Under the pieces are notes generated by a model that saw nothing but the letters and a program-made list of their open reading frames with translations, was not told where the DNA came from and searched no databases. A stretch of DNA of 64,000 nucleotides from Paludibacter sp. (lineage in GTDB: Bacteria > Bacteroidota > Bacteroidia > Bacteroidales > Paludibacteraceae), in contig JAQTTH010000022.1 in NCBI GenBank assembly GCA_028710895.1, forward strand, positions 1 through 64,000. Direction: 5' to 3'. Within the stretch, counting starts at the first letter, position 1, and the number at the start of each line of letters is the position of its first letter. The translations under genes were made by a program, and so were the position numbers. Shown here piece by piece: positions 1 through 64,000 of this stretch.

Positions 1-264
1 TGACGGTTATAAAACAAGAATACTATCAAAAATCACCGCTGTAACGGTTATTCAAATGATAAACAAATTATTAAACAGAAATATCAACAATCTAAAATCA
101 TTTGTGGTCTAAATGCACTACGGGTTGATATATTTTATATGATTATCAGCGTAATGACCTGCAATATAAACTGAAAAATTCAGGAATGCAACTCTGTTAT
201 CTTTGTTTGGATTAAATTGATAGATAATACCGCTAACGCGTTGAAGAAAATTAAATAATATTTG
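1..264. other. Left-edge stretch without a recognisable gene
   Basis: No reading frame with coding character is seen here. It contains two copies of an ACGGTTAT word (about 3-10 and 45-52) and then the promoter of the next gene. It could be the 3' flank of a gene lying outside the window. Confidence 0.4.
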
Positions 265-272
265 TACTTTTG
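265..272 (+). promoter_or_regulatory. Bacteroidota -7 box for the secreted endonuclease-like gene
   Basis: TACTTTTG matches TAnnTTTG exactly. Transcription would start near 279, leaving a leader of about 37 nt before the ATG at 316. This argues against the longer reading frame that begins at the TTG at 262. Confidence 0.55.
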
Positions 273-315
273 CATCTCCCCAAAAAAAGTAAGGTTATTA
301 AATTATTTCTTTTGT

Positions 316-2010
316 ATGAAACAAGCTTTCCAATCTAGTTCTGTAATAGTAAAGAGGTTGAATTCAGCCCTTATTATCCTGCTCATATCAGTATGTTTTT
401 TTCATATTGAATCGGTTGTTTCGCAAACCCGCTACAAGGCAACACAGGAAACTGCTGAGTTTAAAATTACAACTATTAATACCGAATGGTTGAGTTGTTC
501 AACCTATAGTCCGACCGATGACGAACTGCAGATAAATAATCTGGTTAAGCTTATAAAAACACTGAATTCTGATTTAATCGCCTTGCAGGAAGTGGGTACA
601 AGTAGTACCTATACCACTATCGACACGTTAGTGCGAAGACTTGGCAGCGAATGGGGAGGAAATATAATTCCGTATTATAATAGTAATTGCGGACAAAATC
701 AGGGAATTATTTATAAAAAATCGAAAGTACAACCTGTTAGCGCTTCGTTGATAACAAACGGTGGAGCTTCATATGATTGGTCGAGTGGCCGTTATCCTGC
801 TTTGTATGAAGTAAATCTGGTGGTTGGGAGTAATCTGGTTCCTGTATCTTTTATAAACATACATTCAAAAGCAATGAGTGATGCCGACAGTTATACGCGC
901 CGCAGGAATGCTTCAATTGGATTAAAAGCACTGCTCGATGGAAGTACCTATAACACAAAAAAAATAATATTGCTCGGTGATTTTAATGACTACCTAATTG
1001 GAACACAATGTAGCACGTGCAGTCCGCTCGAATCGCCGTATAAAAATTTCATGGATGATACCGATAATTATAAATGCCTTACATCGGGATTGTATGATAC
1101 ATCGTATAGCAGTCCTGTAATTGACAATATCATTATTTCCAACGAACTAGTTGATAATTACAAACAAAATTCCACTATCAGAGAAACTACAGCAACACAG
1201 ACTATAACAAACTATATAAGTACTACTACCGACCATACTCCCGTAAGTGCAAGCTTTAGTATAACTGTAGGTGCAGCACCCGAATGTCAGAGTTTATCAT
1301 ATTCTGAGCCCTTTTCAACCAGTTTGAGCAATTTCACACCCAATAGTGTCACGGGTCTTCAAGTCTGGTACTGGCGACAAGGGTATGGTGCATGTGTATC
1401 GGGCTATGCAAATGCTGTCAATAATCCTAACGAAGATTGGCTCATATCACCTGCATTCAATTTGTTGGGTAAAAACTCAGCAACACTAAGTTTTAATCAT
1501 GCATTGAATTATGCTACCGTTGAAAGCGACAGAATCAATAACCACTCACTTTGGATTTCTAATAATTACACTGATGGAGCTCCTGCGAACGCAACATGGA
1601 CACAGCTTACTATCCCGACTATGCCAACAGGATCAAGCTGGACTTTTGTAAACTCAGGTAACATAAACATTCCGACACAAATGCTGCAGAGTAATGTTCG
1701 GTTTGCATTTAAATACATATCGAGTGCCACAGTTGCCGGAACCTGGGAAATTAAAGATTTATTATTGAATGCAGACTGTGTAACTTCAGGTGTTCCAACT
1801 GTTATAGCAATACTTAATAGTACAGTGTATGCATCGGGCAAGCAAATTAAAATTACAAATAAGCAACCGGAATCTGCCCGGATTTACGATATAACCGGAA
1901 GAATCTTATTCTCCAGTCCGGCAATTCTACAAATAGAAGTCCCTGTCGATAAAGCGGGTGTTTATGTTGTACATGTAGGAAACGAAGTACACAAAGTGAT
2001 TGTAAAGTAA
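316..2010 (+). CDS. Secreted endonuclease/exonuclease/phosphatase-family protein with T9SS sorting domain
   Basis: This 564-residue exported protein has an N-terminal signal segment (hydrophobic stretch about residues 18-37, then an SQT-type cleavage region). The EEP catalytic domain follows, with the ALQEVG glutamate (E92), the GDFND motif at 221-225 and the terminal D306-H307 pair; these are the metal and phosphate-site residues of the DNase I-like fold. After about residue 330 comes a choice-of-anchor J/cleaved-adhesin type beta domain (PNEDWLISPAF motif). The last 70 or so residues (YDITGRI, AGVYVVHVG, terminal KVIVK) are a type A T9SS C-terminal signal. Substrate is unknown: nucleic acid, sphingolipid or inositol phosphate are all possible for this fold. 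The start at 316 is chosen because the frame upstream overlaps the promoter. Confidence 0.85.
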   Translation: MKQAFQSSSVIVKRLNSALIILLISVCFFHIESVVSQTRYKATQETAEFKITTINTEWLSCSTYSPTDDELQINNLVKLIKTLNSDLIALQEVGTSSTYTTIDTLVRRLGSEWGGNIIPYYNSNCGQNQGIIYKKSKVQPVSASLITNGGASYDWSSGRYPALYEVNLVVGSNLVPVSFINIHSKAMSDADSYTRRRNASIGLKALLDGSTYNTKKIILLGDFNDYLIGTQCSTCSPLESPYKNFMDDTDNYKCLTSGLYDTSYSSPVIDNIIISNELVDNYKQNSTIRETTATQTITNYISTTTDHTPVSASFSITVGAAPECQSLSYSEPFSTSLSNFTPNSVTGLQVWYWRQGYGACVSGYANAVNNPNEDWLISPAFNLLGKNSATLSFNHALNYATVESDRINNHSLWISNNYTDGAPANATWTQLTIPTMPTGSSWTFVNSGNINIPTQMLQSNVRFAFKYISSATVAGTWEIKDLLLNADCVTSGVPTVIAILNSTVYASGKQIKITNKQPESARIYDITGRILFSSPAILQIEVPVDKAGVYVVHVGNEVHKVIVK

Positions 2011-2092
2011 TTTCATTCTTCGACTATTTTAGCTACAAAAATCTATCGGAGAGCTTGAGAATGTACCTGTCACTTATTTAGAGCAGAAATAG

Positions 2093-2100
2093 TATATTTG
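2093..2100 (+). promoter_or_regulatory. -7 box immediately before the fused ABC gene
   Basis: TATATTTG matches TAnnTTTG. The gene's only plausible start codon (GTG, 2105) lies 5 nt downstream of the box, at or near the expected transcription start. The message may therefore be leaderless, or a more upstream promoter is used. Confidence 0.5.
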
Positions 2101-2104
2101 CAGG

Positions 2105-3493
2105 GTGAAACAACATAAACTTATACCAACATTACTGGCTATTGCAACTATTGCTATTGGCTGGCAACTTATAGCTCTGGCAATAGGTTTTCCTGCACTA
2201 TTTCCGTCACTTACCGATTTATTCAACGAAGTATTCAAGCTTATTATTTCGGCAAACTTCTTTGTCGCACTCGCTGCAACAGTTCTGCGGGGTATAATCG
2301 GATTTGTATTTGCTTTTTTTCTGGCTTTTCTGTTAGCTTCAGTAGCTACCTTTTCCGGTTTCTGGAGATCATTCTTTCAACCAATTATCGTTACTGCACG
2401 TTCTATTCCTGTTATATCCATGGTGCTGCTGGCTTTGTTATGGTTCTCTCCTACCCAACTGCCCGTTTTTATTGCACTCATAACCATGTTCCCTATCCTG
2501 TATCAAAACACATTAACCGGATTGACTCAAACCGATATTCGGCTGATTGAAATGGCACAGGTATTTGGAAAATCAGGAACGAATCAGTTTTTCAACATTT
2601 ACTTACCTTCAGGAAAAAAGAACATATTCGATGGAATAAAAACAGCCATGGGATTTGGCTGGAGGGCTATCATCATTGGCGAGGTACTCTCTCAACCACT
2701 TCACGGTATAGGAACTTCGATGAAACTGGCTCAGGTGTATATTAATGTTCCGGAACTAATTGCCTGGACCGTTGTGGCTATTGCGGTAAGTTACCTGTTT
2801 GAATTTATTATCGGGCAAATACAAAGCAGCAACCTGAAAATTCAACTAAAGGATGTTCAAGTAAATGAATTCAAAACCGAAAAACAATCAGGTAGAATTA
2901 AAGCAGTACAGGTAGAGAACCTAAAAAAACAATACAATGAGCAGGTTATATTTGAAAACCTGAATATATCATTCAGTTCTGAAACTGTTTTTTGTTTGAA
3001 AGGTCCATCCGGCATAGGTAAAACAACTTTACTACGCTTATTGGCAGGGCTGGACAAAGCAGATGAAGGAAAAATCTCAATTCCTGAGAATAGCACGTTT
3101 GGATATGTTTTTCAGGATATTCGCCTGCTTCCGTGGCTAACAGCAGCTGAAAATATAATGTACGTATTTGCCAAAAAGAAATATCTCAAACATGAGATAC
3201 ATGATTTGACAAGCTATTTGCTGAAACAACTGGAATTGACTGACCATGCTGACAAATATCCACACGAAATGAGTGGTGGCCAGCAACAGCGTGTAGGACT
3301 GGCCCGGGCGTTAGCTGTAAAATCGGATATATTGTTGATGGATGAGCCACTAACCGGATTGGATAGTGATTTGAAAAGCAGCGTTACTAACTTTATTTCT
3401 GAGTGGATATCAGATTATAAACCACTGGTAGTATGGGCAACGCACGAAAATGTGGATATACCTGCTGTTGAAATAAAAGAAATAGTGCTGTAA
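2105..3493 (+). CDS. Fused ABC transporter: SsuC/TauC-type permease joined to ATPase
   Basis: A single 462-residue chain carries both halves of a nitrate/sulfonate/taurine-type importer. Residues 1 to about 235 are a BPD_transp_1 permease with roughly six membrane spans and an EAA-like loop (EMAQVFGKSGTNQFF). Residues about 265-462 are an ABC ATPase with Walker A GPSGIGKT (300-307), signature SGGQQ (390-394), Walker B ending D413-E414 and a switch histidine in WATHEN. In most genomes these are separate SsuC and SsuB polypeptides. No substrate-binding protein gene is adjacent, so the ligand cannot be read from context; aliphatic sulfonates, pyrimidine precursors or similar small molecules are candidates. 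The start is GTG; no in-frame ATG occurs until far inside the membrane domain. Its stop is 1 nt from the stop of the convergent YggS gene. Confidence 0.88.
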   Translation: MKQHKLIPTLLAIATIAIGWQLIALAIGFPALFPSLTDLFNEVFKLIISANFFVALAATVLRGIIGFVFAFFLAFLLASVATFSGFWRSFFQPIIVTARSIPVISMVLLALLWFSPTQLPVFIALITMFPILYQNTLTGLTQTDIRLIEMAQVFGKSGTNQFFNIYLPSGKKNIFDGIKTAMGFGWRAIIIGEVLSQPLHGIGTSMKLAQVYINVPELIAWTVVAIAVSYLFEFIIGQIQSSNLKIQLKDVQVNEFKTEKQSGRIKAVQVENLKKQYNEQVIFENLNISFSSETVFCLKGPSGIGKTTLLRLLAGLDKADEGKISIPENSTFGYVFQDIRLLPWLTAAENIMYVFAKKKYLKHEIHDLTSYLLKQLELTDHADKYPHEMSGGQQQRVGLARALAVKSDILLMDEPLTGLDSDLKSSVTNFISEWISDYKPLVVWATHENVDIPAVEIKEIVL

Positions 3494-3494
3494 C

Positions 3495-4163
3495 TCAATA
3501 AACGCGGTTACCAAATATAAGGCTACCTACACGTACCAATGTGCTTCCTTCCTCAATTGCAATCTGATGGTCGTCAGACATGCCCATTGATAGTTCACAG
3601 AACGAAGACTCCGAAGCAAAATAACCTGTCTTAAGCTCATCGAAAAGTGTTTTTAATCCCCTGAACTCGGTCCGAATCTGTTCCTTATTGCTTGTAAACG
3701 TAGCCATTCCCATGAGTCCGCAAATACGCACATTTTTCAATTCCCGCAAAGTTCCCGATTTCAAAACCTCATTCAATTCCTCTTTCGAGAAACCGAACTT
3801 TGTTTCTTCCTCGGCTATATGCATTTGAAGCAAACAATTGACTATTTTTTCGGATTTAATCGCCTGTTTGTTTATTTCTTCGAGCAGTTTATACGAATCA
3901 ACTCCGTGTATCAGCGAAACAAAAGGAACAATATACTTAATTTTATTACTTTGAAGATGCCCAATGAAATGCCAAGAAATATCTTGTGGGAGGGTTTCAT
4001 ATTTGCCACATAATTCCTGAACTTTACTTTCACCAAAAATTCTTTCACCTGATTCATAAGCTTCAATAATTGATTCGTTTGGATGAAACTTCGAAACACA
4101 AACCAATTGCACATGCGATGGAATGTGTTCTCGGATAGATTGTATATTTTGTTGAATAGACAT
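3495..4163 (-). CDS. YggS/PLPBP-family pyridoxal-phosphate homeostasis protein
   Basis: At 222 residues this is the usual length for the single-domain alanine-racemase-fold family. Lys25 in VCVSKFHP is the expected PLP-binding lysine. GESKVQEL, WHFIGHLQSNK, GLMGMATF and ELSMGMSDD are the family's conserved blocks, and the last one supplies the phosphate-binding serines. The protein buffers PLP and influences amino-acid and keto-acid pools; no catalytic turnover is established for the family. Transcription probably begins upstream of the DUF4494 gene at 4700, with a palindromic repeat in the intervening 105 nt. Confidence 0.93.
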   Translation of the reverse strand: MSIQQNIQSIREHIPSHVQLVCVSKFHPNESIIEAYESGERIFGESKVQELCGKYETLPQDISWHFIGHLQSNKIKYIVPFVSLIHGVDSYKLLEEINKQAIKSEKIVNCLLQMHIAEEETKFGFSKEELNEVLKSGTLRELKNVRICGLMGMATFTSNKEQIRTEFRGLKTLFDELKTGYFASESSFCELSMGMSDDHQIAIEEGSTLVRVGSLIFGNRVY

Positions 4164-4171
4164 GTTTATGT

Positions 4172-4254
4172 GTTATTTGTTCGCTTCGCTCACGTTAATA
4201 ACGCAAAAGGCATTTATCACGAACGAGTGAGTTAATATCAGCGAAGCGAATAAC
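4172..4254. repeat. Palindromic intergenic element
   Basis: Left arm GTTATTTGTTCGCTTCGCT (4172-4190) matches, in reverse complement, AGCGAAGCGAATAAC (4240-4254). Further pairing (CTCAC 4189-4193 with GTGAG 4227-4231) gives a long imperfect hairpin. It lies between DUF4494 and YggS and has no T-run typical of a terminator, so it resembles a REP-type mobile palindrome. Confidence 0.6.
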
Positions 4255-4268
4255 ATTCCCTACGGGAA

Positions 4269-4700
4269 TTATTCAGCTTCATATTTAAACACATCCATAA
4301 TAGTCGTTTCGGTAATGGCAGCAATTTCATAATCGGCCATAGAACCTTTCATACCTTCAGTGATTCCGTTTAAAGCCTCTTTTATATCATTTGCCTGTAC
4401 AAGCATAGTTACAGCAGTCTTTTTTTCAACACCTTTTTCCTCATCCAACGAAATGAACATAACTTTTGAACGATACCATTTATCACCGGTTTCATTGAAA
4501 AACATCTCGTTTATTTTAGCTCTGCGAATATTAGCGACTGTAAATTCACCACTTATAAAAGGTCGCATTTCTTCAATAATTCTCGCCTCTGCCTCTGTAA
4601 ATGATAAAGCGTCAATCAGATAGGCTTCGTTTACCTTTACTATTTTGCCTTCTTCGGCTGTTTTTTCGTATTTTATTTTACACTCAAACCAGTTATGCAT
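4269..4700 (-). CDS. DUF4494 protein
   Basis: This soluble 143-residue protein has the DUF4494 pattern (NWFECKIKY at the N-terminus, YLIDALSFTEAEARI, then KWYRSKVMFISLDEEKG). The family is largely restricted to Bacteroidota, its function is unknown, and it commonly sits beside yggS, as here. There is no signal peptide or membrane segment. It has the size and alternating strand pattern of a compact alpha/beta fold. The ATG at 4700 is the only good start. Confidence 0.82.
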   Translation of the reverse strand: MHNWFECKIKYEKTAEEGKIVKVNEAYLIDALSFTEAEARIIEEMRPFISGEFTVANIRRAKINEMFFNETGDKWYRSKVMFISLDEEKGVEKKTAVTMLVQANDIKEALNGITEGMKGSMADYEIAAITETTIMDVFKYEAE

Positions 4701-4808
4701 AATGTTTTATTGTATTTAAAATGAATGAATTATATAAATATTTTGGATTGTTTTTTGCTATACAAAGATAAGAAAATCTTTGAAAAGGCAATGAACGTAT
4801 AAAAAGAA

Positions 4809-4840
4809 ATGCCCGACAAGAATCTTATCGGGCATTTTGA
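4809..4840 (-). terminator. Terminator of the pyrophosphatase gene
   Basis: GCCCGA (4811-4816) pairs with TCGGGC (4828-4833). On the minus strand the hairpin is followed by TTTCTTTTT. It lies 30 nt beyond the hppA stop. Confidence 0.8.
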
Positions 4841-4862
4841 ATTAAAAGTTATCAATTTATAG

Positions 4863-7319
4863 TTACTCGTTCAATGGAATTCTCATTTTGTAGAACGAAC
4901 GCCATGCAAAATACATAGAGATAATTAAAAGTATACCACCAATTATAAAGTGAGCTGCAGTGTAATGTTTTACTCCGGCTGCATCAACGCTTGACATGTT
5001 TACAGCAATTTCCACTGCCAATAATCCAAACAAAGTCGAGAATTTGATAATTGGATTCAAAGCAACTGAGGTTGTATCTTTAAATGGATCACCAACAGTA
5101 TCACCAATTACAGAAGCATCATGTAACGGAGTGTTCTTTTCTTTCAGGTCAACCTCTACCAATTTTTTTGCATTATCCCATGCACCACCTGCATTGGCCA
5201 TATAAAGTGCCTGAAACAGACCAAAAACTGCAATTGAAATCAAATAAGCCACAAAGAAATTAGGATCGAACAACGCAAAAGCCAATGTTGCAGTCATAAG
5301 TGTGATAAAGATATTCCACATACCATTTTGAGCATACTGTGTACAGATTCTAACTACTTCAATTGAGTCTTTTTCGTCAGCCTGAGTTTTGTCAAGTCGC
5401 ATATGTTTCTTAATATATTCTACCGCACGGTATGCTCCGGTTGTAACGGCTTGAATTGAAGCACCGGAGAACCAGAATACCATAGCCCCACCGGTAATAA
5501 GACCTAATAAAATAGGGGCTTGTGTCAACTCAAGACTTAGCATACCAACACCTTTTAACAAAAGAATAATCGAGAAAATCATGGTAGTTGCTCCGGCAAC
5601 TGCTGTACCAATCAATACCGGTTTTGCTGTAGCTTTAAATGTATTACCGGCAGAGTCATTTGCCTCTAAATAATGTTTCCCGCCTTCAAAGTCAGGGCTA
5701 AAACCAAAATCTTTTTCAATTTCTTCGCTGATTCCCGGAATTTGCTCTATTTGTGCCAATTCAAATACCGATTGTGCATTGTCGGTTACAGGTCCATAAC
5801 TATCTACAGCAATTGTAACTGGTCCCATGCATAAGAAACCAAATGCAACCAAACCAAAAGCAAAAATACTTTGGTAACCCATGGCAGCTTCACTCAATCC
5901 AAGGTTTTGGCTAATAAAATAACCACCCGCCATTAAAGCAACCATTAAAAGTCCCATCCAGTAAGCAGCATAATTACCTGCAACTATACCCGAAAGGACA
6001 GTCAATGAAGGACCACCTTCACGCGAAGCAGTAACGATTTCATGCACGTGATCAGATTTGGAACTTGTAAACTTCTTTGTAAACTCGGGAATAAGAACAG
6101 CAGCCAACGTACCTAAACTTATGATAGCAGCTAATTTCCACCACAATCCGGTAATGAGAACACCACCCACAGTAATATCACCAATAAGAACATAACTCAT
6201 TCCAAAGCTGATGGTAATACAAGAAACGGCAGCAATCCAAATAAGACGGGTTAATGGTTTTTCAAAATCAAAATCCAACGATTTACCGTATTGTTTTTCA
6301 GAAATAGCATTGTTTACAAAATAAGAGATTCCTGAGAAGATATCCATAAGGAAACGCATACCAAATATCCAAACAATTAATTTGGCCTGTAAATCAACTT
6401 CTTTTACAGCCAATGATATAAAGGAAATGAGTGCTACTCCTGTAACACCATATGTTTCAAAAGCATCAGCAGTTGGTCCAACACTATCACCGGCATTATC
6501 ACCGGTACAATCGGCAATAACTCCCGGATTGCGGGGATCATCTTCTTTTACTTTAAAGACAATTTTCATTAAGTCGGAACCAATATCCGCAATCTTGGTA
6601 AAGATACCTCCTGCAATGCGGAGAACTGATGCGCCCAATGATTCGCCAATAGCAAAACCGAGGAAACAATATCCAACAATGTTACGGGGTACGAAAAGTA
6701 AAATAACAATCATCATCACCAACTCAAGGGAAATCAGGAACAATCCAACCGAGATACCTGAGCGTAATGGGATGTTTACAACGTCCCATGGGCGTTTTCT
6801 CAACGAGGCAAAAGCAGTACGTGCGTTAGCATAGGTATTTACACGAATACCATACCATGCAACCGCATATGAACCTCCCATGCCAACAATGGAGAATAAA
6901 AGCACTAAAATGACAACTACCGGTGTAGATAATGCATCCGGACCCGTTGCTTCGGCATTTGCCATGGATAGGTAATAAACCATTGCCACAGCAATGATTC
7001 CAAAAAGAATAGCTAAAAATTTACCTTGTTGCAATAAATAAGTACGACAGGTTTTGTAAATTGTGTTGGCTACATCCAACATTGATTTGTGAGCCGGTAA
7101 GGCTTTCACTTGCTTAAACAAATACAAACTGATACCTAAAGTACCTATTATCACCATTGAACCGAAAAGTAATAAATGCCAACCATCTAATCCACCGAAA
7201 TGTTGAAATGTGGCATCATGTAAATCCGGAATTTTGAGATTTGCCTCTGAGGCAAGCGCTTTGGCTGATGCAGTTAATCCTCCCAATAGTAGGATTGCAG
7301 CCCTTTTGAACTGTTTCAT
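4863..7319 (-). CDS. hppA: Membrane-bound ion-pumping pyrophosphatase
   Basis: The 818-residue, roughly 16-span protein couples pyrophosphate hydrolysis to proton or sodium export. It carries the catalytic acid-rich loop (GDNAGDSVGPTADAFE, following DDPRNPGVIADC), the second loop (DSYGPVTDNAQS) and the third (DASVIGDTVGDPFKDT). The ion-specificity motif reads GNTFKA with Lys562. A lysine at this position is typical of potassium-independent proton-pumping enzymes, while potassium-dependent sodium pumps have alanine. Proton pumping is therefore favoured but not proven. N-terminal and loop extensions make it longer than the 670-730 residues common in the family. An N-terminal hydrophobic segment ending in Ala may be a signal or the first span. 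It appears to be transcribed alone. Confidence 0.95.
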   Translation of the reverse strand: MKQFKRAAILLLGGLTASAKALASEANLKIPDLHDATFQHFGGLDGWHLLLFGSMVIIGTLGISLYLFKQVKALPAHKSMLDVANTIYKTCRTYLLQQGKFLAILFGIIAVAMVYYLSMANAEATGPDALSTPVVVILVLLFSIVGMGGSYAVAWYGIRVNTYANARTAFASLRKRPWDVVNIPLRSGISVGLFLISLELVMMIVILLFVPRNIVGYCFLGFAIGESLGASVLRIAGGIFTKIADIGSDLMKIVFKVKEDDPRNPGVIADCTGDNAGDSVGPTADAFETYGVTGVALISFISLAVKEVDLQAKLIVWIFGMRFLMDIFSGISYFVNNAISEKQYGKSLDFDFEKPLTRLIWIAAVSCITISFGMSYVLIGDITVGGVLITGLWWKLAAIISLGTLAAVLIPEFTKKFTSSKSDHVHEIVTASREGGPSLTVLSGIVAGNYAAYWMGLLMVALMAGGYFISQNLGLSEAAMGYQSIFAFGLVAFGFLCMGPVTIAVDSYGPVTDNAQSVFELAQIEQIPGISEEIEKDFGFSPDFEGGKHYLEANDSAGNTFKATAKPVLIGTAVAGATTMIFSIILLLKGVGMLSLELTQAPILLGLITGGAMVFWFSGASIQAVTTGAYRAVEYIKKHMRLDKTQADEKDSIEVVRICTQYAQNGMWNIFITLMTATLAFALFDPNFFVAYLISIAVFGLFQALYMANAGGAWDNAKKLVEVDLKEKNTPLHDASVIGDTVGDPFKDTTSVALNPIIKFSTLFGLLAVEIAVNMSSVDAAGVKHYTAAHFIIGGILLIISMYFAWRSFYKMRIPLNE

Positions 7320-7385
7320 AAATAAAAATTATTGATTTTAAGGTGTGAGAATTTAACAGAATTTTAAAATAAAAAAAAATTCTCT

Positions 7386-7393
7386 CAAAATTA
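7386..7393 (-). promoter_or_regulatory. Candidate -7 box for hppA
   Basis: On the minus strand the sequence reads TAATTTTG, matching TAnnTTTG. It would give a leader of about 60 nt. A second identical word lies at 7622-7629, so the choice is uncertain. Confidence 0.35.
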
Positions 7394-7690
7394 GTTCAAT
7401 ATTTTTTCAAAAGCTATATTTTTATCATAAAGTTTTCAATAAAAATGAACTTTTTCAAACTCATTAATATCAATTTAATAATACCCAGAAAAGATTCAAT
7501 ATGAAATGTGATTAAAATCACACTTTTACTTTCGTACTGAAATCTGACAAAATAAATTTCAATAAATCTGAGAATAATATACAAAAACGAAAAACACAAC
7601 AGATAATGATATATGATTGTACAAAATTAGATCAACTAATGGTCTTAATTTAAGCCTCAAACTATGATATTTTCCGAATCAAAGTGATTT
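7394..7690. other. AT-rich divergent intergenic region
   Basis: This lies between the hppA start and the ruvX promoter. A 61-codon minus-strand frame (7414-7599) is rich in I, F and L and looks like translated AT-rich spacer. No RNA or repeat was recognised. Confidence 0.5.
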
Positions 7691-7693
7691 TTG

Positions 7694-7701
7694 TACCTTT
7701 G
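7694..7701 (+). promoter_or_regulatory. -7 box for ruvX-def
   Basis: TACCTTTG is followed by GCAGC, the typical Bacteroidota layout. The predicted start near 7708 leaves a very short leader before the ATG at 7722. Confidence 0.7.
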
Positions 7702-7721
7702 CAGCTCAAAACAACTAAAAT

Positions 7722-8138
7722 ATGGGACGAATTCTTGCTATTGATTATGGTCAGAAGCGTGTGGGACTAGCTGTTACCGACATGCTGCATATCACGGCCA
7801 ATGGTTTGGATACAGTTCCTGTACACGAAGTACTTGATTATCTTGCTAAATACATTGCCAAAGAGCCTGTTGAAAAATTTGTAATTGGCTTACCAACACA
7901 AATGAATGGGCAGGAATCGGAATCTATGCAGTATATTCGTCCTTTTGCAGTTGGCTTACAACGAAAATTCCCGGAAATTGAACTTGTATATGTCGATGAG
8001 CGTTTTACCTCCGTTTTGGCGCACAAAGCTATGCTCGATGGCGGGTTAAAGAAAAAAGACAGACAAAATAAAGAGTTGGTGGACAAAATTTCAGCCACAA
8101 TAATACTCCAGACCTATCTGGAAAGTAAAAACTATTAA
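7722..8138 (+). CDS. ruvX: Putative Holliday junction resolvase / pre-16S rRNA nuclease (YqgF)
   Basis: The RNase H-fold protein is 138 residues long, which is normal for the family. AIDYGQKRVGLAV contains the first catalytic aspartate (D8); GLPTQMNG and YVDERFTS with the conserved Glu, and the late D-KISA block, complete the site. The family matures the 16S rRNA 5' end and is often annotated as a Holliday resolvase. It is followed after 41 nt by def, suggesting co-transcription. Confidence 0.93.
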   Translation: MGRILAIDYGQKRVGLAVTDMLHITANGLDTVPVHEVLDYLAKYIAKEPVEKFVIGLPTQMNGQESESMQYIRPFAVGLQRKFPEIELVYVDERFTSVLAHKAMLDGGLKKKDRQNKELVDKISATIILQTYLESKNY

Positions 8139-8179
8139 AAAATACGGAGATTTTAAGCTCTCAAACGATTAAAGATATA

Positions 8180-8731
8180 ATGATTTTACCAATTTACACC
8201 TATGGCAACGCCGTACTTCGCAAAGTAGCAGAGCCGATTTCAGCCGATTATCCACAACTTAGTACGTTGATTGATAATATGTTTCAAACGATGTATCATG
8301 CCGAAGGAGTTGGACTTGCAGCACCTCAGGTGGGATTACCAATTCGATTATTGGTTATTGACTTGGCACCATTCAAAGAAGATGATCCTGAATTAGGCGC
8401 TTTTAAAGTGGTTATGATAAACGCTAATATTTTGGACCGTAGCGAAGAAGAAGTTGTTGGAGAAGAAGGTTGTTTGAGCATACCCGGCATTCACGAAAAC
8501 GTTCCAAGAGCTCAAAAAATCAAAATCCAATATATGGATGCTGACTTCAAAGAGCATATTGAAGAGTTTGAAGGATACAAAGCCCGTGTTGTTCAACACG
8601 AATACGATCATTTGGAAGGAAATCTGTTTACAGATAAGGTAACACCAATCCGTCGCCAATTATTGAAATCCAGACTTACAAATATAGTAAAAGGCAAAGC
8701 AAGTGCCAGTTACAAAACAAAGTCTGCATAA
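8180..8731 (+). CDS. def: Peptide deformylase
   Basis: The enzyme removes the N-formyl group from nascent proteins. All three motifs are present: GVGLAAPQVG, EEGCLS with metal ligand C98, and QHEYDHLEG with metal ligands H140 and H144 and catalytic E141. The 183-residue length is typical. It is the second gene of the ruvX-def unit and is followed by a strong terminator. Confidence 0.97.
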   Translation: MILPIYTYGNAVLRKVAEPISADYPQLSTLIDNMFQTMYHAEGVGLAAPQVGLPIRLLVIDLAPFKEDDPELGAFKVVMINANILDRSEEEVVGEEGCLSIPGIHENVPRAQKIKIQYMDADFKEHIEEFEGYKARVVQHEYDHLEGNLFTDKVTPIRRQLLKSRLTNIVKGKASASYKTKSA

Positions 8732-8753
8732 ACAAAGAGACTCGTCAATATAG

Positions 8754-8794
8754 AACAGGCTGAACTTCTTATTCGAAGTTCAGTCTGTTTTGTT
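8754..8794 (+). terminator. Terminator after def
   Basis: AACAGGCTGAACTT pairs with AAGTTCAGTCTGTT around a short loop and is followed by TTTTGTTT. Confidence 0.85.
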
Positions 8795-8827
8795 TATTTA
8801 ATTATTTGATAATCAATATTATAATGA

Positions 8828-9382
8828 TTAGATTCTCTTCTTTGTGAATGCACTGGCAATTTTGATAGCTAACCACGTTATTGCAAAATAATAAATAATA
8901 TTCAACAAAATCCAGTGTATATAAAATGTACCTACGTTGAAAGGTATGAATATACTATCATCAAAAGTTCCATTCATAGGAAAGCGTAAATACAATAAAT
9001 CAGTGAGGTATTGACCGCTATAGCTCAAATATTTAATACCAACTCCTTTAATTGATGTGATAAAGTGTGGTCCATGAGACAGTTTAATATTCAAAAAGAA
9101 AACAATATGAAAAACGATTGTCTGCAAAGTTGCAAAAGCATACAGTGCAAGCTTTTTCTTTTTGAGAAACAAGAAAGCAAGGGAAGAAACAATTGCAAAT
9201 AAAAGGATTTGAATACCAAGGGGCTTTATAAATTCTCTAAAAAAGCTATCCAAATGAGCTAAATCAGTTGCTTTCAACAATTTTGCAATCCATAAGCCCA
9301 ATAAATTAGCCAGGATATTTATAATCGCAAACGTCAGAATTAAAAGACCCAGATATGTTGTTTCAGATTTTGATATTTTCAT
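8828..9382 (-). CDS. Integral membrane protein of unknown function
   Basis: The 184-residue protein has four or five hydrophobic segments (about 10-35, 55-75, 80-100 and 150-178), with a basic loop KKKK between the second and third. A family could not be assigned. The C-terminal block with IHWILLNIIYYF is a membrane helix. It lies convergent to def and upstream of nothing obvious; folC, 68 nt upstream on the same strand, may share its transcript. Confidence 0.65.
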   Translation of the reverse strand: MKISKSETTYLGLLILTFAIINILANLLGLWIAKLLKATDLAHLDSFFREFIKPLGIQILLFAIVSSLAFLFLKKKKLALYAFATLQTIVFHIVFFLNIKLSHGPHFITSIKGVGIKYLSYSGQYLTDLLYLRFPMNGTFDDSIFIPFNVGTFYIHWILLNIIYYFAITWLAIKIASAFTKKRI

Positions 9383-9450
9383 ATTTCAATAATTATTTAG
9401 CGTATTTTCAACTCACCCGCAAATTTAGTACAAGCAATTTAATTCTTAGC

Positions 9451-10752
9451 CTATTTGTCAACATTTTTTGAGTTCCAGTTTGCCAACACTTCCCCCACAA
9501 CAAAATTACTTCCTCCTATAAAAATAAAATCATTTGCCTCTGCATTTCTAATTGCAGCATCAACCGCCTCATTTACTGAAACAAAAGCATATCCATTTAA
9601 ACCGATTGTTGCAGCTTTTTTCTCCAGTTCATCGACAGGCATTGCACGAATAATTTGAGCTTGCGTAAAATAATATTCCGCTTCCAACGGCAATAATTCC
9701 AATACAGAACTAATGTCTTTATCGTTCACCATCCCTATTACAATGTGTAATTTGTCATAATCCTGAGCTTTCAGCTGTTCAACCACGTAATTAATTCCTC
9801 CAACATTATGTCCGGTATCGACAACAACAGTAGGATTTTCCTGTAAGATTTGCCAACGTCCTTGCAGTCCTGTATTTTCTGCAACAAATTTCAAACCCAA
9901 CTCCAATGAAGTGTCCTTAATCTCAAATCCAATAGAATTTAATTTATTGACTGTAAGCAATATAGTTGCAATATTTTTTAGTTGATATAATCCGCACAGA
10001 CCAATACAGAACTCTTTATCCGTGGTCGTTCTCACGAGCATTTTATTGTTTTCGTACCTTTCAAAAAATACCTGCAGTTGTTCATCTGCAAAAATAATAG
10101 CTGCATTTTCTTCCCGAGCCTTAGCTTCAAAAACAGGACGAGTCTCAGGTAAAGCCTCTCCAACAACTACCGGTGTATTTGGCTTTATAATTCCGGCCTT
10201 TTCATGAGCTATTTTTGCCAATGTATCACCTAAAAAGCCTACATGATCGAAACTAATGTTAGTTATTACCGACAAAATTGGATGAATGATATTTGTACTA
10301 TCAAGCCTTCCACCTAATCCAACTTCAATAATAGCTATATCAACCTCGCAATCAGCAAAATAATTAAATGCCATAGCCATTGTTGCTTCGAAAAACGAAG
10401 GCTCTATACCTGCAAATAGTTCCTGATGCAATTCAACAAAATCAATAACATATTGCTGTTCAACCATTTTCCCATTCACTCGTATCCGCTCTCCAAAATC
10501 TACTAAATGGGGCGATGTATACAATCCTACTTTATAGCCGGCTTCCTGCAGAATGGAAGATAGCATACTCGAAACTGAGCCTTTACCATTGGTTCCGGCA
10601 ATATGAATACTACGAAAACGGTTGTGAGGGTTTCCAAGGCCATTCATAAGCTGAATAGTATTATCAAGGCCCGGTTTATAAGCTGAACTACCTATGTGGT
10701 GAAATACAGGTAAACGGTCGTATAAATATTGTAGAGTTTCGGAATAATTCAT
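9451..10752 (-). CDS. folC: Bifunctional folylpolyglutamate/dihydrofolate synthase
   Basis: This Mur-ligase-family enzyme (433 residues) adds glutamate to dihydropteroate and to reduced folates. It has the ATP-binding loop AGTNGKGS (52-59), the omega-type SPHLVDFGERIRVNG segment, the central EVGLGGRLDSTNI block and the C-terminal domain VVDTGHNVGG. Length and motif order are standard. It is divergent from tilS, with a 124-nt gap. Confidence 0.95.
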   Translation of the reverse strand: MNYSETLQYLYDRLPVFHHIGSSAYKPGLDNTIQLMNGLGNPHNRFRSIHIAGTNGKGSVSSMLSSILQEAGYKVGLYTSPHLVDFGERIRVNGKMVEQQYVIDFVELHQELFAGIEPSFFEATMAMAFNYFADCEVDIAIIEVGLGGRLDSTNIIHPILSVITNISFDHVGFLGDTLAKIAHEKAGIIKPNTPVVVGEALPETRPVFEAKAREENAAIIFADEQLQVFFERYENNKMLVRTTTDKEFCIGLCGLYQLKNIATILLTVNKLNSIGFEIKDTSLELGLKFVAENTGLQGRWQILQENPTVVVDTGHNVGGINYVVEQLKAQDYDKLHIVIGMVNDKDISSVLELLPLEAEYYFTQAQIIRAMPVDELEKKAATIGLNGYAFVSVNEAVDAAIRNAEANDFIFIGGSNFVVGEVLANWNSKNVDK

Positions 10753-10828
10753 ATTAATATGTAGGGTACAATCATATCAAATGTTTAATGGTTGTACTTT
10801 GCTAAATTCGAATTCAATAAAAAATCAA

Positions 10829-10836
10829 TATCTTTG
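10829..10836 (+). promoter_or_regulatory. -7 box for tilS
   Basis: TATCTTTG matches TAnnTTTG exactly; transcription would start near 10843, with a leader of about 34 nt. Confidence 0.7.
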
Positions 10837-10876
10837 TGTCTACTAATTTTGGCCACAAAGATACTTCAAAACAGAT

Positions 10877-12214
10877 ATGATTATGCAACAAAAAGTTGAA
10901 AATTACATTCAAAAACAACAACTGCTTACCCGAAATGGGCAAGTAATTGTGGGTGTGAGTGGAGGAACTGATTCTGTTGCCTTGTTGCATATTCTCGTAT
11001 CACTTGGATATGACTGTGTAATAGCACATTGCAATTTCCATTTGAGAATGGAAGAATCAAGCAGGGATGAAGCATTTGTTCGCAATTTAGCACACAATTA
11101 TAACCTTCCTTATTATATCATTGATTTTAAAACTATTAAATACGCCAACGAACATAAAATTTCTATCGAAATGGCTGCCCGTGAATTGCGATACAACTGG
11201 TTTTACGAATTACTCGAAAAGCTCGATGCACAGGCAATTGCAGTAGCACATCACGCAGATGACAGCATCGAAACGATGCTTATGAATTTGGTTCGCGGAA
11301 CAGGTTTGCGGGGACTGGCAGGAATCACATCCCGAAATAAAAAAGTGGTTCGTCCCCTACTCTGTTGCACTCGTTTAGAACTGGAAGAATATCTTGTAAA
11401 TCACAACTTAGATCATATTGAAGACTCAACAAATGCTACTTCAGATTATAAACGCAATAAATTTCGGAATGAAGTTTTACCCCTTTTGACCGAAATAAAC
11501 CCATCGGTCCGACAGACTTTGTATAATTCACTGGAATACTTCGAAGGTAGTTTGGCAATTTATCAACAGGCCATTGACAATATCGAAAAAGTAATTGTTC
11601 ATAAACAAACAGATTTAGTCAAAATGGACATTGAAATAATAAAAGAACAAGTAGATATTCCAACTGTAATGTATGAACTTTTACATCCATATGGCTTTAA
11701 TTCAGCACAAATAGCACAAATTACTGAGCAATTGGATGGTGAGTCGGGTAAACAATTCAATTCGGAAACTTATCACCTGGTAAAAGACCGTAAATACCTT
11801 ATTCTGTATGCGAAAGAACAAAACACGACAGATTTATATTCAATTTCGCAATCAGATAATGAAATTTTTGAGCCCATTTCATTAAAAATCTCAAAACTTG
11901 CTGTAAATACTGATTTTAAGCCATCTAAAAAAAATAATTGTGTGCATTTAGATAGTTCTAAGCTAAGTTTTCCCTTGCAACTACGACGTTGGACAAAAGG
12001 TGATACCTTCTATCCATTTGGCATGAATAAACGAAAAAAAATAAGTGACTTTTTTATCGACAATAAGTTTTCTCTTCAGGAAAAGGAACAAACCTGGTTA
12101 CTGGTATCTGGTAGTGATATCGTATGGATTGTTGGAAAACGGGTTGATAATCGTTTTAGAGTTACAAAAGAGACTTCTGAAGTGATTGAAATCCGGGTAA
12201 ATAACGAATTATAA
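10877..12214 (+). CDS. tilS: tRNA(Ile)-lysidine synthetase
   Basis: The enzyme converts C34 of the CAU-anticodon isoleucine tRNA to lysidine. The PP-loop SGGTDS is at residues 28-33, followed by HCNFHLR and the HHADDSIETMLMNLVRGTGLRGL block typical of TilS. The C-terminal domain (residues about 350-445) contains the RRWTKGDTFYPFGM and KKISDFFID motifs. The 445-residue length is normal. A second ATG lies two codons in (10883) and could be the real start. Confidence 0.95.
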   Translation: MIMQQKVENYIQKQQLLTRNGQVIVGVSGGTDSVALLHILVSLGYDCVIAHCNFHLRMEESSRDEAFVRNLAHNYNLPYYIIDFKTIKYANEHKISIEMAARELRYNWFYELLEKLDAQAIAVAHHADDSIETMLMNLVRGTGLRGLAGITSRNKKVVRPLLCCTRLELEEYLVNHNLDHIEDSTNATSDYKRNKFRNEVLPLLTEINPSVRQTLYNSLEYFEGSLAIYQQAIDNIEKVIVHKQTDLVKMDIEIIKEQVDIPTVMYELLHPYGFNSAQIAQITEQLDGESGKQFNSETYHLVKDRKYLILYAKEQNTTDLYSISQSDNEIFEPISLKISKLAVNTDFKPSKKNNCVHLDSSKLSFPLQLRRWTKGDTFYPFGMNKRKKISDFFIDNKFSLQEKEQTWLLVSGSDIVWIVGKRVDNRFRVTKETSEVIEIRVNNEL

Positions 12215-12308
12215 GCTTTATCATACATTTTTTGCAACCGAATTCAACTTATTTAGCTAAACCTTGTTGTTTAATTATATCAACATAAAATAATTAAACT
12301 TAGAAATT

Positions 12309-12599
12309 ATGAATTCTAAATTATTGATTTCACTCTCATTAATCATTTTAATGGGGTGTTCAACCACAAAACAAGTAGCAAAAAAGGAGATTAAAAAAGA
12401 AGTTGTAACAATTGATGCAGTAAAATCGGGTAAAGATTTATACGATAATAGATGTGGAAAATGTCATAAGTTATTTGCACCAACTGATTACTCAATTAAA
12501 CGTTGGCCAGGCATTGTAGATAGTATGCAACCAAAAGCCAATATAACCGACGAACAAAAAGCTCAGATTCTTGCTTATTTATCCTCAGAAGCAAAATAA
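12309..12599 (+). CDS. Small c-type cytochrome lipoprotein
   Basis: The 96-residue protein has a lipoprotein signal (LILMGCS, acylated C17). A basic linker follows, then one heme c motif C49-G-K-C52-H53 with a downstream methionine (M73 in DSMQPKA) able to be the distal ligand. It is therefore predicted to be a periplasmic membrane-anchored single-heme electron carrier. It is shorter than a full cytochrome c domain but retains the C-terminal helix (DEQKAQILAYLSS). The electron partner is unknown; neighbours tilS and rho give no clue. Confidence 0.82.
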   Translation: MNSKLLISLSLIILMGCSTTKQVAKKEIKKEVVTIDAVKSGKDLYDNRCGKCHKLFAPTDYSIKRWPGIVDSMQPKANITDEQKAQILAYLSSEAK

Positions 12600-12615
12600 A
12601 ACCCACATATATCAT

Positions 12616-12653
12616 ATTATTTGCGTTTCGTACCCCTACGAAGCGCAAATAAT
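12616..12653. terminator. Strong hairpin between the cytochrome gene and rho
   Basis: ATTATTTGCG and TTCGTA pair with TACGAA and CGCAAATAAT around a CCCC loop, with one mismatch. There is no uninterrupted T-run, so it could be a weak terminator or a palindromic repeat. Confidence 0.45.
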
Positions 12654-12696
12654 TAATAAAATCCCGATTAATATTTGCCCATTCAAAATTTAGTCG

Positions 12697-12704
12697 TAAA
12701 TTTG
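12697..12704 (+). promoter_or_regulatory. -7 box and long leader of rho
   Basis: TAAATTTG followed by GCATCG matches the Bacteroidota consensus. It implies a 5' leader of about 115 nt, rich in A and C, which is a plausible site for Rho autoregulation. Confidence 0.6.
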
Positions 12705-12825
12705 CATCGTTTTCAAATCACAGAAGCAATCCTGTTTCTGTTCAACAATCAAAAAAACATTCACAAAAACAACGTTATTTTTCCGGAAGGAAAATCTCCC
12801 CAAAAAAACGTTTATTCATCACTTT

Positions 12826-14718
12826 ATGAGTAATTACAACATTTTGCAATTGAATGCGAAAGAACTGTCTGAGTTAAAAGACATCGCAACAGAATTAGGG
12901 TTAAAGGTATCTAATTCAGCTAAAAAAGAAACTTTGGTCTATGATATTCTGGACCAACAAGCCGTTGTTAATGCACAACGCAAAACCATTTCAAATGAAA
13001 ATCAGGAAATAGATCGTAAAAAACGTCTTCGTGTTCCGATTAAAAAGACTGCTGAAGAAAAAGCGGCAGCTGCACAAAACAATGCTTCAAAACCGATAGT
13101 TGAAAAACCGGTCCAAAAAGTAATTGTAAAAGACGCTCCGAAACAAAAACAAGCTGTAATTAGTCAACCAGAAGCTGTTGTTTCTGAAACTAAAGCAGTT
13201 GAAAATGTAACAGGAGCTGAAGAAGTGCCAGCTAAAAAGCAGAACAAACCCAAATCAAAAAAGCCACTTAAACCGCTTATTAAGCCTGCTGACAAAGAAA
13301 AAGCTGCTGAAATTCAGCCAGAGACAGAAAATGCAACAGTAACTCCTACAGTAACTCCTGTAAAAGTATTCATTCTGGAAGACAAGCAAGAAGTGGATGT
13401 AGAATCAGAAGAATCATTATTTGTACCTGAGATTGCTTTAGAACAAGTTGTTGAGGGTATTGTTGAAAATGCCAATGCACGTGTAGAGTCTCCTGAATTG
13501 AGACAACCCAAGATCAATAACAACCCTGCAAACGGCAATAATAACAATAATCGCAACAAATTCAATTCCCGACCAGAGAAAACTGAGAAGCAATTTGATT
13601 TCGATGGTATCTTAGAAGGTACAGGAACCTTGGAAATGATGGCCGATGGTTATGGATTTCTTCGTTCGGCTGATTATAACTACCTGGCTTCACCCGATGA
13701 TATTTATGTATCTCAATCACAAATCAAACTGTTTGGTTTAAAAACCGGTGATACAGTAAAAGGAGCAATTCGCCCACCAAAAGAAGGCGAAAAATACTTC
13801 CCACTTATTAAGGTTGCTCAAATCAATGGCCGTTCTCCTGAATATGTACGGGATCGTGTTCCTTTTGAGCACCTCACTCCTCTTTTCCCTGATACAAAAT
13901 TCAATTTGTGCAGTGGCAAAAATGATACACTTTCAGCCCGTATGGTTGATTTGTTTTCGCCCATCGGAAAAGGTCAACGTGGTTTGATTGTAGCGCAACC
14001 AAAAACAGGTAAAACAGTATTACTCAAAGATATTGCCAATGCCATTGCAGCTAATCATCCTGAAGTATATATGATTGTATTACTTATCGATGAGCGTCCT
14101 GAAGAAGTTACCGACATGGCTCGCAGCGTACGTGCCGAAGTTGTTTCTTCTACTTTCGACGAGCCGGCTGAACGTCATGTAAAAGTAGCCAGCATGGTTC
14201 ACGAAAAAGCAAAACGTATGGTAGAATGTGGACAAGATGTAGTGATCCTGTTGGATTCAATTACCCGTTTGGCCCGTGCTTATAACACTGTATCACCAGC
14301 TTCAGGAAAAATTCTTTCGGGTGGTGTTGACGCAAATGCATTACACAAACCGAAACGTTTCTTTGGTGCAGCCCGTAATATTGAAAATGGTGGTAGTTTG
14401 ACAATCATAGCAACTGCACTTACCGAAACCGGTTCTAAAATGGACGAAGTAATCTTCGAAGAATTTAAGGGGACTGGCAACATGGAACTTCAATTGGATC
14501 GGAAATTGTCGAATAAACGCATTTTCCCTGCAGTTGATATTATGGCTTCCAGTACGCGTCGTGATGATTTGTTGCTTGACCAGGATACACTGAATCGTAT
14601 GTGGATTCTTCGTCGTCATTTGGCTGATATGAATTCAATGGAAGCCATGGAATTCCTGAAAGAACGGATGGAACGCACAGAAAACAACGATGAATTTCTA
14701 GTTTCAATGAACGGATAA
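12826..14718 (+). CDS. rho: Transcription termination factor Rho with disordered insertion
   Basis: This hexameric RNA-dependent ATPase terminates transcription. The first 40 or so residues form the Rho N-terminal helical domain. Residues about 45-255 are low-complexity (Lys, Ala, Pro, Glu, Val) and include an asparagine-rich stretch near 232-246. From about 258 the cold-shock RNA-binding domain follows ([20 protein letters not shown]). The RecA-type motor has Walker A with G395-K396-T397 and the [10 protein letters not shown] and [13 protein letters not shown] blocks. At 630 residues it is about 210 longer than E. coli Rho because of the insertion. A comparable disordered region in Bacteroides thetaiotaomicron Rho is known to drive condensate formation. 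Confidence 0.97.
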
Positions 14719-14743
14719 AATTCCATTCAATATGTATTTAAAA

Positions 14744-14769
14744 ATGTCCGAAATTTCGGACATTTTTTG
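14744..14769 (+). terminator. Terminator after rho
   Basis: ATGTCCGAAA pairs with TTTCGGACAT and is followed by a T-run ending TTTTTTG. Confidence 0.85.
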
Positions 14770-14850
14770 TTTATATTGATTTTATAGTCCTTTTCACTGA
14801 GAAAATCCGATTAATTAAACAAATTCACTTGTTAATTAAATAAATTGTTT

Positions 14851-14858
14851 TATCTTTG
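14851..14858 (+). promoter_or_regulatory. -7 box for the BIG2 lipoprotein gene
   Basis: TATCTTTG is an exact TAnnTTTG match; it would give a leader of about 25 nt. Confidence 0.65.
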
Positions 14859-14889
14859 TTTGCTTGCATAATAATTTAAACAATATAAA

Positions 14890-15720
14890 ATGAAAAATCA
14901 AACAAAATTGAAGTCATTAGCAACCATTATCCTGCTTGTATTTTTGGTTTCATGTACAAAAAATGAAGTTACTGATATTAAGCTGAATATTAGCAAATCT
15001 AATTTAATCCTCGGCCAAACAGATTCTTTAATTGCAACAATTACTGCAACAGGAGATATTACTAAACATCCACAAACCTGGACATCAAGTAATACTGCAG
15101 TTGGAACTGTTTCAAATGGTTTAATATCAGCTATTTCAGCCGGAACAACAACAATTACAGTGCAAGCAGGTGAAAAGAAAGCAACCTGTCAACTAACTGT
15201 TAATGATCATATTTCACCTCAATTTACAAACGCCGCTCTACTGTACTATGGTGATTACTATGATACCAAATTATCAAATAACTTTGTACTTTATTTGTAC
15301 AATTCAACCGACACTTTAATTGCTGAATTAAATACATCTTTGACAGTTACAGATTCTATACCAACGGGAGTCTACGAAGCAATCACAAATATTACCGGAT
15401 TTGACAAATTTCTACCAACAACTTTGGTTCCGGCATTTCAAACGTCTGATGGAACTTATGGTAGCTGGTATGTTACTTCCAAAGTTGTTTGTCCGATTGA
15501 CCTTGGTTATATTAATAATACCTTAAATGCTGGCTCATATTCTATTCAATATAATTTGATAGATTATTTTGGAAATACAATTTCTGGCTCCTTTTATGGA
15601 TTAATACCTTACTATGATAGAAGTGCTGTGAGCGCTACTCCAAACGCGATAAAACAAAGAATGAATTTATCTAAAATAAATACGACTAAATTTAGCAAAT
15701 CAATTGTTCATCTGAAGTAA
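14890..15720 (+). CDS. Lipoprotein with bacterial Ig-like (BIG2) domain
   Basis: The 276-residue protein has a lipobox (VFLVSC, acylated C22). It then has one BIG2-type Ig-like domain at about residues 31-105, with the family signature WTSSNTAVGTVSNGLISAISAGTTTITVQ. The rest (about 110-276) is a beta-rich region not recognised. It is probably surface-exposed or periplasmic and involved in adhesion or binding, which is inferred from the domain only. It has its own promoter and terminator. Confidence 0.8.
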   Translation: MKNQTKLKSLATIILLVFLVSCTKNEVTDIKLNISKSNLILGQTDSLIATITATGDITKHPQTWTSSNTAVGTVSNGLISAISAGTTTITVQAGEKKATCQLTVNDHISPQFTNAALLYYGDYYDTKLSNNFVLYLYNSTDTLIAELNTSLTVTDSIPTGVYEAITNITGFDKFLPTTLVPAFQTSDGTYGSWYVTSKVVCPIDLGYINNTLNAGSYSIQYNLIDYFGNTISGSFYGLIPYYDRSAVSATPNAIKQRMNLSKINTTKFSKSIVHLK

Positions 15721-15735
15721 TTGAAATAAGATTGT

Positions 15736-15771
15736 AAAATGGCATTAAATTATTTTAATGCCATTTTTTAT
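15736..15771 (+). terminator. Terminator after the BIG2 lipoprotein gene
   Basis: AAAATGGCATTAAA pairs with TTTAATGCCATTTT and ends in a run of Ts. Confidence 0.85.
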
Positions 15772-15824
15772 GCACAAAAGTGAGCAAACTATGCAGGTTT
15801 TTGCCTGCTTTGAGAAAAAAGCAC

Positions 15825-15832
15825 TATCTTTG
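15825..15832 (+). promoter_or_regulatory. -7 box for fabG
   Basis: TATCTTTG followed by GCAACC is a textbook Bacteroidota promoter core. Confidence 0.72.
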
Positions 15833-15876
15833 CAACCGTTATTTTAAAAATCTTCATTTTAAAACATATAGTAAAC

Positions 15877-16623
15877 ATGAAATTATTAGAAGGAAAAGTA
15901 GCTATTGTAACCGGTGCTGCACGTGGTATTGGAAAAGCAATCGCCCTTAAATTGGCTAGCGAAGGTGCTAACATTGCATTCACCGATTTGAATATCGACG
16001 AAAATGCCTTAAACACACAAAAAGAATTAGAAGCTTATGGCGTAAAAGCAAAAGGTTATGCTTCAAATGCTGCGAATTTCGACGAAACTCATACAGTAGT
16101 TGACGAAATCGTTAAAGAATTTGGTCGTATCGATGTATTGGTAAACAACGCAGGTATCACTAAAGATGGTTTAATGATGCGTATGAGCGAAGGTCAATGG
16201 GATGCAGTTATCAATGTAAACCTGAAATCTGCTTTCAACTTCATTCATGCTTGTACTCCTATCATGATGAAACAAAAATCAGGAAGCATCATTAATATGA
16301 GCTCCGTGGTTGGTGTTTCAGGTAATGCAGGACAAGCTAACTATTCAGCTTCTAAGGCTGGTATGATTGGTTTGGCTAAATCTGTTGCTAAAGAACTTGG
16401 TTCACGTGGTATTCGTGCTAATGCAATTGCTCCCGGATTTATCGAAACAGAAATGACTCACGCATTAACTGAAGATCAACGTGCTAAATGGAACGAAGTT
16501 ATTCCAATGCGTCGTGGTGGAAAACCGGAAGAAGTTGCTAACGTAACATTGTTCCTTGCTTCTGATTTATCCAGCTATGTTAGTGGTCAGGTAATTCCGG
16601 TTTGTGGTGGAATGAATACCTAA
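15877..16623 (+). CDS. fabG: 3-oxoacyl-ACP reductase
   Basis: This short-chain dehydrogenase (248 residues) reduces 3-ketoacyl-ACP in fatty-acid elongation. It has the NADP loop TGAARGIG (12-19), the NNAG motif and the catalytic triad S143, Y156, K160. The terminal segment [15 protein letters not shown] is typical of FabG. It is expressed alone from a strong promoter and ends at a bidirectional terminator. Confidence 0.95.
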
Positions 16624-16644
16624 TTAATTTCCTTTAGAATAAAT

Positions 16645-16682
16645 AAAAAAGACGCTTCAAATTAGATTGAAGCGTCTTTTTT
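16645..16682. terminator. Bidirectional terminator between fabG and tex
   Basis: AAAAAAGACGCTTCAA and TTGAAGCGTCTTTTTT form a perfect 16-bp stem serving both convergent genes. Confidence 0.92.
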
Positions 16683-16693
16683 ATCATCATATT

Positions 16694-18841
16694 TTAAGCT
16701 TGTAATAATTTTAATTGTACACGCTTTCGAACAGCATCTACTTCCATTATGCGAACTTTCACATGCTGATGTACTGAAACAACTTCGGCAGGATTACTTA
16801 TATAACGGTCGGCCATTTGAGAAACATGCACTAAACCGTTTTCTTTTATACCAATATCAACAAAAGCGCCAAAATTAGTGATATTAGTGACAATACCTGG
16901 TAATTCCATGCCAATTCGCAAATCAGCAATGGTTTTTACATTAGCATCAAATTCAAAAACTTTGATACCACTCCGAGGATCCCTACCTGGTTTTTCAAGC
17001 TCCAGTAAAATATCATTCAGTGTTGGTAAACCTACTGTTGGAGTTATATATTTTTGTAAATCAATGCTTTTCTTTAATTCCTTATTTTGGATTAATTCCT
17101 TCACATCGGTTTTTAGATCCTTCGCCATAGCTTCAACTATCCCATAACTCTCCGGGTGAACAGCGGAATTATCCAATAATTGATCGCTATCAGGAATTCG
17201 GAGGAATCCGGCACACTGTTCGAAGGTCTTAGCGCCCATTTTAGGCACTTTCATTAGTTGTTTACGATTTTTGAAAGCACCATTTTCTGCTCTGAAATCA
17301 ACTATATTTTGTGCCAACTGTGGTCCAAGACCGGAAATGTAAGTCAACAAATGCTTGCTTGCAGTGTTGAGGTTCACTCCCACTTTATTTACGGCATTCT
17401 CCACTGTTTGATCCAACGCTTTTTTCAATTGAGTTTGATCCACATCATGCTGATACTGTCCAACTCCTATTGATTTTGGATCTATTTTTACTAATTCGGC
17501 TAACGGATCCATTAATCGACGACCTATAGAAACCGCCCCACGTACTGTCACATCATACTCCGGAAACTCATCACGGGCAATTTTGGATGCCGAGTAAATG
17601 GATGCACCATTTTCACTCACAACAAATAACTTTACTTCTCTGTCGAAGCGCGTATTCTGAATAAATTGCTCTGTTTCACGTCCTGCTGTACCATTTCCAA
17701 TAGCCACAGCCTGAATATCATAGGCTTCAACCATTTTCTGAACTTTACGCATTGCTTGCGCAGTTTCATTCACTGGTGGATGTGGATAAATAGTCTCGTT
17801 ATGCAGCAAATTTCCCTGAGCATCCAGACAAACTACTTTACAGCCGGTTCTAAAACCGGGATCAATGCCCAAAACCCGCTTTTGACCAAGTGGCGCTGCA
17901 AGCAATAACTGTCGAAGATTTTCTGCAAAAACACGAATGGCCTCAGTATCAGCTTTTGCCTTACTTTCGGATGCAAATTCCGTTTCAATACTGGGTTTTA
18001 GCAAGCGCTTATATGCATCAGTCACTGCTTCAGCAACTTGCTCTGAAGCTTCAGTTTCGCCTTTCACAAATATTCTATCCAACTTTTCCAAACAATGCTC
18101 GTCTTCCGGTGAAATATTTACCCTCAAAAATCCTTCAGCTTCACCTCGACGCATCGCTAGTAATCTATGAGATGAGCAACGACCCAATTTTTCGCTCATA
18201 TCAAAATAGTCCCTGTATTTCTGTGCTTCTTCGTCTTTTCCTTTTATAAGTTTAGATGAAATAATGGCTTCACGACTAAAAATCATACGAATTGAGTTGC
18301 GGGCTGCCTCACTTTCATTAATCCATTCAGCAATAATATCCCGTGCTCCTGCAAGTGCTTCATCTACATTTTCAACTTTATCCTTTACAAACTGTAGAGC
18401 CATCCGTTCAACATCATTCGATTGTTGCTTCATCAACATCTTAGCCAGTGGTTCTAAACCCTTCTCACGGGCAATTTCAGCTCTTGTACGACGTTTTGGC
18501 TTGTAAGGCAGATAAATGTCTTCAAGCTCAGTTATGTTCCAACAGTTGTCAATTCTGCTCTTCAGTTCATCTGTGAGTTTATCCTGTTCCTCTATCGATT
18601 TTAAAACTGCGAGTTTTCGTTTAGCAAGTTCACATAGCTTGTCGTATTGTTCTTTGGTATCGGCCAATTGAACTTCATCCATTCCTTCAGTCATTTCCTT
18701 CCTATATCTACTTATAAATGGTATCGTTGCTCCTTCATCGAGCAATTGAATAGCATTACGAATTTGTTTTTCAGAAAGAATTAATGCAGAGGCAATTAGC
18801 GAAATAAATTTAGCAGGAATAGTTTTATTTTCGGTAGACAT
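16694..18841 (-). CDS. tex: Tex-family RNA-binding transcriptional accessory protein
   Basis: At 715 residues this has the standard Tex architecture. The N-terminal helical domain contains GATIPFISRYRKEMTEG, followed by a YqgF-like RNase H fold (RVLGIDPGFRTGCKV), a helix-hairpin-helix domain (LNTASKHLLTYISGLGPQLAQNIV) and a C-terminal S1 domain (GIVTNITNFGAFVDIGIKENGLVH). Family members bind nucleic acid and act with the transcription machinery; the precise role is unsettled. A palindromic repeat lies upstream, between its start and holA. Confidence 0.95.
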   Translation of the reverse strand: MSTENKTIPAKFISLIASALILSEKQIRNAIQLLDEGATIPFISRYRKEMTEGMDEVQLADTKEQYDKLCELAKRKLAVLKSIEEQDKLTDELKSRIDNCWNITELEDIYLPYKPKRRTRAEIAREKGLEPLAKMLMKQQSNDVERMALQFVKDKVENVDEALAGARDIIAEWINESEAARNSIRMIFSREAIISSKLIKGKDEEAQKYRDYFDMSEKLGRCSSHRLLAMRRGEAEGFLRVNISPEDEHCLEKLDRIFVKGETEASEQVAEAVTDAYKRLLKPSIETEFASESKAKADTEAIRVFAENLRQLLLAAPLGQKRVLGIDPGFRTGCKVVCLDAQGNLLHNETIYPHPPVNETAQAMRKVQKMVEAYDIQAVAIGNGTAGRETEQFIQNTRFDREVKLFVVSENGASIYSASKIARDEFPEYDVTVRGAVSIGRRLMDPLAELVKIDPKSIGVGQYQHDVDQTQLKKALDQTVENAVNKVGVNLNTASKHLLTYISGLGPQLAQNIVDFRAENGAFKNRKQLMKVPKMGAKTFEQCAGFLRIPDSDQLLDNSAVHPESYGIVEAMAKDLKTDVKELIQNKELKKSIDLQKYITPTVGLPTLNDILLELEKPGRDPRSGIKVFEFDANVKTIADLRIGMELPGIVTNITNFGAFVDIGIKENGLVHVSQMADRYISNPAEVVSVHQHVKVRIMEVDAVRKRVQLKLLQA

Positions 18842-18877
18842 GTAGAATAATTTGAACGTTTGAAGAGTCAGAGAATA

Positions 18878-18930
18878 AGTCTTAAAGCCCCTTTAGAGCT
18901 TGTCCGTCAGCTGACGGAGGTTTAGGGTCA
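18878..18930. repeat. Dispersed palindromic repeat containing CCGTCAGCTGACGG
   Basis: A perfect 14-nt palindrome (18904-18917) is flanked by AGCCCCTTTAGAGC and GGTTTAGGGTCA. In reverse complement the flanks (TGACCCTAAACC and TAAAGGGGCT) resemble the element at 42082-42110, indicating one repeat family. Confidence 0.55.
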
Positions 18931-18931
18931 T

Positions 18932-19948
18932 TTAATGTAGTATTTTAAAAATCAGCTCTTTCATCAAATCCCCTTCGTCGGCACTTGGATTATCAATTCC
19001 TTTGTAACGGGCATCAGTTTCACGAATAAAAGAAATTATATTCATTGTTTTCCAGGCTCCAAATACCTGAGCTGCTTTTTGGAAATCTTTTACAAAATAA
19101 GGGTTTATCTTCAGCTCAGATGCAACTACACCCTGACTTTTATCAGGCAAATAATGATACATCATCAGGTTGCTGAAAAAATTAAAAAGTTGCGAAAGCA
19201 CCATTACCATTGGATTTGCTTTCTTATTCTCAGCAAAATATCGAATTATTCGGTTCGCTTTCAATACATCCCTGTTCACAAGTGCAGCTTGTAACTCAAA
19301 CACATTGAAGTCTTTACTGATACCAATATTTTTTTCAACCAACTCAGGAGTAATTCGAGGCTCGGTTGCTGGTTTTGTCAATATCAGTTTCTCCATTTCG
19401 TTTACCAATTTGCTCAAATCGGTGCCCAGATATTCACTCAACATAACTATGGCTTTTTCTTCAACAGCAACATTCTTATCTTTGGCGTATCTCGAGATCC
19501 ACTGACCAATTTCATAATCACGCAATTTCACCGACTCATAAACTACTCCAACTTTATTTACATCCTGAAACCATTTTTTTCGCTTGTCAGGAGTTCCGTA
19601 TTTATAACAAAATACTAGTATAGTGGACTTTAATGGATTCTGTAGGTAATAAGTCAGGTCGTCCCAGGCTTTAATGAGTTGAGCCTCTTTAACAATAAGA
19701 ACCTGATGTGAAGCCATCATTGGATAACGTTTGGCTGCATTTATAACTGTTGAGATATCAACATCTTTTCCATAAACAATGGTTTGATCAAATTCTTTCT
19801 CGCCATCGTCCAACACATTGTTTTGAATAAAATCGGAAATTAAGTCAATATAATAAGGCTCTTCACCCATCAAAAAATAGACAGGATTGTATGATTTTTT
19901 GCGAAGTTCCGTCAATATTTGCTCGTAAGAAGTTTCTTGTTTAGCCAC
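18932..19948 (-). CDS. holA: DNA polymerase III delta subunit
   Basis: The clamp-loader subunit is 338 residues long. The N-terminal domain has YFLMGEEPYYIDLISDFI and the core has QVLIVKEAQ and YLGTDLSKLVNEMEKL, all typical of HolA. The start is GTG at 19948 and gives MAKQET; the next Met is already inside the conserved MGEEPYY block, so GTG is accepted. It follows the AMP nucleosidase gene by about 20 nt on the same strand. Confidence 0.92.
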   Translation of the reverse strand: MAKQETSYEQILTELRKKSYNPVYFLMGEEPYYIDLISDFIQNNVLDDGEKEFDQTIVYGKDVDISTVINAAKRYPMMASHQVLIVKEAQLIKAWDDLTYYLQNPLKSTILVFCYKYGTPDKRKKWFQDVNKVGVVYESVKLRDYEIGQWISRYAKDKNVAVEEKAIVMLSEYLGTDLSKLVNEMEKLILTKPATEPRITPELVEKNIGISKDFNVFELQAALVNRDVLKANRIIRYFAENKKANPMVMVLSQLFNFFSNLMMYHYLPDKSQGVVASELKINPYFVKDFQKAAQVFGAWKTMNIISFIRETDARYKGIDNPSADEGDLMKELIFKILH

Positions 19949-19969
19949 TTTTCAGTTATAAGTTATTGA

Positions 19970-20743
19970 TTATTCAAAACGTAAATGCTTAATAGTCTTA
20001 CTATTATTCATTAATGAGCTTAGCGATTTCACTCCAATTTTAATATGTTCTTCCACAAAGTTTGCAGTGACTTTATGATCGCTTTCCGACGTTTTTATTC
20101 CATCTTCTTGCAAAGGCATGTCAGAAACGAGAAGCAAGGCTCCAATAGGAATACTATTAAAAAATCCGACAGAAAAAAGTGTAGCTGTCTCCATATCAAC
20201 TGCTTGAGCGTGTGTTCTCCTCAAATACTCTTTAAATTCCTCATCATGCTCCCATACGCGACGGTTTGTTGTGTAAACAGTTCCTGTCCAATAATCCTTT
20301 CCAAAATCACGAATGTTGGAGGATACTGCACGCTGAAGGCTAAAGGCCGGAAGTGCAGGTATTTCGGGTGGAAAATAATCATTTGAAGTACCCTCACCAC
20401 GTATGGCTGCACTCGGTAAAATGTAATCGCCCAAGTGGTTTTTATCTTTCAAACCACCACATTTACCCAAAAATAATACAGCCTTTGGATGAATAGCAGA
20501 CAATATATCCATAATAATTGCAGCATTGGGACTTCCCATGCCAAAATTGATGATAGTTATTCCATTTGCTGAAGCATTCGGCATATTTCCTTCGCGGCCA
20601 ACAACCGGTACACCATACCATTCTGCAAACAACTCCACATAATTATTGAAATTGGTTAGTAAAATATAATCTGTAAATTCATTCAACGGACGTTTTGTAT
20701 AGCGTGGTAGCCAGTTTTCGACGATTTCTTTTTTTGTTTTCAT
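19970..20743 (-). CDS. AMP nucleosidase, short Bacteroidota type
   Basis: The phosphorylase-fold protein splits AMP into adenine and ribose 5-phosphate. The sequence shows NWLPRYT, IINFGMGSPNAAIIMDIL, FLGKCGGL, RGEGTSNDYFPPE and the ribose-site AVDMETATLFSVG. It lacks the extra N-terminal domain of the proteobacterial enzyme, as is usual in this phylum. The ATG at 20743 (MKTKKEIVENW) is preferred to the ATG at 20782, because homologues begin at this point; the longer form would add 13 residues. Confidence 0.88.
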   Translation of the reverse strand: MKTKKEIVENWLPRYTKRPLNEFTDYILLTNFNNYVELFAEWYGVPVVGREGNMPNASANGITIINFGMGSPNAAIIMDILSAIHPKAVLFLGKCGGLKDKNHLGDYILPSAAIRGEGTSNDYFPPEIPALPAFSLQRAVSSNIRDFGKDYWTGTVYTTNRRVWEHDEEFKEYLRRTHAQAVDMETATLFSVGFFNSIPIGALLLVSDMPLQEDGIKTSESDHKVTANFVEEHIKIGVKSLSSLMNNSKTIKHLRFE

Positions 20744-20824
20744 ATGCTTCAATATTAAATATTGTTTTTGTAACTTCGCCATCAGTTTTATGAGTTGAAA
20801 AATCTCCTCTTAAAAAAGTGGAAA

Positions 20825-20832
20825 CAAAAATA
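20825..20832 (-). promoter_or_regulatory. Candidate -7 box for AMP nucleosidase-holA
   Basis: On the minus strand it reads TATTTTTG, an exact TAnnTTTG match, about 80 nt upstream of the chosen start. It almost abuts the divergent gene at 20840. Confidence 0.5.
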
Positions 20833-20839
20833 CTAAAAA

Positions 20840-21295
20840 ATGTTGCAACTGAACCTTCCTGAGTATAATTTTCGAATAAAAAAACAAGATAATAAATTAT
20901 TGATTTTCGACTCGCAACGAAAACGATATGTTTCACTCACTCCTGAAGAATGGGTTCGACAACATTTTGTTCGTTTTTTAATCGAAACCAAAGGATATCC
21001 TGCTGCTTTACTAGCTATTGAAAAACAATTGAATATGAATGGGATGAAAAAGCGCTGTGACGCTATTTTATACAATATAGATGGAAATCCTGTTCTCATT
21101 ATTGAACTTAAAGCTCCCAACGTACCCATTTCGCAAGCCACTTTTGATCAGGTGGCTGTTTATAATGCCAAACTACAAGTAAATTTCTTCATGATTAGCA
21201 ACGGAATTGAGCATTTTTGCTGCAAAGTGAACCCCGAAACTGCCCGATACGAATACTTCCCTGAAATTCCTAATTACAATCAATTATTCCTTTAG
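20840..21295 (+). CDS. HsdR N-terminal-like PD-(D/E)xK nuclease-fold protein
   Basis: The 151-residue stand-alone protein corresponds to the N-terminal nuclease domain of type I restriction R subunits (HSDR_N_2). The PD-(D/E)xK core is visible as D74 in KRCDAILY and E89-x-K91 in IIELKAP. There is no helicase domain and no HsdM or HsdS nearby, so it is not part of a restriction system here. It recurs beside holA in Bacteroidota, which suggests a housekeeping DNA role. Biological function is unknown. Confidence 0.85.
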   Translation: MLQLNLPEYNFRIKKQDNKLLIFDSQRKRYVSLTPEEWVRQHFVRFLIETKGYPAALLAIEKQLNMNGMKKRCDAILYNIDGNPVLIIELKAPNVPISQATFDQVAVYNAKLQVNFFMISNGIEHFCCKVNPETARYEYFPEIPNYNQLFL

Positions 21296-21540
21296 ATTCA
21301 CATAATTAACTTATATTCAGCAATATATATTATATTTTGAGTGAATATCCCCAACTAAACAATTTTCCGCATAGTAATAATCCTGAAATAAATAAGTGTA
21401 TTTTAAACGCTTATAAACCATGACATAATAATCTGTATATCAATATTATAAAATACATATTGAAATTAACTAAAAGTTAAACTTTAGGGGATAAATGAAT
21501 ATTTAACTCCAAAGATGCGAAAAACATGTTTTAAAACATA
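21296..21540. other. AT-rich intergenic stretch
   Basis: Nothing coding is seen between the nuclease-fold gene and the promoter at 21541. Together with the following leader the gap spans 386 nt. Confidence 0.45.
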
Positions 21541-21548
21541 TAATTTTG
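21541..21548 (+). promoter_or_regulatory. -7 box for the twin small secreted proteins
   Basis: TAATTTTG followed by GCATCG matches the consensus. The leader to the first ATG would be about 127 nt and includes an in-frame upstream extension that looks non-coding. Confidence 0.6.
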
Positions 21549-21681
21549 CATCGTCAATCAGAGACAATTTGATATGACAAATCTAATACAAAGCACACCC
21601 ACTAAAAATCACAGGGGAGGTCTTTGTATTTTTTGTTTTTTAGAGGTATTAAACAAAAAGGTTTATTTAAAATTTCAAGGT

Positions 21682-22050
21682 ATGAAAAAGATGTTAGTTT
21701 TAGTTTTGGTATTAGTTGCTGCGGCAGCTCATACATTTGCTCTTAATCCAAGTGATTACAAGGCGTTTTACAAGTTGAACAACAAAGCAGCTCAAACTGC
21801 ATTAATCGGATATATTGATGCAGACCAGGAACAAGCTGCCTTCTTACAGCATGTATTTAATGTTACTGAAAAGGAAATCAAAGCTGCCGTTAATACTGAA
21901 AACGAAGTTGCAGCAGAAAATGTAGTAAATTACAACTTACGTAACACCAAATGTATTCTAACAGAGGAACAATACAAAAAGTATATCGTATTTGTAAATG
22001 TCTATTTAAACGACGAGAACAAATTTGCGTTGCTCTCGGACAATAAATAA
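21682..22050 (+). CDS. Small secreted protein, tandem copy 1
   Basis: The 122-residue protein begins with a clean Sec signal (KKMLVLVLVLVAAAAHTFA). The mature part of about 100 residues is helical, with the blocks YKAFYKLNNKAAQ, YIDADQEQAAFLQHVF and NYNLRNTKCILTEEQYKKY. No family was recognised. The start at 21682 is chosen because the signal peptide begins there; the longer frame from 21574 is leader. A paralogue of identical length follows after 46 nt, so the pair are a tandem duplication in one operon. Confidence 0.82.
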   Translation: MKKMLVLVLVLVAAAAHTFALNPSDYKAFYKLNNKAAQTALIGYIDADQEQAAFLQHVFNVTEKEIKAAVNTENEVAAENVVNYNLRNTKCILTEEQYKKYIVFVNVYLNDENKFALLSDNK

Positions 22051-22096
22051 TTTAAGGTATAAAAAAAGATTGTGTATTTTTAAAAAAGAAAAAAGT

Positions 22097-22465
22097 ATGA
22101 AAAAGATATTAGTTATAGTTATGGTATTGGTTGCAGGAGCAACTTCTACATTTGCGGTAAACCCAGCTGAATACGATGTGTTTTACAAATTGAATAACCC
22201 TTCAACATTTACAGGTTTAATGAAATACCTGGATGCCGATGGCGAACAGGCTGAGTATTTAAAACTTGTATTTACAATGGCTGAAGATAAAATGAAAGCA
22301 GCATTGAAAGCAGATAATGAAGCCGATGCTGAAAAAGCAATGAACTTCAATCTGGGTAATGCGAAAAATATCCTTACAAGCTATCAATACAAAAAGTATC
22401 TGACAATCATTAATTTGACTGTAAACAACAGATACAACGAAGAAGTATTGTTGACTGAAAAATAA
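22097..22465 (+). CDS. Small secreted protein, tandem copy 2
   Basis: The 122-residue paralogue of the preceding gene shares the signal peptide style (KKILVIVMVLVAGATSTFA). It also shares the same order of blocks (FYKLNN, YLDADGEQAEYLKLVF, NFNLGNAKNILTSYQYKKYL). There is no cysteine in the mature part and no lipobox, so it should be soluble in the periplasm or exported. The function is unknown; helical content resembles small periplasmic chaperone or stress proteins only in a general way. It ends before a strong terminator. Confidence 0.82.
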   Translation: MKKILVIVMVLVAGATSTFAVNPAEYDVFYKLNNPSTFTGLMKYLDADGEQAEYLKLVFTMAEDKMKAALKADNEADAEKAMNFNLGNAKNILTSYQYKKYLTIINLTVNNRYNEEVLLTEK

Positions 22466-22486
22466 GCAGTTCTACTGCTCTAAATA

Positions 22487-22521
22487 ACGAGGGTGCGCCA
22501 TTATGACGCACCCTCGTTTTT
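22487..22521 (+). terminator. Terminator of the twin-protein operon
   Basis: ACGAGGGTGCG pairs perfectly with CGCACCCTCGT and is followed by TTTTT. Confidence 0.93.
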
Positions 22522-22524
22522 GCT

Positions 22525-23208
22525 TTAAATCTTCCGGTTGCCAACCATAGCAACAATTTTTTCATTTCTCAACTCTCTCAATGCGTCAGAAGCTATCCAG
22601 CAAGCCGATTTATATTCTTGTTTTAATATCCTTTCAGCACATTCAATAGCTTGTACTCTCAAAATTTCATTTCGTTTACCAATCTGCCTTAATGCCCAAT
22701 TTACAGCTTTTCTAACAAAATTTCTGTCATCCCAAGCTTCACGTTCAATAAGTTCAAAGAATGGGATGAACAATTCATTATCAGCTTTCTTATTATTTAT
22801 CACCAAAGCACACATCAAAACAAAAGCAGTTCGCTTCACAAACTCCTCTTTTGCAGTCGAATAGATTTCAATTTTCGATAGTACAAAGGGAGTTTTGCTA
22901 AATAATCCACAACATTGATCACACATATCCCAGGAATTAAAATCCCCTACCCAACTGTCGAACTGATTTTCAGTAACTTGCTTTGGATCGTCAATCATAG
23001 TTGCCAATAAACGCGCTTCATGAATTTCGGTTTTCCAAAGTTCCAATGCCAGTTCGTGATTTTTTCCTATCTTTTTAGCCAAAAGCCTCAATAGTGGAAT
23101 CTTAACACCGTAGGCTTTGCTATCATTTATTCCAAAGTGAGCCAATTTTTCAAAATGCTCAGGAGTTGATAATGACTTTATCTCTACAAGTACTTCATTT
23201 ACATTCAT
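22525..23208 (-). CDS. AlkD-like DNA alkylation repair protein
   Basis: The 227-residue HEAT-repeat protein belongs to the DNA alkylation repair family (PF08713). HFGINDSKAYGVKIPLLR, the WDMCDQCC segment, EFVKRTAFVLMCAL and NFVRKAVNWALRQIGKRN are typical. Characterised members are glycosylases for N3- and N7-alkylpurines. The start lies 1 nt after the stop of capA, so translation is probably coupled. Confidence 0.9.
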   Translation of the reverse strand: MNVNEVLVEIKSLSTPEHFEKLAHFGINDSKAYGVKIPLLRLLAKKIGKNHELALELWKTEIHEARLLATMIDDPKQVTENQFDSWVGDFNSWDMCDQCCGLFSKTPFVLSKIEIYSTAKEEFVKRTAFVLMCALVINNKKADNELFIPFFELIEREAWDDRNFVRKAVNWALRQIGKRNEILRVQAIECAERILKQEYKSACWIASDALRELRNEKIVAMVGNRKI

Positions 23209-23209
23209 A

Positions 23210-24322
23210 TCAGATCGCTTGATGTAACAATTTAATATTCTTAAGTTTTAGTCTTGTTTCCCTGTCGAAATAAGTCAGAGCAATACTATCAGTTCTATTT
23301 ATTGGAAATTTTGAGGGTCTATCAATAAAATCAGTTGTAGGAATTAAATGATATTGATAAATATCGTTCAAAATACCTTTATACACGTAAACAGGTAGAT
23401 ATGAAGTACGTAAAATAGTTTTTGATTTTGAACCAATCTCTACACATGCAACAATGCCCCCATTTGTATTCGGTTTACGTTGATTTGAAATGAAATTACC
23501 GACAGAATAAAATACCGGAACAGGAATACTATCTTTCGCATATAAGAACTCTGCGTCCTGCACTACATGAGGATGCGAACCAATAATTAAATTAATTCCA
23601 TGATTTACAAGAAATTGTGCCAATCTTTGCTGAGTTGTATCTTCACGTAATTCGTACTCATTTCCCCAGTGAATAGCCATAACTTTAAAATCAGCACCCA
23701 ACTTATCTGCTTGTTGAATACTATTTTTAATCTCTGTCGTGTCAATATAATTTACTATATTTGGACTGGTTGGTAAATACTTATTCGTACCATAAGTGCA
23801 ATTCAAAAAAGCAATCTTTAACCCTTTCGATTCAATAATCAACGGATAAAGACTATCTCGTTGAATATTATCTATATAGCTTCCGGCATGATAAAATCCA
23901 CGTTGCTCTATCTGGTTGATTGTTCGTTCCATTCCTGCCTTATTTCTGTCAAGCGTATGATTATTAGCTGTCAACAATAAATCGAAACCTGCATATTTCA
24001 ATCCGTCTAACAAGGCATCGGGAGATGAAAAACCCGGAAATCCACTATACGGTGCACCTGCAATAGGAACTTCCAGGTTAGCAGCAGCAATATCAGCAGA
24101 TTCGATGTATTTTTTTACAAGCTGAAAGCAGATGTCGTAGCTATATGTTTTAGTAATTGGATTGTATGCAGCATGGTATTGAGGAGAATGCCCCATAATA
24201 TCTCCGGCAAAAACAAGAGTGACAGTATCATTCTCTGGTAGAATGATGGAATATCTATCACTATTATGCAACAGGTTGCAAAACAGGAACAGAGAAGCAA
24301 ACAGTGAAAGATATTTTTTCAT
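23210..24322 (-). CDS. CapA-family metallophosphatase-like exported protein
   Basis: The 370-residue PGA_cap/CapA domain protein has an N-terminal signal segment (KKYLSLFASLFLFCNLL). Metal-site motifs are FAGDIMGH, ANLEVPI, TANNHTLDRN, AIHWGNEY and GSHPHVVQ. The family includes poly-gamma-glutamate synthesis proteins, but no capB or capC is present, so the substrate is open. The ATG at 24322 is preferred to that at 24340, as it begins the signal peptide directly. Confidence 0.88.
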   Translation of the reverse strand: MKKYLSLFASLFLFCNLLHNSDRYSIILPENDTVTLVFAGDIMGHSPQYHAAYNPITKTYSYDICFQLVKKYIESADIAAANLEVPIAGAPYSGFPGFSSPDALLDGLKYAGFDLLLTANNHTLDRNKAGMERTINQIEQRGFYHAGSYIDNIQRDSLYPLIIESKGLKIAFLNCTYGTNKYLPTSPNIVNYIDTTEIKNSIQQADKLGADFKVMAIHWGNEYELREDTTQQRLAQFLVNHGINLIIGSHPHVVQDAEFLYAKDSIPVPVFYSVGNFISNQRKPNTNGGIVACVEIGSKSKTILRTSYLPVYVYKGILNDIYQYHLIPTTDFIDRPSKFPINRTDSIALTYFDRETRLKLKNIKLLHQAI

Positions 24323-24467
24323 GTGAATATAACGTATCACTTAAAAATAACATATCTTATATTGCCAAAAACAGAAATCAGAATTTGAGACTTAATATTG
24401 ATTCTTAAGCCTCATTTTCTATGCATTTAGGTTCTTACTGGCTCGCTTGCATAATTGAAGTACAAAC

Positions 24468-25376
24468 CTACTCCAAAGCACCAATAATGTCGGTAATCGA
24501 TTTAAATCCATGACGATCCAAATAATCATTTATCCCATCAATAACTTTTATACTAACTGTAGGGTCTATAAAGTTGGCAGTTCCAATTTGAATACCCGAA
24601 GCACCTGCAAGGATAAATTCGATAGCATCAGCAGCGTTCATAATTCCACCCAATCCAATAACTGGAATCTTTACAGCTTGAGCCACTTGCCAAACCATCC
24701 TAAGTGCAATTGGTTTAACTGCCGGTCCAGAAAGTCCCCCCGTAATAGTCGAAAGAATTGGCCTTCTTTTCTCTGAATCAATTGCCATGCCGAGTAAAGT
24801 GTTTATGAGCGAAACTGAATCGGCTCCTTCAGCCTCAACAGCCCTTGCAATCTCCGAAATATCAGTAACATTAGGCGAAAGCTTTACCATTAGGTCATTT
24901 TTATATGCTCTTCGCACGCGCTTAACTACCTCAGCAGCAGATATACAGCTAGTTCCAAAAGCCATTCCACCTTCTTTTACATTCGGACATGATATATTTA
25001 ATTCAATTCCGGGTATTCTATCCAGATCATTTAACTTCTCAGCCGTTATTATATAGTCTTCTATGGTAGATCCCGACACATTCACAATTATATTTGTATC
25101 GACATCCTTCACAGTTGGATAAATGTTCTCTATAAAGTAGTCAACACCTTTATTTTGCAGTCCTACAGCATTTAGCATGCCAGAAGGTGTCTCAGCCATA
25201 CGTGGATATGGATTACCCTGACGGTCGCGAAGCGTAGTTCCCTTTACAATTATACCACCAATTCGCGATATATCCATAAAGTCCGAATACTCTGTACCAT
25301 AACCGAATGTCCCCGATGCAGTAAGAACGGGATTTTTCAGTTGTAATTTGCCTATATTGATATTTAAATTTGCCAT
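24468..25376 (-). CDS. pyrD: Dihydroorotate dehydrogenase B, catalytic subunit
   Basis: This class 1B enzyme (302 residues) oxidises dihydroorotate to orotate in pyrimidine synthesis. The FMN-site and substrate motifs [20 protein letters not shown] and [11 protein letters not shown], the last with the catalytic cysteine, are seen together with the C-terminal GLGGI and [12 protein letters not shown]. It works with the PyrK subunit encoded immediately upstream; the two genes overlap by 13 nt. Confidence 0.96.
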
Positions 25377-26140
25377 TTCAACTTTGTAATATTAAAAACC
25401 GGACCTTCAGTACATACACACAAATGACCTTCTGTTGTGTCGGTCACACAGCACAAACACGAACCAATACCACATGCCATTGTATTCTCTAATGAAACCT
25501 CGCAATTAGTACCTGTTTTAGTCGCATAGGACGCTACAGCCTTCATCATGGGAGTTGGCCCACAAGTATAAATTAAATCGAAATTTGAACCGTTTAAAAG
25601 CGAATGCTGGGTAACAAAGCCACGTTCACCATGTGAACCATCCTCGGTAGTTGTGTATACATCTCCGAATCGTTCAAATTCACAAAGCTGCAATAAATTG
25701 TCTTTAGATCGTCCCCCAAGTAGAAAACTACAGGAATAACCTCTTTCTTTAAGGTATGAGCCCATAAAAAGCAATGGGGCAATACCAACTCCACCGCCAA
25801 CTAATAATAGCTTAGCAGCCTTATTTTCGGGTAAACTAAAGCTATTTCCAAGCGGTATCAACAAATTTAGAACTTCACCTTCTTTCAGTTCACACATTTT
25901 TCGTGTTCCGTCACCAACAATTTGAATAAGCAACCATAACTCATTCTTTTCATAATCAACATAATTAATTGAAATTGGACGACGTAAAAAGGTTGAAGGT
26001 GAATTATCGACACGCACCTCCACAAATTGTCCGGGTAGCATTTCGGGAAGTTTTTCGGGAGAAGTAAGAATGAGAAGTGAATACTGATTGTTTAGTGTTT
26101 CATTTTTCTTGACAATCAAATCGAGCATGAATTTCTTCAT
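25364..26140 (-). CDS. pyrK: Dihydroorotate dehydrogenase B, electron-transfer subunit
   Basis: The 258-residue subunit passes electrons from PyrD to NAD. It has an FAD-binding barrel (LRRPISI), an NAD domain ([15 protein letters not shown]) and a C-terminal [2Fe-2S] site ([11 protein letters not shown] with a later Cys in LCVC). The ATG at 26140 is used; one codon upstream is a TTG. An inverted repeat over the predicted promoter suggests specific control. Confidence 0.95.
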
Positions 26141-26203
26141 CAATTATAGTATGTTATGTACCAATAAGTTATATCAAATGATACTGGTAAGCAAAAAAGA
26201 AAA

Positions 26204-26226
26204 TTTCGTAATGCAAAATTACGAAA
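26204..26226 (-). promoter_or_regulatory. pyrKD promoter with overlapping palindrome
   Basis: The -7 box (TAATTTTG on the minus strand, 26214-26221) lies inside TTTCGTAAT-GCAAA-ATTACGAAA, a perfect inverted repeat with 9-bp arms. Its position over the -7 box and start site fits a repressor operator. The leader would be about 67 nt. Confidence 0.5.
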
Positions 26227-26395
26227 ATATCTCCAATCGGGCAAGGTTGAAATGTTTAATAATTAACGGCTAACAGTGTTCTGGCAAGATTTATCAATAC
26301 TACAAAGTGAGTAAACTAAGTTTGCAAATATGTAATGCCGTTTTCAAGTCATCGAACAGCATTAAAACAATTATTTCTCATAGTATCAGAATAAT

Positions 26396-26884
26396 TTATT
26401 TTGATTCAAATTCCTGAAAAGTATTATCGGTATAATAAACGATAATCTTACGTACAGATTTTGAAGTAGCCTCAATTGGAACTTGAAAGGCCGGTTGAAT
26501 TATTTCCTGCTGTACTTGAATAGGGTTTTCCTGAGCTTGGGGAATTCTTTGCTGGATGGGTGAAAAAGCTGAATCTTTTTTTTCAGTGCTTATTTGTTCT
26601 GAAATTGTTGATTTAGAGGCATTTTCATCAACAGAATCGAATAAAGTAGGTGCCTGAGATTGCTTTTCTGATCGATACATCGATCCAATGCCCAAAATAA
26701 GCCAATCTGAGCTCACAGTTCGGAAGCGATTCAGGATTTTTTTGTGTACATCTAAACTCGGATTATTTCTTCCATTCAGAATGTGGGAGAGAGTAGAACC
26801 CTGTATACCAATTTCTGCAGCAAACTGAGCAGAATTCAATTCTTCAGTCTGCATAATCTTTTTAATTCTGTCTAATTCGTCCAT
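26396..26884 (-). CDS. XRE-family transcriptional regulator
   Basis: The 162-residue protein has an N-terminal HTH_3 domain at about residues 5-62 (LNSAQFAAEIGIQGSTLSHILNGRNNPS, helices 2 and 3). A Gln/Pro/Ser-rich linker follows, then a conserved C-terminal tail, RKIIVYYTDNTFQEFESK. It is a likely phage-repressor-type DNA-binding protein acting as a dimer. Palindromes TTTGTAAT-n-ATTACAAA lie over its own promoter, implying autoregulation. The other targets are unknown. Confidence 0.85.
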   Translation of the reverse strand: MDELDRIKKIMQTEELNSAQFAAEIGIQGSTLSHILNGRNNPSLDVHKKILNRFRTVSSDWLILGIGSMYRSEKQSQAPTLFDSVDENASKSTISEQISTEKKDSAFSPIQQRIPQAQENPIQVQQEIIQPAFQVPIEATSKSVRKIIVYYTDNTFQEFESK

Positions 26885-26912
26885 AATACACTATATTTTT
26901 GTAAATTGTGGA

Positions 26913-26987
26913 TTTGTAATCACATTACAAAGATATGTGAATTGTTTTACATATGCAAATCGTTTAGATTTGTAATAAATTACATTT
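26913..26987 (-). promoter_or_regulatory. XRE gene promoter with two palindromic operator candidates
   Basis: The -7 box is TATCTTTG on the minus strand (26928-26935). TTTGTAAT-CAC-ATTACAAA (26913-26931) is a perfect palindrome covering the box and start site. A second copy, TTTGTAAT-AA-ATTACATTT (26969-26987), lies 56 bp upstream. Confidence 0.55.
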
Positions 26988-27500
26988 ATACATATACAAA
27001 TGTGAACACACAAATGTAAACATCAATTATCTGGAAAACATACTGTAACTCCATTGTATAAAGCTTTTAAAGATAATATTTAAAGTATATTATTAAATAA
27101 ATGATTACTTTATATAATCTGACATATATATCTTGATTATTAGATACTTATATGCTATATATTTACACATTGTACAAAATGAGGGCTTATTATCAATAAT
27201 GTGAACAATTAATTAAATAAAAAAGTACGAAAAGTAATTTATTTTACTGATATACAATACATTAAGCATATACATGTTAGATGCTTTTATAAATTCACAA
27301 TAGTGATTTACGACTATACACTATGAGTATTTTTGTAAACTATATTAATGTACTTCTGTAATATTATGATTTTAAATGTGGAAATATGTTTGTAAATCCT
27401 GTATGTATTTTTGTGAATATATCGAAATATTACATTTGTAAATCATACATTTTGTAAAGAATGTATATGTTACTGAACTTAATTATTAGATTATCTTCTT
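26988..27500. other. Gene-free AT-rich region with repeated TTTGTAAA words
   Basis: No credible gene is present. TTTGTAAA occurs in the same orientation at 27332, 27389, 27435 and 27451, with another at 26898 near the XRE promoter. The word is the half-site of the XRE palindromes. The region may be regulatory or the residue of a lost gene. Confidence 0.4.
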
Positions 27501-27506
27501 TTATGA

Positions 27507-27817
27507 AAAATATCCATTTCAAACTCAATCTCCCATTTGGATGAATTAAAAAAGGATGGCACTGCAAAAGATATTCCCGTTGCTATATCTTTGATGAATT
27601 TAATAATAGAGAGGAATTGATTGAATGAACAGAAAAAATAAGCTATGAATTTGTGTGGAAATACTTGAAATAAGCTTTAAAGGCAGTAAAACGAGATGAA
27701 AAGCTAGATTATAGATTGATTTACATGCATTTTAAACACGTAAATTGCTTATATACATCGTATTACAATCAAAATAAGCTTTTGAGAATTGGATATTTAT
27801 TTTTGTATGGAAAGTAG
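27507..27817 (+). pseudogene. Possible decayed coding remnant
   Basis: Two short open stretches in different frames have protein-like composition. One runs 27507-27620 (ends DIPVAISLMNLIIERN then stop). The other runs 27629-27817, broken by one stop (pieces ISYEFVWKYLK and LDYRLIYMHF). No start, family or ribosome site is clear. Chance open frames in AT-rich DNA are a real alternative. Confidence 0.2.
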
Positions 27818-27842
27818 TACGTGAATTTATAATTCTGACGCA

Positions 27843-27886
27843 AAAAAAAAAAGAGTCCGAAAAATTAATTTCGAACTCTTTTTCTT
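27843..27886 (-). terminator. Terminator of the zinc-ribbon/Nif3 operon
   Basis: AAGAGTCCGAAA pairs with TTTCGAACTCTT with one mismatch; the minus strand then has a long T-run. It may also stop transcription from the plus strand. Confidence 0.82.
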
Positions 27887-27912
27887 AATCTGTATATTTC
27901 TCAATGCCTGGC

Positions 27913-28689
27913 TTATTCCTCACTCATTACTGGAGCTACTCCTGCCAATTCCTGATCGACCAGGATGCGACCACAATATTCGCATACAATAATTTTTTTA
28001 CGAAGACGGATATCCATTTGACGTTGTGCAGGGATTTTATTGAAACAACCACCACAAGCATCACGCTGAACATAAACCACAGCTAAACCGTTTCGCGCAT
28101 TTTTACGAATTCGTTTGAAAGCCGTCAATAAGCGTGATTCAATCAATAATTCAATTTCTTTGGCATGTTCGCGAAGTTTTTCTTCTTCTTGTTTCGTTTC
28201 TGAAACTATCTCGTTAAGTTCGCCCTTCTTTTGGTCCAGATCCAATTTACGTTCGTTCAATTGATCAGCAGTAATTTTTTGTTCTGCCAGTTTAGTTTCA
28301 TGTGCAGCTGTAAATTCGCGGATACGCTTTTCGCATAATTCAATTTCCAATGTCTGGAATTCAATTTCCTTCGATAAGTTATCGTATTCACGGTTATTGC
28401 GAACATTATCTTGCTGCTCTTTGTATTTTGCAATTTTCATTCGAGATTCTTCAATCTCAATTTTTTTGCTGGCAATAGTGGCTACGATGTCTGCAATTTC
28501 TGTTTCGAAATTTTCAAGACGAGTGTTTAAGCCAATAATCTCATCTTCTAAATCTTGTACTTCTAATGGTAACTCACCACGTAAGATTTTAATTTCATCA
28601 ATTTGCGAAACCACTTTTTGAAGGTCGTATAATGCATGAAGTTTTTCTTCAACGGTGATCTCTTTTTCTGCTTTTAATTCTGTAGCCAT
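27913..28689 (-). CDS. Coiled-coil C4 zinc-ribbon protein
   Basis: The 258-residue protein of the CT398/zf-RING_7 type has a long heptad-rich coiled coil at about residues 20-195. A C-terminal zinc ribbon has two CxxC pairs (CGGCF and CEYCG). It is probably a nucleic-acid or protein scaffold; the molecular role is not established. Its start is only 5 nt from the nif3 stop, and this zinc-ribbon/Nif3 pairing recurs across bacteria, hinting at a shared process. Confidence 0.87.
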   Translation of the reverse strand: MATELKAEKEITVEEKLHALYDLQKVVSQIDEIKILRGELPLEVQDLEDEIIGLNTRLENFETEIADIVATIASKKIEIEESRMKIAKYKEQQDNVRNNREYDNLSKEIEFQTLEIELCEKRIREFTAAHETKLAEQKITADQLNERKLDLDQKKGELNEIVSETKQEEEKLREHAKEIELLIESRLLTAFKRIRKNARNGLAVVYVQRDACGGCFNKIPAQRQMDIRLRKKIIVCEYCGRILVDQELAGVAPVMSEE

Positions 28690-28694
28690 ATTGA

Positions 28695-29789
28695 TTACAA
28701 ATAATTTATGGGATTTGTTTTAATGTCTGAAATTTGGACTGCAAATGTAGGCATTTTTTCTGAAATTATCTCATAAAAAATGTCTTTTGTGAATTGTTCG
28801 CTTTCAAAATGCCCTATATCGGCAATTAAAATCCGATTTTGGGTTTCGAAAAATTCGTGATACTTGAAATCACCTGAAATATACACATCTGCACTTGCCG
28901 AAATAGCGTCAGGTAAAAAGGAACTTCCTGAACCTCCACACAGGGCAACGCGCTTAATTGGTTTGCCTAATAATTGTGTGTGACGAATAATCGGGTTCTT
29001 AAAAATTGATTTTATACGATTGAGGAAAACTAATTCATCCTCAGCCACTTCCAACTCGCCAACTACTCCTGCTCCTATCTGATTCCAGGTATTTTTAAGT
29101 GGAATAAAATCGTAAGCCGGTTCTTCGTAGGGATGTGATTTTAGTAATGCCTCCAGTACTTTAAACTTCAGATATTCAGGTAAAACTACTTCTACTTTAG
29201 TTTCAGGTTCTGAATGTATTTCATTAATTGCACCTACAAATGGAGTTGCATTTTCGTTGGCTTTAAATGTTCCAATTCCTTCCGAATTAAAGCTACAATT
29301 GTCATAATTTCCAATTTGCCCAGCGCCTGCTTCAAACAATGCTTCACGAACTCCATAAGATTGAAGTTTTGGAACATAAGTTACCAGTTTGAGTAAAGCA
29401 TCTTGTTTTGGTTGAAGAATCTGAACGTTTTTCAATCCGATTTTTTCAGCCATTTTTCCACTTACACCAGTGAGCACATTGTCTAAATTGGTATGGGCTG
29501 CATAAACAGCAATATCATTTTTTATAGCTTTCGCTACACAACGTTGCACTTCATTTTGGCCAGTCAATCTTTTTAATCCGCTGAAAATAAGTGGATGGTG
29601 CGATATAATCAAATTGCAATTTTTGCGAATCGCTTCGTCTATCACATCTTCAATAATATCAATCGAAATCAATACTGATGTAACTTCCATTTGTGAGTTA
29701 CCCACCAAGAGTCCTGCATTGTCGTAGCTTTCCTGCAATGCCAATGGAGCAACATCCTCAATAAGTTCACAAATAGACTTTACATTCAT
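28695..29789 (-). CDS. Nif3-like dinuclear metal centre protein
   Basis: The 364-residue protein has the long Nif3 layout. The two metal-site halves carry ISHHPLIFSGLK, AAHTNLDN and, at the C-terminus, ADIGHFESEQFTKD. They flank an inserted CutA-like domain of about residues 125-230 (KLVTYVPK and SHPYEEPAYDFIPL). Family members form toroidal hexamers. A GTP cyclohydrolase I type 2 label is sometimes used but not well supported. It is followed by the zinc-ribbon gene. Confidence 0.93.
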   Translation of the reverse strand: MNVKSICELIEDVAPLALQESYDNAGLLVGNSQMEVTSVLISIDIIEDVIDEAIRKNCNLIISHHPLIFSGLKRLTGQNEVQRCVAKAIKNDIAVYAAHTNLDNVLTGVSGKMAEKIGLKNVQILQPKQDALLKLVTYVPKLQSYGVREALFEAGAGQIGNYDNCSFNSEGIGTFKANENATPFVGAINEIHSEPETKVEVVLPEYLKFKVLEALLKSHPYEEPAYDFIPLKNTWNQIGAGVVGELEVAEDELVFLNRIKSIFKNPIIRHTQLLGKPIKRVALCGGSGSSFLPDAISASADVYISGDFKYHEFFETQNRILIADIGHFESEQFTKDIFYEIISEKMPTFAVQISDIKTNPINYL

Positions 29790-29828
29790 ATGGTTCTGGT
29801 TTCCAATAGATTAATCTGAAAATTATGA

Positions 29829-30248
29829 TTACTCAGCTGCAACGGTTTCTTCTTTTTCTTCAGCAACAAATTCTGTAATTTGAGCGTTGATAAGAATATT
29901 ATACCACGAAATTAATTTGCGAATGTCACTTGGATAAACACGGTCGCGATCGTATTCTGGTAAAACCTCACCCATAAATTTGCGGAGTTTGTCATTATCG
30001 GCTTTAGAATCGACTGAACAAATAGCTCCGTTTTCTTTTATTTTCAGACTTTCAAGAACTTGTCCTAATGGAACTTCTTCTGTTTCGGTGAAAATAGCGA
30101 TATCACCTAATGATACTACTTTATCTTTTGTATAAGCCGGAATACGTTTTCCGTCAATTAACGACTCTACGATTAACATATTTTTACCCTGCGAAACGAG
30201 TTTGAAAAGTCCGGGTTTACCGGTTACTGATAGGATTTCTTTCAACAT
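29829..30248 (-). CDS. DUF5606 protein
   Basis: The 139-residue soluble protein matches the Bacteroidota-restricted DUF5606 pattern (EILSVTGKPGLFKLVSQGKN at the start, DRVYPSDIRKLISWYNIL late). A small SH3-like N-terminal part and a helical C-terminal part with an acidic tail can be inferred. The function is unknown. It sits 39 nt upstream of nif3 and may be co-transcribed with it. Confidence 0.85.
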   Translation of the reverse strand: MLKEILSVTGKPGLFKLVSQGKNMLIVESLIDGKRIPAYTKDKVVSLGDIAIFTETEEVPLGQVLESLKIKENGAICSVDSKADNDKLRKFMGEVLPEYDRDRVYPSDIRKLISWYNILINAQITEFVAEEKEETVAAE

Positions 30249-30330
30249 AATTTTTTTCGTAATGAATTTCTTTATTGTTTATTTGAACTGACAAATATAA
30301 TACTAATTGCCAATTTATCAATTTCAATTA

Positions 30331-31059
30331 TTAAGCTTTAATTATTAAGCGGGTTAATTCAGCAAGTTTAATTTTGCCCTCATAAATTGCTTTTCCAGTT
30401 ATTACAGCCGGAATTGCAGCTTCGTGCAGCAATTCAATATCCCGAATGGAACTTACACCACCACTGGCAATCAAATACATATCAGGTTTCTCGGCAAGCA
30501 TTTTTTTATACAGTTCGAGAGCCGGACCTTGTAACATACCGTCCTTACTAATATCGGTACAAATAACTTTACTAATTCCCTGCTGCATGTAGTTGATTAT
30601 AAAAGGCATTAAATCGAGTTCGGTCGTTTCCAACCAACCCCCAACTGCAATTTTCTCCTCTTTTACATCTGCACCAAGAATAATTTTATCGCCACCAAAC
30701 TTTGTAATCCACGAAGAAAATATATCCGGATTTTTAACGGCTATACTCCCACCTGTTACCATGCTTGCACCGCACTCAAATGCAATCCGTAAATCGTCAT
30801 CCGACTTAAGTCCCCCACCAAAATCAACAATTAAATCTGTTGAATTTGTAATAGCTTCCAGCACTTTATGATTTACAATATGATGGGCTTTTGCACCGTC
30901 CAAATCGACTAAGTGCAATCTGCGGATTCCGGCATCAGCAAACATTTTTGCTACTTCAACCGGGTTCTCGTTGTATACAGTTTTTTGATTATAATCGCCC
31001 TGTGAAAGACGAACACATTTTCCATCAATCAGGTCGATGGCAGGAATAATTTCAATCAC
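30331..31059 (-). CDS. hisA: Phosphoribosylformimino-5-aminoimidazole carboxamide ribotide isomerase family protein
   Basis: The TIM-barrel protein is 242 residues long, normal for His[20 protein letters not shown] contains the first catalytic Asp, and [13 protein letters not shown] the second. Phosphate-binding GGGL and ASGGVSS are in place. It catalyses the fourth step of histidine synthesis. No other his gene is in the window, so it is separated from any his operon or serves alone. The start is GTG; the frame upstream has no better codon. Confidence 0.93.
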
Positions 31060-31373
31060 AATTATTTATTTGGTTTTCGATTTGTTTTTTAATGAAAAGT
31101 AGAACAAAAGTACTAAAAATAGAAGGATTCGACAAATCGACAATTAATATTAAATCGAGAGAATGTTAAAAGTAAGGACTGGATGTAATAAATTTAAATA
31201 AAATCAGTCATATATTATATATTGCTAATTTTTACTCTTAGTAATAATAGTTTCAATTTTAATTTCATATTTATACATATATTTGTATGTAATTATTTCA
31301 TGAATATTTACTAAAAAACTAAACTAAATCAATTCAAATCAAATTACAACCCACTTTTAAATCAATAATCTTT
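31060..31373 (+). promoter_or_regulatory. Intergenic region with -7 box for the DUF5916 gene
   Basis: TATATTTG at 31278-31285 is an exact consensus match, giving a leader of about 80 nt. The remaining 200 nt is AT-rich and shows no gene. It also contains the start region of the divergent hisA. Confidence 0.5.
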
Positions 31374-33785
31374 ATGAAATATTTGGCAAAACTAGCCCTT
31401 GCGATACTACTAACAACTTCTATATCTGCACAAAACAAAAAAAGTATTGAAGCAAATCCAATAAATGCACCATTAATTGTAGATGGAAAACTCGATGAAG
31501 CTGCATATGCTACAGCTAACCCAGCCATTGATTTTGTTCAGCTACAGCCTTATAATGGAAAACCGGCTATGCAACACACAAAGGCTTATTTCTTTTACGA
31601 TCAAACAGCAATTTATATCGGAGCAAAGTTATACGATAATCCTGATAGTATTTTTAATTATATGACTGAACGCGATAATACAGGGATGTCTGACTATTTT
31701 GGAGTATATATCGATCCTTATAATCAGGGACAATTAGCTTATGGATTTTTCATTACACCTGCAGGAATTCAAATTGACATTAAAGCAGTAAAAACAAGTG
31801 ATGGTGATAGCGAAGATGGAAACTGGAATGCTGTATGGGAAAGCAAAACACAAATTACAAAAGAAGGCTGGACCGTGGAAATGCGAATTCCTTATTCGGC
31901 ATTGCGCTTTTCGGAGAAAACGGGAAGCACCTGGGGATTAAACATGTTTCGGAATATCCGAAGATATAATTCAAATAATTCATGGAGTCTGATTGACCGT
32001 AAAATAAATGGCTTTATACATCAGGAAGGCCAGCTTACAGGATTGAAAAATATAAAGGCCCCGTTTCGACTTTCATTAAGTCCTTACATAGCTACTTATT
32101 TTGAACCAAAGTCAATAAATGGAAGTTCCCAGTTTTTGTACAAAGGTGGTTTGGATTTGAAATATGGAATTAACGATGCCTTCACACTGGACATGATGCT
32201 GATACCGGATTTTGGTCAGATTCAATCAGATGACAAAAAATTAAATTTATCTCCCTATGAATTATATTACGATGAAAAAAGGCAATTCTTCAATGAAGGT
32301 ACCGAGTTATTTCAGCGTGGAAATATTTTTTATTCACGCAGGATAGGTGGAAGTCCTAAATTTTCGGTCGATAACAAACTTGAAAGTAATGAAAAAATAG
32401 ATTATAGCCCATCGGAAACGCAACTTGTAAATGCAACTAAGATTTCGGGAAGAACCAACAAAGGTTGGGGGCTTGGTGTTTTGAATGCTATGTCTTTACC
32501 ATCGAATGCCATTGCCATAGATAACACCAGTGGTATTTCGCGGAACATTCTGGTTCAACCGTTTACCAATTACAACGTAGCTGTTGTTGATAAATCGCTA
32601 CCAAACAATTCCTACATAAGTATCATAAACACCAATATATCAATGGCTAACAATCCATTTCATGCTAATGTAACAGCCACCGATTTTCAGCTTCGTGATA
32701 AATCAAAAACCTTTGCATTGAAAGGAAAAGGTGGATTTAGCACTAGAGGAGATACTATAAGCGAAAACGGATTCTATGGCTCGCTTGGATTTGAGAAAAC
32801 GAAAGGAAATTTTGCCATAGGAGGCTCACAATCAATGTACTCGGACAAATACAATCCGAATGATATGGGTTACCTGCAACGAAACAATCAGGTAAAAACA
32901 GAACTTTACTTATATTATCAAATTATAGAACCATTCTGGATAATCAGAGAATGCAATGCAGATATTTGGTACAATTACAACCGAATGTATCTTCCTAATT
33001 CACTGTATGATCATGAACTCGGATACGATTTATTTGTGAGGTTTAAAAATAATTATTTTTTAAGTTCAAAAGGTCAATTTATAGGAGATAAATTCGATTA
33101 TTATGAACCACGAACCATCGGAAGATATTTCTTGAGTCCTCATGGTTATGATTTTTACGCTTATCTGAATTCTGATCAAAGAAAGCCCTTAAGTTTCAGC
33201 GGACAATATGAACTAATGACTCAACCACTTATTGGAAAACTGAGTAATATGATTGGAATGGATGCAAATCTGCGTGTTGGACATAGGATGGAATTATATT
33301 ATGGCATAAGCATTAATAAAATCAAAAATGAAAGAGGTTTTACTGATAAAACTGCAACCGATTCTATTATCTTTGCACAAAGAAATGTATCGACACTAAT
33401 AAACACTTTATCAGCTTCGTACATATTGAGTAATAAAACAAGTTTGAGTCTACGTGGTCGGCATTATTGGTCAGGAGTTGAGAATTCAAAATTCTATCTG
33501 CTGCAAACTGACGGTTTGTTGGCTAATAACATTAATTACTCACAGAATATGAATCAGAATTACAATGCATTCACAGTAGACATGATTTTCCGCTGGATTT
33601 TTGCTCCCGGTTCTGAACTTTCATTAGCTTGGAAAACTGCTTCCTATTCAGACAATAATTTAGTTGAACATAACTATTGGAACAATTTACAAAAATCGTG
33701 GATTAACCAAACAAACAGCTTATCGCTGAAAGTTCTTTATTACATTGACTATAATAACATATTCAAGAAATCAAATAGGATATAA
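31374..33785 (+). CDS. Exported CBM9-like / DUF5916 outer-membrane barrel protein
   Basis: The 803-residue protein has a signal peptide (KYLAKLALAILLTTSISA). It continues with a carbohydrate-binding family 9-like domain at about residues 25-215 (LIVDGKLDEAAYATA, YIGAKLYD, WTVEMRIPYSALRF, WGLNMFRNIRR). The C-terminal two thirds is DUF5916 (FNEGTELFQRGNIFYSRRIGG, then repeated amphipathic strands), predicted to form an outer-membrane beta barrel. The role is unknown; uptake or surface processing of glycans is only suggested by the CBM9-like part. The M50 protease gene follows after 22 nt. Confidence 0.87.
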   Translation: MKYLAKLALAILLTTSISAQNKKSIEANPINAPLIVDGKLDEAAYATANPAIDFVQLQPYNGKPAMQHTKAYFFYDQTAIYIGAKLYDNPDSIFNYMTERDNTGMSDYFGVYIDPYNQGQLAYGFFITPAGIQIDIKAVKTSDGDSEDGNWNAVWESKTQITKEGWTVEMRIPYSALRFSEKTGSTWGLNMFRNIRRYNSNNSWSLIDRKINGFIHQEGQLTGLKNIKAPFRLSLSPYIATYFEPKSINGSSQFLYKGGLDLKYGINDAFTLDMMLIPDFGQIQSDDKKLNLSPYELYYDEKRQFFNEGTELFQRGNIFYSRRIGGSPKFSVDNKLESNEKIDYSPSETQLVNATKISGRTNKGWGLGVLNAMSLPSNAIAIDNTSGISRNILVQPFTNYNVAVVDKSLPNNSYISIINTNISMANNPFHANVTATDFQLRDKSKTFALKGKGGFSTRGDTISENGFYGSLGFEKTKGNFAIGGSQSMYSDKYNPNDMGYLQRNNQVKTELYLYYQIIEPFWIIRECNADIWYNYNRMYLPNSLYDHELGYDLFVRFKNNYFLSSKGQFIGDKFDYYEPRTIGRYFLSPHGYDFYAYLNSDQRKPLSFSGQYELMTQPLIGKLSNMIGMDANLRVGHRMELYYGISINKIKNERGFTDKTATDSIIFAQRNVSTLINTLSASYILSNKTSLSLRGRHYWSGVENSKFYLLQTDGLLANNINYSQNMNQNYNAFTVDMIFRWIFAPGSELSLAWKTASYSDNNLVEHNYWNNLQKSWINQTNSLSLKVLYYIDYNNIFKKSNRI

Positions 33786-33807
33786 ATATCAAATTAGAAA
33801 AAATATA

Positions 33808-34452
33808 ATGGGATTGGAACTTACAGAGATTTTGAAAATAGCTCCGGCTGCAGTGATTGGACTAACCGTTCACGAGTTTTCACATGCATTTGCAGCTTAT
33901 AAACTGGGTGATAACACTGCAAAGAATGATGGTCGCTTAACACTAAACCCGCTAAAACATATCGATTGGTTAGGATTCTTTTTAATTGTCATTGCCGGAT
34001 TTGGTTGGGCAAAGCCGGTTACTTTCAATCCCGATAATTTGAAAAACAAACACAGAGATGAAATTATTATATCCCTTGCCGGACCAATTTCCAATTTTAT
34101 ATTGGCTGTTTTATTTCTAATAATAGCCCGTCTGCTGTATTCAATTGACTATTTTAGCGGCAGTACATTAGGACTTCAAATCGTAAATTTACTCATGATT
34201 TGGGGAGTTATCAATTTTGGACTGTTTGTATTTAACCTGATCCCTATCCCACCTCTTGATGGTTCACATTTGTATCTGACTTATTTAAAGGATATTAATC
34301 CAAAGTTAATGATGAATATGTACAAATGGGGAACTTTTGGTTTATTTGCCATTATCATTTCCGAAAATCAATTTCATCTCAACATTTTACATCTCTCAGA
34401 GTTCGTTCAGGTTATAACATCCTTCTTTATCCAGTTGTTGGGTTTTCAATAA
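33808..34452 (+). CDS. Site-2 protease family (M50) membrane protein
   Basis: The 214-residue polytopic membrane protein has the zinc motif HEFSH (in TVHEFSHAFAAYKLGD) near the N-terminus and the second metal motif NLIPIPPLDGSH. It is the short form without a PDZ domain, so it is unlikely to be RseP. Such proteins cleave within membranes, but the substrate is unknown. The ATG at 33808 is chosen; the frame upstream overlaps the DUF5916 gene. It is probably co-transcribed with that gene. Confidence 0.9.
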   Translation: MGLELTEILKIAPAAVIGLTVHEFSHAFAAYKLGDNTAKNDGRLTLNPLKHIDWLGFFLIVIAGFGWAKPVTFNPDNLKNKHRDEIIISLAGPISNFILAVLFLIIARLLYSIDYFSGSTLGLQIVNLLMIWGVINFGLFVFNLIPIPPLDGSHLYLTYLKDINPKLMMNMYKWGTFGLFAIIISENQFHLNILHLSEFVQVITSFFIQLLGFQ

Positions 34453-34458
34453 TACGAA

Positions 34459-35697
34459 TTACTCAAAGCCGATAATTGTTTGCTTTATTATTTCAACACA
34501 TTCCAGCAATTGTTTTTCGGTTATCACCAAAGGCGGTGCAAATCGAATAATGTTCGTATGTGTTGGTTTGGCAAGCAAGCCATTTTCAAGCAGTTTTAGA
34601 CAAATATCCCATGCCAGATTCTTATGACCTTCGTTATTGATTACCAAGGCATTCAATAATCCTTTGCCACGAACAAACGAAGCAATCTTAGAAGTTTCGC
34701 AAAGCTTTTGTATTTCATTTCGGAATACTTCGCCGAGTAACATTGCATTATCAGCCAGTTTCTCATCACGTACAACCTCAAGAGCAGAAATGGCTACAGC
34801 TGCTGCAATAGGATTTCCGCCAAAAGTGGAACCATGCTGCCCGGGCTGAATAACATCCATGATTTCACCGCTCGACAAAACGGCCGAAACCGGATACACT
34901 CCACCTGATAAAGCCTTTCCCAAAATCAGAATATCCGGATGAACATCCTCATAGTCGCAAGCAAGCAATTGGCCGGTGCGGGCAATTCCTGTTTGAACTT
35001 CATCGGCTATAAAAAGTACATTATGCTCATTACAAAGTTTACAGCATTCTCTCAGATAACCATCATCGGGAACATAAGCACCGGCCTCACCTTGAATAGG
35101 TTCAACTAAAAAGCCAGCTATGTTCGTATTTTCTGTCAATACTTTTTCAAGCGCGTTAGCATCGTTATACGGAATCACAATAAATCCGGGAGTGAAAGGT
35201 CCGTAATGATTATTAGCATCAGGATCAATCGAAAAGGAAATAATGGTGGTTGTGCGACCGTGAAAATTATTCTCACAAACAACTATTTGGGCAGAGTTTT
35301 CGGGTAATCCTTTCTTTTCGTATGCCCATTTACGGCATAATTTGATGGCAGTTTCTACAGCTTCTGCTCCTGTATTCATGGGTAGCACCTTTTCGTAACC
35401 AAAGTACTGAGTTACAAATTCTTCGTACCGTCCCAACTGACTGTTGTAGAATGCCCGTGATGTAAGTGTCAGTTTTTGAGCTTGTTGAATCAGAGTCTTA
35501 ATGATTTTTGGATGACAATGACCCTGATTAACTGCAGAATAGGAAGATAGAAAATCGTAGTATCGCTTCCCATCAACATCCCATACGAATACACCTTCGC
35601 CCCGATCGAGAACGACCGGAAGTGGATGATAATTGTGGGCACCATACTTATCTTCAAGTTCTATTAGCTCAATAGAGCTTAGTTTGTCGTTATTCAT
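34459..35697 (-). CDS. rocD: Ornithine aminotransferase
   Basis: This class III PLP aminotransferase (412 residues) converts ornithine plus 2-oxoglutarate to glutamate semialdehyde and glutamate. Conserved segments are [47 protein letters not shown] and the PLP lysine block [14 protein letters not shown]. It lies 12 nt downstream of the citrulline hydrolase gene, forming an arginine/citrulline catabolic operon. Confidence 0.95.
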
Positions 35698-35709
35698 ATA
35701 TTATTTGGA

Positions 35710-36636
35710 TTAAAATACTTCTGCCATCATACATCGAACACTGCCTCCACCCACTTTTTCGATAGTTGGGATTGGAATGACAAGTAGCTGATTATAAGCT
35801 TTCAACTGATCAATTTGATGTTTGTGTAATGAATCAAAAGCCGTTTGAGACATTACCAAAAACTTCTTTCCATCTCTATTTTCAACCTGAAGCATGTTAC
35901 CGGCAAAGCTATGCATTTGCTCTCTTGAAATTGGGATGATTTCTTTACCCGATTTTTCCAATACATCATATACATAGTCGAGTTCCTTATCGTCATCAAT
36001 ACTATTTGTACAAATCAGTACATATTTATCGGCTATACACATCATTACATTGGTGTGATATACAGGAAGATGATGATTGTCGCCTACCGAATGGAAAGCA
36101 TGAAAGTAAACCGGCTTATAATCGAATGATGTACAGAACTGCAAAAATACGGATTTATCCGTCCGTTCCGACAAGGCAGCATAAGCTATTTTATTAACCC
36201 GGTCGAGAACCATGCTTCCAGTTCCTTCCAAAAACAAGTTTTGCTCTTCCCAAAAAGTGAAGTCATCAACGTTGTTTATCACCGTTCCCTGGTTTTCAAT
36301 CTGCTGAATTATATCCATTCTACGCTCCTTGCGCCTGTTCTCGGCAAACATAGGATACAGTACCACTTGCCCACCCTCGTGAAAGGAAATCCAGTTATTT
36401 GGAAAAATGGAATCGGGTGTGTGCGGTTGCTCCGTGTCTTTAACCACTATTACGTTAACGCCATTCGCACGTAACATTTCAACCATTTTCCGGAACTCTT
36501 GTAGGGCAAGTTGCTGAACATCAGCTTCCAGAACAAAACTACGTTGTTGAAAATAGTTGTTGACAGCTGTTTGTGTGTTGAACCCAAAAGCTACCGGTTC
36601 AATCATCAAAATGGTGTTGGTAGTCTGGCTTTTCAT
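35710..36636 (-). CDS. ctlX: CtlX-type citrulline hydrolase (guanidino-modifying enzyme superfamily)
   Basis: The 308-residue protein of the arginine deiminase-like fold resembles citrulline ureidases, which release ornithine, ammonia and CO2. Expected active-site elements are SIFPNNWISFH, FLEGTGSMVLD with the acidic residue, PVYHTNVMMCI with His, and the late nucleophile in GGGSVRCMMAEVF. Co-location with rocD supports an ornithine-producing reaction. Assignment to CtlX rather than another amidinohydrolase rests on sequence style and context. Confidence 0.82.
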   Translation of the reverse strand: MKSQTTNTILMIEPVAFGFNTQTAVNNYFQQRSFVLEADVQQLALQEFRKMVEMLRANGVNVIVVKDTEQPHTPDSIFPNNWISFHEGGQVVLYPMFAENRRKERRMDIIQQIENQGTVINNVDDFTFWEEQNLFLEGTGSMVLDRVNKIAYAALSERTDKSVFLQFCTSFDYKPVYFHAFHSVGDNHHLPVYHTNVMMCIADKYVLICTNSIDDDKELDYVYDVLEKSGKEIIPISREQMHSFAGNMLQVENRDGKKFLVMSQTAFDSLHKHQIDQLKAYNQLLVIPIPTIEKVGGGSVRCMMAEVF

Positions 36637-36654
36637 AGTTGTATTTTTTAGTAT

Positions 36655-36700
36655 TAAACCCCTCCGCTTCGCTCGTCCCCTTAAAAAGGGGACATCTGAG
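36655..36700. repeat. Dispersed palindromic repeat with CCCCTT..AAGGGG core
   Basis: GTCCCC (36675-36680) pairs with GGGGAC (36688-36693) around TTAAAAA. The left flank CCTCCGCTTCGCTCG resembles the CTTCGCT part of the 4172 element. It sits inside the arginine operon, between the second and first genes. Confidence 0.55.
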
Positions 36701-36740
36701 AAACACGAAACTTTGGTATAGGGATTCGAATTTATTTAAA

Positions 36741-37655
36741 TTATTCTCTTACCAACGGCAAAGTGGAACAACGCAATAATCCACCCATTTTGGATATTTC
36801 AAAATAGGGTATTCGCTCCACGGTTAATCCCCATTCGTTTTCCAAATGCTCATTTAAGCGGGTAAAGCGTTGTTCTGAAACAACCACAGTGGGTGATATG
36901 GAAAACACATTGGCATTCATATAATACATTTCTTCCTGCGTAATTTCGAAAATGTTCTGTCGTCCGAACATTTCAAGTAGCATAAAATAATCGTTTGGGT
37001 TAGAGAAGCCACCCTTGTAGAGTATCGCTTTTCCGTTTCCAACAGGCATAAACGCACAATCCAGATGCAACACACACTGGCGCGGATCGGTATCGTGCTT
37101 CACCAGTTCAATGGGAATAAATGTTTTATCGGGAATGATCTCTTTCAGAAAGTTGAACGCGTACAAATTGGTACGTGCAGTTTGTAACTGCGAATAATCG
37201 GGTTTTGTATATAGCCCTACGAAAACCGTATCGTTCATCAAAACCACATCTCCTCCTTCTACATGCGCTTTTTCGGGTAAATTGTAGATTTTATTGTAAG
37301 CTATCTGGTCGTAGATAACCTCATAAGCCTCTTTTTCGTCTTCTCGATCGGGGATAATGTTGCAATTGATGATTTTATCGCCAATAACAAAAGCCACGTC
37401 GCGGGCAAATACCTGATTGCAGTTTTCCAATGTCCAGGGGCGGAATACCTGAGCGTTGTACTTCAACAGAATACGTTCAAACGCACTCATTTCCTTATAA
37501 ATAGCTTCTTCCGTAGGATAAACTCCGTTTACAACAGATTCATAAGACTTAGCGTCAAAGGTTTTATCGATAGTTGGCACATGCCCGATAGAACCGGGTT
37601 GCCCCAGAACCACTGCCAACAAGGTAGATGTTTCGTTTTTTACGTTCAAGTTCAT
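36741..37655 (-). CDS. Arginine deiminase / dimethylargininase-family protein
   Basis: The 304-residue GME-superfamily hydrolase acts on guanidino groups. Motifs are NQVFARDVAFVIGD, HVEGGDVV, VLHLDCAF with catalytic His and the nucleophile in GGLLRCSTLPLVRE. Short length and lack of the ADI helical insertion make it closer to dimethylarginine dimethylaminohydrolases, but arginine to citrulline is possible. Downstream ctlX and rocD suggest citrulline is the product. The ATG at 37655 is used: the TTG at 37673 is part of the -7 box and cannot be the start. Confidence 0.85.
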   Translation of the reverse strand: MNLNVKNETSTLLAVVLGQPGSIGHVPTIDKTFDAKSYESVVNGVYPTEEAIYKEMSAFERILLKYNAQVFRPWTLENCNQVFARDVAFVIGDKIINCNIIPDREDEKEAYEVIYDQIAYNKIYNLPEKAHVEGGDVVLMNDTVFVGLYTKPDYSQLQTARTNLYAFNFLKEIIPDKTFIPIELVKHDTDPRQCVLHLDCAFMPVGNGKAILYKGGFSNPNDYFMLLEMFGRQNIFEITQEEMYYMNANVFSISPTVVVSEQRFTRLNEHLENEWGLTVERIPYFEISKMGGLLRCSTLPLVRE

Positions 37656-37670
37656 AGGTAAGACTTTTGA

Positions 37671-37678
37671 CAAAGATA
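37671..37678 (-). promoter_or_regulatory. -7 box of the arginine/citrulline operon
   Basis: On the minus strand it reads TATCTTTG. Transcription would begin about 9 nt before the ATG at 37655, an unusually short leader. Confidence 0.65.
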
Positions 37679-37792
37679 CAACTCCACTCCTATTCTAGAA
37701 CATGAAACAGTAGAAAAATGTTGAATAATTGCATAAATATTTATTTATGGCTATTCTATATCGGTTTTGATGGCATTCTATACTCAATTCAG

Positions 37793-37800
37793 TATCTTTG
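37793..37800 (+). promoter_or_regulatory. -7 box for the FUSC-family gene
   Basis: TATCTTTG followed by GCACCGG is a textbook match and lies upstream of the ATG at 37839. Confidence 0.7.
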
Positions 37801-37838
37801 CACCGGAATTAAAGTGTGAAATTACAGAGAGTACAACA

Positions 37839-38933
37839 ATGAATAAAAGAACTATAAAAGAGCTTGTTACACAGGAAATAAAGGCATTTTTCCGGTTAAG
37901 ACAAACCGAAAGACTTTGGCACATCCCTGTTTTGGCTTCTTTGTGTGTTGGAATTCCATTGCTTTTGGGGCTATATTTCGACAATATGAAATCGGGGCTC
38001 ATTGCCAGTATGGCCGGCATGGTAATCCTTTACCTGCCGGCTTCGTCCACCATTGCCAACCGCATGACCATGCTGCTCGTTTGTTCGTTTGTATTTATGA
38101 TTTCGTACGGCATCGGTCTGGGTTTTAGCTTCGACCCTATTCTTTCGGCCGTTGTTCTAGGATTATTCTCCATGACTGTGCATTGGGTGACGCTTTATTT
38201 TAAAACACGTCCACCGGGGAGTTTCTTTTTTATTATGATTGCCTCCATATCAAGCTGTGTGCCTTACAACCTGCATACAATTCCCGAACGTGTGGGTTTA
38301 GTGGGTATGGGAACCATGCTGGCCTGTTTGCTGGCGCTGATTTATTGCTTGTTGACAATGAAAATCTCGTTTGTCCAAAAATCCAACTCGGTGTCGACAG
38401 TAATAATGAAAAACAAGTACGTCAATATCGTTGAAGCTTTTATTATTGGCCTTTTTATGTTTGGCTCACTGCTGATTGGGCGTATGTTGAAGTTGCAAAA
38501 CCCTTACTGGGTGCCTATTTCGTGCGCGGCAGTTATGCAGGGCGCCTCGCTTTACCATATTTGGCAACGGGTTTTTCACCGCATTCTGGGTACTTTTATC
38601 GGTTTTGCGCTATGCTGGGTGTTGCTGTCGATCAGCAAAGCTCCACTGAGTATCTGCATAAGCATCATTGTGTTGCAGTTTATTGTGGAAATGCTGGTTG
38701 TGCGCCATTATGCATTGGCGGTAATCTTTATTACACCCCTCACTATTTTACTTACCGAAGCTGCCAATCCCTTGATTCACAACCCCAATATGCTTGTATA
38801 TGTGCGTTTTTGGGACATTACCCTGGGGAGCGTATTGGGTTTTGTGGGCGGTTGGATTCTTTATCACGAAAAGATACGATATCATGCCGTGAAACGAATT
38901 CGGAAAGCACGGGCTGTAATCAAAAAGTTGTAG
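37839..38933 (+). CDS. FUSC-family inner membrane protein
   Basis: The 364-residue protein has two blocks of hydrophobic helices, about residues 32-165 and 200-345, each followed by a soluble piece. The second block includes PYWVPISCAAVMQGASLYHIWQRVFHRILGT, characteristic of the fusaric-acid resistance/aromatic-acid efflux (FUSC) fold. It is probably an exporter of aromatic or weak acids and lacks the large cytosolic domain of AaeB. The start at 37839 follows the promoter; the longer frame would begin upstream of the predicted transcript. This gene is visibly more GC-rich than its neighbours. Confidence 0.82.
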   Translation: MNKRTIKELVTQEIKAFFRLRQTERLWHIPVLASLCVGIPLLLGLYFDNMKSGLIASMAGMVILYLPASSTIANRMTMLLVCSFVFMISYGIGLGFSFDPILSAVVLGLFSMTVHWVTLYFKTRPPGSFFFIMIASISSCVPYNLHTIPERVGLVGMGTMLACLLALIYCLLTMKISFVQKSNSVSTVIMKNKYVNIVEAFIIGLFMFGSLLIGRMLKLQNPYWVPISCAAVMQGASLYHIWQRVFHRILGTFIGFALCWVLLSISKAPLSICISIIVLQFIVEMLVVRHYALAVIFITPLTILLTEAANPLIHNPNMLVYVRFWDITLGSVLGFVGGWILYHEKIRYHAVKRIRKARAVIKKL

Positions 38934-39035
38934 TATACGGCCCATCGAGCTAATTCATCCCAAACAAATTAATCGAATAAACCTGACAAACTACATATTT
39001 CTTCTTTATGTATTAAATAATTCATCGAAATGAAT

Positions 39036-39099
39036 TATATTTGTACTGTACAGTTCAAAAAATTAAATTGTATAGTATAATTATTTAGTCTGTACAGTT
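39036..39099 (+). promoter_or_regulatory. Promoter with paired CTGTACAGTT operator-like sites
   Basis: The -7 box TATATTTG (39036-39043) is followed by CTGTACAGTT at 39046-39055, on the predicted start site, and again at 39090-39099. CTGTACAG is a perfect palindrome, and both copies are followed by similar AT-rich sequence ending AATTG or AATAATTG. The spacing is 44 bp, about four helical turns. Confidence 0.5.
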
Positions 39100-39211
39100 T
39101 AAATAATTGTATTCGAGATTATACTATAAAATTATACTGACGAAACACATATTACCTCAAGACAAATCACCTAAAACAAACGGATTAATCCATTAATTCA
39201 TCCCTATCAAT

Positions 39212-39607
39212 ATGAGTGTGCAATACAAAATGGTGGGTAAAAATGACAATTTGAGCCCCGAAGAGTCGAAGAAAAAAGGGTATTATCCTGCAGTGGTACG
39301 AAAGAAAACAGTTGGTATAAAGGAACTTGCCGAACGAGCATCCAGTCGTTGCCGAATGCATCCCTACGAGTTGGAAATGGCTCTGAAAACATTGATGGAA
39401 GCCATAAAGGATGAATTGCTGGAAAGTAATAATGTCTGCCTCGAAGGGTTTGGGACCTTCTCGCTCAAAGCCGAAAGCCGAAATGTGGAGAACCCGGACG
39501 AACTTCGCGCAGAATCCATCTTTGTAAAGAAAGTAGCTTTTAAATGTTCGCCTATCCTGCTTAAAGACCTGAAGTCGGCTCAATTTGTGCGGTATAAAGG
39601 AAAGTAG
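39212..39607 (+). CDS. HU-like DNA-binding protein (HIG type)
   Basis: The 131-residue protein has the Bacteroidota HU-HIG pattern. It starts with VQYKMVGKNDN and contains VGIKELAERASSRCRMHPYELEMALKTLMEAIKDELLESNNVCLEGFGTF, the HU helical dimerisation region and strand. The DNA-binding arm sequence is degenerate compared with HU. It is likely a nucleoid-associated or DNA-bending protein. The long leader with paired palindromes suggests it is regulated, possibly by itself. Confidence 0.85.
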   Translation: MSVQYKMVGKNDNLSPEESKKKGYYPAVVRKKTVGIKELAERASSRCRMHPYELEMALKTLMEAIKDELLESNNVCLEGFGTFSLKAESRNVENPDELRAESIFVKKVAFKCSPILLKDLKSAQFVRYKGK

Positions 39608-39617
39608 TTCTAAAAAT

Positions 39618-39656
39618 AAAAGGTCGGAAAAAGTAATTCTTTCCGACCTTTTTATT
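39618..39656. terminator. Bidirectional terminator between HU-like and cyclophilin genes
   Basis: AAAAGGTCGGAA pairs with TTCCGACCTTTT, with A- and T-runs on the two sides. Confidence 0.9.
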
Positions 39657-39671
39657 CTACTTACCCGAAGC

Positions 39672-40106
39672 TTATTCCGATACTTCTATTTTCAGGATTT
39701 TATCTCCCTGACGAATAGCATCAATTACTTCCAAACCTTCAACCACTTTACCAAAACAAGTATGTTGACGATCAAGGTGCGATGTATTTTTACGTGAATG
39801 ACATATAAAGAACTGTGAACCGCCGGTGTTGCGTCCGGCATGAGCCATTGAAAGCACACCACGGTCGTGATATTGGTTTTCACCGGTCAACTCGCAAGGG
39901 ATAGTATAGCCGGGGCCACCTGCACCGGTTCCGTTTGGACATCCGCCCTGAATAACGAAATCAGGTATAACGCGGTGGAAAGTCAATCCATCGTAGAAAC
40001 CGCTTTTAGCCAATTTAATAAAGTTTGCTACTGTTCCGGGAGCATCTTGCTCGTAAAATTCAACTTGCATGTCACCTTTTACAGTGCTGATTTTTGCTGT
40101 TTTCAT
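39672..40106 (-). CDS. Cyclophilin-type peptidyl-prolyl isomerase
   Basis: The compact 144-residue cyclophilin has no signal peptide, so it is cytoplasmic. The motifs [41 protein letters not shown] and [12 protein letters not shown] are all present, and the catalytic Arg is in FHRV. It accelerates proline isomerisation during folding. Confidence 0.95.
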
Positions 40107-40310
40107 TCTTATGTATTTATAATTGTTTCAAAATTTTGAGCTACAAAGTTCGCAATGTTTTTCCGCATTTCCAAATATCGGGTGTTTTATTCGGTTTATT
40201 TAATGAGTATAAATATTTTAGACTTGTTTGATGATTTATAAAATCAAATGTATTTATCTAATAAGTTGATATATAATGTCGCACCTACGGTGTTTCTTGC
40301 TCATATATAG

Positions 40311-40393
40311 AAATCAGCATTCAGATACACTCCGAATGCTGATTTTTCATTTACTTACTAACTTTTCCAAGGTTCAGAACTTTGGAAAAGTTA
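40311..40393. repeat. Hairpin plus 35-nt near-perfect palindrome downstream of hcp
   Basis: AAATCAGCATTC (40311-40322) pairs with GAATGCTGATTT and is a plausible terminator. Next to it, TAACTTTTCCAAGGTTC (40359-40375) is mirrored by GAACTTTGGAAAAGTTA (40377-40393) with a single mismatch, which is REP-like rather than terminator-like. Confidence 0.65.
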
Positions 40394-40398
40394 GACTC

Positions 40399-42066
40399 TT
40401 ATTTTTCTTCCAATTCCAGACTTGGCAAGAACAACTTCATATCTTCGTCGACACTGCCAATTGGAGCAATTCCGAAGGCATTAACCAATACATTGGCTAC
40501 GTTTGGCGATAGGAAAGCAGGCAATGTTGGTCCGAGGTGAATGTTTTTCACACCCAGGTGAAGCAATGCCAACAGCACGATTACCGCTTTTTGTTCGTAC
40601 CATGCAATGTTGTAGGCAATTGGCAAGTCATTGATATCGTTCAACTCAAATACTTCTTTCAATTTCAGGGCAATCATTACCAACGAGAAGCTGTCGTTAC
40701 ATTGGCCGGCGTCCAATACACGTGGAATGCCACCTATATCGCCTAGTGGCAACTTGTTGTAACGGTATTTGGCGCAACCGGCAGTCAGAATAACAGTATC
40801 GGTTGGAAGTTGCTCGGCAAATTCGGTGTAGTAACTACGACCTTTCATGCGTCCATCGCAACCTGCCATCACAAAGAACTTGCGGATAGCTCCCGATTTT
40901 ACGGCATCTACTACTTTATCGGCCAGGGCAAATACTTGTGCGTGAGCAAATCCACCTACAATTTCTCCTGTTTCAATTTCGGTTGGAGCAGCACATTTTT
41001 TAGCGTGCTCAACAAGTACTGAGAAATCTTTTGGTTGTCCGTCTTTGCGGTCTTCGATATGTTTGAAGCCTGGAAAACCTGAAGCTCCGGTAGTGTAAAC
41101 ACGATCAGCGTAAGTAGCAGTACTTTTTGGTGGAACAATACAGTTGGTTGTGAATAGAACAACACCGTTGAAAGTCTCGAAATCAGTCACCTGACTCCAC
41201 CAGGCACCACCGTAGTTGCCCACAAAATGGCTGTATTTCTTGAAAGCGGGATAGTAATTGGCAGGAAGCATTTCGCTGTGCGTATATACGTCAACACCTG
41301 TTCCTTCAGTTTGTTTGAGTAATTCTTCCATATCTTTCAGGTCGTGACCACTGATAAGAATACCCGGATTGCTACGAACACCAAGATTCACTTTGGTAAT
41401 TTCAGGATTACCGTATGAAGTAGTATTGGCTTTATCAAGCATAGCCATAACGGTTACACCCCATTTACCTGTTTCGAGTACAAGCGCGGTAAGTTCGTCG
41501 GCAGTTAGTGCATCGTTGGTTGTTGCCACTAAAGCATGTTGAATAAAGGCGTGAACAGCAGGATCGTCGTAACCCAGGTTTTGTGCATGCTCCACATAGG
41601 CAGCCATACCTTTCAATCCGTAGATTGTTAGCTCACGCAATGAGCGTACATCTTCGTTTTCGGTGGCTAATACGCCAATGTTTTCGGCAATTGTTTCCAT
41701 TTCCTGAGCGGTAATTGCCGACCAGCTAAGTAATTCGTTTTGTGGCATTTCTACTTTATTCTCGTGTAGAATGGCCTTGAGTTGAGAGCGGAGTTTGAAT
41801 CCTTCGCGGATTCGGGCAACGAAACGTTCGTAGTCGAAGTTTGCGTTGGTGATAGTCATGAATAGACTGTCGGTGATAAAAGTGTTAGCGGCTTCGTTTT
41901 CGATTTCCAACAGGCGAAGAGCCGTTGTATAATGCGACAAACCTTTGATTTGATAGATAAGTAAGTCCTGGAGAGCTGATACTTCGGGAGTTTTTCCACA
42001 AACTCCCTTAACCTCGCATCCCGACCCTTTGGCTGCCTCCTGGCATTGATAGCAAAACATATTCAT
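40399..42066 (-). CDS. hcp: Hydroxylamine reductase / hybrid cluster protein
   Basis: The 555-residue protein carries a hybrid iron-sulfur-oxygen cluster. N-terminal cysteines 5, 8, 17 and 23 (CX2CX8CX5C) have the short spacing of class I/III enzymes from anaerobes, which hold [4Fe-4S]; class II enzymes use CX2CX11CX6C. Downstream cluster motifs [45 protein letters not shown] and [10 protein letters not shown] are intact. Family members reduce NO to N2O and hydroxylamine to ammonia. It lies downstream of an Fe-S protein and cupin gene, divergent from a Crp/Fnr regulator. Confidence 0.97.
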
Positions 42067-42081
42067 AATCTTTTTTTTTAT

Positions 42082-42215
42082 TGACCCCTAACCCCTAAAG
42101 GGGAATAAGAGATGTTAGTGTTTATTCTTATTCAACCCACTTCGGGGTTGTTATCTTGTTTTATATTTATCCGTGGGTTTCACCCACGGTTATTCACATT
42201 TAATCCCTTCGGGAT
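42082..42215. repeat. Composite hairpin-rich intergenic repeat
   Basis: Four stems lie in tandem: CCCCT/AGGGG (42092-42103), CAACCC/GGGTTG (42133-42150), CCGTGGGT/ACCCACGG (42171-42189) and ATCCC/GGGAT (42203-42215). The last three form an ordered block seen widely in Bacteroidota intergenic DNA. It separates the Fe-S protein gene from hcp. Confidence 0.7.
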
Positions 42216-42242
42216 AATTTTTCATTCCTACATTCTCCATTT

Positions 42243-43148
42243 TCAAACCCACTCTTCTTTCACAATATCGCCCTTTACTCCTACTACAATAAGTTTTACG
42301 GGGATTTTGCGACCGGCTTCGGCAACTGCTTTTTGTGCCAGGCGAAACAAACCACCACAGCAGGGAACTTCCATAATCACTACCGTTAATGTATTGATAG
42401 CCGAGTAAATAATCATGTTTTTGAGTTTCTCAATGTACACGTCCTGGTTTGAATCCAGTTTAGGACAGGCAATGGCCAATGTTTTTCCGGCAAGGAATTT
42501 CTCATGAAAACCGGCGTAAGCAAAAGCCACACAATCGGCAGCCAGTACCACATCGGCACCTTTAAAATAAGCCGCTTCGGGATTCAATAAATGTAGCTGT
42601 ACAGGCCATTGACGGAGTTGTGAAGGAGCATCAGTACTGGGTGCCGGAGCCATTTTGAAACTTTGTGCAATAGTAGTCGGTGCAAATGTCATTTCGCGAC
42701 TTCCGGGGCAGCCACCACCTCCATGATTATGTTGAACAGGAGCAGCTGCAACCGGTTTTGAAGCACAGCCTGCACCACCGTGGTTGTGTACCTGAGCAAA
42801 ATCAATCATGATGCCATTGGCACGTAAATAACCAACACCTTGTTTCAAATAATCCACTTCGCCGTGTTCTTTCAGGTGTTTCAGGTGGGCAATAATTGTT
42901 TTTTCGCCTTTGGGAATCATACGCTCGATAGTTGCAATTTCGTCGTACGGTTCAGCTTCGCGCTCTTCCAAGGTGATTGCTCCAACAGGGCAATCACCGA
43001 TACAAGCTCCCAGTCCGTCGCAAAATAACTCACTCACCATACGGGCTTTACCATCTATCATTTGAAGTGCGCCTTCATGGCAACCCTGTACACATGCCTC
43101 GCAACCATTGCAAAGCTCTTCGTCTATTTTAATTATTGTTCGTTTCAT
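42243..43148 (-). CDS. Hcp-associated 4Fe-4S ferredoxin-domain protein
   Basis: The 301-residue protein begins with a dicluster ferredoxin region: C13, C16, C19, C23 form a classical site, and the second is C43-x5-C49-x3-C53-P with one changed spacing. A middle segment has two HNHGG(A/G)GC-type motifs, rich in His, Gly and Cys, which could bind metal. The C-terminal half is an alpha/beta domain (FAYAGFHEKFLAGKTLAIACPKLDS). It is probably the electron donor to Hcp. The ATG at 43148 is preferred to that at 43178 because the ferredoxin fold begins directly there. Confidence 0.87.
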   Translation of the reverse strand: MKRTIIKIDEELCNGCEACVQGCHEGALQMIDGKARMVSELFCDGLGACIGDCPVGAITLEEREAEPYDEIATIERMIPKGEKTIIAHLKHLKEHGEVDYLKQGVGYLRANGIMIDFAQVHNHGGAGCASKPVAAAPVQHNHGGGGCPGSREMTFAPTTIAQSFKMAPAPSTDAPSQLRQWPVQLHLLNPEAAYFKGADVVLAADCVAFAYAGFHEKFLAGKTLAIACPKLDSNQDVYIEKLKNMIIYSAINTLTVVIMEVPCCGGLFRLAQKAVAEAGRKIPVKLIVVGVKGDIVKEEWV

Positions 43149-43226
43149 AAATTCATTTTCTATTTTTTCATTTATCATTTACTATTTAACCTCATAATGG
43201 TAAATAGTAAATGAATAACTGGTCAA

Positions 43227-43580
43227 TTATTTAATCATTGTCAGCAGCATTTTAAATTGCTCAAGGGCTACTACCGCATGACGAACATTAGCCGGCATAA
43301 TGATGCTTTCGCCAACATTCAGTTCATAAACTGTTCCATCAATCACAACTTCGCCTTTACCGTCTAAAACCTGTACAATAGCGTCGTATGGTGCAGTATG
43401 TTCACTCAAGAATTCGCCTTTATCGAAAGCAAAAAGTGTAACATTGCCACGTTCGTTGCGAATAATGATTTTACTTACTACAGATCCTTCGGCATAAGCC
43501 ACTTTGTCTGTCATGCTGAATTTTTCAGCGGTAGGAAATGCTTTGTTTTCCGTTTTTGGTGCTAATTTGAAGTCTGCCAT
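43227..43580 (-). CDS. Small cupin protein, first gene of the hcp unit
   Basis: The 117-residue single-domain cupin has the SEHTAPYDAIVQVLDGKGEV and NVGESIIMPANVRHAVV motifs with metal-ligand histidines H62 region and H104 region (positions approximate). It is the promoter-proximal gene of the cupin, Fe-S protein, hcp set. The function is unknown; a metal- or NO-related role is inferred from context. Confidence 0.85.
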   Translation of the reverse strand: MADFKLAPKTENKAFPTAEKFSMTDKVAYAEGSVVSKIIIRNERGNVTLFAFDKGEFLSEHTAPYDAIVQVLDGKGEVVIDGTVYELNVGESIIMPANVRHAVVALEQFKMLLTMIK

Positions 43581-43604
43581 TGTGTTTGTTGTTTAATTAC
43601 GCTG

Positions 43605-43674
43605 CAAAAGTATAGCAAGAGCAACAATTAAAGTGTAACAGTTGTTACACTATTGAATTTTGTTAGTAATTTTG
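43605..43674. promoter_or_regulatory. Divergent promoters sharing one Crp/Fnr-type palindrome
   Basis: AGTGTAACA-GT-TGTTACACT (43632-43651) is a perfect palindrome containing GTAAC-n4-GTTAC. The leftward -7 box is TACTTTTG on the minus strand (43605-43612) and the rightward one TAATTTTG (43667-43674). The palindrome centre lies about 43 bp upstream of the leftward predicted start and about 40 bp upstream of the rightward one. Confidence 0.75.
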
Positions 43675-43694
43675 CAGGAAATTTGAACTTAAAA

Positions 43695-44363
43695 ATGAAA
43701 AAAGTAGATTTAGCAGCTTGCCCCGTTTGCAGCAAGTTAGACATTAATGATGAAGAAGCCTTTCTGGACGATTTGAAATGCACAATTAAGGCATATGGAA
43801 AAAATGAGTTGATAATCCGTCAGGGCGATGTGTGTGATGCCCTGTATATGCTTACACAAGGCTCAGTAAAGACGGAAATGATAACTGAAAATGGCAATAT
43901 ACTCGGAATTGAGATTATAAAAGCTCCACGTCCATTGGCTCCGGCTTTTGTTTTTTCGGACAATAACCATTTTCCGGTTGATGTAACTGCATTGGAGGAG
44001 GTTGAAATCATGAAGATTCCGAAAACTGAAATTATGAGGCTCATGATGACCAACCCCGATTTTATGAGCAGCTTTATGACTCACAATGCCAACCGAACCC
44101 AATTCCTCACAAACCGGTTACAGTTGCTCTCAATCAAGACGATTAAAGGAAAACTGGCTCATTTTCTGTTTGAGAATTCACAGGGAGAAGGCAAACCGTT
44201 TGAAATAAATCGCAATCAAACCGAACTTGCCGATTTCTTTGGCGTGGCACGTCCATCGTTAGCACGAAGCTTATCGGAAATGGTGCAGGAAGGTTTAATT
44301 TCCATCAACAAGAAGGAATATATTATACTGAATTCTAAAGGATTGCGCGAATTATTGGTGTGA
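43695..44363 (+). CDS. Crp/Fnr-family regulator of the hcp module (HcpR-like)
   Basis: The 222-residue protein has a cyclic-nucleotide-binding-like sensor domain at about residues 20-140 (IIRQGDVCDALYMLTQGSVK). A C-terminal winged HTH_Crp domain follows (NRNQTELADFFGVARPSLARSLSEMVQEGLI). N-terminal CPVCSKL gives two cysteines that might sense redox or NO. Divergent arrangement with the hcp set makes an HcpR-type role likely. The ATG at 43695 is used; the upstream part of the frame overlaps the promoter. Confidence 0.88.
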   Translation: MKKVDLAACPVCSKLDINDEEAFLDDLKCTIKAYGKNELIIRQGDVCDALYMLTQGSVKTEMITENGNILGIEIIKAPRPLAPAFVFSDNNHFPVDVTALEEVEIMKIPKTEIMRLMMTNPDFMSSFMTHNANRTQFLTNRLQLLSIKTIKGKLAHFLFENSQGEGKPFEINRNQTELADFFGVARPSLARSLSEMVQEGLISINKKEYIILNSKGLRELLV

Positions 44364-44371
44364 TAAAACAA

Positions 44372-44403
44372 CAGGCGGTGTAACTCTCAAGTCACACCGC
44401 CTG
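44372..44403. terminator. Hairpin between convergent regulator and cupin genes
   Basis: CAGGCGGTGT pairs perfectly with ACACCGCCTG. The minus strand continues TTGTTTTA, so it can end the cupin transcript. Confidence 0.7.
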
Positions 44404-44428
44404 CTAATTATAAGTTTCATTTTTAAAC

Positions 44429-44767
44429 TTACTTTTTCAGAAAATCCTCACGAACCGGGTTAAACGTATCTATTAATAGACCCTCTTCGAGGCATTTAAC
44501 TCCGTGCATAACGTTTGGTTCCATGTAAAGTCCATCGCCGGCTTTTACTATTTTAGTCTCCTCACCAACCTGAAATTCAAAAGCACCACTAACAACATAA
44601 GTGGTTTGAACATGTTCATGCTTATGAACATAACCAACTGATCCGGTTTGAAATTCTACCTTTACAGTCATGATTCTTTCATCATATCCCATAATTTGTC
44701 GGCGAACACCTTCACCTACCGTTTCCCAAGCTATTTCTGAACTAAAGATAAAATTATCACGTTGCAT
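44429..44767 (-). CDS. Cupin-domain protein
   Basis: The 112-residue single cupin has VGYVHKHEHVQTTYVVSGAFEF, with the His-His-Glu-type ligand pattern, and GDGLYMEPNVMHGV with a further His. It is a small metal-binding beta barrel of unknown substrate, often annotated as a pectin-degradation-like cupin, but no carbohydrate genes are adjacent. It lies downstream of purF on the opposite side of the hcp regulator. Confidence 0.85.
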   Translation of the reverse strand: MQRDNFIFSSEIAWETVGEGVRRQIMGYDERIMTVKVEFQTGSVGYVHKHEHVQTTYVVSGAFEFQVGEETKIVKAGDGLYMEPNVMHGVKCLEEGLLIDTFNPVREDFLKK

Positions 44768-44795
44768 AGTATCTATTGAATTACAAAGACATTGA

Positions 44796-46607
44796 TTAAC
44801 AGCCGTACGTCGCTCCCTCTTTACCTTCGTAGTAATTTATAAACGCTTTATTCACAAGTCTGTTTCCACCTGGCGTTGGGTAATTTCCTGTAAAATACCA
44901 ATCGCCTTTGTGATTTGGACAAGCCTCATGAAGTCCATCAATTGTTTGATAAACCAACTCTACTTCACAATCAACCGATGCCGGAGTAAGCATCTCGGCA
45001 ATTTTCTTCGAAACTTCATCCTGAGTGAATGATTCGTATATTTCAGTCACATAATTAATTACCTCTTCTTTGGGTAAATCCTCCTGTGCTTTCGATTTAC
45101 GGTAAACTTCATCAATAATAGATTGTTTTCCTGATTCTTTCAACAATTCAATGGCAGCTCTGAAAGCACAAAATTCATTCATGCGAGGCATATCAATGCC
45201 ATAATAATCGGGGAAACGAACCTGTGGCGATGATGAAACAATTACGATTTTCTTTGGTTCCAGGCGATTCAAAATCTTTAAAATACTCTGTTTCAACGTC
45301 GTTCCACGCACAATGGAATCGTCAATAGCCACCAGATTATCCAATTTTCCACGACGTATTGAACCGTACGTTACGTCATACACGTGAGTTGCCAAATCGT
45401 TACGTTCATCGTTTTTCGAAATAAATGTACGTAATTTGATGTCCTTAATAAGCACCTTTTCAATTCGGGGAGCTTTACTTGTGACAGCTTTAATTCCATC
45501 AATCATTCCATAAAATGCAACCTCGGCAGTATTGGGAATAAATGAAAAAACTGTATTTTCAACATCATTATTAATGGCTTTCAGAATAGGTTGACTCAGC
45601 GATTCACCCAGTTTTTTTCGTTCTTTGTAAATATCAATATCGCTACCACGCGAGAAATAAATACGTTCAAATGAACACTTAGATAATTCCGCTGCGGCAG
45701 GGCGAATTGTTTCGAATTTCACAGTACCATTCTTCTTAATAATCATGGCTTCACCCGGCTTCAACTCATGTACATCCTCTTCCTTCACATTCATGGCTGT
45801 CTGAATCACTGGACGTTCAGATGCAGTCACCACTATTTCATCATTTATGTAATAAAACGCTGGACGAATTCCGTTCGGGTCACGGAAAACAAATGAATCA
45901 CCATGACCAAGCATACCACAAATAACATATCCACCATCCCAGTTTTTCTCCGATTTACGGATAAATGAAGCTATATCAAGGTTTTCCTCAATCTTTTTTG
46001 TAATTACCAAGTCATTTGAATAACGTTGCTTAGTTTTATCATATTCTTTTTGCACTTCACGGTCCAATTTAAAGCCAAGAGATTCTAACATAAGAAACGT
46101 ATCTCCTTTATCCCGGGGATGTTGTCCCTTAAGAGTCAAATGATCAAATAATTCGTCAACATTTGTCAGGTTAAAGTTTCCGGCAAGTACCATAGTACGA
46201 TTTTTCCAGTTATGACGACGCAAAAAAGGATGCACATATGAAAGTCCACTTTTACCTGTGGTGCTATAACGTAAATGCCCCAGGTATAATTCACCGGCAA
46301 AAGGAAGCTCCAGTTTCGATTTTTCAACGTTAGTATAAACTTCTTCCGGTAATTTTGCCATTGTATTATTGATTGTAGCAAAAATATCCTGAATAGCATT
46401 TTTTCCTTCAACCCGTTCGCGCCAAATATATTCCTCACCGGCAGGCATATCAAGTTTCACAGTTGCAATTCCTGCACCTTCTTGCCCACGGTTATGTTGC
46501 TTCTCCATAAGCAAATACATCTTTTGCAAGCCGTACTGCCATGTTCCGTATTTTTCCTGATAAAAATCCAAAGGTTTCAACAACCTTACCATTGCTATTC
46601 CACACAT
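44796..46607 (-). CDS. purF: Amidophosphoribosyltransferase, long Bacteroidota type
   Basis: This class II glutamine amidotransferase begins MCGIAM, exposing nucleophile Cys2. The N-terminal Ntn domain carries HNRGQEGAGIAT and LGHLRYSTTGKSG. The C-terminal phosphoribosyltransferase domain has the PRPP loop VAIDDSIVRGTTL. At 603 residues it is about 100 longer than E. coli PurF, with insertions in the Ntn domain, which is a known Bacteroidota variant. It performs the first step of purine synthesis. Some genomes carry a second, shorter PurF, so it could be a paralogue. Confidence 0.87.
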   Translation of the reverse strand: MCGIAMVRLLKPLDFYQEKYGTWQYGLQKMYLLMEKQHNRGQEGAGIATVKLDMPAGEEYIWRERVEGKNAIQDIFATINNTMAKLPEEVYTNVEKSKLELPFAGELYLGHLRYSTTGKSGLSYVHPFLRRHNWKNRTMVLAGNFNLTNVDELFDHLTLKGQHPRDKGDTFLMLESLGFKLDREVQKEYDKTKQRYSNDLVITKKIEENLDIASFIRKSEKNWDGGYVICGMLGHGDSFVFRDPNGIRPAFYYINDEIVVTASERPVIQTAMNVKEEDVHELKPGEAMIIKKNGTVKFETIRPAAAELSKCSFERIYFSRGSDIDIYKERKKLGESLSQPILKAINNDVENTVFSFIPNTAEVAFYGMIDGIKAVTSKAPRIEKVLIKDIKLRTFISKNDERNDLATHVYDVTYGSIRRGKLDNLVAIDDSIVRGTTLKQSILKILNRLEPKKIVIVSSSPQVRFPDYYGIDMPRMNEFCAFRAAIELLKESGKQSIIDEVYRKSKAQEDLPKEEVINYVTEIYESFTQDEVSKKIAEMLTPASVDCEVELVYQTIDGLHEACPNHKGDWYFTGNYPTPGGNRLVNKAFINYYEGKEGATYGC

Positions 46608-46717
46608 ATCTTCAATAATGAATAATTAATAATGAAATTAATAATTATTTGATACTAACTTTAAAACTAAAAAACTAATAAATTTAAAACTATTTGATTT
46701 CCAAAACAGTATAACAA

Positions 46718-46748
46718 ATAAAAAACCCCAACGTTTAGCGCAGGGGTT
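46718..46748 (-). terminator. Terminator of glmS
   Basis: AACCCC (46724-46729) pairs with GGGGTT (46743-46748), and the minus strand then has a run of Ts. Confidence 0.8.
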
Positions 46749-46758
46749 ATTTATTATG

Positions 46759-48600
46759 TTATTCTACAGTCACAGACTTAGCCAAATTGCGCGGTTGATC
46801 CACGTCGCATCCCTTGACAACGGCTATATGATATGCCAGTAATTGCAACGGAATGGCTGCCAACAAAGGTACAAGACATTCCTCCGTATCGGGAATACTA
46901 ATTGTATAATCCGACAAATTACTTACGACCTTGTCTCCTTCTGTTACAATAGATATGATTTTACCTTTACGGGCTTTAATTTCCTGAATATTGCTTACTA
47001 CTTTTTCGTACATACCTGCACTTGGTGCTATAACAACAACAGGCATCTCCTGACTGATAAGTGCAATTGGTCCGTGTTTCATTTCAGCAGCCGGATAACC
47101 TTCAGCATGAATGTATGAAATTTCTTTCAACTTAAGTGCTCCTTCTAATGCCACAGGGAAGTTATATCCACGACCTAAGTAAATGAAATTTTGAGCATAG
47201 GTAAACGTTTTAGCAAACTCAGCAATAACAGCATCCTGTTTCAATAGATGTTTAATTTTTTCAGGAATACGTCCCAGTTCAGCAACAGTTTTAGTATACT
47301 GCTCATGATCCAACGTTCCTTTTTCTTTTCCAATAAGCAATGCAAGCATAGTCAATACAGTAACCTGAGCTGTAAATGCCTTGGTGGATGCAACACCAAT
47401 TTCAGGACCGGCATGGGTATAACATCCTGAATGTGTGTTACGTGGAATTGAAGAACCTACCACATTACAAATACCAAAAATAAATGCGCCGTTTGCCTTT
47501 GCAAGATCTACTGCAGCTAGTGTATCAGCAGTTTCTCCTGATTGAGAAATAGGAATAACGATATCATCAGAGTTAATGACAGGTTTACGATAACGAAATT
47601 CAGATGAATATTCAACTTCTACCGGTATGCGGGCAAATTCTTCAATGGCATATTTTCCAATCAAACCTGCATGCCATGAAGTTCCGCATGCTGTAATAAT
47701 GATGCGTTTTGCATTCAGGAATTTTTCTTTATTATCGATAAAACCTGATAATTTAATTTCATTTTCTTCCAAACTCACACGACCGCGCATACTATCACTC
47801 AACGTTTTAGGTTGCTCAAAAATTTCTTTAATCATGAAATGAGGATAACCGCCTTTTTCCAACTGATTCAAGGTCATTTCGAGTTTTTTGATCTCAGGAG
47901 TCTTCTCAACATCACCAATCGTTTTAATTTTCAATTGTTTACCACGTTGTAGTGTTACAATTTCCTCTTCACCAATATAAACAACCTGATCGGTAAATTC
48001 TACGATAGGTGTTGCATCAGAGGCTAAAAAGAATTCATCATCTCCAATACCTACTACCAACGGACTACCTTTACGGGCAGCAACGATAACATCTGGTTTA
48101 TCTTTTTCAATAACAGCAATGGCATAAGCTCCAACAACCTGATTCAATGCCAGTTGTACCGCCTTTGTCAAATCAACATTATTTGACTTCTTTACATATT
48201 CAATCAATTGAACTAAAACTTCAGTGTCAGTTTGACTTTTGAATGTGTAACCATGTTTCATCAAACCTTCTTTTAGTACAGCATAGTTTTCAATAATTCC
48301 ATTATGAATTATAGCCAACTCTTCAGACTGAGAATAATGTGGATGAGCATTAACCTGATTAGGTTCACCGTGAGTTGCCCAGCGTGTATGTGCAATCCCG
48401 ATTGATCCTACAATATCTTTTTGTTCAGCAAAATGAATCAAATCAGAGACTTTTCCTTTTGCTTTATAAACGTTTAATTTATTGTCATGAATTAATGCAA
48501 TTCCGGCACTGTCATATCCTCTGTACTCTAGTCGTTGAAGACCTTTGATGAGAATTGGATATGCCTGTTTATTTCCAATATAACCTACAATTCCACACAT
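46759..48600 (-). CDS. glmS: Glutamine-fructose-6-phosphate aminotransferase
   Basis: This 613-residue enzyme makes glucosamine 6-phosphate for peptidoglycan and lipid A. The N-terminal glutaminase begins MCGIVGYIG with Cys2 and has HTRWATHGEP. The two SIS domains carry CGTSWHAGL and ISQSGETADT. The C-terminus ends DQPRNLAKSVTVE. The upstream gap of 73 nt is too short for a glmS ribozyme. It sits between purF and dapL on the same strand. Confidence 0.98.
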   Translation of the reverse strand: MCGIVGYIGNKQAYPILIKGLQRLEYRGYDSAGIALIHDNKLNVYKAKGKVSDLIHFAEQKDIVGSIGIAHTRWATHGEPNQVNAHPHYSQSEELAIIHNGIIENYAVLKEGLMKHGYTFKSQTDTEVLVQLIEYVKKSNNVDLTKAVQLALNQVVGAYAIAVIEKDKPDVIVAARKGSPLVVGIGDDEFFLASDATPIVEFTDQVVYIGEEEIVTLQRGKQLKIKTIGDVEKTPEIKKLEMTLNQLEKGGYPHFMIKEIFEQPKTLSDSMRGRVSLEENEIKLSGFIDNKEKFLNAKRIIITACGTSWHAGLIGKYAIEEFARIPVEVEYSSEFRYRKPVINSDDIVIPISQSGETADTLAAVDLAKANGAFIFGICNVVGSSIPRNTHSGCYTHAGPEIGVASTKAFTAQVTVLTMLALLIGKEKGTLDHEQYTKTVAELGRIPEKIKHLLKQDAVIAEFAKTFTYAQNFIYLGRGYNFPVALEGALKLKEISYIHAEGYPAAEMKHGPIALISQEMPVVVIAPSAGMYEKVVSNIQEIKARKGKIISIVTEGDKVVSNLSDYTISIPDTEECLVPLLAAIPLQLLAYHIAVVKGCDVDQPRNLAKSVTVE

Positions 48601-48673
48601 ATTCTTTTATTTTTTGTTGATTTGTTTATATTATAATTTCCTTGATTCAAATTTATAAATTTCCTGTAGATTC

Positions 48674-49903
48674 CTACATCATACTTTTTTTTAATCTTTC
48701 CATAGCAAGCAACGTATCTTCGCGAGTACCAAAACCTGTAAAACGCATAAAACCTTCACCTGTAGATCCAAAAACCACTCCCGGCGTACCAATAATGTTA
48801 TTTTCGTACAATAATTGCTGGAAAAATTTCCACGACGGCTGATTATCCAGCGTTTTGAACCATACATACGGAGAACTTACACCTCCATAAACTTCAAAAC
48901 CAAGTGAAACTAGCTCATTCCGAATGATTGAAGCATTAGTCTGGTAATAATTAACCAATTCAAGCACTTCGGCCTTTCCTTTGCGGGAATAGATTGCTTC
49001 TGCACCTCGCTGCACAACATAGGATACACCGTTTGTATAATTAGCGTTGCGACGACTCCAAAGTTTAATAAGCGGAACTTCTTCTCCCATTTTTGTATAT
49101 ACCAATAATTCCTGAGGAAAAACTGAATAACCACAACGAAGGCCAGTAAATCCGGCAGTCTTTGAATAACTTCGTATCTCAATTGCTACTTTTTTTGCAC
49201 CCTTTATTTCGTAAATGCTACGTGGCACATCGGGTTCATTCACATAAGCCTGATAAGCTGCATCATATACAATAATACTTTGGTGTTCAATAGCATAATC
49301 AACCCAACGTTTCAACTCCGATTTATTCATCACGGTTCCCGTCGGATTATTCGGATTGCATAGATAGATTACATCAACCTTTTCAACCGGCAATTCCGGA
49401 ACAAAGTCAGTATCCTCAGTACAACGTAAATAAACAACGTTGCTCCATTTCTGATCTTCGGTCAGAACCCCTGCACGTCCACTCATTATGGTGGCATTTT
49501 CATATACCGGGTAGACGGGATCAGCTATAGCAATAATATTATCACGTCCCAAAATATGTCCAATGTTACCGATATCGGATTTAGCGCCATCATTGACAAA
49601 AATACTATCTTTATCGAGAACTACGCCATAAGAACGATATTCTTTTAATATCTTTTCAATCAAAAAATCGTAACCTTGTGGTGGACTATATCCTCTAAAG
49701 CTTTCGGGGCGACTCATTTCGTCAACAGCTTTGTGCATGGCCTGAACCACTTCATTAGGTAATGGACGCGTAACGTCACCTACTCCTAACCGGATAATTT
49801 TTGCGTTGGGATGTAAAACTTTAAAAGCATTAACGCGCTTCTCTATTTCGTCAAAACAATAGATTTCGGGAGTCTTTAAATAATTCTCGTTTGCTAATGC
49901 CAT
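48674..49903 (-). CDS. dapL: LL-diaminopimelate aminotransferase
   Basis: The 409-residue class I aminotransferase converts tetrahydrodipicolinate to LL-diaminopimelate in one step for lysine and peptidoglycan synthesis. Conserved blocks are LGVGDVTRPLP, FVNDGAKSDIGNI, CNPNNPTGTV and the PLP lysine in SYSKTAGFTGLRCGY. The ATG at 49903 (MALANENYL) is chosen; the frame upstream begins with GTG and encodes 22 residues without family support. Confidence 0.95.
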   Translation of the reverse strand: MALANENYLKTPEIYCFDEIEKRVNAFKVLHPNAKIIRLGVGDVTRPLPNEVVQAMHKAVDEMSRPESFRGYSPPQGYDFLIEKILKEYRSYGVVLDKDSIFVNDGAKSDIGNIGHILGRDNIIAIADPVYPVYENATIMSGRAGVLTEDQKWSNVVYLRCTEDTDFVPELPVEKVDVIYLCNPNNPTGTVMNKSELKRWVDYAIEHQSIIVYDAAYQAYVNEPDVPRSIYEIKGAKKVAIEIRSYSKTAGFTGLRCGYSVFPQELLVYTKMGEEVPLIKLWSRRNANYTNGVSYVVQRGAEAIYSRKGKAEVLELVNYYQTNASIIRNELVSLGFEVYGGVSSPYVWFKTLDNQPSWKFFQQLLYENNIIGTPGVVFGSTGEGFMRFTGFGTREDTLLAMERLKKSMM

Positions 49904-50180
49904 TCGGAGAAGGGTTATATTTAAGTAATTATAAATTAATACTGTATAGTGGAAAATTACAAATTCCACATACTGGATTTGGGCTCTTCCTGTCAGTTGA
50001 TTATACTTAAAAAATGATTTAAATAATTATTCATATAGCTATATTACAAGCATGTGAAACTTTATTTAATTCAGAGTGCAAAATTGCGCTTTTTTTTTGA
50101 TTAATAAAAGTGTTTTGAGAAAAAAGATTTTTGAAATACAACCAACATGGTTTTTATAACCCAATAGTTTTATTCAATGT

Positions 50181-51179
50181 TCAATTATCAATCAAATTTA
50201 CAATAGTTCTGCCCTTCAATTCTCCTTTAAGAATCAAGTTTATAGCTGGTTGCAAGCCTGAAAGCTTAATTTCGGTATACAAATCCAATAAATGATCCGG
50301 CTTCCACTCATTGCTGAGTTTTATCCATAAATCTGAACGAAGACTGGTTGGATAATTTTGTGCGGAAACACCAATTAGTGTAATACCCCGCAAAATAAAT
50401 GGAAAAACAGTCATATTTAGTTGAGTGGAAGAAACACTTCCACAAGTAGTTACTGCTCCTAACGGCTGAAGCATTTTAAGTATATTCTCAAGAATTGGTC
50501 CTCCCACAGCATCAATAGCACCGGCGTATTTAGCCGATAGCAAAGGACGTTTATCAACCTGCTGAAATTCAGATCTGGACAGAATTTCATTTGCTCCAAG
50601 GCTTCTCAAAAACCCATATTCCGATTCCTTTCCTGAGATAGCAACAGTCTCATAACCAAGCTTTGTCAAGAGAGATAAAGCTACAGATCCAACTCCTCCT
50701 GTTGCACCAGTTACAATAATTTTACCATCGGTTGATTTTACAAGTTCTGACAATCTTTTTACTGAAATACCAGCTGTATAGCCGGCAGTTCCAATAATCA
50801 TAGCTTCTTTCATGGTTAGACCTTGAGGAAGCTTCACCACCCACTCTTCCGGAACGCGAATATACTGCCCATAACCACCGGAGGTGTTCATTCCTAAATC
50901 ATATCCGGTAACAATAACTTCCTCACCTACTGCATACAATGAACTTGTTGAATCTTCAACTACGCCAACTGCGTCAATACCAGGTGTATGTGGATAATTC
51001 TTGGTAACGCCCTTGTTACCTGTAGCAGACAGTGCATCCTTGTAATTGAGTGACGAATAATGTACACGAACAAGCACATCGCCTTCCGGAAGATTTTCAG
51101 TAGATAGGGTTTGAATACTTTGTACAAATTTCCCCTCTTTTTCTTCTACGACAAATGCCTTATACAGAATGTTTTTCAT
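50181..51179 (-). CDS. YhdH/YhfP-family quinone oxidoreductase
   Basis: The 332-residue zinc-independent medium-chain reductase has SSLNYKDALSATG, TPGIDAVGVV, the NADP loop VTGATGGVGSVA and LRGITLIG. The family includes AcuI acrylyl-CoA reductase, so short enoyl-CoA or quinone substrates are possible. The catalytic zinc ligands of alcohol dehydrogenases are absent. It is monocistronic by position. Confidence 0.9.
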   Translation of the reverse strand: MKNILYKAFVVEEKEGKFVQSIQTLSTENLPEGDVLVRVHYSSLNYKDALSATGNKGVTKNYPHTPGIDAVGVVEDSTSSLYAVGEEVIVTGYDLGMNTSGGYGQYIRVPEEWVVKLPQGLTMKEAMIIGTAGYTAGISVKRLSELVKSTDGKIIVTGATGGVGSVALSLLTKLGYETVAISGKESEYGFLRSLGANEILSRSEFQQVDKRPLLSAKYAGAIDAVGGPILENILKMLQPLGAVTTCGSVSSTQLNMTVFPFILRGITLIGVSAQNYPTSLRSDLWIKLSNEWKPDHLLDLYTEIKLSGLQPAINLILKGELKGRTIVNLIDN

Positions 51180-51205
51180 CTTTTTTTTTAATTTACCTAT
51201 TTAAA

Positions 51206-51236
51206 CAAAAACGTTGAAGTAGAAACTACCTCAACG
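51206..51236 (-). terminator. Terminator of the bactofilin gene
   Basis: CGTTGAAGTAG pairs with CTACCTCAACG with one mismatch; on the minus strand it is followed by TTTTTGTTT. Confidence 0.85.
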
Positions 51237-51295
51237 CTCTGTTTTATTGTATACAAAAAACAGCAAAATTGTTTTTTGTTGAATATTTAAAATTA

Positions 51296-51661
51296 TTATT
51301 CAGCTGAAACACTAACATTATCTTTCATTGAGCAAGTACCATTGAAAATAGCATTTGGTTCAACCATCAGCACTTTGGTTTTGACATCACCTTTGATTAT
51401 AGCAGTTCCTCGCAGTGATAACGTCTCAGTAACAACTATATCACCTTCAACAGTACCAATTATTTCTGCATTTACACACGAAATTGAACCTTTCAGGAAA
51501 CCTTTTTGACCAATCACTACTTTTCCGTTACAAGTGATAGTTCCTTCTACTTCACCATCAATACGAAAATCGCTGTCTGCGAATATCTTACCAACAATTT
51601 TACTTCCATTGGTAAGTGCATTGTACATTGCACCGGGACTTGCCACAACTTCTTTTGCCAT
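51296..51661 (-). CDS. Bactofilin (polymer-forming cytoskeletal protein)
   Basis: The 121-residue protein is almost entirely a right-handed beta-helix of about 16-residue rungs (IVGKIFADSDFRIDGEVEG, then repeated V/I-x-G patterns such as VVIGQKGFLKGSI and AEIIGTVEGDIVV). It polymerises without nucleotide and is used for cell-shape or envelope scaffolding. No M23 peptidase gene, a frequent partner, is adjacent. It is divergent from the glycan cassette. Confidence 0.92.
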   Translation of the reverse strand: MAKEVVASPGAMYNALTNGSKIVGKIFADSDFRIDGEVEGTITCNGKVVIGQKGFLKGSISCVNAEIIGTVEGDIVVTETLSLRGTAIIKGDVKTKVLMVEPNAIFNGTCSMKDNVSVSAE

Positions 51662-51692
51662 AATTTTATTGTTGTCTTTATTTTTGAAGCTT

Positions 51693-51700
51693 CAAAATTA
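51693..51700 (-). promoter_or_regulatory. Candidate -7 box for bactofilin
   Basis: On the minus strand it reads TAATTTTG, adjacent to a TTGAAGCTTCAA palindrome (51684-51695). The leader would be about 25 nt. Confidence 0.5.
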
Positions 51701-51831
51701 CTGATTTCAATCCGAATAAAAAAATATACACTTAAAAAACATCGTACGAAGTTTATATCAGTTTTTCAGACAAATAACAAAATAGCGCAAAATTGACATT
51801 AAAATCATGCGGTTTTATTGTAAAATTACAT

Positions 51832-51839
51832 TACTTTTG
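51832..51839 (+). promoter_or_regulatory. -7 box of the glycan cassette
   Basis: TACTTTTG lies 27 nt before the first start codon of a run of five closely spaced genes. Confidence 0.6.
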
Positions 51840-51865
51840 TTTGTAATACTGTTAAACCACTTTCT

Positions 51866-52744
51866 ATGAAGATTACTCATCTACGCAATATAGATATTGA
51901 TCGAACACTTTGGGACAGCTGCATAGCTCAATCTCACAACCAACTTACCTGTGCTTATTCGTGGTATCTGGATGTTGTTTCTCCAAAATGGGAAGCTCTT
52001 GTTACCGATGATTATGAATATGTTATGCCCCTCCCATTCAAAAAAAAATATAAAGTTCCTTATTTAGTTCAACCTATTTTAACCCAGCAATTAGGCATTT
52101 TCTCGAAACATAGAATTGACGAAAATTTGGTCGAAGATTTTATCAAAGAAATACCATATTACAGCTACGAGTTAAATTTGAATGAAAAGAACTTTAATGC
52201 AAGTGCTACAGAATGTCCCAATTTTGTATTAAATCTGAACCAACCTTACAAACAAATAGCCCTACACTATTCTAAAAACACAATTCGCAATATAGATAAG
52301 GCAAAAAAACTGAATTTATCCGTTGAGCAAATTACATCTGCTGATGAATTTGATTCCTTTTATCATGCTGTTGAAAAAAACTATTTCACTGTTGCCAAAT
52401 CACTACTCAATAAGCTTATACATAAAGGAATGTCTGAAAATGCTATCACATTATATGGGGTTTATTCAGCTGAAAAAAATCTAATTGCAGCACTTTGTTT
52501 GCTCCACTCCCCATCTCGTTTAACCTATTTGCTGCCTATTTCAAATGCAGAAGGCAAAGCATCTTCTGCCATGTTTTTACTTATCGACAAGCTTATATTT
52601 GAAAATGCCGAAAAAGAAAAGTCATTTGATTTTGAAGGATCCCGAGTTGAGGGTATTGCCAGGTTCTATAGAGGGTTTGGAGCAAAGAATCAACCGTACT
52701 ACACACTAAAACGTTTCCGACCATCGTTTTTAATTGGTAAATGA
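51866..52744 (+). CDS. GNAT/FemAB-like acyltransferase
   Basis: The 292-residue protein has tandem GNAT-like halves. The central SKNTIRNIDKAKKLNL block and the late SFDFEGSRVEGIARFYRGFGA are typical of FemAB-like or lipopolysaccharide-modifying acyltransferases. It is probably involved in adding an amino acid or acyl group to a surface-glycan precursor. It is the first gene of the cassette, with a glycosyltransferase 7 nt downstream. Confidence 0.82.
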   Translation: MKITHLRNIDIDRTLWDSCIAQSHNQLTCAYSWYLDVVSPKWEALVTDDYEYVMPLPFKKKYKVPYLVQPILTQQLGIFSKHRIDENLVEDFIKEIPYYSYELNLNEKNFNASATECPNFVLNLNQPYKQIALHYSKNTIRNIDKAKKLNLSVEQITSADEFDSFYHAVEKNYFTVAKSLLNKLIHKGMSENAITLYGVYSAEKNLIAALCLLHSPSRLTYLLPISNAEGKASSAMFLLIDKLIFENAEKEKSFDFEGSRVEGIARFYRGFGAKNQPYYTLKRFRPSFLIGK

Positions 52745-52751
52745 TTGTAAA

Positions 52752-53906
52752 ATGATAAAAGTTCTCTTCATTTCCCACTGGTATCCACATCGCAAAGATA
52801 AAATGTATGGCTTATTTGTGCAAAAACATGCCGAAGCTGTAAGCAAATTTTGTGAAGTACAAGTGCTCTGTGTTCAACCAGACAGTAATCTGAAATATTT
52901 TGAAATTGAGGAATCAGAGCGAAATGGGTTTAAAGAAATGATTGTTTATTATCCAGCAAAAACGACCAATATTTACCAACGTACTCTCAAAACAATCAAC
53001 TATATAAAAGCTTTTTGGAAAGGCTACAAACAACTAGTTAAACGAGGTTATAAACCTGACATTGTTCATGCCAATGTTCTTACAAGAACTGCAGTATTTG
53101 CCTATTTATTGAAGGTATGGAAAGGAATTCCGTATGTGATAACCGAACATTGGTCACGCTATTTAGCTGTTCGAAATGGTTTCAACGGAGCCTTTCGCAA
53201 GTTTATTACACGTATTGTTGTTGGAAATGCTGAAGCTATCCTTCCTGTTTCTGAAAATCTCAAACAAGCTATGCAGGCTCACAACCTTCAAAATAAAAAT
53301 TACATAATTGTAAATAATGTAGTTGACGATTTCTTCTTTGAGGAAATTCCTGAAGTTCATCGTCCTAAGAAACGCATAATGCATGTTTCTTGCTTCGACG
53401 AACAGGCTAAAAATGTAAAAGGTATTCTAAGAGCTACTTATGAGTTAAGTCAATTGCGGGATGATTTTGAATTAATGCTTATCGGCACCGGCATTGATTT
53501 CGAGGAAGTGGTCAACTATGCCGCCTCACTTGACTTTCCCAAAGGAGTTATTCATTTTTTAGGGGAGAAATCACCTAAGGAAGTGGCAAACTGGATGAAA
53601 AATAGTGATTTTTTTGTACTGTTCTCAAATTTTGAGACTGCAGGTGTTGTCATTTCTGAAAGTCTTGTTTGCGGTAAACCTGTCTTAAGCACCAAAGTTG
53701 GTGCAGCACCGGAATATTTAAATTCAACAAATGGAAAATTAATTGATGTTGGAGATGAGAAAGCACTTCTGTCTGAAATGAATTATTTATTGGATAATAT
53801 TGAAAAATACAATAACGAATCCATAAAAAATGCTGCTCGTGAAATGTTCAGCTATGACGAAATAGGTGAAATTATTACTAGAATTTATGAACGCTCATTG
53901 AGTTAA
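52752..53906 (+). CDS. GT4-type glycosyltransferase
   Basis: This 384-residue retaining GT-B enzyme (Glycos_transf_1) has N-terminal SHWYPHRKDKMYGLFVQKH. The C-terminal nucleotide-sugar site includes MHVSCFDEQAKNVKGILRA, ANWMKNSDFFVLFSNFETAGVVISESLVCGKPV and an EX7E-type glutamate pair. The ATG at 52752 is used; the TTG six codons upstream overlaps the preceding gene. It transfers a sugar to a lipid-linked intermediate; specificity is unknown. Confidence 0.9.
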   Translation: MIKVLFISHWYPHRKDKMYGLFVQKHAEAVSKFCEVQVLCVQPDSNLKYFEIEESERNGFKEMIVYYPAKTTNIYQRTLKTINYIKAFWKGYKQLVKRGYKPDIVHANVLTRTAVFAYLLKVWKGIPYVITEHWSRYLAVRNGFNGAFRKFITRIVVGNAEAILPVSENLKQAMQAHNLQNKNYIIVNNVVDDFFFEEIPEVHRPKKRIMHVSCFDEQAKNVKGILRATYELSQLRDDFELMLIGTGIDFEEVVNYAASLDFPKGVIHFLGEKSPKEVANWMKNSDFFVLFSNFETAGVVISESLVCGKPVLSTKVGAAPEYLNSTNGKLIDVGDEKALLSEMNYLLDNIEKYNNESIKNAAREMFSYDEIGEIITRIYERSLS

Positions 53907-53948
53907 ATTTCTATATAAACTACAAATTTCTAAATCGAAATATATCAA

Positions 53949-55313
53949 GTGCAAAATTCTTCAGGGATAATAATTGGACGAAAAGACGTAATCTGGAACT
54001 ATCTGGCTACTTTTTTACAAATAGGGTCAGGTATTTTATTGTTTCCAATCATTTTGCGACTTTTACCGTCTGAAACAGTGGGTGTATGGTCCATTTTTAT
54101 GGCAATAGGTTCATTGATAGGACTACTTGATTTTGGGTTTTCTCCATCATTTACGAGGAATATAACCTATATCTTTTCGGGTGTAAGTACACTTGAGAAG
54201 ACTGGCATTTCGAAAGAAGATGTAAACAACAAAGTGAATGTCAAACTCTTAAGCAGCACGATTCGTGCCATGCGTTGGTTTTATTCAAGAATTGCTTTAG
54301 CTGCTTTTATATTGCTAATCACGGTTGGTAGTGTTTATTTATTCAGCGTGATTAAAAAGAATTACGAAGGCGATAAGATTCAAATTGCCACTGCCTGGAT
54401 TATGTTCTGCATAGTAAACACTTACAACATTTACACCCTATATTATGATTCTTTAATGATTGGCCGGGGGTTTATAAAGAGAGATAAACAGCTCATAATC
54501 ATCAGTCAATTAATATATTTAGGAGTATCTATTATACTTATTTTTTGTGGATTTGGATTAATTTCTATTGTTGCAGGTCAGGCACTTGCTGTTATTGTAA
54601 AAAGGCTACTTTCTAATAAATTCTTTTTCACCCCCGAATTAAAAAAGGAAATTAAGGAAGTTGACTCTGATGATTTCCGTGAAATATTAAAAGTAATTAC
54701 ACCAAACTCCATTAAAGTTGGTTTGACAAGTTTGGGAGCTTTTATGGTTCTTCAATCATCAGTGATAATTGGATCCTTATATCTAACACTACACGAACTT
54801 GCCTCTTATGGAATTACAGTTCAGGTTATAAATGTTATTGCCACACTTGCAAGCGTATATTACGCTTCTTACATGCCAAAAGTTGCACATCTGAGAGTTG
54901 AAAATAATACAAGTGCTATCAAGCAAATTTATATCAAATGCATTGTTATTATGACATTGACTTTTATTGGAAGTGGTATAGTCTTGGTTTTGCTAGGTGA
55001 TTGGGCTTTGAACTTGCTAAGATCACAAACTACAATCCTAAATAATGGCATGATAATCACAATATTGATTATAAATTTACTTGAAAAAAATCATGCTATA
55101 GCAGGTGGTTTCTTATTATCAAAAAACGAAGTTCCTTACTTCAAAGCAGCAATTATATCAGGAGTAGCCACAGTAATTCTGTTATTTGTATTAATCAGAT
55201 ACGAACAAACAGGCTTATGGGGAATGATTTTGGCACCCGGAATAGTCCAAATAGCTTATCAAAACTGGAAATGGCCATCTGTTTTGATTAAAGAATTAAA
55301 TTCAAAAGTATAA
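53949..55313 (+). CDS. Wzx-like polysaccharide flippase
   Basis: The 454-residue protein with about 12 to 14 transmembrane helices belongs to the MATE/MOP polysaccharide-transport group. The N-terminal VIWNYLATFLQIGSGILLFPIILRLLPSETVGVWSIF is typical of flippases. It moves lipid-linked glycan across the inner membrane. The start is GTG at 53949. Tight spacing of 3 nt to the methyltransferase shows co-translation. Confidence 0.88.
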   Translation: MQNSSGIIIGRKDVIWNYLATFLQIGSGILLFPIILRLLPSETVGVWSIFMAIGSLIGLLDFGFSPSFTRNITYIFSGVSTLEKTGISKEDVNNKVNVKLLSSTIRAMRWFYSRIALAAFILLITVGSVYLFSVIKKNYEGDKIQIATAWIMFCIVNTYNIYTLYYDSLMIGRGFIKRDKQLIIISQLIYLGVSIILIFCGFGLISIVAGQALAVIVKRLLSNKFFFTPELKKEIKEVDSDDFREILKVITPNSIKVGLTSLGAFMVLQSSVIIGSLYLTLHELASYGITVQVINVIATLASVYYASYMPKVAHLRVENNTSAIKQIYIKCIVIMTLTFIGSGIVLVLLGDWALNLLRSQTTILNNGMIITILIINLLEKNHAIAGGFLLSKNEVPYFKAAIISGVATVILLFVLIRYEQTGLWGMILAPGIVQIAYQNWKWPSVLIKELNSKV

Positions 55314-55316
55314 ATC

Positions 55317-56174
55317 ATGGCACAAGTTTACGATATTAAAGAAGAATTATCATTATCAGATAGCTGTTTGTGCTTTCTCACACCAAACTCGACTGTATTA
55401 GAATTTGGATCTGCAACAGGTTATGCAACACGCTATATGACAGAGAAATTCAATTGCAAGGTGACCTGTATTGAAATTAATCCTCAAATGGCAGCAATTG
55501 GAAAACAGTATGCTCAAAAAATGATTATTGCTGATATTGAATCAGATGAGTGGGAAAAAGAGGTAGTTGGATACTTTGATTACATTGTATTTGCAGACGT
55601 GTTAGAGCATTTACGCAATCCTGCAGAAATTATATCAAGAGCAACTCCATTTCTCTCAGAAAATGGAGTTATCCTGACTTCTATCCCCAATATAGGTCAT
55701 AATGCTATTATTATGAATTTGCGTAATGGTAAATTTAATTACACAGAGATTGGGCTTTTAGACAATACACATATTCATTTCTTAACTCGCGAAAGTATAA
55801 CAAAGATATTTCAGACAAATAATCTTTATTGTTTAGCCGAGGAAAGTAAAGTTATTCGACCCTGCGATACAGAGCTAGAAACTTATTATATCCAAAATCC
55901 TTTATTAGCATTATCTTTAATTAGCAAGAAAGATGGTCATATTTATCGATATGTTCAAAAATGGGGTAAAATTAAACCTGAAATATCAAAAACCAAAATA
56001 GTTGGTGAGAGACTAAGTCTTGGACAAAAAATAGTTGAATTGACTTATGATTTAGCCTGTTATATTAAGCGAAAATTGAAAATTGAAACCCCTCGAATTA
56101 TAGCATCAGTCATGCAAAAGCCAATCATAGAAAAAGATAAAAAGAGATATGATAAATACAATTCCAAAAGTTAG
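55317..56174 (+). CDS. Class I SAM-dependent methyltransferase
   Basis: The 285-residue protein has the SAM loop VLEFGSATGYATRYM, then TCIEINPQMAAIGKQYA and FADVLEHLRNPAEII, all features of a Methyltransf_23-like domain in residues about 25-180. The basic C-terminal extension may contact membrane or acceptor. Its 3' end overlaps the next gene by 26 nt. It probably methylates a glycan or carrier; the substrate is not determinable. Confidence 0.88.
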   Translation: MAQVYDIKEELSLSDSCLCFLTPNSTVLEFGSATGYATRYMTEKFNCKVTCIEINPQMAAIGKQYAQKMIIADIESDEWEKEVVGYFDYIVFADVLEHLRNPAEIISRATPFLSENGVILTSIPNIGHNAIIMNLRNGKFNYTEIGLLDNTHIHFLTRESITKIFQTNNLYCLAEESKVIRPCDTELETYYIQNPLLALSLISKKDGHIYRYVQKWGKIKPEISKTKIVGERLSLGQKIVELTYDLACYIKRKLKIETPRIIASVMQKPIIEKDKKRYDKYNSKS

Positions 56175-57144
56175 TATAATTGTTCCGATACATAATGCAG
56201 GTGAACGATTAACTGCCTGTTTGGATACTCTCATTCAACAAAGTTTACAAGATATAGAGATTATACTTGTATTAGATTGCCCAACTGATGGATCAGATAT
56301 CATTGCAAAGCAATACGCTGAAAAAGATAAAAGAATCGTTATTCTTGAAAATCAAATTAATTTGCATATAGGAAATAGCAGAAACAGAGGACTTGAAATC
56401 TCTAAAGGCGAATATATTGGTTTCTCTGACCATGATGACTATAGAGAATTAACCATGTATGAGAAATTATACAACAATGCTCAAACTACAAACTCAGATA
56501 TTGTTCTGGGTATTTCAGTTTCAGTTGGGATTCAAAACGAAACCGTTCAGTTTCCTTCATCATTTTCAAACAATGATTTGCGAGAATATGCACTAATGGA
56601 TTTAGTATCTGGCGGTGACGATTTTACACTAATGCCTAGAGCAACAAACATACACCCCAATATTTATAAATCCCAATTATTGCGTGATAACAATATTTCA
56701 TTTGTTAACACCAACCTATATACTCCGGAGGACCGTATTTTTCAAATCATGTGTCTATACTATTCTAAAATTGTTAGTTTGTATACTGAACCATTATATT
56801 ATCATATTATATATCCGGAAAGTGCTGGTCAAAGCACCCTATATCAGTCGTACCAATCCCGTGCAAACGGAAAATTGAAGATTTATGAATTTTTAAAAGC
56901 GAATGATTGTTACGAAAAATATGAACCCGAATTTTTGAGAGCTACAAAAAAGGAATTTGTCAATTGTATTATTGATGTATTTCATTCTACAAAAAGCATT
57001 AATAAAGTTTTCAAAGCGATTAAATATTTAAAATCATTTCCTTTTTGTGAAAAAGCTTTTAAAAACACTTTTTATTCACTCCAAAGGTATCGATTTGGTG
57101 GTAAGCTATTTAGAACATTAATCTCTATCTTAATGCGTTTATAA
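56149..57144 (+). CDS. GT2-family glycosyltransferase
   Basis: The 331-residue GT-A enzyme has VSIIVPIHNAGERLTACLDTLIQQSLQDIEII, GNSRNRGLEISKGEYIGFSDHDD with an Asp-rich metal site, and ATNIHPNIYKSQLL. It overlaps the methyltransferase gene by 26 nt, which implies coupled translation. It is the last member of the glycan cassette; no polymerase or ligase is present. Confidence 0.9.
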   Translation: MINTIPKVSIIVPIHNAGERLTACLDTLIQQSLQDIEIILVLDCPTDGSDIIAKQYAEKDKRIVILENQINLHIGNSRNRGLEISKGEYIGFSDHDDYRELTMYEKLYNNAQTTNSDIVLGISVSVGIQNETVQFPSSFSNNDLREYALMDLVSGGDDFTLMPRATNIHPNIYKSQLLRDNNISFVNTNLYTPEDRIFQIMCLYYSKIVSLYTEPLYYHIIYPESAGQSTLYQSYQSRANGKLKIYEFLKANDCYEKYEPEFLRATKKEFVNCIIDVFHSTKSINKVFKAIKYLKSFPFCEKAFKNTFYSLQRYRFGGKLFRTLISILMRL

Positions 57145-57171
57145 TAAAAAACTAATTTCATTTATATAATT

Positions 57172-57543
57172 GTGCCAAACAACTCACTCACACAAACAAT
57201 TCAGGTACAGGCAAATCAAACTGCTGCACAATACGGTTCGGGATTATTGGAAGTTTTTGCAACACCAGCGCTAATCGGATTGATGGAAAATACAGCCATG
57301 AAATTAATAGAACTTCCGGAAGGTAGCTCCAGCGTGGGGACATTCATTAACATGAAGCATCTTAAGGCCAGTCCAATAGGTGAAATGATTGAATGTACAG
57401 CAACTATTATTGCCATTGAAGGACGTAAATACTCGTTTGAGATTAAAGCAACTGATTCTAAGGGAGATTTGGTTGGTGAAGCCACTCACGAAAGGGTTGT
57501 TATAAACATTGAAAAGTTTATGAGTAAAATTATAATTAAGTAA
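57172..57543 (+). CDS. Hot-dog thioesterase (fluoroacetyl-CoA thioesterase-like)
   Basis: The 123-residue protein matches the short FlK-like thioesterase group. GSGLLEVFATPALIGLMENTA, GTFINMKHLKASPIGEMIE and GEATHERVVI are conserved. It hydrolyses a small acyl-CoA and likely protects CoA pools. The start is GTG at 57172, 27 nt after the GT2 stop, so it may read through from the glycan operon. Confidence 0.87.
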   Translation: MPNNSLTQTIQVQANQTAAQYGSGLLEVFATPALIGLMENTAMKLIELPEGSSSVGTFINMKHLKASPIGEMIECTATIIAIEGRKYSFEIKATDSKGDLVGEATHERVVINIEKFMSKIIIK

Positions 57544-57612
57544 ATAAATAGCCTTAACGAAATTTAATTCAAATTTTAGGAGCAAAAAAGCAATCAAAAA
57601 AGATAAAAGCAT

Positions 57613-57620
57613 TACCTTTG
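57613..57620 (+). promoter_or_regulatory. -7 box for the PRC-MgtE/Nramp operon
   Basis: TACCTTTG followed by GCGGCGC is an exact match. Transcription would start near 57627, ahead of a short reading frame at 57647 and the main gene at 57761. Confidence 0.65.
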
Positions 57621-57646
57621 CGGCGCATTAATAAAAATCATTCATT

Positions 57647-57807
57647 ATGGACGACGACCCTGCGACTAGTTATTTAAAAAAATTCACCCGGATTTAGAAG
57701 GTCGTCTGTTCCCATATATCAACGGCTTGCCTTCTGAATCTACAAAAAAGAAGGTGGCTTATGACATCACAAATCACATTTTACTTGAGCCAAATTATTG
57801 GCAGTAG
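57647..57807 (+). pseudogene. Small ORF interrupted at an A7 run
   Basis: An ATG at 57647 opens 16 codons (MDDDPATSYLKKFTRI) to a TAG at 57695. The run of seven As at 57676-57682 forms A_AAA_AAA in frame. A -1 shift there reads on through IHPDLEGRLFPYINGLPSE and ends at the TAG at 57805, giving a product of about 53 residues with protein-like composition. The tail overlaps the next gene. It may be a single-base deletion, a programmed or slippage shift, or a sequencing error. No family was recognised. Confidence 0.4.
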
Positions 57808-59056
57808 AATCTATGACACCAATGATAATAAAATTGGAAAGGTTATAGATGTACTTGTGAACGCCTCACAAACAGGCGTTACACAAGATGAAGCTTTGAG
57901 ACCCATTGTTATTGGATTGAAAACAAAAGTTGAAGGAGAAATCCGTTATTTGAACTTTGAATTCATCAAACTATTTGGGTCTAACAAAAGTTTCAAATTT
58001 TTATGTTCACAAGTAAGTGAACTATCCGAAAACGCCAGAGAAAACTCCATGCCTCTGGTAAAAAATATCCTGGACAGACAAATTGTTGATATCAATGGAC
58101 GTAAATTGGTTCGTGTCAATGATGTCCGTATGGTGACAATTCCTTCAGGCAGCTATGCGCTGGCAGTTGATATTGGCACCGAGGGATTGTTACGCCGATT
58201 AGGAGTAGCAGGTATTGTAAATAAAATTGCAAGTCCTTTCAACGTAAGTTTGCCCACTCAGTATATTCTTTGGGACGATGTTGAAGCATTTGACAGCACA
58301 AATTTCAATATCATGTTGTCGCACAGCGATAGCAAACTTCAACGCCTTCACCCTTCGGATTTGGCCGATATCATAGAAGAAATGGGTTCATTATCACGAT
58401 CGAAGGTTTTTGAATCGTTGGACGATGAAAAAGCTGCAGATGTATTGGAAGAAATGGAACCTTACGCTCAGGCTCAAATTATTGAGAACATGTCAATTGG
58501 TAAAGCTGCGGATGTATTGGAAAAAATGCCTGCCGACGAGGTTGCCGATTTACTTGACGAATTAGAAGACGAAAAAGCGGAGCTGATTCTGAATGAAATG
58601 GAGAAAGAATCTTCGGAAGAAGTACGTGAACTACTTGAATATGAAGACCAGGAAGTTGGAAGCTTAATGACAACCGACTTCCTTGCATTCCGCGAACATA
58701 TGACAATTGAAGAAACACTTGCCGTTCTTCGTGAACAAAAGCCGGAAGCAGATATGATTTACTCGTTGTTTGTTACCGATGATGATGAAAAACTCATTGC
58801 AACTGTCTCACTTAGGGATCTTGTAATTTCTTTACCAACCATGACTTTGGAAGAAATCATGAACAAACACATTATCAGTGTTAATGATGAAGATAAAGTA
58901 GATACATTGGGGGCCATTATTTCAAAATACGACTTATTGGCTATTCCTGTAACTGATACTACAAATACCCTTGTAGGAATGGTTGTAATCGATGATATTG
59001 TAGAAGATTTAATGTTGAAAGGTAAAACGAAGAAAGGAGGTCGGTCATGGCGTTGA
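57761..59056 (+). CDS. Soluble PRC-barrel / MgtE-N / CBS-domain protein
   Basis: The 431-residue protein lacks the MgtE membrane domain. Residues about 1-185 contain PRC-barrel-like segments (LSQIIGSRIYDTNDNKIGKVIDV, NILDRQIVDINGRKLV). About 195-300 form the MgtE N-terminal superhelix (LHPSDLADIIEEM, KAADVLEEMEP, KAADVLEKMPADEVADLLDEL). About 300-425 carry two CBS domains (SLMTTDFLAF, LVGMVVIDDIV). In MgtE these domains sense magnesium and gate the channel. Here the gene overlaps the Nramp gene by 10 nt, so it is likely the cytosolic regulator of that transporter. Confidence 0.9.
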   Translation: MTSQITFYLSQIIGSRIYDTNDNKIGKVIDVLVNASQTGVTQDEALRPIVIGLKTKVEGEIRYLNFEFIKLFGSNKSFKFLCSQVSELSENARENSMPLVKNILDRQIVDINGRKLVRVNDVRMVTIPSGSYALAVDIGTEGLLRRLGVAGIVNKIASPFNVSLPTQYILWDDVEAFDSTNFNIMLSHSDSKLQRLHPSDLADIIEEMGSLSRSKVFESLDDEKAADVLEEMEPYAQAQIIENMSIGKAADVLEKMPADEVADLLDELEDEKAELILNEMEKESSEEVRELLEYEDQEVGSLMTTDFLAFREHMTIEETLAVLREQKPEADMIYSLFVTDDDEKLIATVSLRDLVISLPTMTLEEIMNKHIISVNDEDKVDTLGAIISKYDLLAIPVTDTTNTLVGMVVIDDIVEDLMLKGKTKKGGRSWR

Positions 59057-60309
59057 TGAAATACGGAGAACTCAATAAAAAGAGAAAAAATATCTGGCGA
59101 AACCTCCTTCTGTTTTTAGCTGTTTTAGGACCTGGAATTATAACAGGAAGCGTTGATAATGATGCCGGTGGAATCACAACCTATTCTATTGCAGGAGCCA
59201 TGTATGGTTATAATCTGCTATGGACAATGATTCCGGCCCTTATTGTTTTAATTGTAGTTCAGGAAATGAATGCCCGTATGGGAATTGTTTCTGGCAAAGG
59301 ACTGGCTGATTTAATCAGAGAGAATGCAGGAGTAAAAATTACATTCTTCATTTTCGTTGGACTTTTGGTAGCCGATATCGGTAACACCACAACTGAATTT
59401 GCCGGGGTAGCCGGTAGTATGCAGGTTTTTGATATAAGCAAGTACATTAGCGTTCCTATTTCAGCTGTATTAGTCTGGTGGATGGTGGTAAAGGGAACTT
59501 ATAAATTCAGCGAACGGGTATTTCTGATTTTCAGTGCATTCCTTTTGGTATATGTTGTTGCTGCTCTTATGGGCAAACCACATTGGCACGAGATTGGTCA
59601 GGCAATGATTAAACCCGGAATTCAATACAATAAAGAATATCTGGCGATCGTTATTGGAATTATTGGAACTACCATTGCGCCCTGGATGCAGTTTTACATG
59701 CAATCGGCTGTAATTGAAAAGGGATTGAAAATCACGGATTACAAATATACCTTGTGGGATGTAATTATTGGTAGTATTATCACTGTGGTGGTGGCATTCT
59801 TTATTATTATTGCCTGTGCCTCTACCCTACACGAAAATGGGATCAATATCGCCGAAGCAAAGGATGCTGCCATGGCTCTGAAACCTATTGCCGGCGATTT
59901 AGCGTCAATAACTTTTGCTTTTGGACTATTTATTGCTTCAATCTTTTCGGCCACCATTTTGCCTGTTGCTACAGCATTTTATGTGTGCGAAGCTTTCGGG
60001 TTCGAAGCAGGTATTGATAAAAAATGGAAAGAAGCTCCACAGTTTTATTGGCTATTTACATTTATAATCATCATTGGGGCTGCCATTATTCTAATTCCAA
60101 ATGCACCATTGATTATGATTACGTTGTGGTCGCAGGTGGCAAATGGAGTGTTATTACCAGTAGTTTTGGTATGTATGATTCTGATTGTAAACAATAAAGA
60201 AGTAATGGGTCAGTATGTAAATAACCGCGCACAGAATATATTTGGCTGGACTACTATTTCCATTTTGATTGGACTAACTGTAACACTTTTCGTAACCTCA
60301 TTTCTTTAA
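59047..60309 (+). CDS. Divergent Nramp-family transporter (magnesium-type NRMT candidate)
   Basis: The 420-residue SLC11/Nramp-fold protein has about 11 helices. The metal site is atypical: the helix-1 motif DPGN reads D37-N38-D39-A40, and the helix-6 methionine of MPH is replaced by Ala211 (APW). Loss of this methionine is a mark of the magnesium-transporting NRMT branch rather than manganese or iron carriers. Overlap with the MgtE-N/CBS gene supports a magnesium role. It ends at a bidirectional terminator. Confidence 0.87.
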   Translation: MALMKYGELNKKRKNIWRNLLLFLAVLGPGIITGSVDNDAGGITTYSIAGAMYGYNLLWTMIPALIVLIVVQEMNARMGIVSGKGLADLIRENAGVKITFFIFVGLLVADIGNTTTEFAGVAGSMQVFDISKYISVPISAVLVWWMVVKGTYKFSERVFLIFSAFLLVYVVAALMGKPHWHEIGQAMIKPGIQYNKEYLAIVIGIIGTTIAPWMQFYMQSAVIEKGLKITDYKYTLWDVIIGSIITVVVAFFIIIACASTLHENGINIAEAKDAAMALKPIAGDLASITFAFGLFIASIFSATILPVATAFYVCEAFGFEAGIDKKWKEAPQFYWLFTFIIIIGAAIILIPNAPLIMITLWSQVANGVLLPVVLVCMILIVNNKEVMGQYVNNRAQNIFGWTTISILIGLTVTLFVTSFL

Positions 60310-60335
60310 GTAGTAAATCATCGAAAGTAAAGCAA

Positions 60336-60376
60336 TAAAAAAAAGAGATTCTAACTAAGTTAGAATCTCTTTTTTG
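60336..60376. terminator. Bidirectional terminator between the Nramp gene and tRNAs
   Basis: AAAAAAGAGATTCTAAC pairs with GTTAGAATCTCTTTTTT; a perfect stem serving both strands. Confidence 0.92.
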
Positions 60377-60386
60377 GTTTTTGAGA

Positions 60387-60458
60387 GCGGAAGACGGGAC
60401 TCAAACCCGCGACCCTCAGCTTGGAAGGCTAATGCTCTATCAACTGAGCTACTTCCGC
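60387..60458 (-). tRNA. tRNA-Gly (anticodon TCC)
   Basis: A full cloverleaf is seen on the minus strand: acceptor GCGGAAG with CTTCCGC, anticodon loop CTTCCAA, T loop TTTGAGT. CCA is not encoded. It lies downstream of tRNA-Tyr in the same transcript. Confidence 0.96.
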
Positions 60459-60482
60459 AATTTTGAATTACAATTGAAACGT

Positions 60483-60564
60483 GGGCAGTGAAGGATTCGA
60501 ACCTCCGAAGTCGAAAGACAGCTGAGTTACAGTCAGCCCCAGTTGGCCACTTTGGTAACTGCCC
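60483..60564 (-). tRNA. tRNA-Tyr (anticodon GTA)
   Basis: The minus-strand sequence has acceptor GGGCAGT with ACTGCCC, anticodon loop CTGTAAC and a long variable arm, as expected of a class II tRNA. T loop TTCGAAT is intact. Confidence 0.96.
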
Positions 60565-60607
60565 TCTTTTTTCAAAAGCAGTGCAAAGATAGTTTTTTTA
60601 ATCTAAA

Positions 60608-61102
60608 CTACCAAATAATATTTGCCATTTTTATGGCTGTTGTAGCCGCTTCCACGCCTTTATTTCCATGAATTCCGCCGGCACGATCCAAGGCCTGTTG
60701 TAAGGTATTGGTTGTGAGAACTCCAAATACAACCGGGCATCCGTCCTTCAATAAATTTAATTCCGTAATTCCTGCTGTTACACTCTGACAAACATAATCG
60801 AAGTGAGGGGTATCGCCCTGAATGACGCAACCAATAACAATTATTCCATCATATTTTCCGAAAATTGAGAGTTGTTTTGCAGCATAGGTAAGTTCAACTG
60901 TTCCCGGAACATGCACCACTTGAATATTTTCAGGTTTCACTCCAATTAGTTCAAGCGTATCAATTGCGCCCTGAAGCATAGTATGTGTTATTTGAGGATT
61001 CCAGTCTGCTACAGCGATAGCATATGATTGTTCTGCTACCACTTCTTTGTCGGGCATAAGCTCTGCATTATACTCCGATAGATTTTGATATTGTGTTGCC
61101 AT
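60608..61102 (-). CDS. ribH: 6,7-dimethyl-8-ribityllumazine synthase
   Basis: The 164-residue riboflavin enzyme has AVADWNPQITHTML, VPGTVELTYAAKQL, IVIGCVIQGDTPHFDYV with the catalytic His region, and GVLTTNTLQQALDRAGG. It condenses the ribityl-amino uracil with dihydroxybutanone phosphate. It is separated from the TPR gene upstream by a terminator, so it has its own promoter in the 90-nt gap or depends on read-through. Confidence 0.96.
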   Translation of the reverse strand: MATQYQNLSEYNAELMPDKEVVAEQSYAIAVADWNPQITHTMLQGAIDTLELIGVKPENIQVVHVPGTVELTYAAKQLSIFGKYDGIIVIGCVIQGDTPHFDYVCQSVTAGITELNLLKDGCPVVFGVLTTNTLQQALDRAGGIHGNKGVEAATTAIKMANIIW

Positions 61103-61133
61103 ATTCTAATATTGTTTGATTTAGTTTTAGTTG

Positions 61134-61169
61134 AAAAAAGCCACTTCTAAATGTAGAAGCAGCTTTTTC
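61134..61169 (-). terminator. Terminator after the TPR gene
   Basis: AAAAAGC and CTTCTA pair with TAGAAG and GCTTTTT; the stem is interrupted by small bulges. The minus strand ends in Ts. Confidence 0.8.
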
Positions 61170-61195
61170 TGTTATTGCTCTATTTTACAGAGAAT

Positions 61196-61873
61196 TTATT
61201 TTTGAACGCGAGCCAGGTATTTATCAATATCGGCAGCCTCCTGACTTTTTGGATATTTTTCTTTGATAGTTGTGTAAGCTTTTTCAGCTTTATCAGTTTC
61301 TTTCAACGATTCGTAAACAAGACCTGCTTTTTTCAAGTAAATCGGACTCATTACTTCATTTTTCAAGTCTGCAGCTTTTTCAAAATAGCTAATTGCTTTT
61401 TCAGTTTCATTCAATTCAACATAGCTGTCGCCAGTCAAACCAATAACTGAGGCGCTTAAATACTTATCATCTCCATCGTATTGAGAAAGATATTTCACAG
61501 CATTATCATACTGACCTAATTTATAGTAGCAAATACCGGCATAGGCTGCTGCCAGATTACCTGAAGCAGTAAAACTGTATTCCGATACAATTTCTTTAAA
61601 TCCAATGAAGTTAGCCCCATCACCTTCTAAAGCCACTTTGAAAGAATCAGCAGCAAAAAATGATTGTGCTTTGTACATTTCATTTTCAGCGTTCACTTCG
61701 CGTGGTTCCAAATAATAGTTTTTAATCAATATGACTGATAAAACAACAAGAACAACAGCTCCTACGCCAATTAATAATTGCTTCTGATATTTTTCAATAA
61801 ACGCTTCAGTAGTAGTTAGAGCATGTTGTACATTTTCTAATTCGTCGTGTTTTGTTTCTTCTTTTTTCGACAT
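61196..61873 (-). CDS. Membrane-anchored TPR protein (YfgM/YbgF-like)
   Basis: The 225-residue protein has a short cytosolic N-terminus, one transmembrane helix (about 30-51, LLIGVGAVVLVVLSVILI) and a periplasmic TPR domain with at least three repeats (YYKLGQYDNAVKYLSQY, YVELNETEKAISYFEKAA, YESLKETDKAEKAYTTI). The architecture matches YfgM-type chaperone-like proteins near the Sec machinery, although that function is inferred. Its upstream region leads to the candidate ncRNA. Confidence 0.85.
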   Translation of the reverse strand: MSKKEETKHDELENVQHALTTTEAFIEKYQKQLLIGVGAVVLVVLSVILIKNYYLEPREVNAENEMYKAQSFFAADSFKVALEGDGANFIGFKEIVSEYSFTASGNLAAAYAGICYYKLGQYDNAVKYLSQYDGDDKYLSASVIGLTGDSYVELNETEKAISYFEKAADLKNEVMSPIYLKKAGLVYESLKETDKAEKAYTTIKEKYPKSQEAADIDKYLARVQK

Positions 61874-62078
61874 AAGATTGTTTTATTTTAGTTCCTTTGT
61901 TAATTGTGTTTTTTATTCAGAGTTGCAAAAGTAGATATTTTCTTTTAGATAACGAAATTTTCGTTGTTGTTTTTTCATATCCCTTTTCAATTGAGGGTTT
62001 TAATCATTAAAAACACTACCAAGCCTCATATTTAACGATAATATTAGCCTGAAACAAACACCCTATTGAATAATTCCG

Positions 62079-62086
62079 TATATTTG
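62079..62086 (+). promoter_or_regulatory. -7 box of the candidate ncRNA
   Basis: TATATTTG followed by TACCAG matches TAnnTTTG. No coding frame follows, which points to a non-coding transcript starting near 62093. Confidence 0.6.
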
Positions 62087-62092
62087 TACCAG

Positions 62093-62280
62093 AAAGAAAA
62101 ACGAACCGCATTGTTCTGAGATTGGAAAACTCAACGTTAAAAAATTAACGAGTAGTGGCTGGTTTTTAATGGCGGGCTGCGCCTTCGGGTATCCATAGTG
62201 GACGGCAGATTACAACGAAAACTGACACCTCAAATCCTATTTATTAGGAGTTTTCTCAACTAACGACAATGCGGTTTTTT
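62093..62280 (+). ncRNA. Structured non-coding RNA, 6S-like candidate
   Basis: The ends pair: AACCGCATTGT (62104-62114) with ACAATGCGGTT (62266-62276), 11 bp perfect. Across a symmetrical 10-nt internal loop, GAAAACTC (62125-62132) pairs with GAGTTTTC (62248-62255). Inside are a CGTTAA/TTAACG hairpin and a GC-rich GGGCTGCGCC segment. It has its own promoter and a 3' T-run. A long rod with an internal bubble and about 190 nt resembles 6S RNA and the Bacteroidales-1 motif. It is not tmRNA, RNase P or SRP RNA by motif. Confidence 0.5.
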
Positions 62281-62310
62281 CATCTGCATATTCAAACAAA
62301 CATTATATAT

Positions 62311-62349
62311 AAAAGGACTTACCGATTCATTTCAATAAGTCCTTTTTTT
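62311..62349. terminator. Bidirectional terminator between the ncRNA and DUF1003 gene
   Basis: AAAAGGACTTA pairs with TAAGTCCTTTT, with a T7 run on the plus strand and a shorter run on the minus. Confidence 0.88.
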
Positions 62350-62363
62350 ATTTCAGAACCAGG

Positions 62364-63059
62364 TCATTTTTCTACGTGACCGTGAATATCTTTCAAAATC
62401 TCAATTTGAGCTTTCTGAACTTCGAGCAACTCCTGTTGTTGATTTAAAATCAGGTGATCCAGTTTTTCGTGCAACATTCTTATTTCTAACTCAGATTTGA
62501 GATTTATCATATAATCATTTTTCCCACGCTCACGGTCTTTCTCCTCCTGACGATTTTGGCTCATCATGATTACCGGTGCCTGTAATGCTGCCAGACACGA
62601 CAATATCAAATTCAACAAAATAAAAGGATATGGATCAAATGCTTTGTTAGCAAGCCAATACACATTGGCACAAATCCATATAAATATAAACACCCCAAAC
62701 GAAATAATAAACGTCCAGCTGCCGCCAAACGAAGCTACTTTGTCGGCAATACGCTGGCCAATACTGAGACTTTGTGAATCGCTATTGTCAATTTTATCGG
62801 TCAGCAATGTATTTTCGGATAACGACGACAAAACAGTTCTCTCCAACTCTGTGATATCCCCTATTTCTTTTGTCAACGATTCGGATATATATTTTTCCCG
62901 ATAAAAGTTCAATTCGCTAAAAGACAAATAATTATCTGCCGAAAAGTTTGGATGATCTTTTTGAATCAAACTCAAAACCGATTTTCGGACCGTTTTAGCT
63001 GAGATTCTGTCTGAAACAGGAAATTCTTCTTTTGAAATATCGCTTACAAATGTTTTCAT
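62364..63059 (-). CDS. DUF1003 membrane protein
   Basis: The 231-residue protein has a cytosolic N-terminal half, then the DUF1003 core (RIADKVASFGGSWTFIISFGVFIFIWI, and DPYPFILLNLILSCLAALQAPVIMMSQNRQ) with two transmembrane helices. A basic coiled coil about residues 180-230 follows. The function is unknown. It is 30 nt downstream of the SRPBCC gene on the same strand, so probably one operon. Confidence 0.9.
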   Translation of the reverse strand: MKTFVSDISKEEFPVSDRISAKTVRKSVLSLIQKDHPNFSADNYLSFSELNFYREKYISESLTKEIGDITELERTVLSSLSENTLLTDKIDNSDSQSLSIGQRIADKVASFGGSWTFIISFGVFIFIWICANVYWLANKAFDPYPFILLNLILSCLAALQAPVIMMSQNRQEEKDRERGKNDYMINLKSELEIRMLHEKLDHLILNQQQELLEVQKAQIEILKDIHGHVEK

Positions 63060-63089
63060 TTTATTATTGTTTAAAATGTAATTAAAACG

Positions 63090-63542
63090 TTATTTATTGA
63101 AATATGTCTTTAACGTATTGTTACGATATTCAAAAATAGATTTCACCTTATTGTCTACAAATAATTTTCCTGCCATCCATCCAAATATCCATTTTCCAAT
63201 ATCATAGTGCAATATATCTGTCATAAGCACTCCTCCTTCCACAGCTTTGAAATGATGTTCGTGATGCCATATAAAATAAGGTCCTTTGCGCTGTTCATCC
63301 ACAAAATATTCCTTTTCCTTAATATGAGTTATCTCCGTACACCAGTTTATCGGGATATTGAACATAGGTTTTAGCTTGTAGTTTATAAGCAAACCTTCAT
63401 ACATTGTTTCGGGTAAGTCGGATACGATTTCGAAAACCATATCTTCGGGAGTTATTTCGTTTAAATTTTTAGGAGTTGCAAAAAACTGCCATGCTTCTTC
63501 GATACTGATAGGTAGAAATTGTTCCTGTTTGAGTTTAATCAT
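63090..63542 (-). CDS. SRPBCC-superfamily ligand-binding protein
   Basis: The 150-residue START/polyketide-cyclase fold protein starts LKQEQFLPISIEEAWQFFATPKNLNEITP. It has the conserved WCTEITHIKEKEYFVDEQRKGPY and WHHEHHF segment. It is predicted to bind a hydrophobic ligand; no catalytic residues can be assigned. It is paired with the DUF1003 gene. Confidence 0.88.
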   Translation of the reverse strand: MIKLKQEQFLPISIEEAWQFFATPKNLNEITPEDMVFEIVSDLPETMYEGLLINYKLKPMFNIPINWCTEITHIKEKEYFVDEQRKGPYFIWHHEHHFKAVEGGVLMTDILHYDIGKWIFGWMAGKLFVDNKVKSIFEYRNNTLKTYFNK

Positions 63543-63618
63543 TGCCGGGGAATTATATGTGTTAGCATAATAACGGAATTAGCTACTCATAGTTTAGGCG
63601 AGTAAAAATAATGGGGAT

Positions 63619-64000
63619 TTATTTGATCTCAATTCTATCACCCAAAAACTTTGGTTTCTTATGAAATGCCAAATCGACAAACATCTTTACCCGCGATAAT
63701 TTCTCACGAAGTTTGGTTTTTATTCCCATATAAGCTATCACATCTTCAGCATTAAAAGCAATGGCATGTAGTTTTAGCGATTGAGCAATGTAAACGGCCC
63801 GCTCGTTGTGAAATTCCTGTGAGATAATTGTAAAATTGGTTTGTCCGAAAATGGCATGCATGCGGTAAACCGAATCGAATGTACGAAAACCCGCAAAGTC
63901 GAGATAAATTTTGCTTTCCGGCAATCCCCTTTTCATTAATTCATCTTTCATATCCTGCGGTTCGTTATAGTATTTGTGGCTGTTATCGCCACTAATCACC
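63619..64000 (-). CDS. YdcF/SanA-family protein, C-terminal part
   Basis: The frame is open through the right edge, so the N-terminus lies outside the window; the GTG at 63999 is internal. The visible 127 or so residues match the DUF218 fold: VISGDNS, LPESKIYLDFAGFRTFDSVYRM and FTIISQEFHNERAVYIAQ. SanA-like members are inner-membrane proteins affecting envelope permeability. Confidence 0.85.
   Translation of the reverse strand, partial: VISGDNSHKYYNEPQDMKDELMKRGLPESKIYLDFAGFRTFDSVYRMHAIFGQTNFTIISQEFHNERAVYIAQSLKLHAIAFNAEDVIAYMGIKTKLREKLSRVKMFVDLAFHKKPKFLGDRIEIK

Follow-up and report, generated by a model that had tools for sequence, protein, structure and literature searches.

Organization of the locus

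The window, which is the entire 64,000-nucleotide stretch of DNA analysed here from a Paludibacter sp. contig (JAQTTH010000022.1), contains two overlapping genes on the forward strand preceded by a short open-reading frame (Table 1). The first-pass annotation had described a gene for a PRC/MgtE_N/CBS protein overlapping a gene for a transporter of Nramp fold, and this description held, as both open-reading frames are present and share 10 nt. The product of the upstream gene, referred to below as the partner, matched Pfam PRC at residues 6–36 (29.8 bits, cut-off 21.2), MgtE_N at residues 196–296 (96.1 bits) and CBS in two stretches, and the downstream product matched Nramp with 326.5 bits, consistent with the proposed fold. 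The motif AAGGAGG lies shortly 5′ of the transporter start codon. The leader open-reading frame (uORF) stops 63 nt upstream of the partner gene and was revealed by aligning the upstream regions of relatives. It was missed in the first-pass annotation and is the strongest sign of magnesium regulation at this locus.

Table 1 Features of the leader and gene pair, in positions of the window
Feature	Position	Strand	Remarks
Predicted promoter −7 box, Bacteroidota primary sigma factor	57613..57620	+	TACCTTTG; 34 nt before the uORF ATG
Leader uORF	57647..57697	+	MDDDPATSYLKKFTRI; 16 codons and a stop; relatives have a conserved MDxxP ORF
Region 1, GACGACC	57653..57659	+	can pair with 57700–57706 in the predicted window fold
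Region 2	57692..57713	+	uORF end, stop codon and beyond; predicted to pair with the anti-SD arm, or with region 1 at 57700–57706
Region 3, anti-SD arm CCTTCT	57730..57735	+	predicted to pair with region 4 or region 2
Region 4, SD-like GAAGG of the partner gene	57750..57754	+	from predicted folding
Partner gene	57761..59056	+	431 aa; soluble; PRC, second beta module, MgtE_N, CBS pair
NRMT-type transporter gene	59047..60309	+	420 aa; metal site D39xxG42 and T208xxA211
Terminator-like hairpin	60339..60375	both (symmetric)	17-pair stem; 3′ of the transporter gene

The transporter groups with NRMT proteins

The closest solved chain to the transporter is EleNRMT (7qia; E = 3.8e-111, 47% identity), with MntH next at 2.4e-28. 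The signature of NRMT proteins combines a helix-1 DxxG with a helix-6 TxxA/T (Ramanadane et al. 2022, PMC8806188), and the metal site of the transporter has both. In the alignment, EleNRMT residues Asp55, Glu133, Thr224 and Gln379 correspond to D39, E117, T208 and Q363, and the proton-pathway histidines of helix 6b are replaced by W213 and M218. The first-pass annotation had reported DNDA in place of the canonical DPGN. DPGN is indeed altered, but DNDA comprises residues 37–40 and the residues aligned with DPGN are D39-A-G-G42, so the change is from DPGN to DAGG. Its second substitution, Ala211 for the helix-6 Met, is correct in the alignment, and Thr208 additionally replaces Ala.

In a 45-row tree, which carries a long-branch warning, the transporter fell beside EleNRMT and the Bacillota NRMTs (support 95/89) and apart from MntH, in line with the NRMT-type assignment made in the first pass, and the other Nramp protein of the genome, with a classical DPGN and AxxM site, grouped with DraNramp (100/100). 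NCBIfam gave the transporter general Nramp names alone, NF037982 scoring above its cut-off and the MntH model below. Judged from its sequence, the transporter is an NRMT, sharing family and metal-site signature with NrmT (Shin et al. 2014, PMC4072509) and EleNRMT (PMC8806188).

The partner resembles the cytosolic part of MgtE

The fold of the partner is that of the MgtE gating domains, and its residues D227, D259, D263, D391, D412 and E415 align with MgtE E59, D91, D95, D226, D247 and D250. Across 73 partners, Asp is found at the positions of MgtE Asp91, Asp95 and Asp247 in 69, 72 and 72 proteins, respectively. Asp226, a residue of the MgtE Mg5 site, is matched by Asp in only 7 of the 73, and Phe227, which stacks on ATP in MgtE, is Leu in 58. 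For the plug-helix sites E258 and D259, the partner has no equivalent residues, and the MgtE transmembrane domain (PF01769) is absent from the protein and was not found in the genome. The partner thus differs from the MgtE channel in having neither a transmembrane channel nor a plug helix, and the system as a whole differs in its added PRC-type modules and in a transporter of another fold. The genome encodes two CorA proteins and a single MgtE_N protein, the partner itself. The view that MgtE-type domains here form a separate protein is upheld, and no MgtE channel was found in this genome. We infer that in the partner the cytosolic sensor of MgtE exists as a subunit of its own that would gate the NRMT, and the presence of MgtE Mg2+-site residues in a free subunit makes the role of the partner testable by mutation.

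The N-terminal part of the partner is predicted to form beta modules, and no listed fold match spans residues 1–90. A PRC barrel was not among the listed fold matches of the partner, a weak test, and a sequence comparison of residues 1–192 with solved chains gave no match up to E = 1. Profile alignment of the second PRC-like module (residues 95–192) with the first gave P = 0.008 and a probability of 2%. Among four relatives scanned for PF05239, two passed (L045 and L008), one scored below the cut-off (L074) and one had no match (L084). The PRC-type modules are likely a docking surface.

The partner and transporter recur as a pair

Related loci were surveyed as the best 80 of 573 confirmed places. 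The partner lies directly upstream of the NRMT match on the same strand in 75 of these 80, mostly within 50 nt (the widest gaps being 76, 128 and 182 nt), so that the pairing noted in the window recurs in other genomes. Five loci had no partner match. L062 is at a contig end and L091 has only about 410 nt of upstream sequence, and in L065, L105 and L108 other genes or none occupy that place. Elsewhere, one locus (L037) carries the entire pair twice in convergent copies, and another (L127) has the partner with no NRMT within the available flank. Citrobacter and Cellulomonas plasmids, like a Bacteroidota clade further removed from the window, have the reverse order, with the partner after the transporter. 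Protein lengths among the matches listed gave no apparent natural fusion of the two proteins. In the genus of the window, a full partner was found in 9 of 36 genomes searched, its own genome included.

The gene pair was already known: in the account of Shin et al. (2014, PMC4072509), most nrmT genes have a neighbor that resembles the cytosolic part of MgtE, and feedback regulation is proposed. The pairing is the same, and the term PRC is absent from that text. In the same study, the NrmT of A. capsulatum acted as a transporter of Mn2+, rescuing a Mn2+ uptake mutant, and its partner gene brought no further rescue. The pair described here differs from the known NrmT/NRMT pairs in lying in a Bacteroidota genome without an M-box and with an MDxxP leader; riboswitch control in Bacillota relatives is a shared feature. 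The M-box Mg2+ riboswitch is upstream in 10 of 12 Bacillota loci, and in one locus, L066, the contig begins inside the partner gene. No match to the M-box (RF00380) was found in positions 56,900–60,700 or anywhere in the genome of the window, and Rfam families were found neither in the leader of the window region nor, at gathering scores, in 11 Bacteroidota loci.

Across 99 Bacteroidota genomes, the MgtE channel is missing in 9. A main-clade NRMT (at least 69% identity) occurs in only three (G000, G078 and G097), all of them without MgtE (Fisher p = 5e-4), and the gene pair seems to stand in for MgtE.

A conserved MDxxP open-reading frame precedes the pair

Upstream regions were filtered for an ATG-initiated open-reading frame of 8–36 codons with an M[DE]xxP start, at −165 to −80 from the partner gene. 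Such a uORF was present in 54 of 105 partner upstreams. After removal of 8 near-identical upstreams (105 to 97) for non-redundant counts, it was found in 49 of 71 main-type partner-first loci, whereas shuffles averaged 0.19 and never exceeded 2. It was absent from type-B partner loci (0/11) and from loci with the partner downstream (0/18). Within the genus, in a set restricted to partner matches beginning no later than query residue 13, 6 of 8 loci had the uORF, the exceptions being L121 and L122. Other genes in the 80 loci had such an ORF in only 4 of 298 cases, one of them the partner gene of the duplicate pair in L037 and another a gene for CorA in L103, and the pattern matches nowhere else in the genome of the window. 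Whether the leader might instead be an open-reading frame broken at a run of A was considered and rejected, as the short ORF is conserved in relatives and ends there at a stop codon of its own.

Codon 2 encodes Asp in all 49 leaders (GAC in 43, GAT in 6), an acidic residue follows at codon 3 in 38, and codon 4 most often encodes Gly (23) or Asp (17). Pro at codon 5, which is part of the filter, is written with four different codons. The −7 box of the primary sigma factor sigma-ABfr has the consensus TAnnTTTG (PMC7366714). Setting aside the 9 leaders from Bacillota and Spirochaetota and another 2 with fewer than 70 nt upstream left 38, of which 31 have this motif 28–38 nt 5′ of the uORF ATG (shuffles: mean 2.8, maximum 9). 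With the −7 box just before it, the uORF is probably the first open-reading frame of the message. Of the 9 leaders from Bacillota and Spirochaetota, 8 have an SD-like site before the uORF; none of the other 40 does, and in 39 of those 40 the partner gene has an SD-like site.

The leader is predicted to form alternative RNA structures

Pairing z-scores against shuffles were obtained for 38 of the 49 leaders, with 11 dropped for a uORF ending within 58 nt of the gene or for too little room. Pairing of the anti-SD arm with the SD (regions 3 and 4) had a z-score below zero in all 38 (mean −2.62), and that of region 2 with region 3 in 33 of 38 (mean −1.94); since the leaders are related, the corresponding p-values are too good. 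The stem between regions 1 and 2, which involves the Asp codons, is weak (z below zero in 22 of 38) and is clear only near the window.

For the window, the SD was predicted to be unpaired with a value of 0.00 without a ribosome, 0.58 with a ribosome early in the uORF and 0.00 with a ribosome at the stop codon. Over the 49 leaders, mean SD openness was 0.141 without a ribosome (shuffles 0.326), 0.304 with an early ribosome, which is still below the 0.366 of shuffles, and 0.16 with a ribosome at the stop codon. The gain from an early ribosome was thus 0.163, and none of 60 shuffled sets reached the observed gain of early over none or of early over stop. Opening of the SD by more than 0.1 with an early ribosome occurred in only 20 of the 49 leaders, the window included, and in 25% of single shuffles. 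Covariation among nine close leaders was no stronger than in shuffles, of which 124 and 85 out of 500 scored as high, and the overall fold of the window leader was only moderately better than shuffles (z = −1.57). These in silico results predict mutually exclusive RNA structures in the leader that could be switched by ribosome position.

Occurrence of the leader elsewhere

When the 18-nt consensus ATGGAYGANGRNCCNGCG was searched blindly through 393 genomes of the order to which the window belongs, it matched at 29 places, and the reversed pattern at 3. Of these, 22 lie 101–124 nt upstream of a partner gene and 3 lie 258–269 nt upstream of a CorA gene, with another small ORF between in L208 and L217; the remaining 4 lie elsewhere. 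A loosened pattern applied to 395 genomes of the phylum gave 75 places against 22 for the reversed pattern and was mostly background, as only the window itself preceded a partner among 30 of the 75 places inspected, and 23 of the 30 continued for more than 40 codons.

A general role of the leader at CorA or MgtE genes was also considered and rejected, since the uORF was found at none of the 30 top-scoring CorA loci, among which one offers just 84 nt of upstream sequence, and at none of the 30 top-scoring MgtE loci. Neither of the two CorA genes in the genome of the window is preceded by it. Together, the blind and control searches indicate that the leader belongs to the pair operons and a few CorA genes and not to Mg2+ transport generally. 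In Bacillota, the uORF occurs together with the M-box in 7 of 10 loci.

Discussion

Taken together, we favor, with a probability of about 0.65, the interpretation that the locus is a Mg2+-uptake operon in which a nascent-peptide Mg2+ sensor sets expression and, less surely, an MgtE-type subunit sets activity. Behavior of EleNRMT suggests that the NRMT would carry largely hydrated Mg2+ inward without proton coupling. The partner, with its MgtE-type acidic residues, would most likely damp uptake at high cytosolic Mg2+, its PRC-type modules serving for docking, and the leader would control expression of the pair. When Mg2+ is ample, the ribosome would complete MDDDPATSYLKKFTRI, sit on the stop codon and cover region 2, so that, as proposed, the anti-SD arm is left to sequester the SD and translation of both genes is shut off. 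At low Mg2+, the Asp-Asp-Asp-Pro start would make the ribosome stop or fall off early, and after this early loss region 2 would capture the anti-SD arm and free the SD. Conservation of the uORF and its motif, the position of the promoter box, the alternative pairings found in silico and the link to Mg2+-transporter genes are the observations behind this scheme, in which the peptide would destabilize ribosomes and the leader would respond to Mg2+. Counting against it are the Mn2+ transport by A. capsulatum NrmT with a partner of no added effect (PMC4072509), two CorA genes in the genome that both lack such a uORF, the poor retention of MgtE Asp226 and Phe227 in partners, the missing uORF in L121, L122, type-B and partner-downstream loci, and, for the folding, SD opening in 20 of 49 leaders only, early openness below that of shuffles, the null covariation result and the z-score of −1.57.

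That the transporter serves mainly for Mn2+, with a partner answering to Mn2+ or something else, appears quite improbable to us. The A. capsulatum relative, which is likened here by its published behavior, rescued a Mn2+ uptake mutant (PMC4072509), and EleNRMT also carries Mn2+ in liposomes (PMC8806188), but a classical MntH is already present in this genome, the nearest Bacillota NRMTs are mostly under a Mg2+ riboswitch, and the same leader type precedes corA at 3 of the 29 consensus places and in L103. It is likewise doubtful, though much less remote, that the partner is not a gate for the NRMT but a chaperone, or a sensor for Mg2+ or nucleotides, that has its role elsewhere and is simply expressed together with the transporter. 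NRMTs work without a partner in complementation (PMC4072509) and in liposomes (PMC8806188), three loci (L065, L105 and L108) have an NRMT with no adjoining partner match, and L127 shows the converse. Against this stand the retention of the pair in 75 of the best 80 of 573 loci, its duplication as a unit in L037, its persistence in reversed order in a distant clade and the match of the partner fold to the MgtE gating domains.

The leader could also act without Mg2+ sensing through ribosome destabilization, either as a translational-coupling leader or as an RNA that itself binds Mg2+ with the peptide secondary, and we regard this as possible but on the unlikely side. In leaders close to that of the window, region 2 pairs with some of the Asp codons, so that RNA pairing alone could conserve the Asp stretch; Gly at codon 4 in 23 of 49 leaders, many from Bacteroidota, makes the peptide less acidic than the MgtL motif; and direct RNA sensing has been proposed for mgtA (PMC11552253). 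Conservation at the level of the peptide argues the other way, as all 49 leaders keep Asp2, some with GAC and some with GAT, 38 of them have an acidic residue at position 3, and Pro5, itself part of the filter, is reached by four codons. The motif is also kept in lineages without the stem between regions 1 and 2, and in Bacillota the uORF stands alongside the M-box in 7 of 10 loci. We put it at somewhat better than even that Bacteroidota, Bacillota and Spirochaetota gauge Mg2+ shortage by an MDxxP peptide that makes the ribosome fail early and so opens the start site of nrmT operons and some corA genes.

Short leaders with an acidic or Pro-containing start are known before the Mg2+-transporter genes mgtA, corA and mgtB of Enterobacteria, as MgtL, corL and mgtQ, respectively. 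MgtL drops ribosomes at low Mg2+ through EPDP at residues 2–5 (PMC11282234), a ribosome-destabilizing motif that MDxxP resembles, and E. coli corA has the uORF corL (PMC11552253). In Salmonella mgtQ, acidic codons are coupled to a hidden ribosome-binding site by alternative stems (PMC8092293), and freeing of the site by such stems is what is predicted for the MDxxP leader. In contrast to these systems, the MDxxP leader lies in other phyla and before another transporter, has the consensus MD[DE][DG]PA and occurs with an M-box in Bacillota. The nearest parallel in the literature is a conserved mycobacterial uORF behind an M-box (PMC12810186), which is likewise short, with an invariant Pro close to the start codon, but encodes another peptide and precedes other downstream genes; the terms MgtL and destabili- are absent from the text of that paper. 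No earlier report of an MDxxP leader in these phyla was found in the literature searched, which was mostly literature outside subscription.

If correct, this proposal would mean that the MDxxP leader acts without an M-box in Bacteroidota and downstream of one in most of the Bacillota relatives examined, and that the enterobacterial type of sensor is a widespread device, whether ancient or convergent, with Mg2+ sensing via ribosome stability extending beyond Enterobacteria. The pair itself was described in 2014; the leader bears on how this pair is controlled where the M-box is absent, and it would provide a sequence tag for the Mg2+-linked members of the NRMT family.

At the other end of the pair, terminator-like hairpin sites number three in the region, against a mean of 2.2 in shuffles, and two tRNA genes lie on the opposite strand downstream of the hairpin that follows the transporter gene.

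Initiation sites and leaders of the pair

A strong SD-like site precedes 39 of the 40 partner genes, which encode the PRC/MgtE_N/CBS protein, in the leaders outside Bacillota and Spirochaetota. Bacteroidota generally make little use of SD sequences. The partner gene may make special use of its SD, or the target of the leader hairpin, a predicted pairing of an anti-SD arm with this sequence, may be the entire start site. In seven of the ten loci with an M-box, the Mg2+ riboswitch, the short MDxxP uORF is also present and lies after the M-box and before the partner gene (L045, L048, L053, L076, L090, L097, and L114), raising the possibility that a single leader there carries two Mg2+ sensors.

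Short acidic uORFs were also found at three CorA genes adjoining the pair, one of them lacking Pro5, and an MPDSDH... ORF lies ahead of the partner gene in L050. At two loci, a second small ORF is placed between the MDxxP leader and corA.

Leader-associated features and looser-pattern matches
Feature	Locus	Position	Strand
Partner gene SD-like site	window	57750-57754	
CorA gene with uORF MDDHPAEIKNLN	L103	2410-3333	-
CorA gene with uORF MDDYHSTQLKLLIR, without Pro5	L060	6419	
CorA gene with uORF MPDPDSH...	L041	2712	
Second small ORF, 39 codons, hairpin ahead of start	L208	1586-1705	
Second small ORF, 32 codons, hairpin ahead of start	L217	1321-1419	-
Internal MDEDPA(W/F/Y)Y stretch (looser pattern)	L232, L235, L241, L243, L244, L247, L249-L257		

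Matches to the looser pattern, a loosened leader consensus, recur within one long protein of many Bacteroidota genomes, where they fall in a conserved internal stretch.

Variant, irregular, and plasmid-borne loci

A second partner type, only ~25-30% identical, occurs at L074, L077, L078, L099, L006, L007, L080, L084, L087, L088, and L107, where the accompanying NRMT transporters are still ~66-71% identical and none of the 11 loci has an MDxxP leader. The partner may have been replaced at these loci, or it may be evolving faster. In L127 (genome G252), an MDEGP leader precedes a partner gene of 47% identity, with no NRMT match within the flanking sequence covered, and the L094 partner appears as two adjacent pieces in separate matches (query 1-104 and 172-425). 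Three copies of the pair are plasmid-borne (L136, L137, and L138), their partners annotated solely as CBS domain-containing protein; recombinase and transposase genes lie close to the L136 pair, and the L137 and L138 pairs adjoin metal-efflux ATPase and ArsR-type genes.
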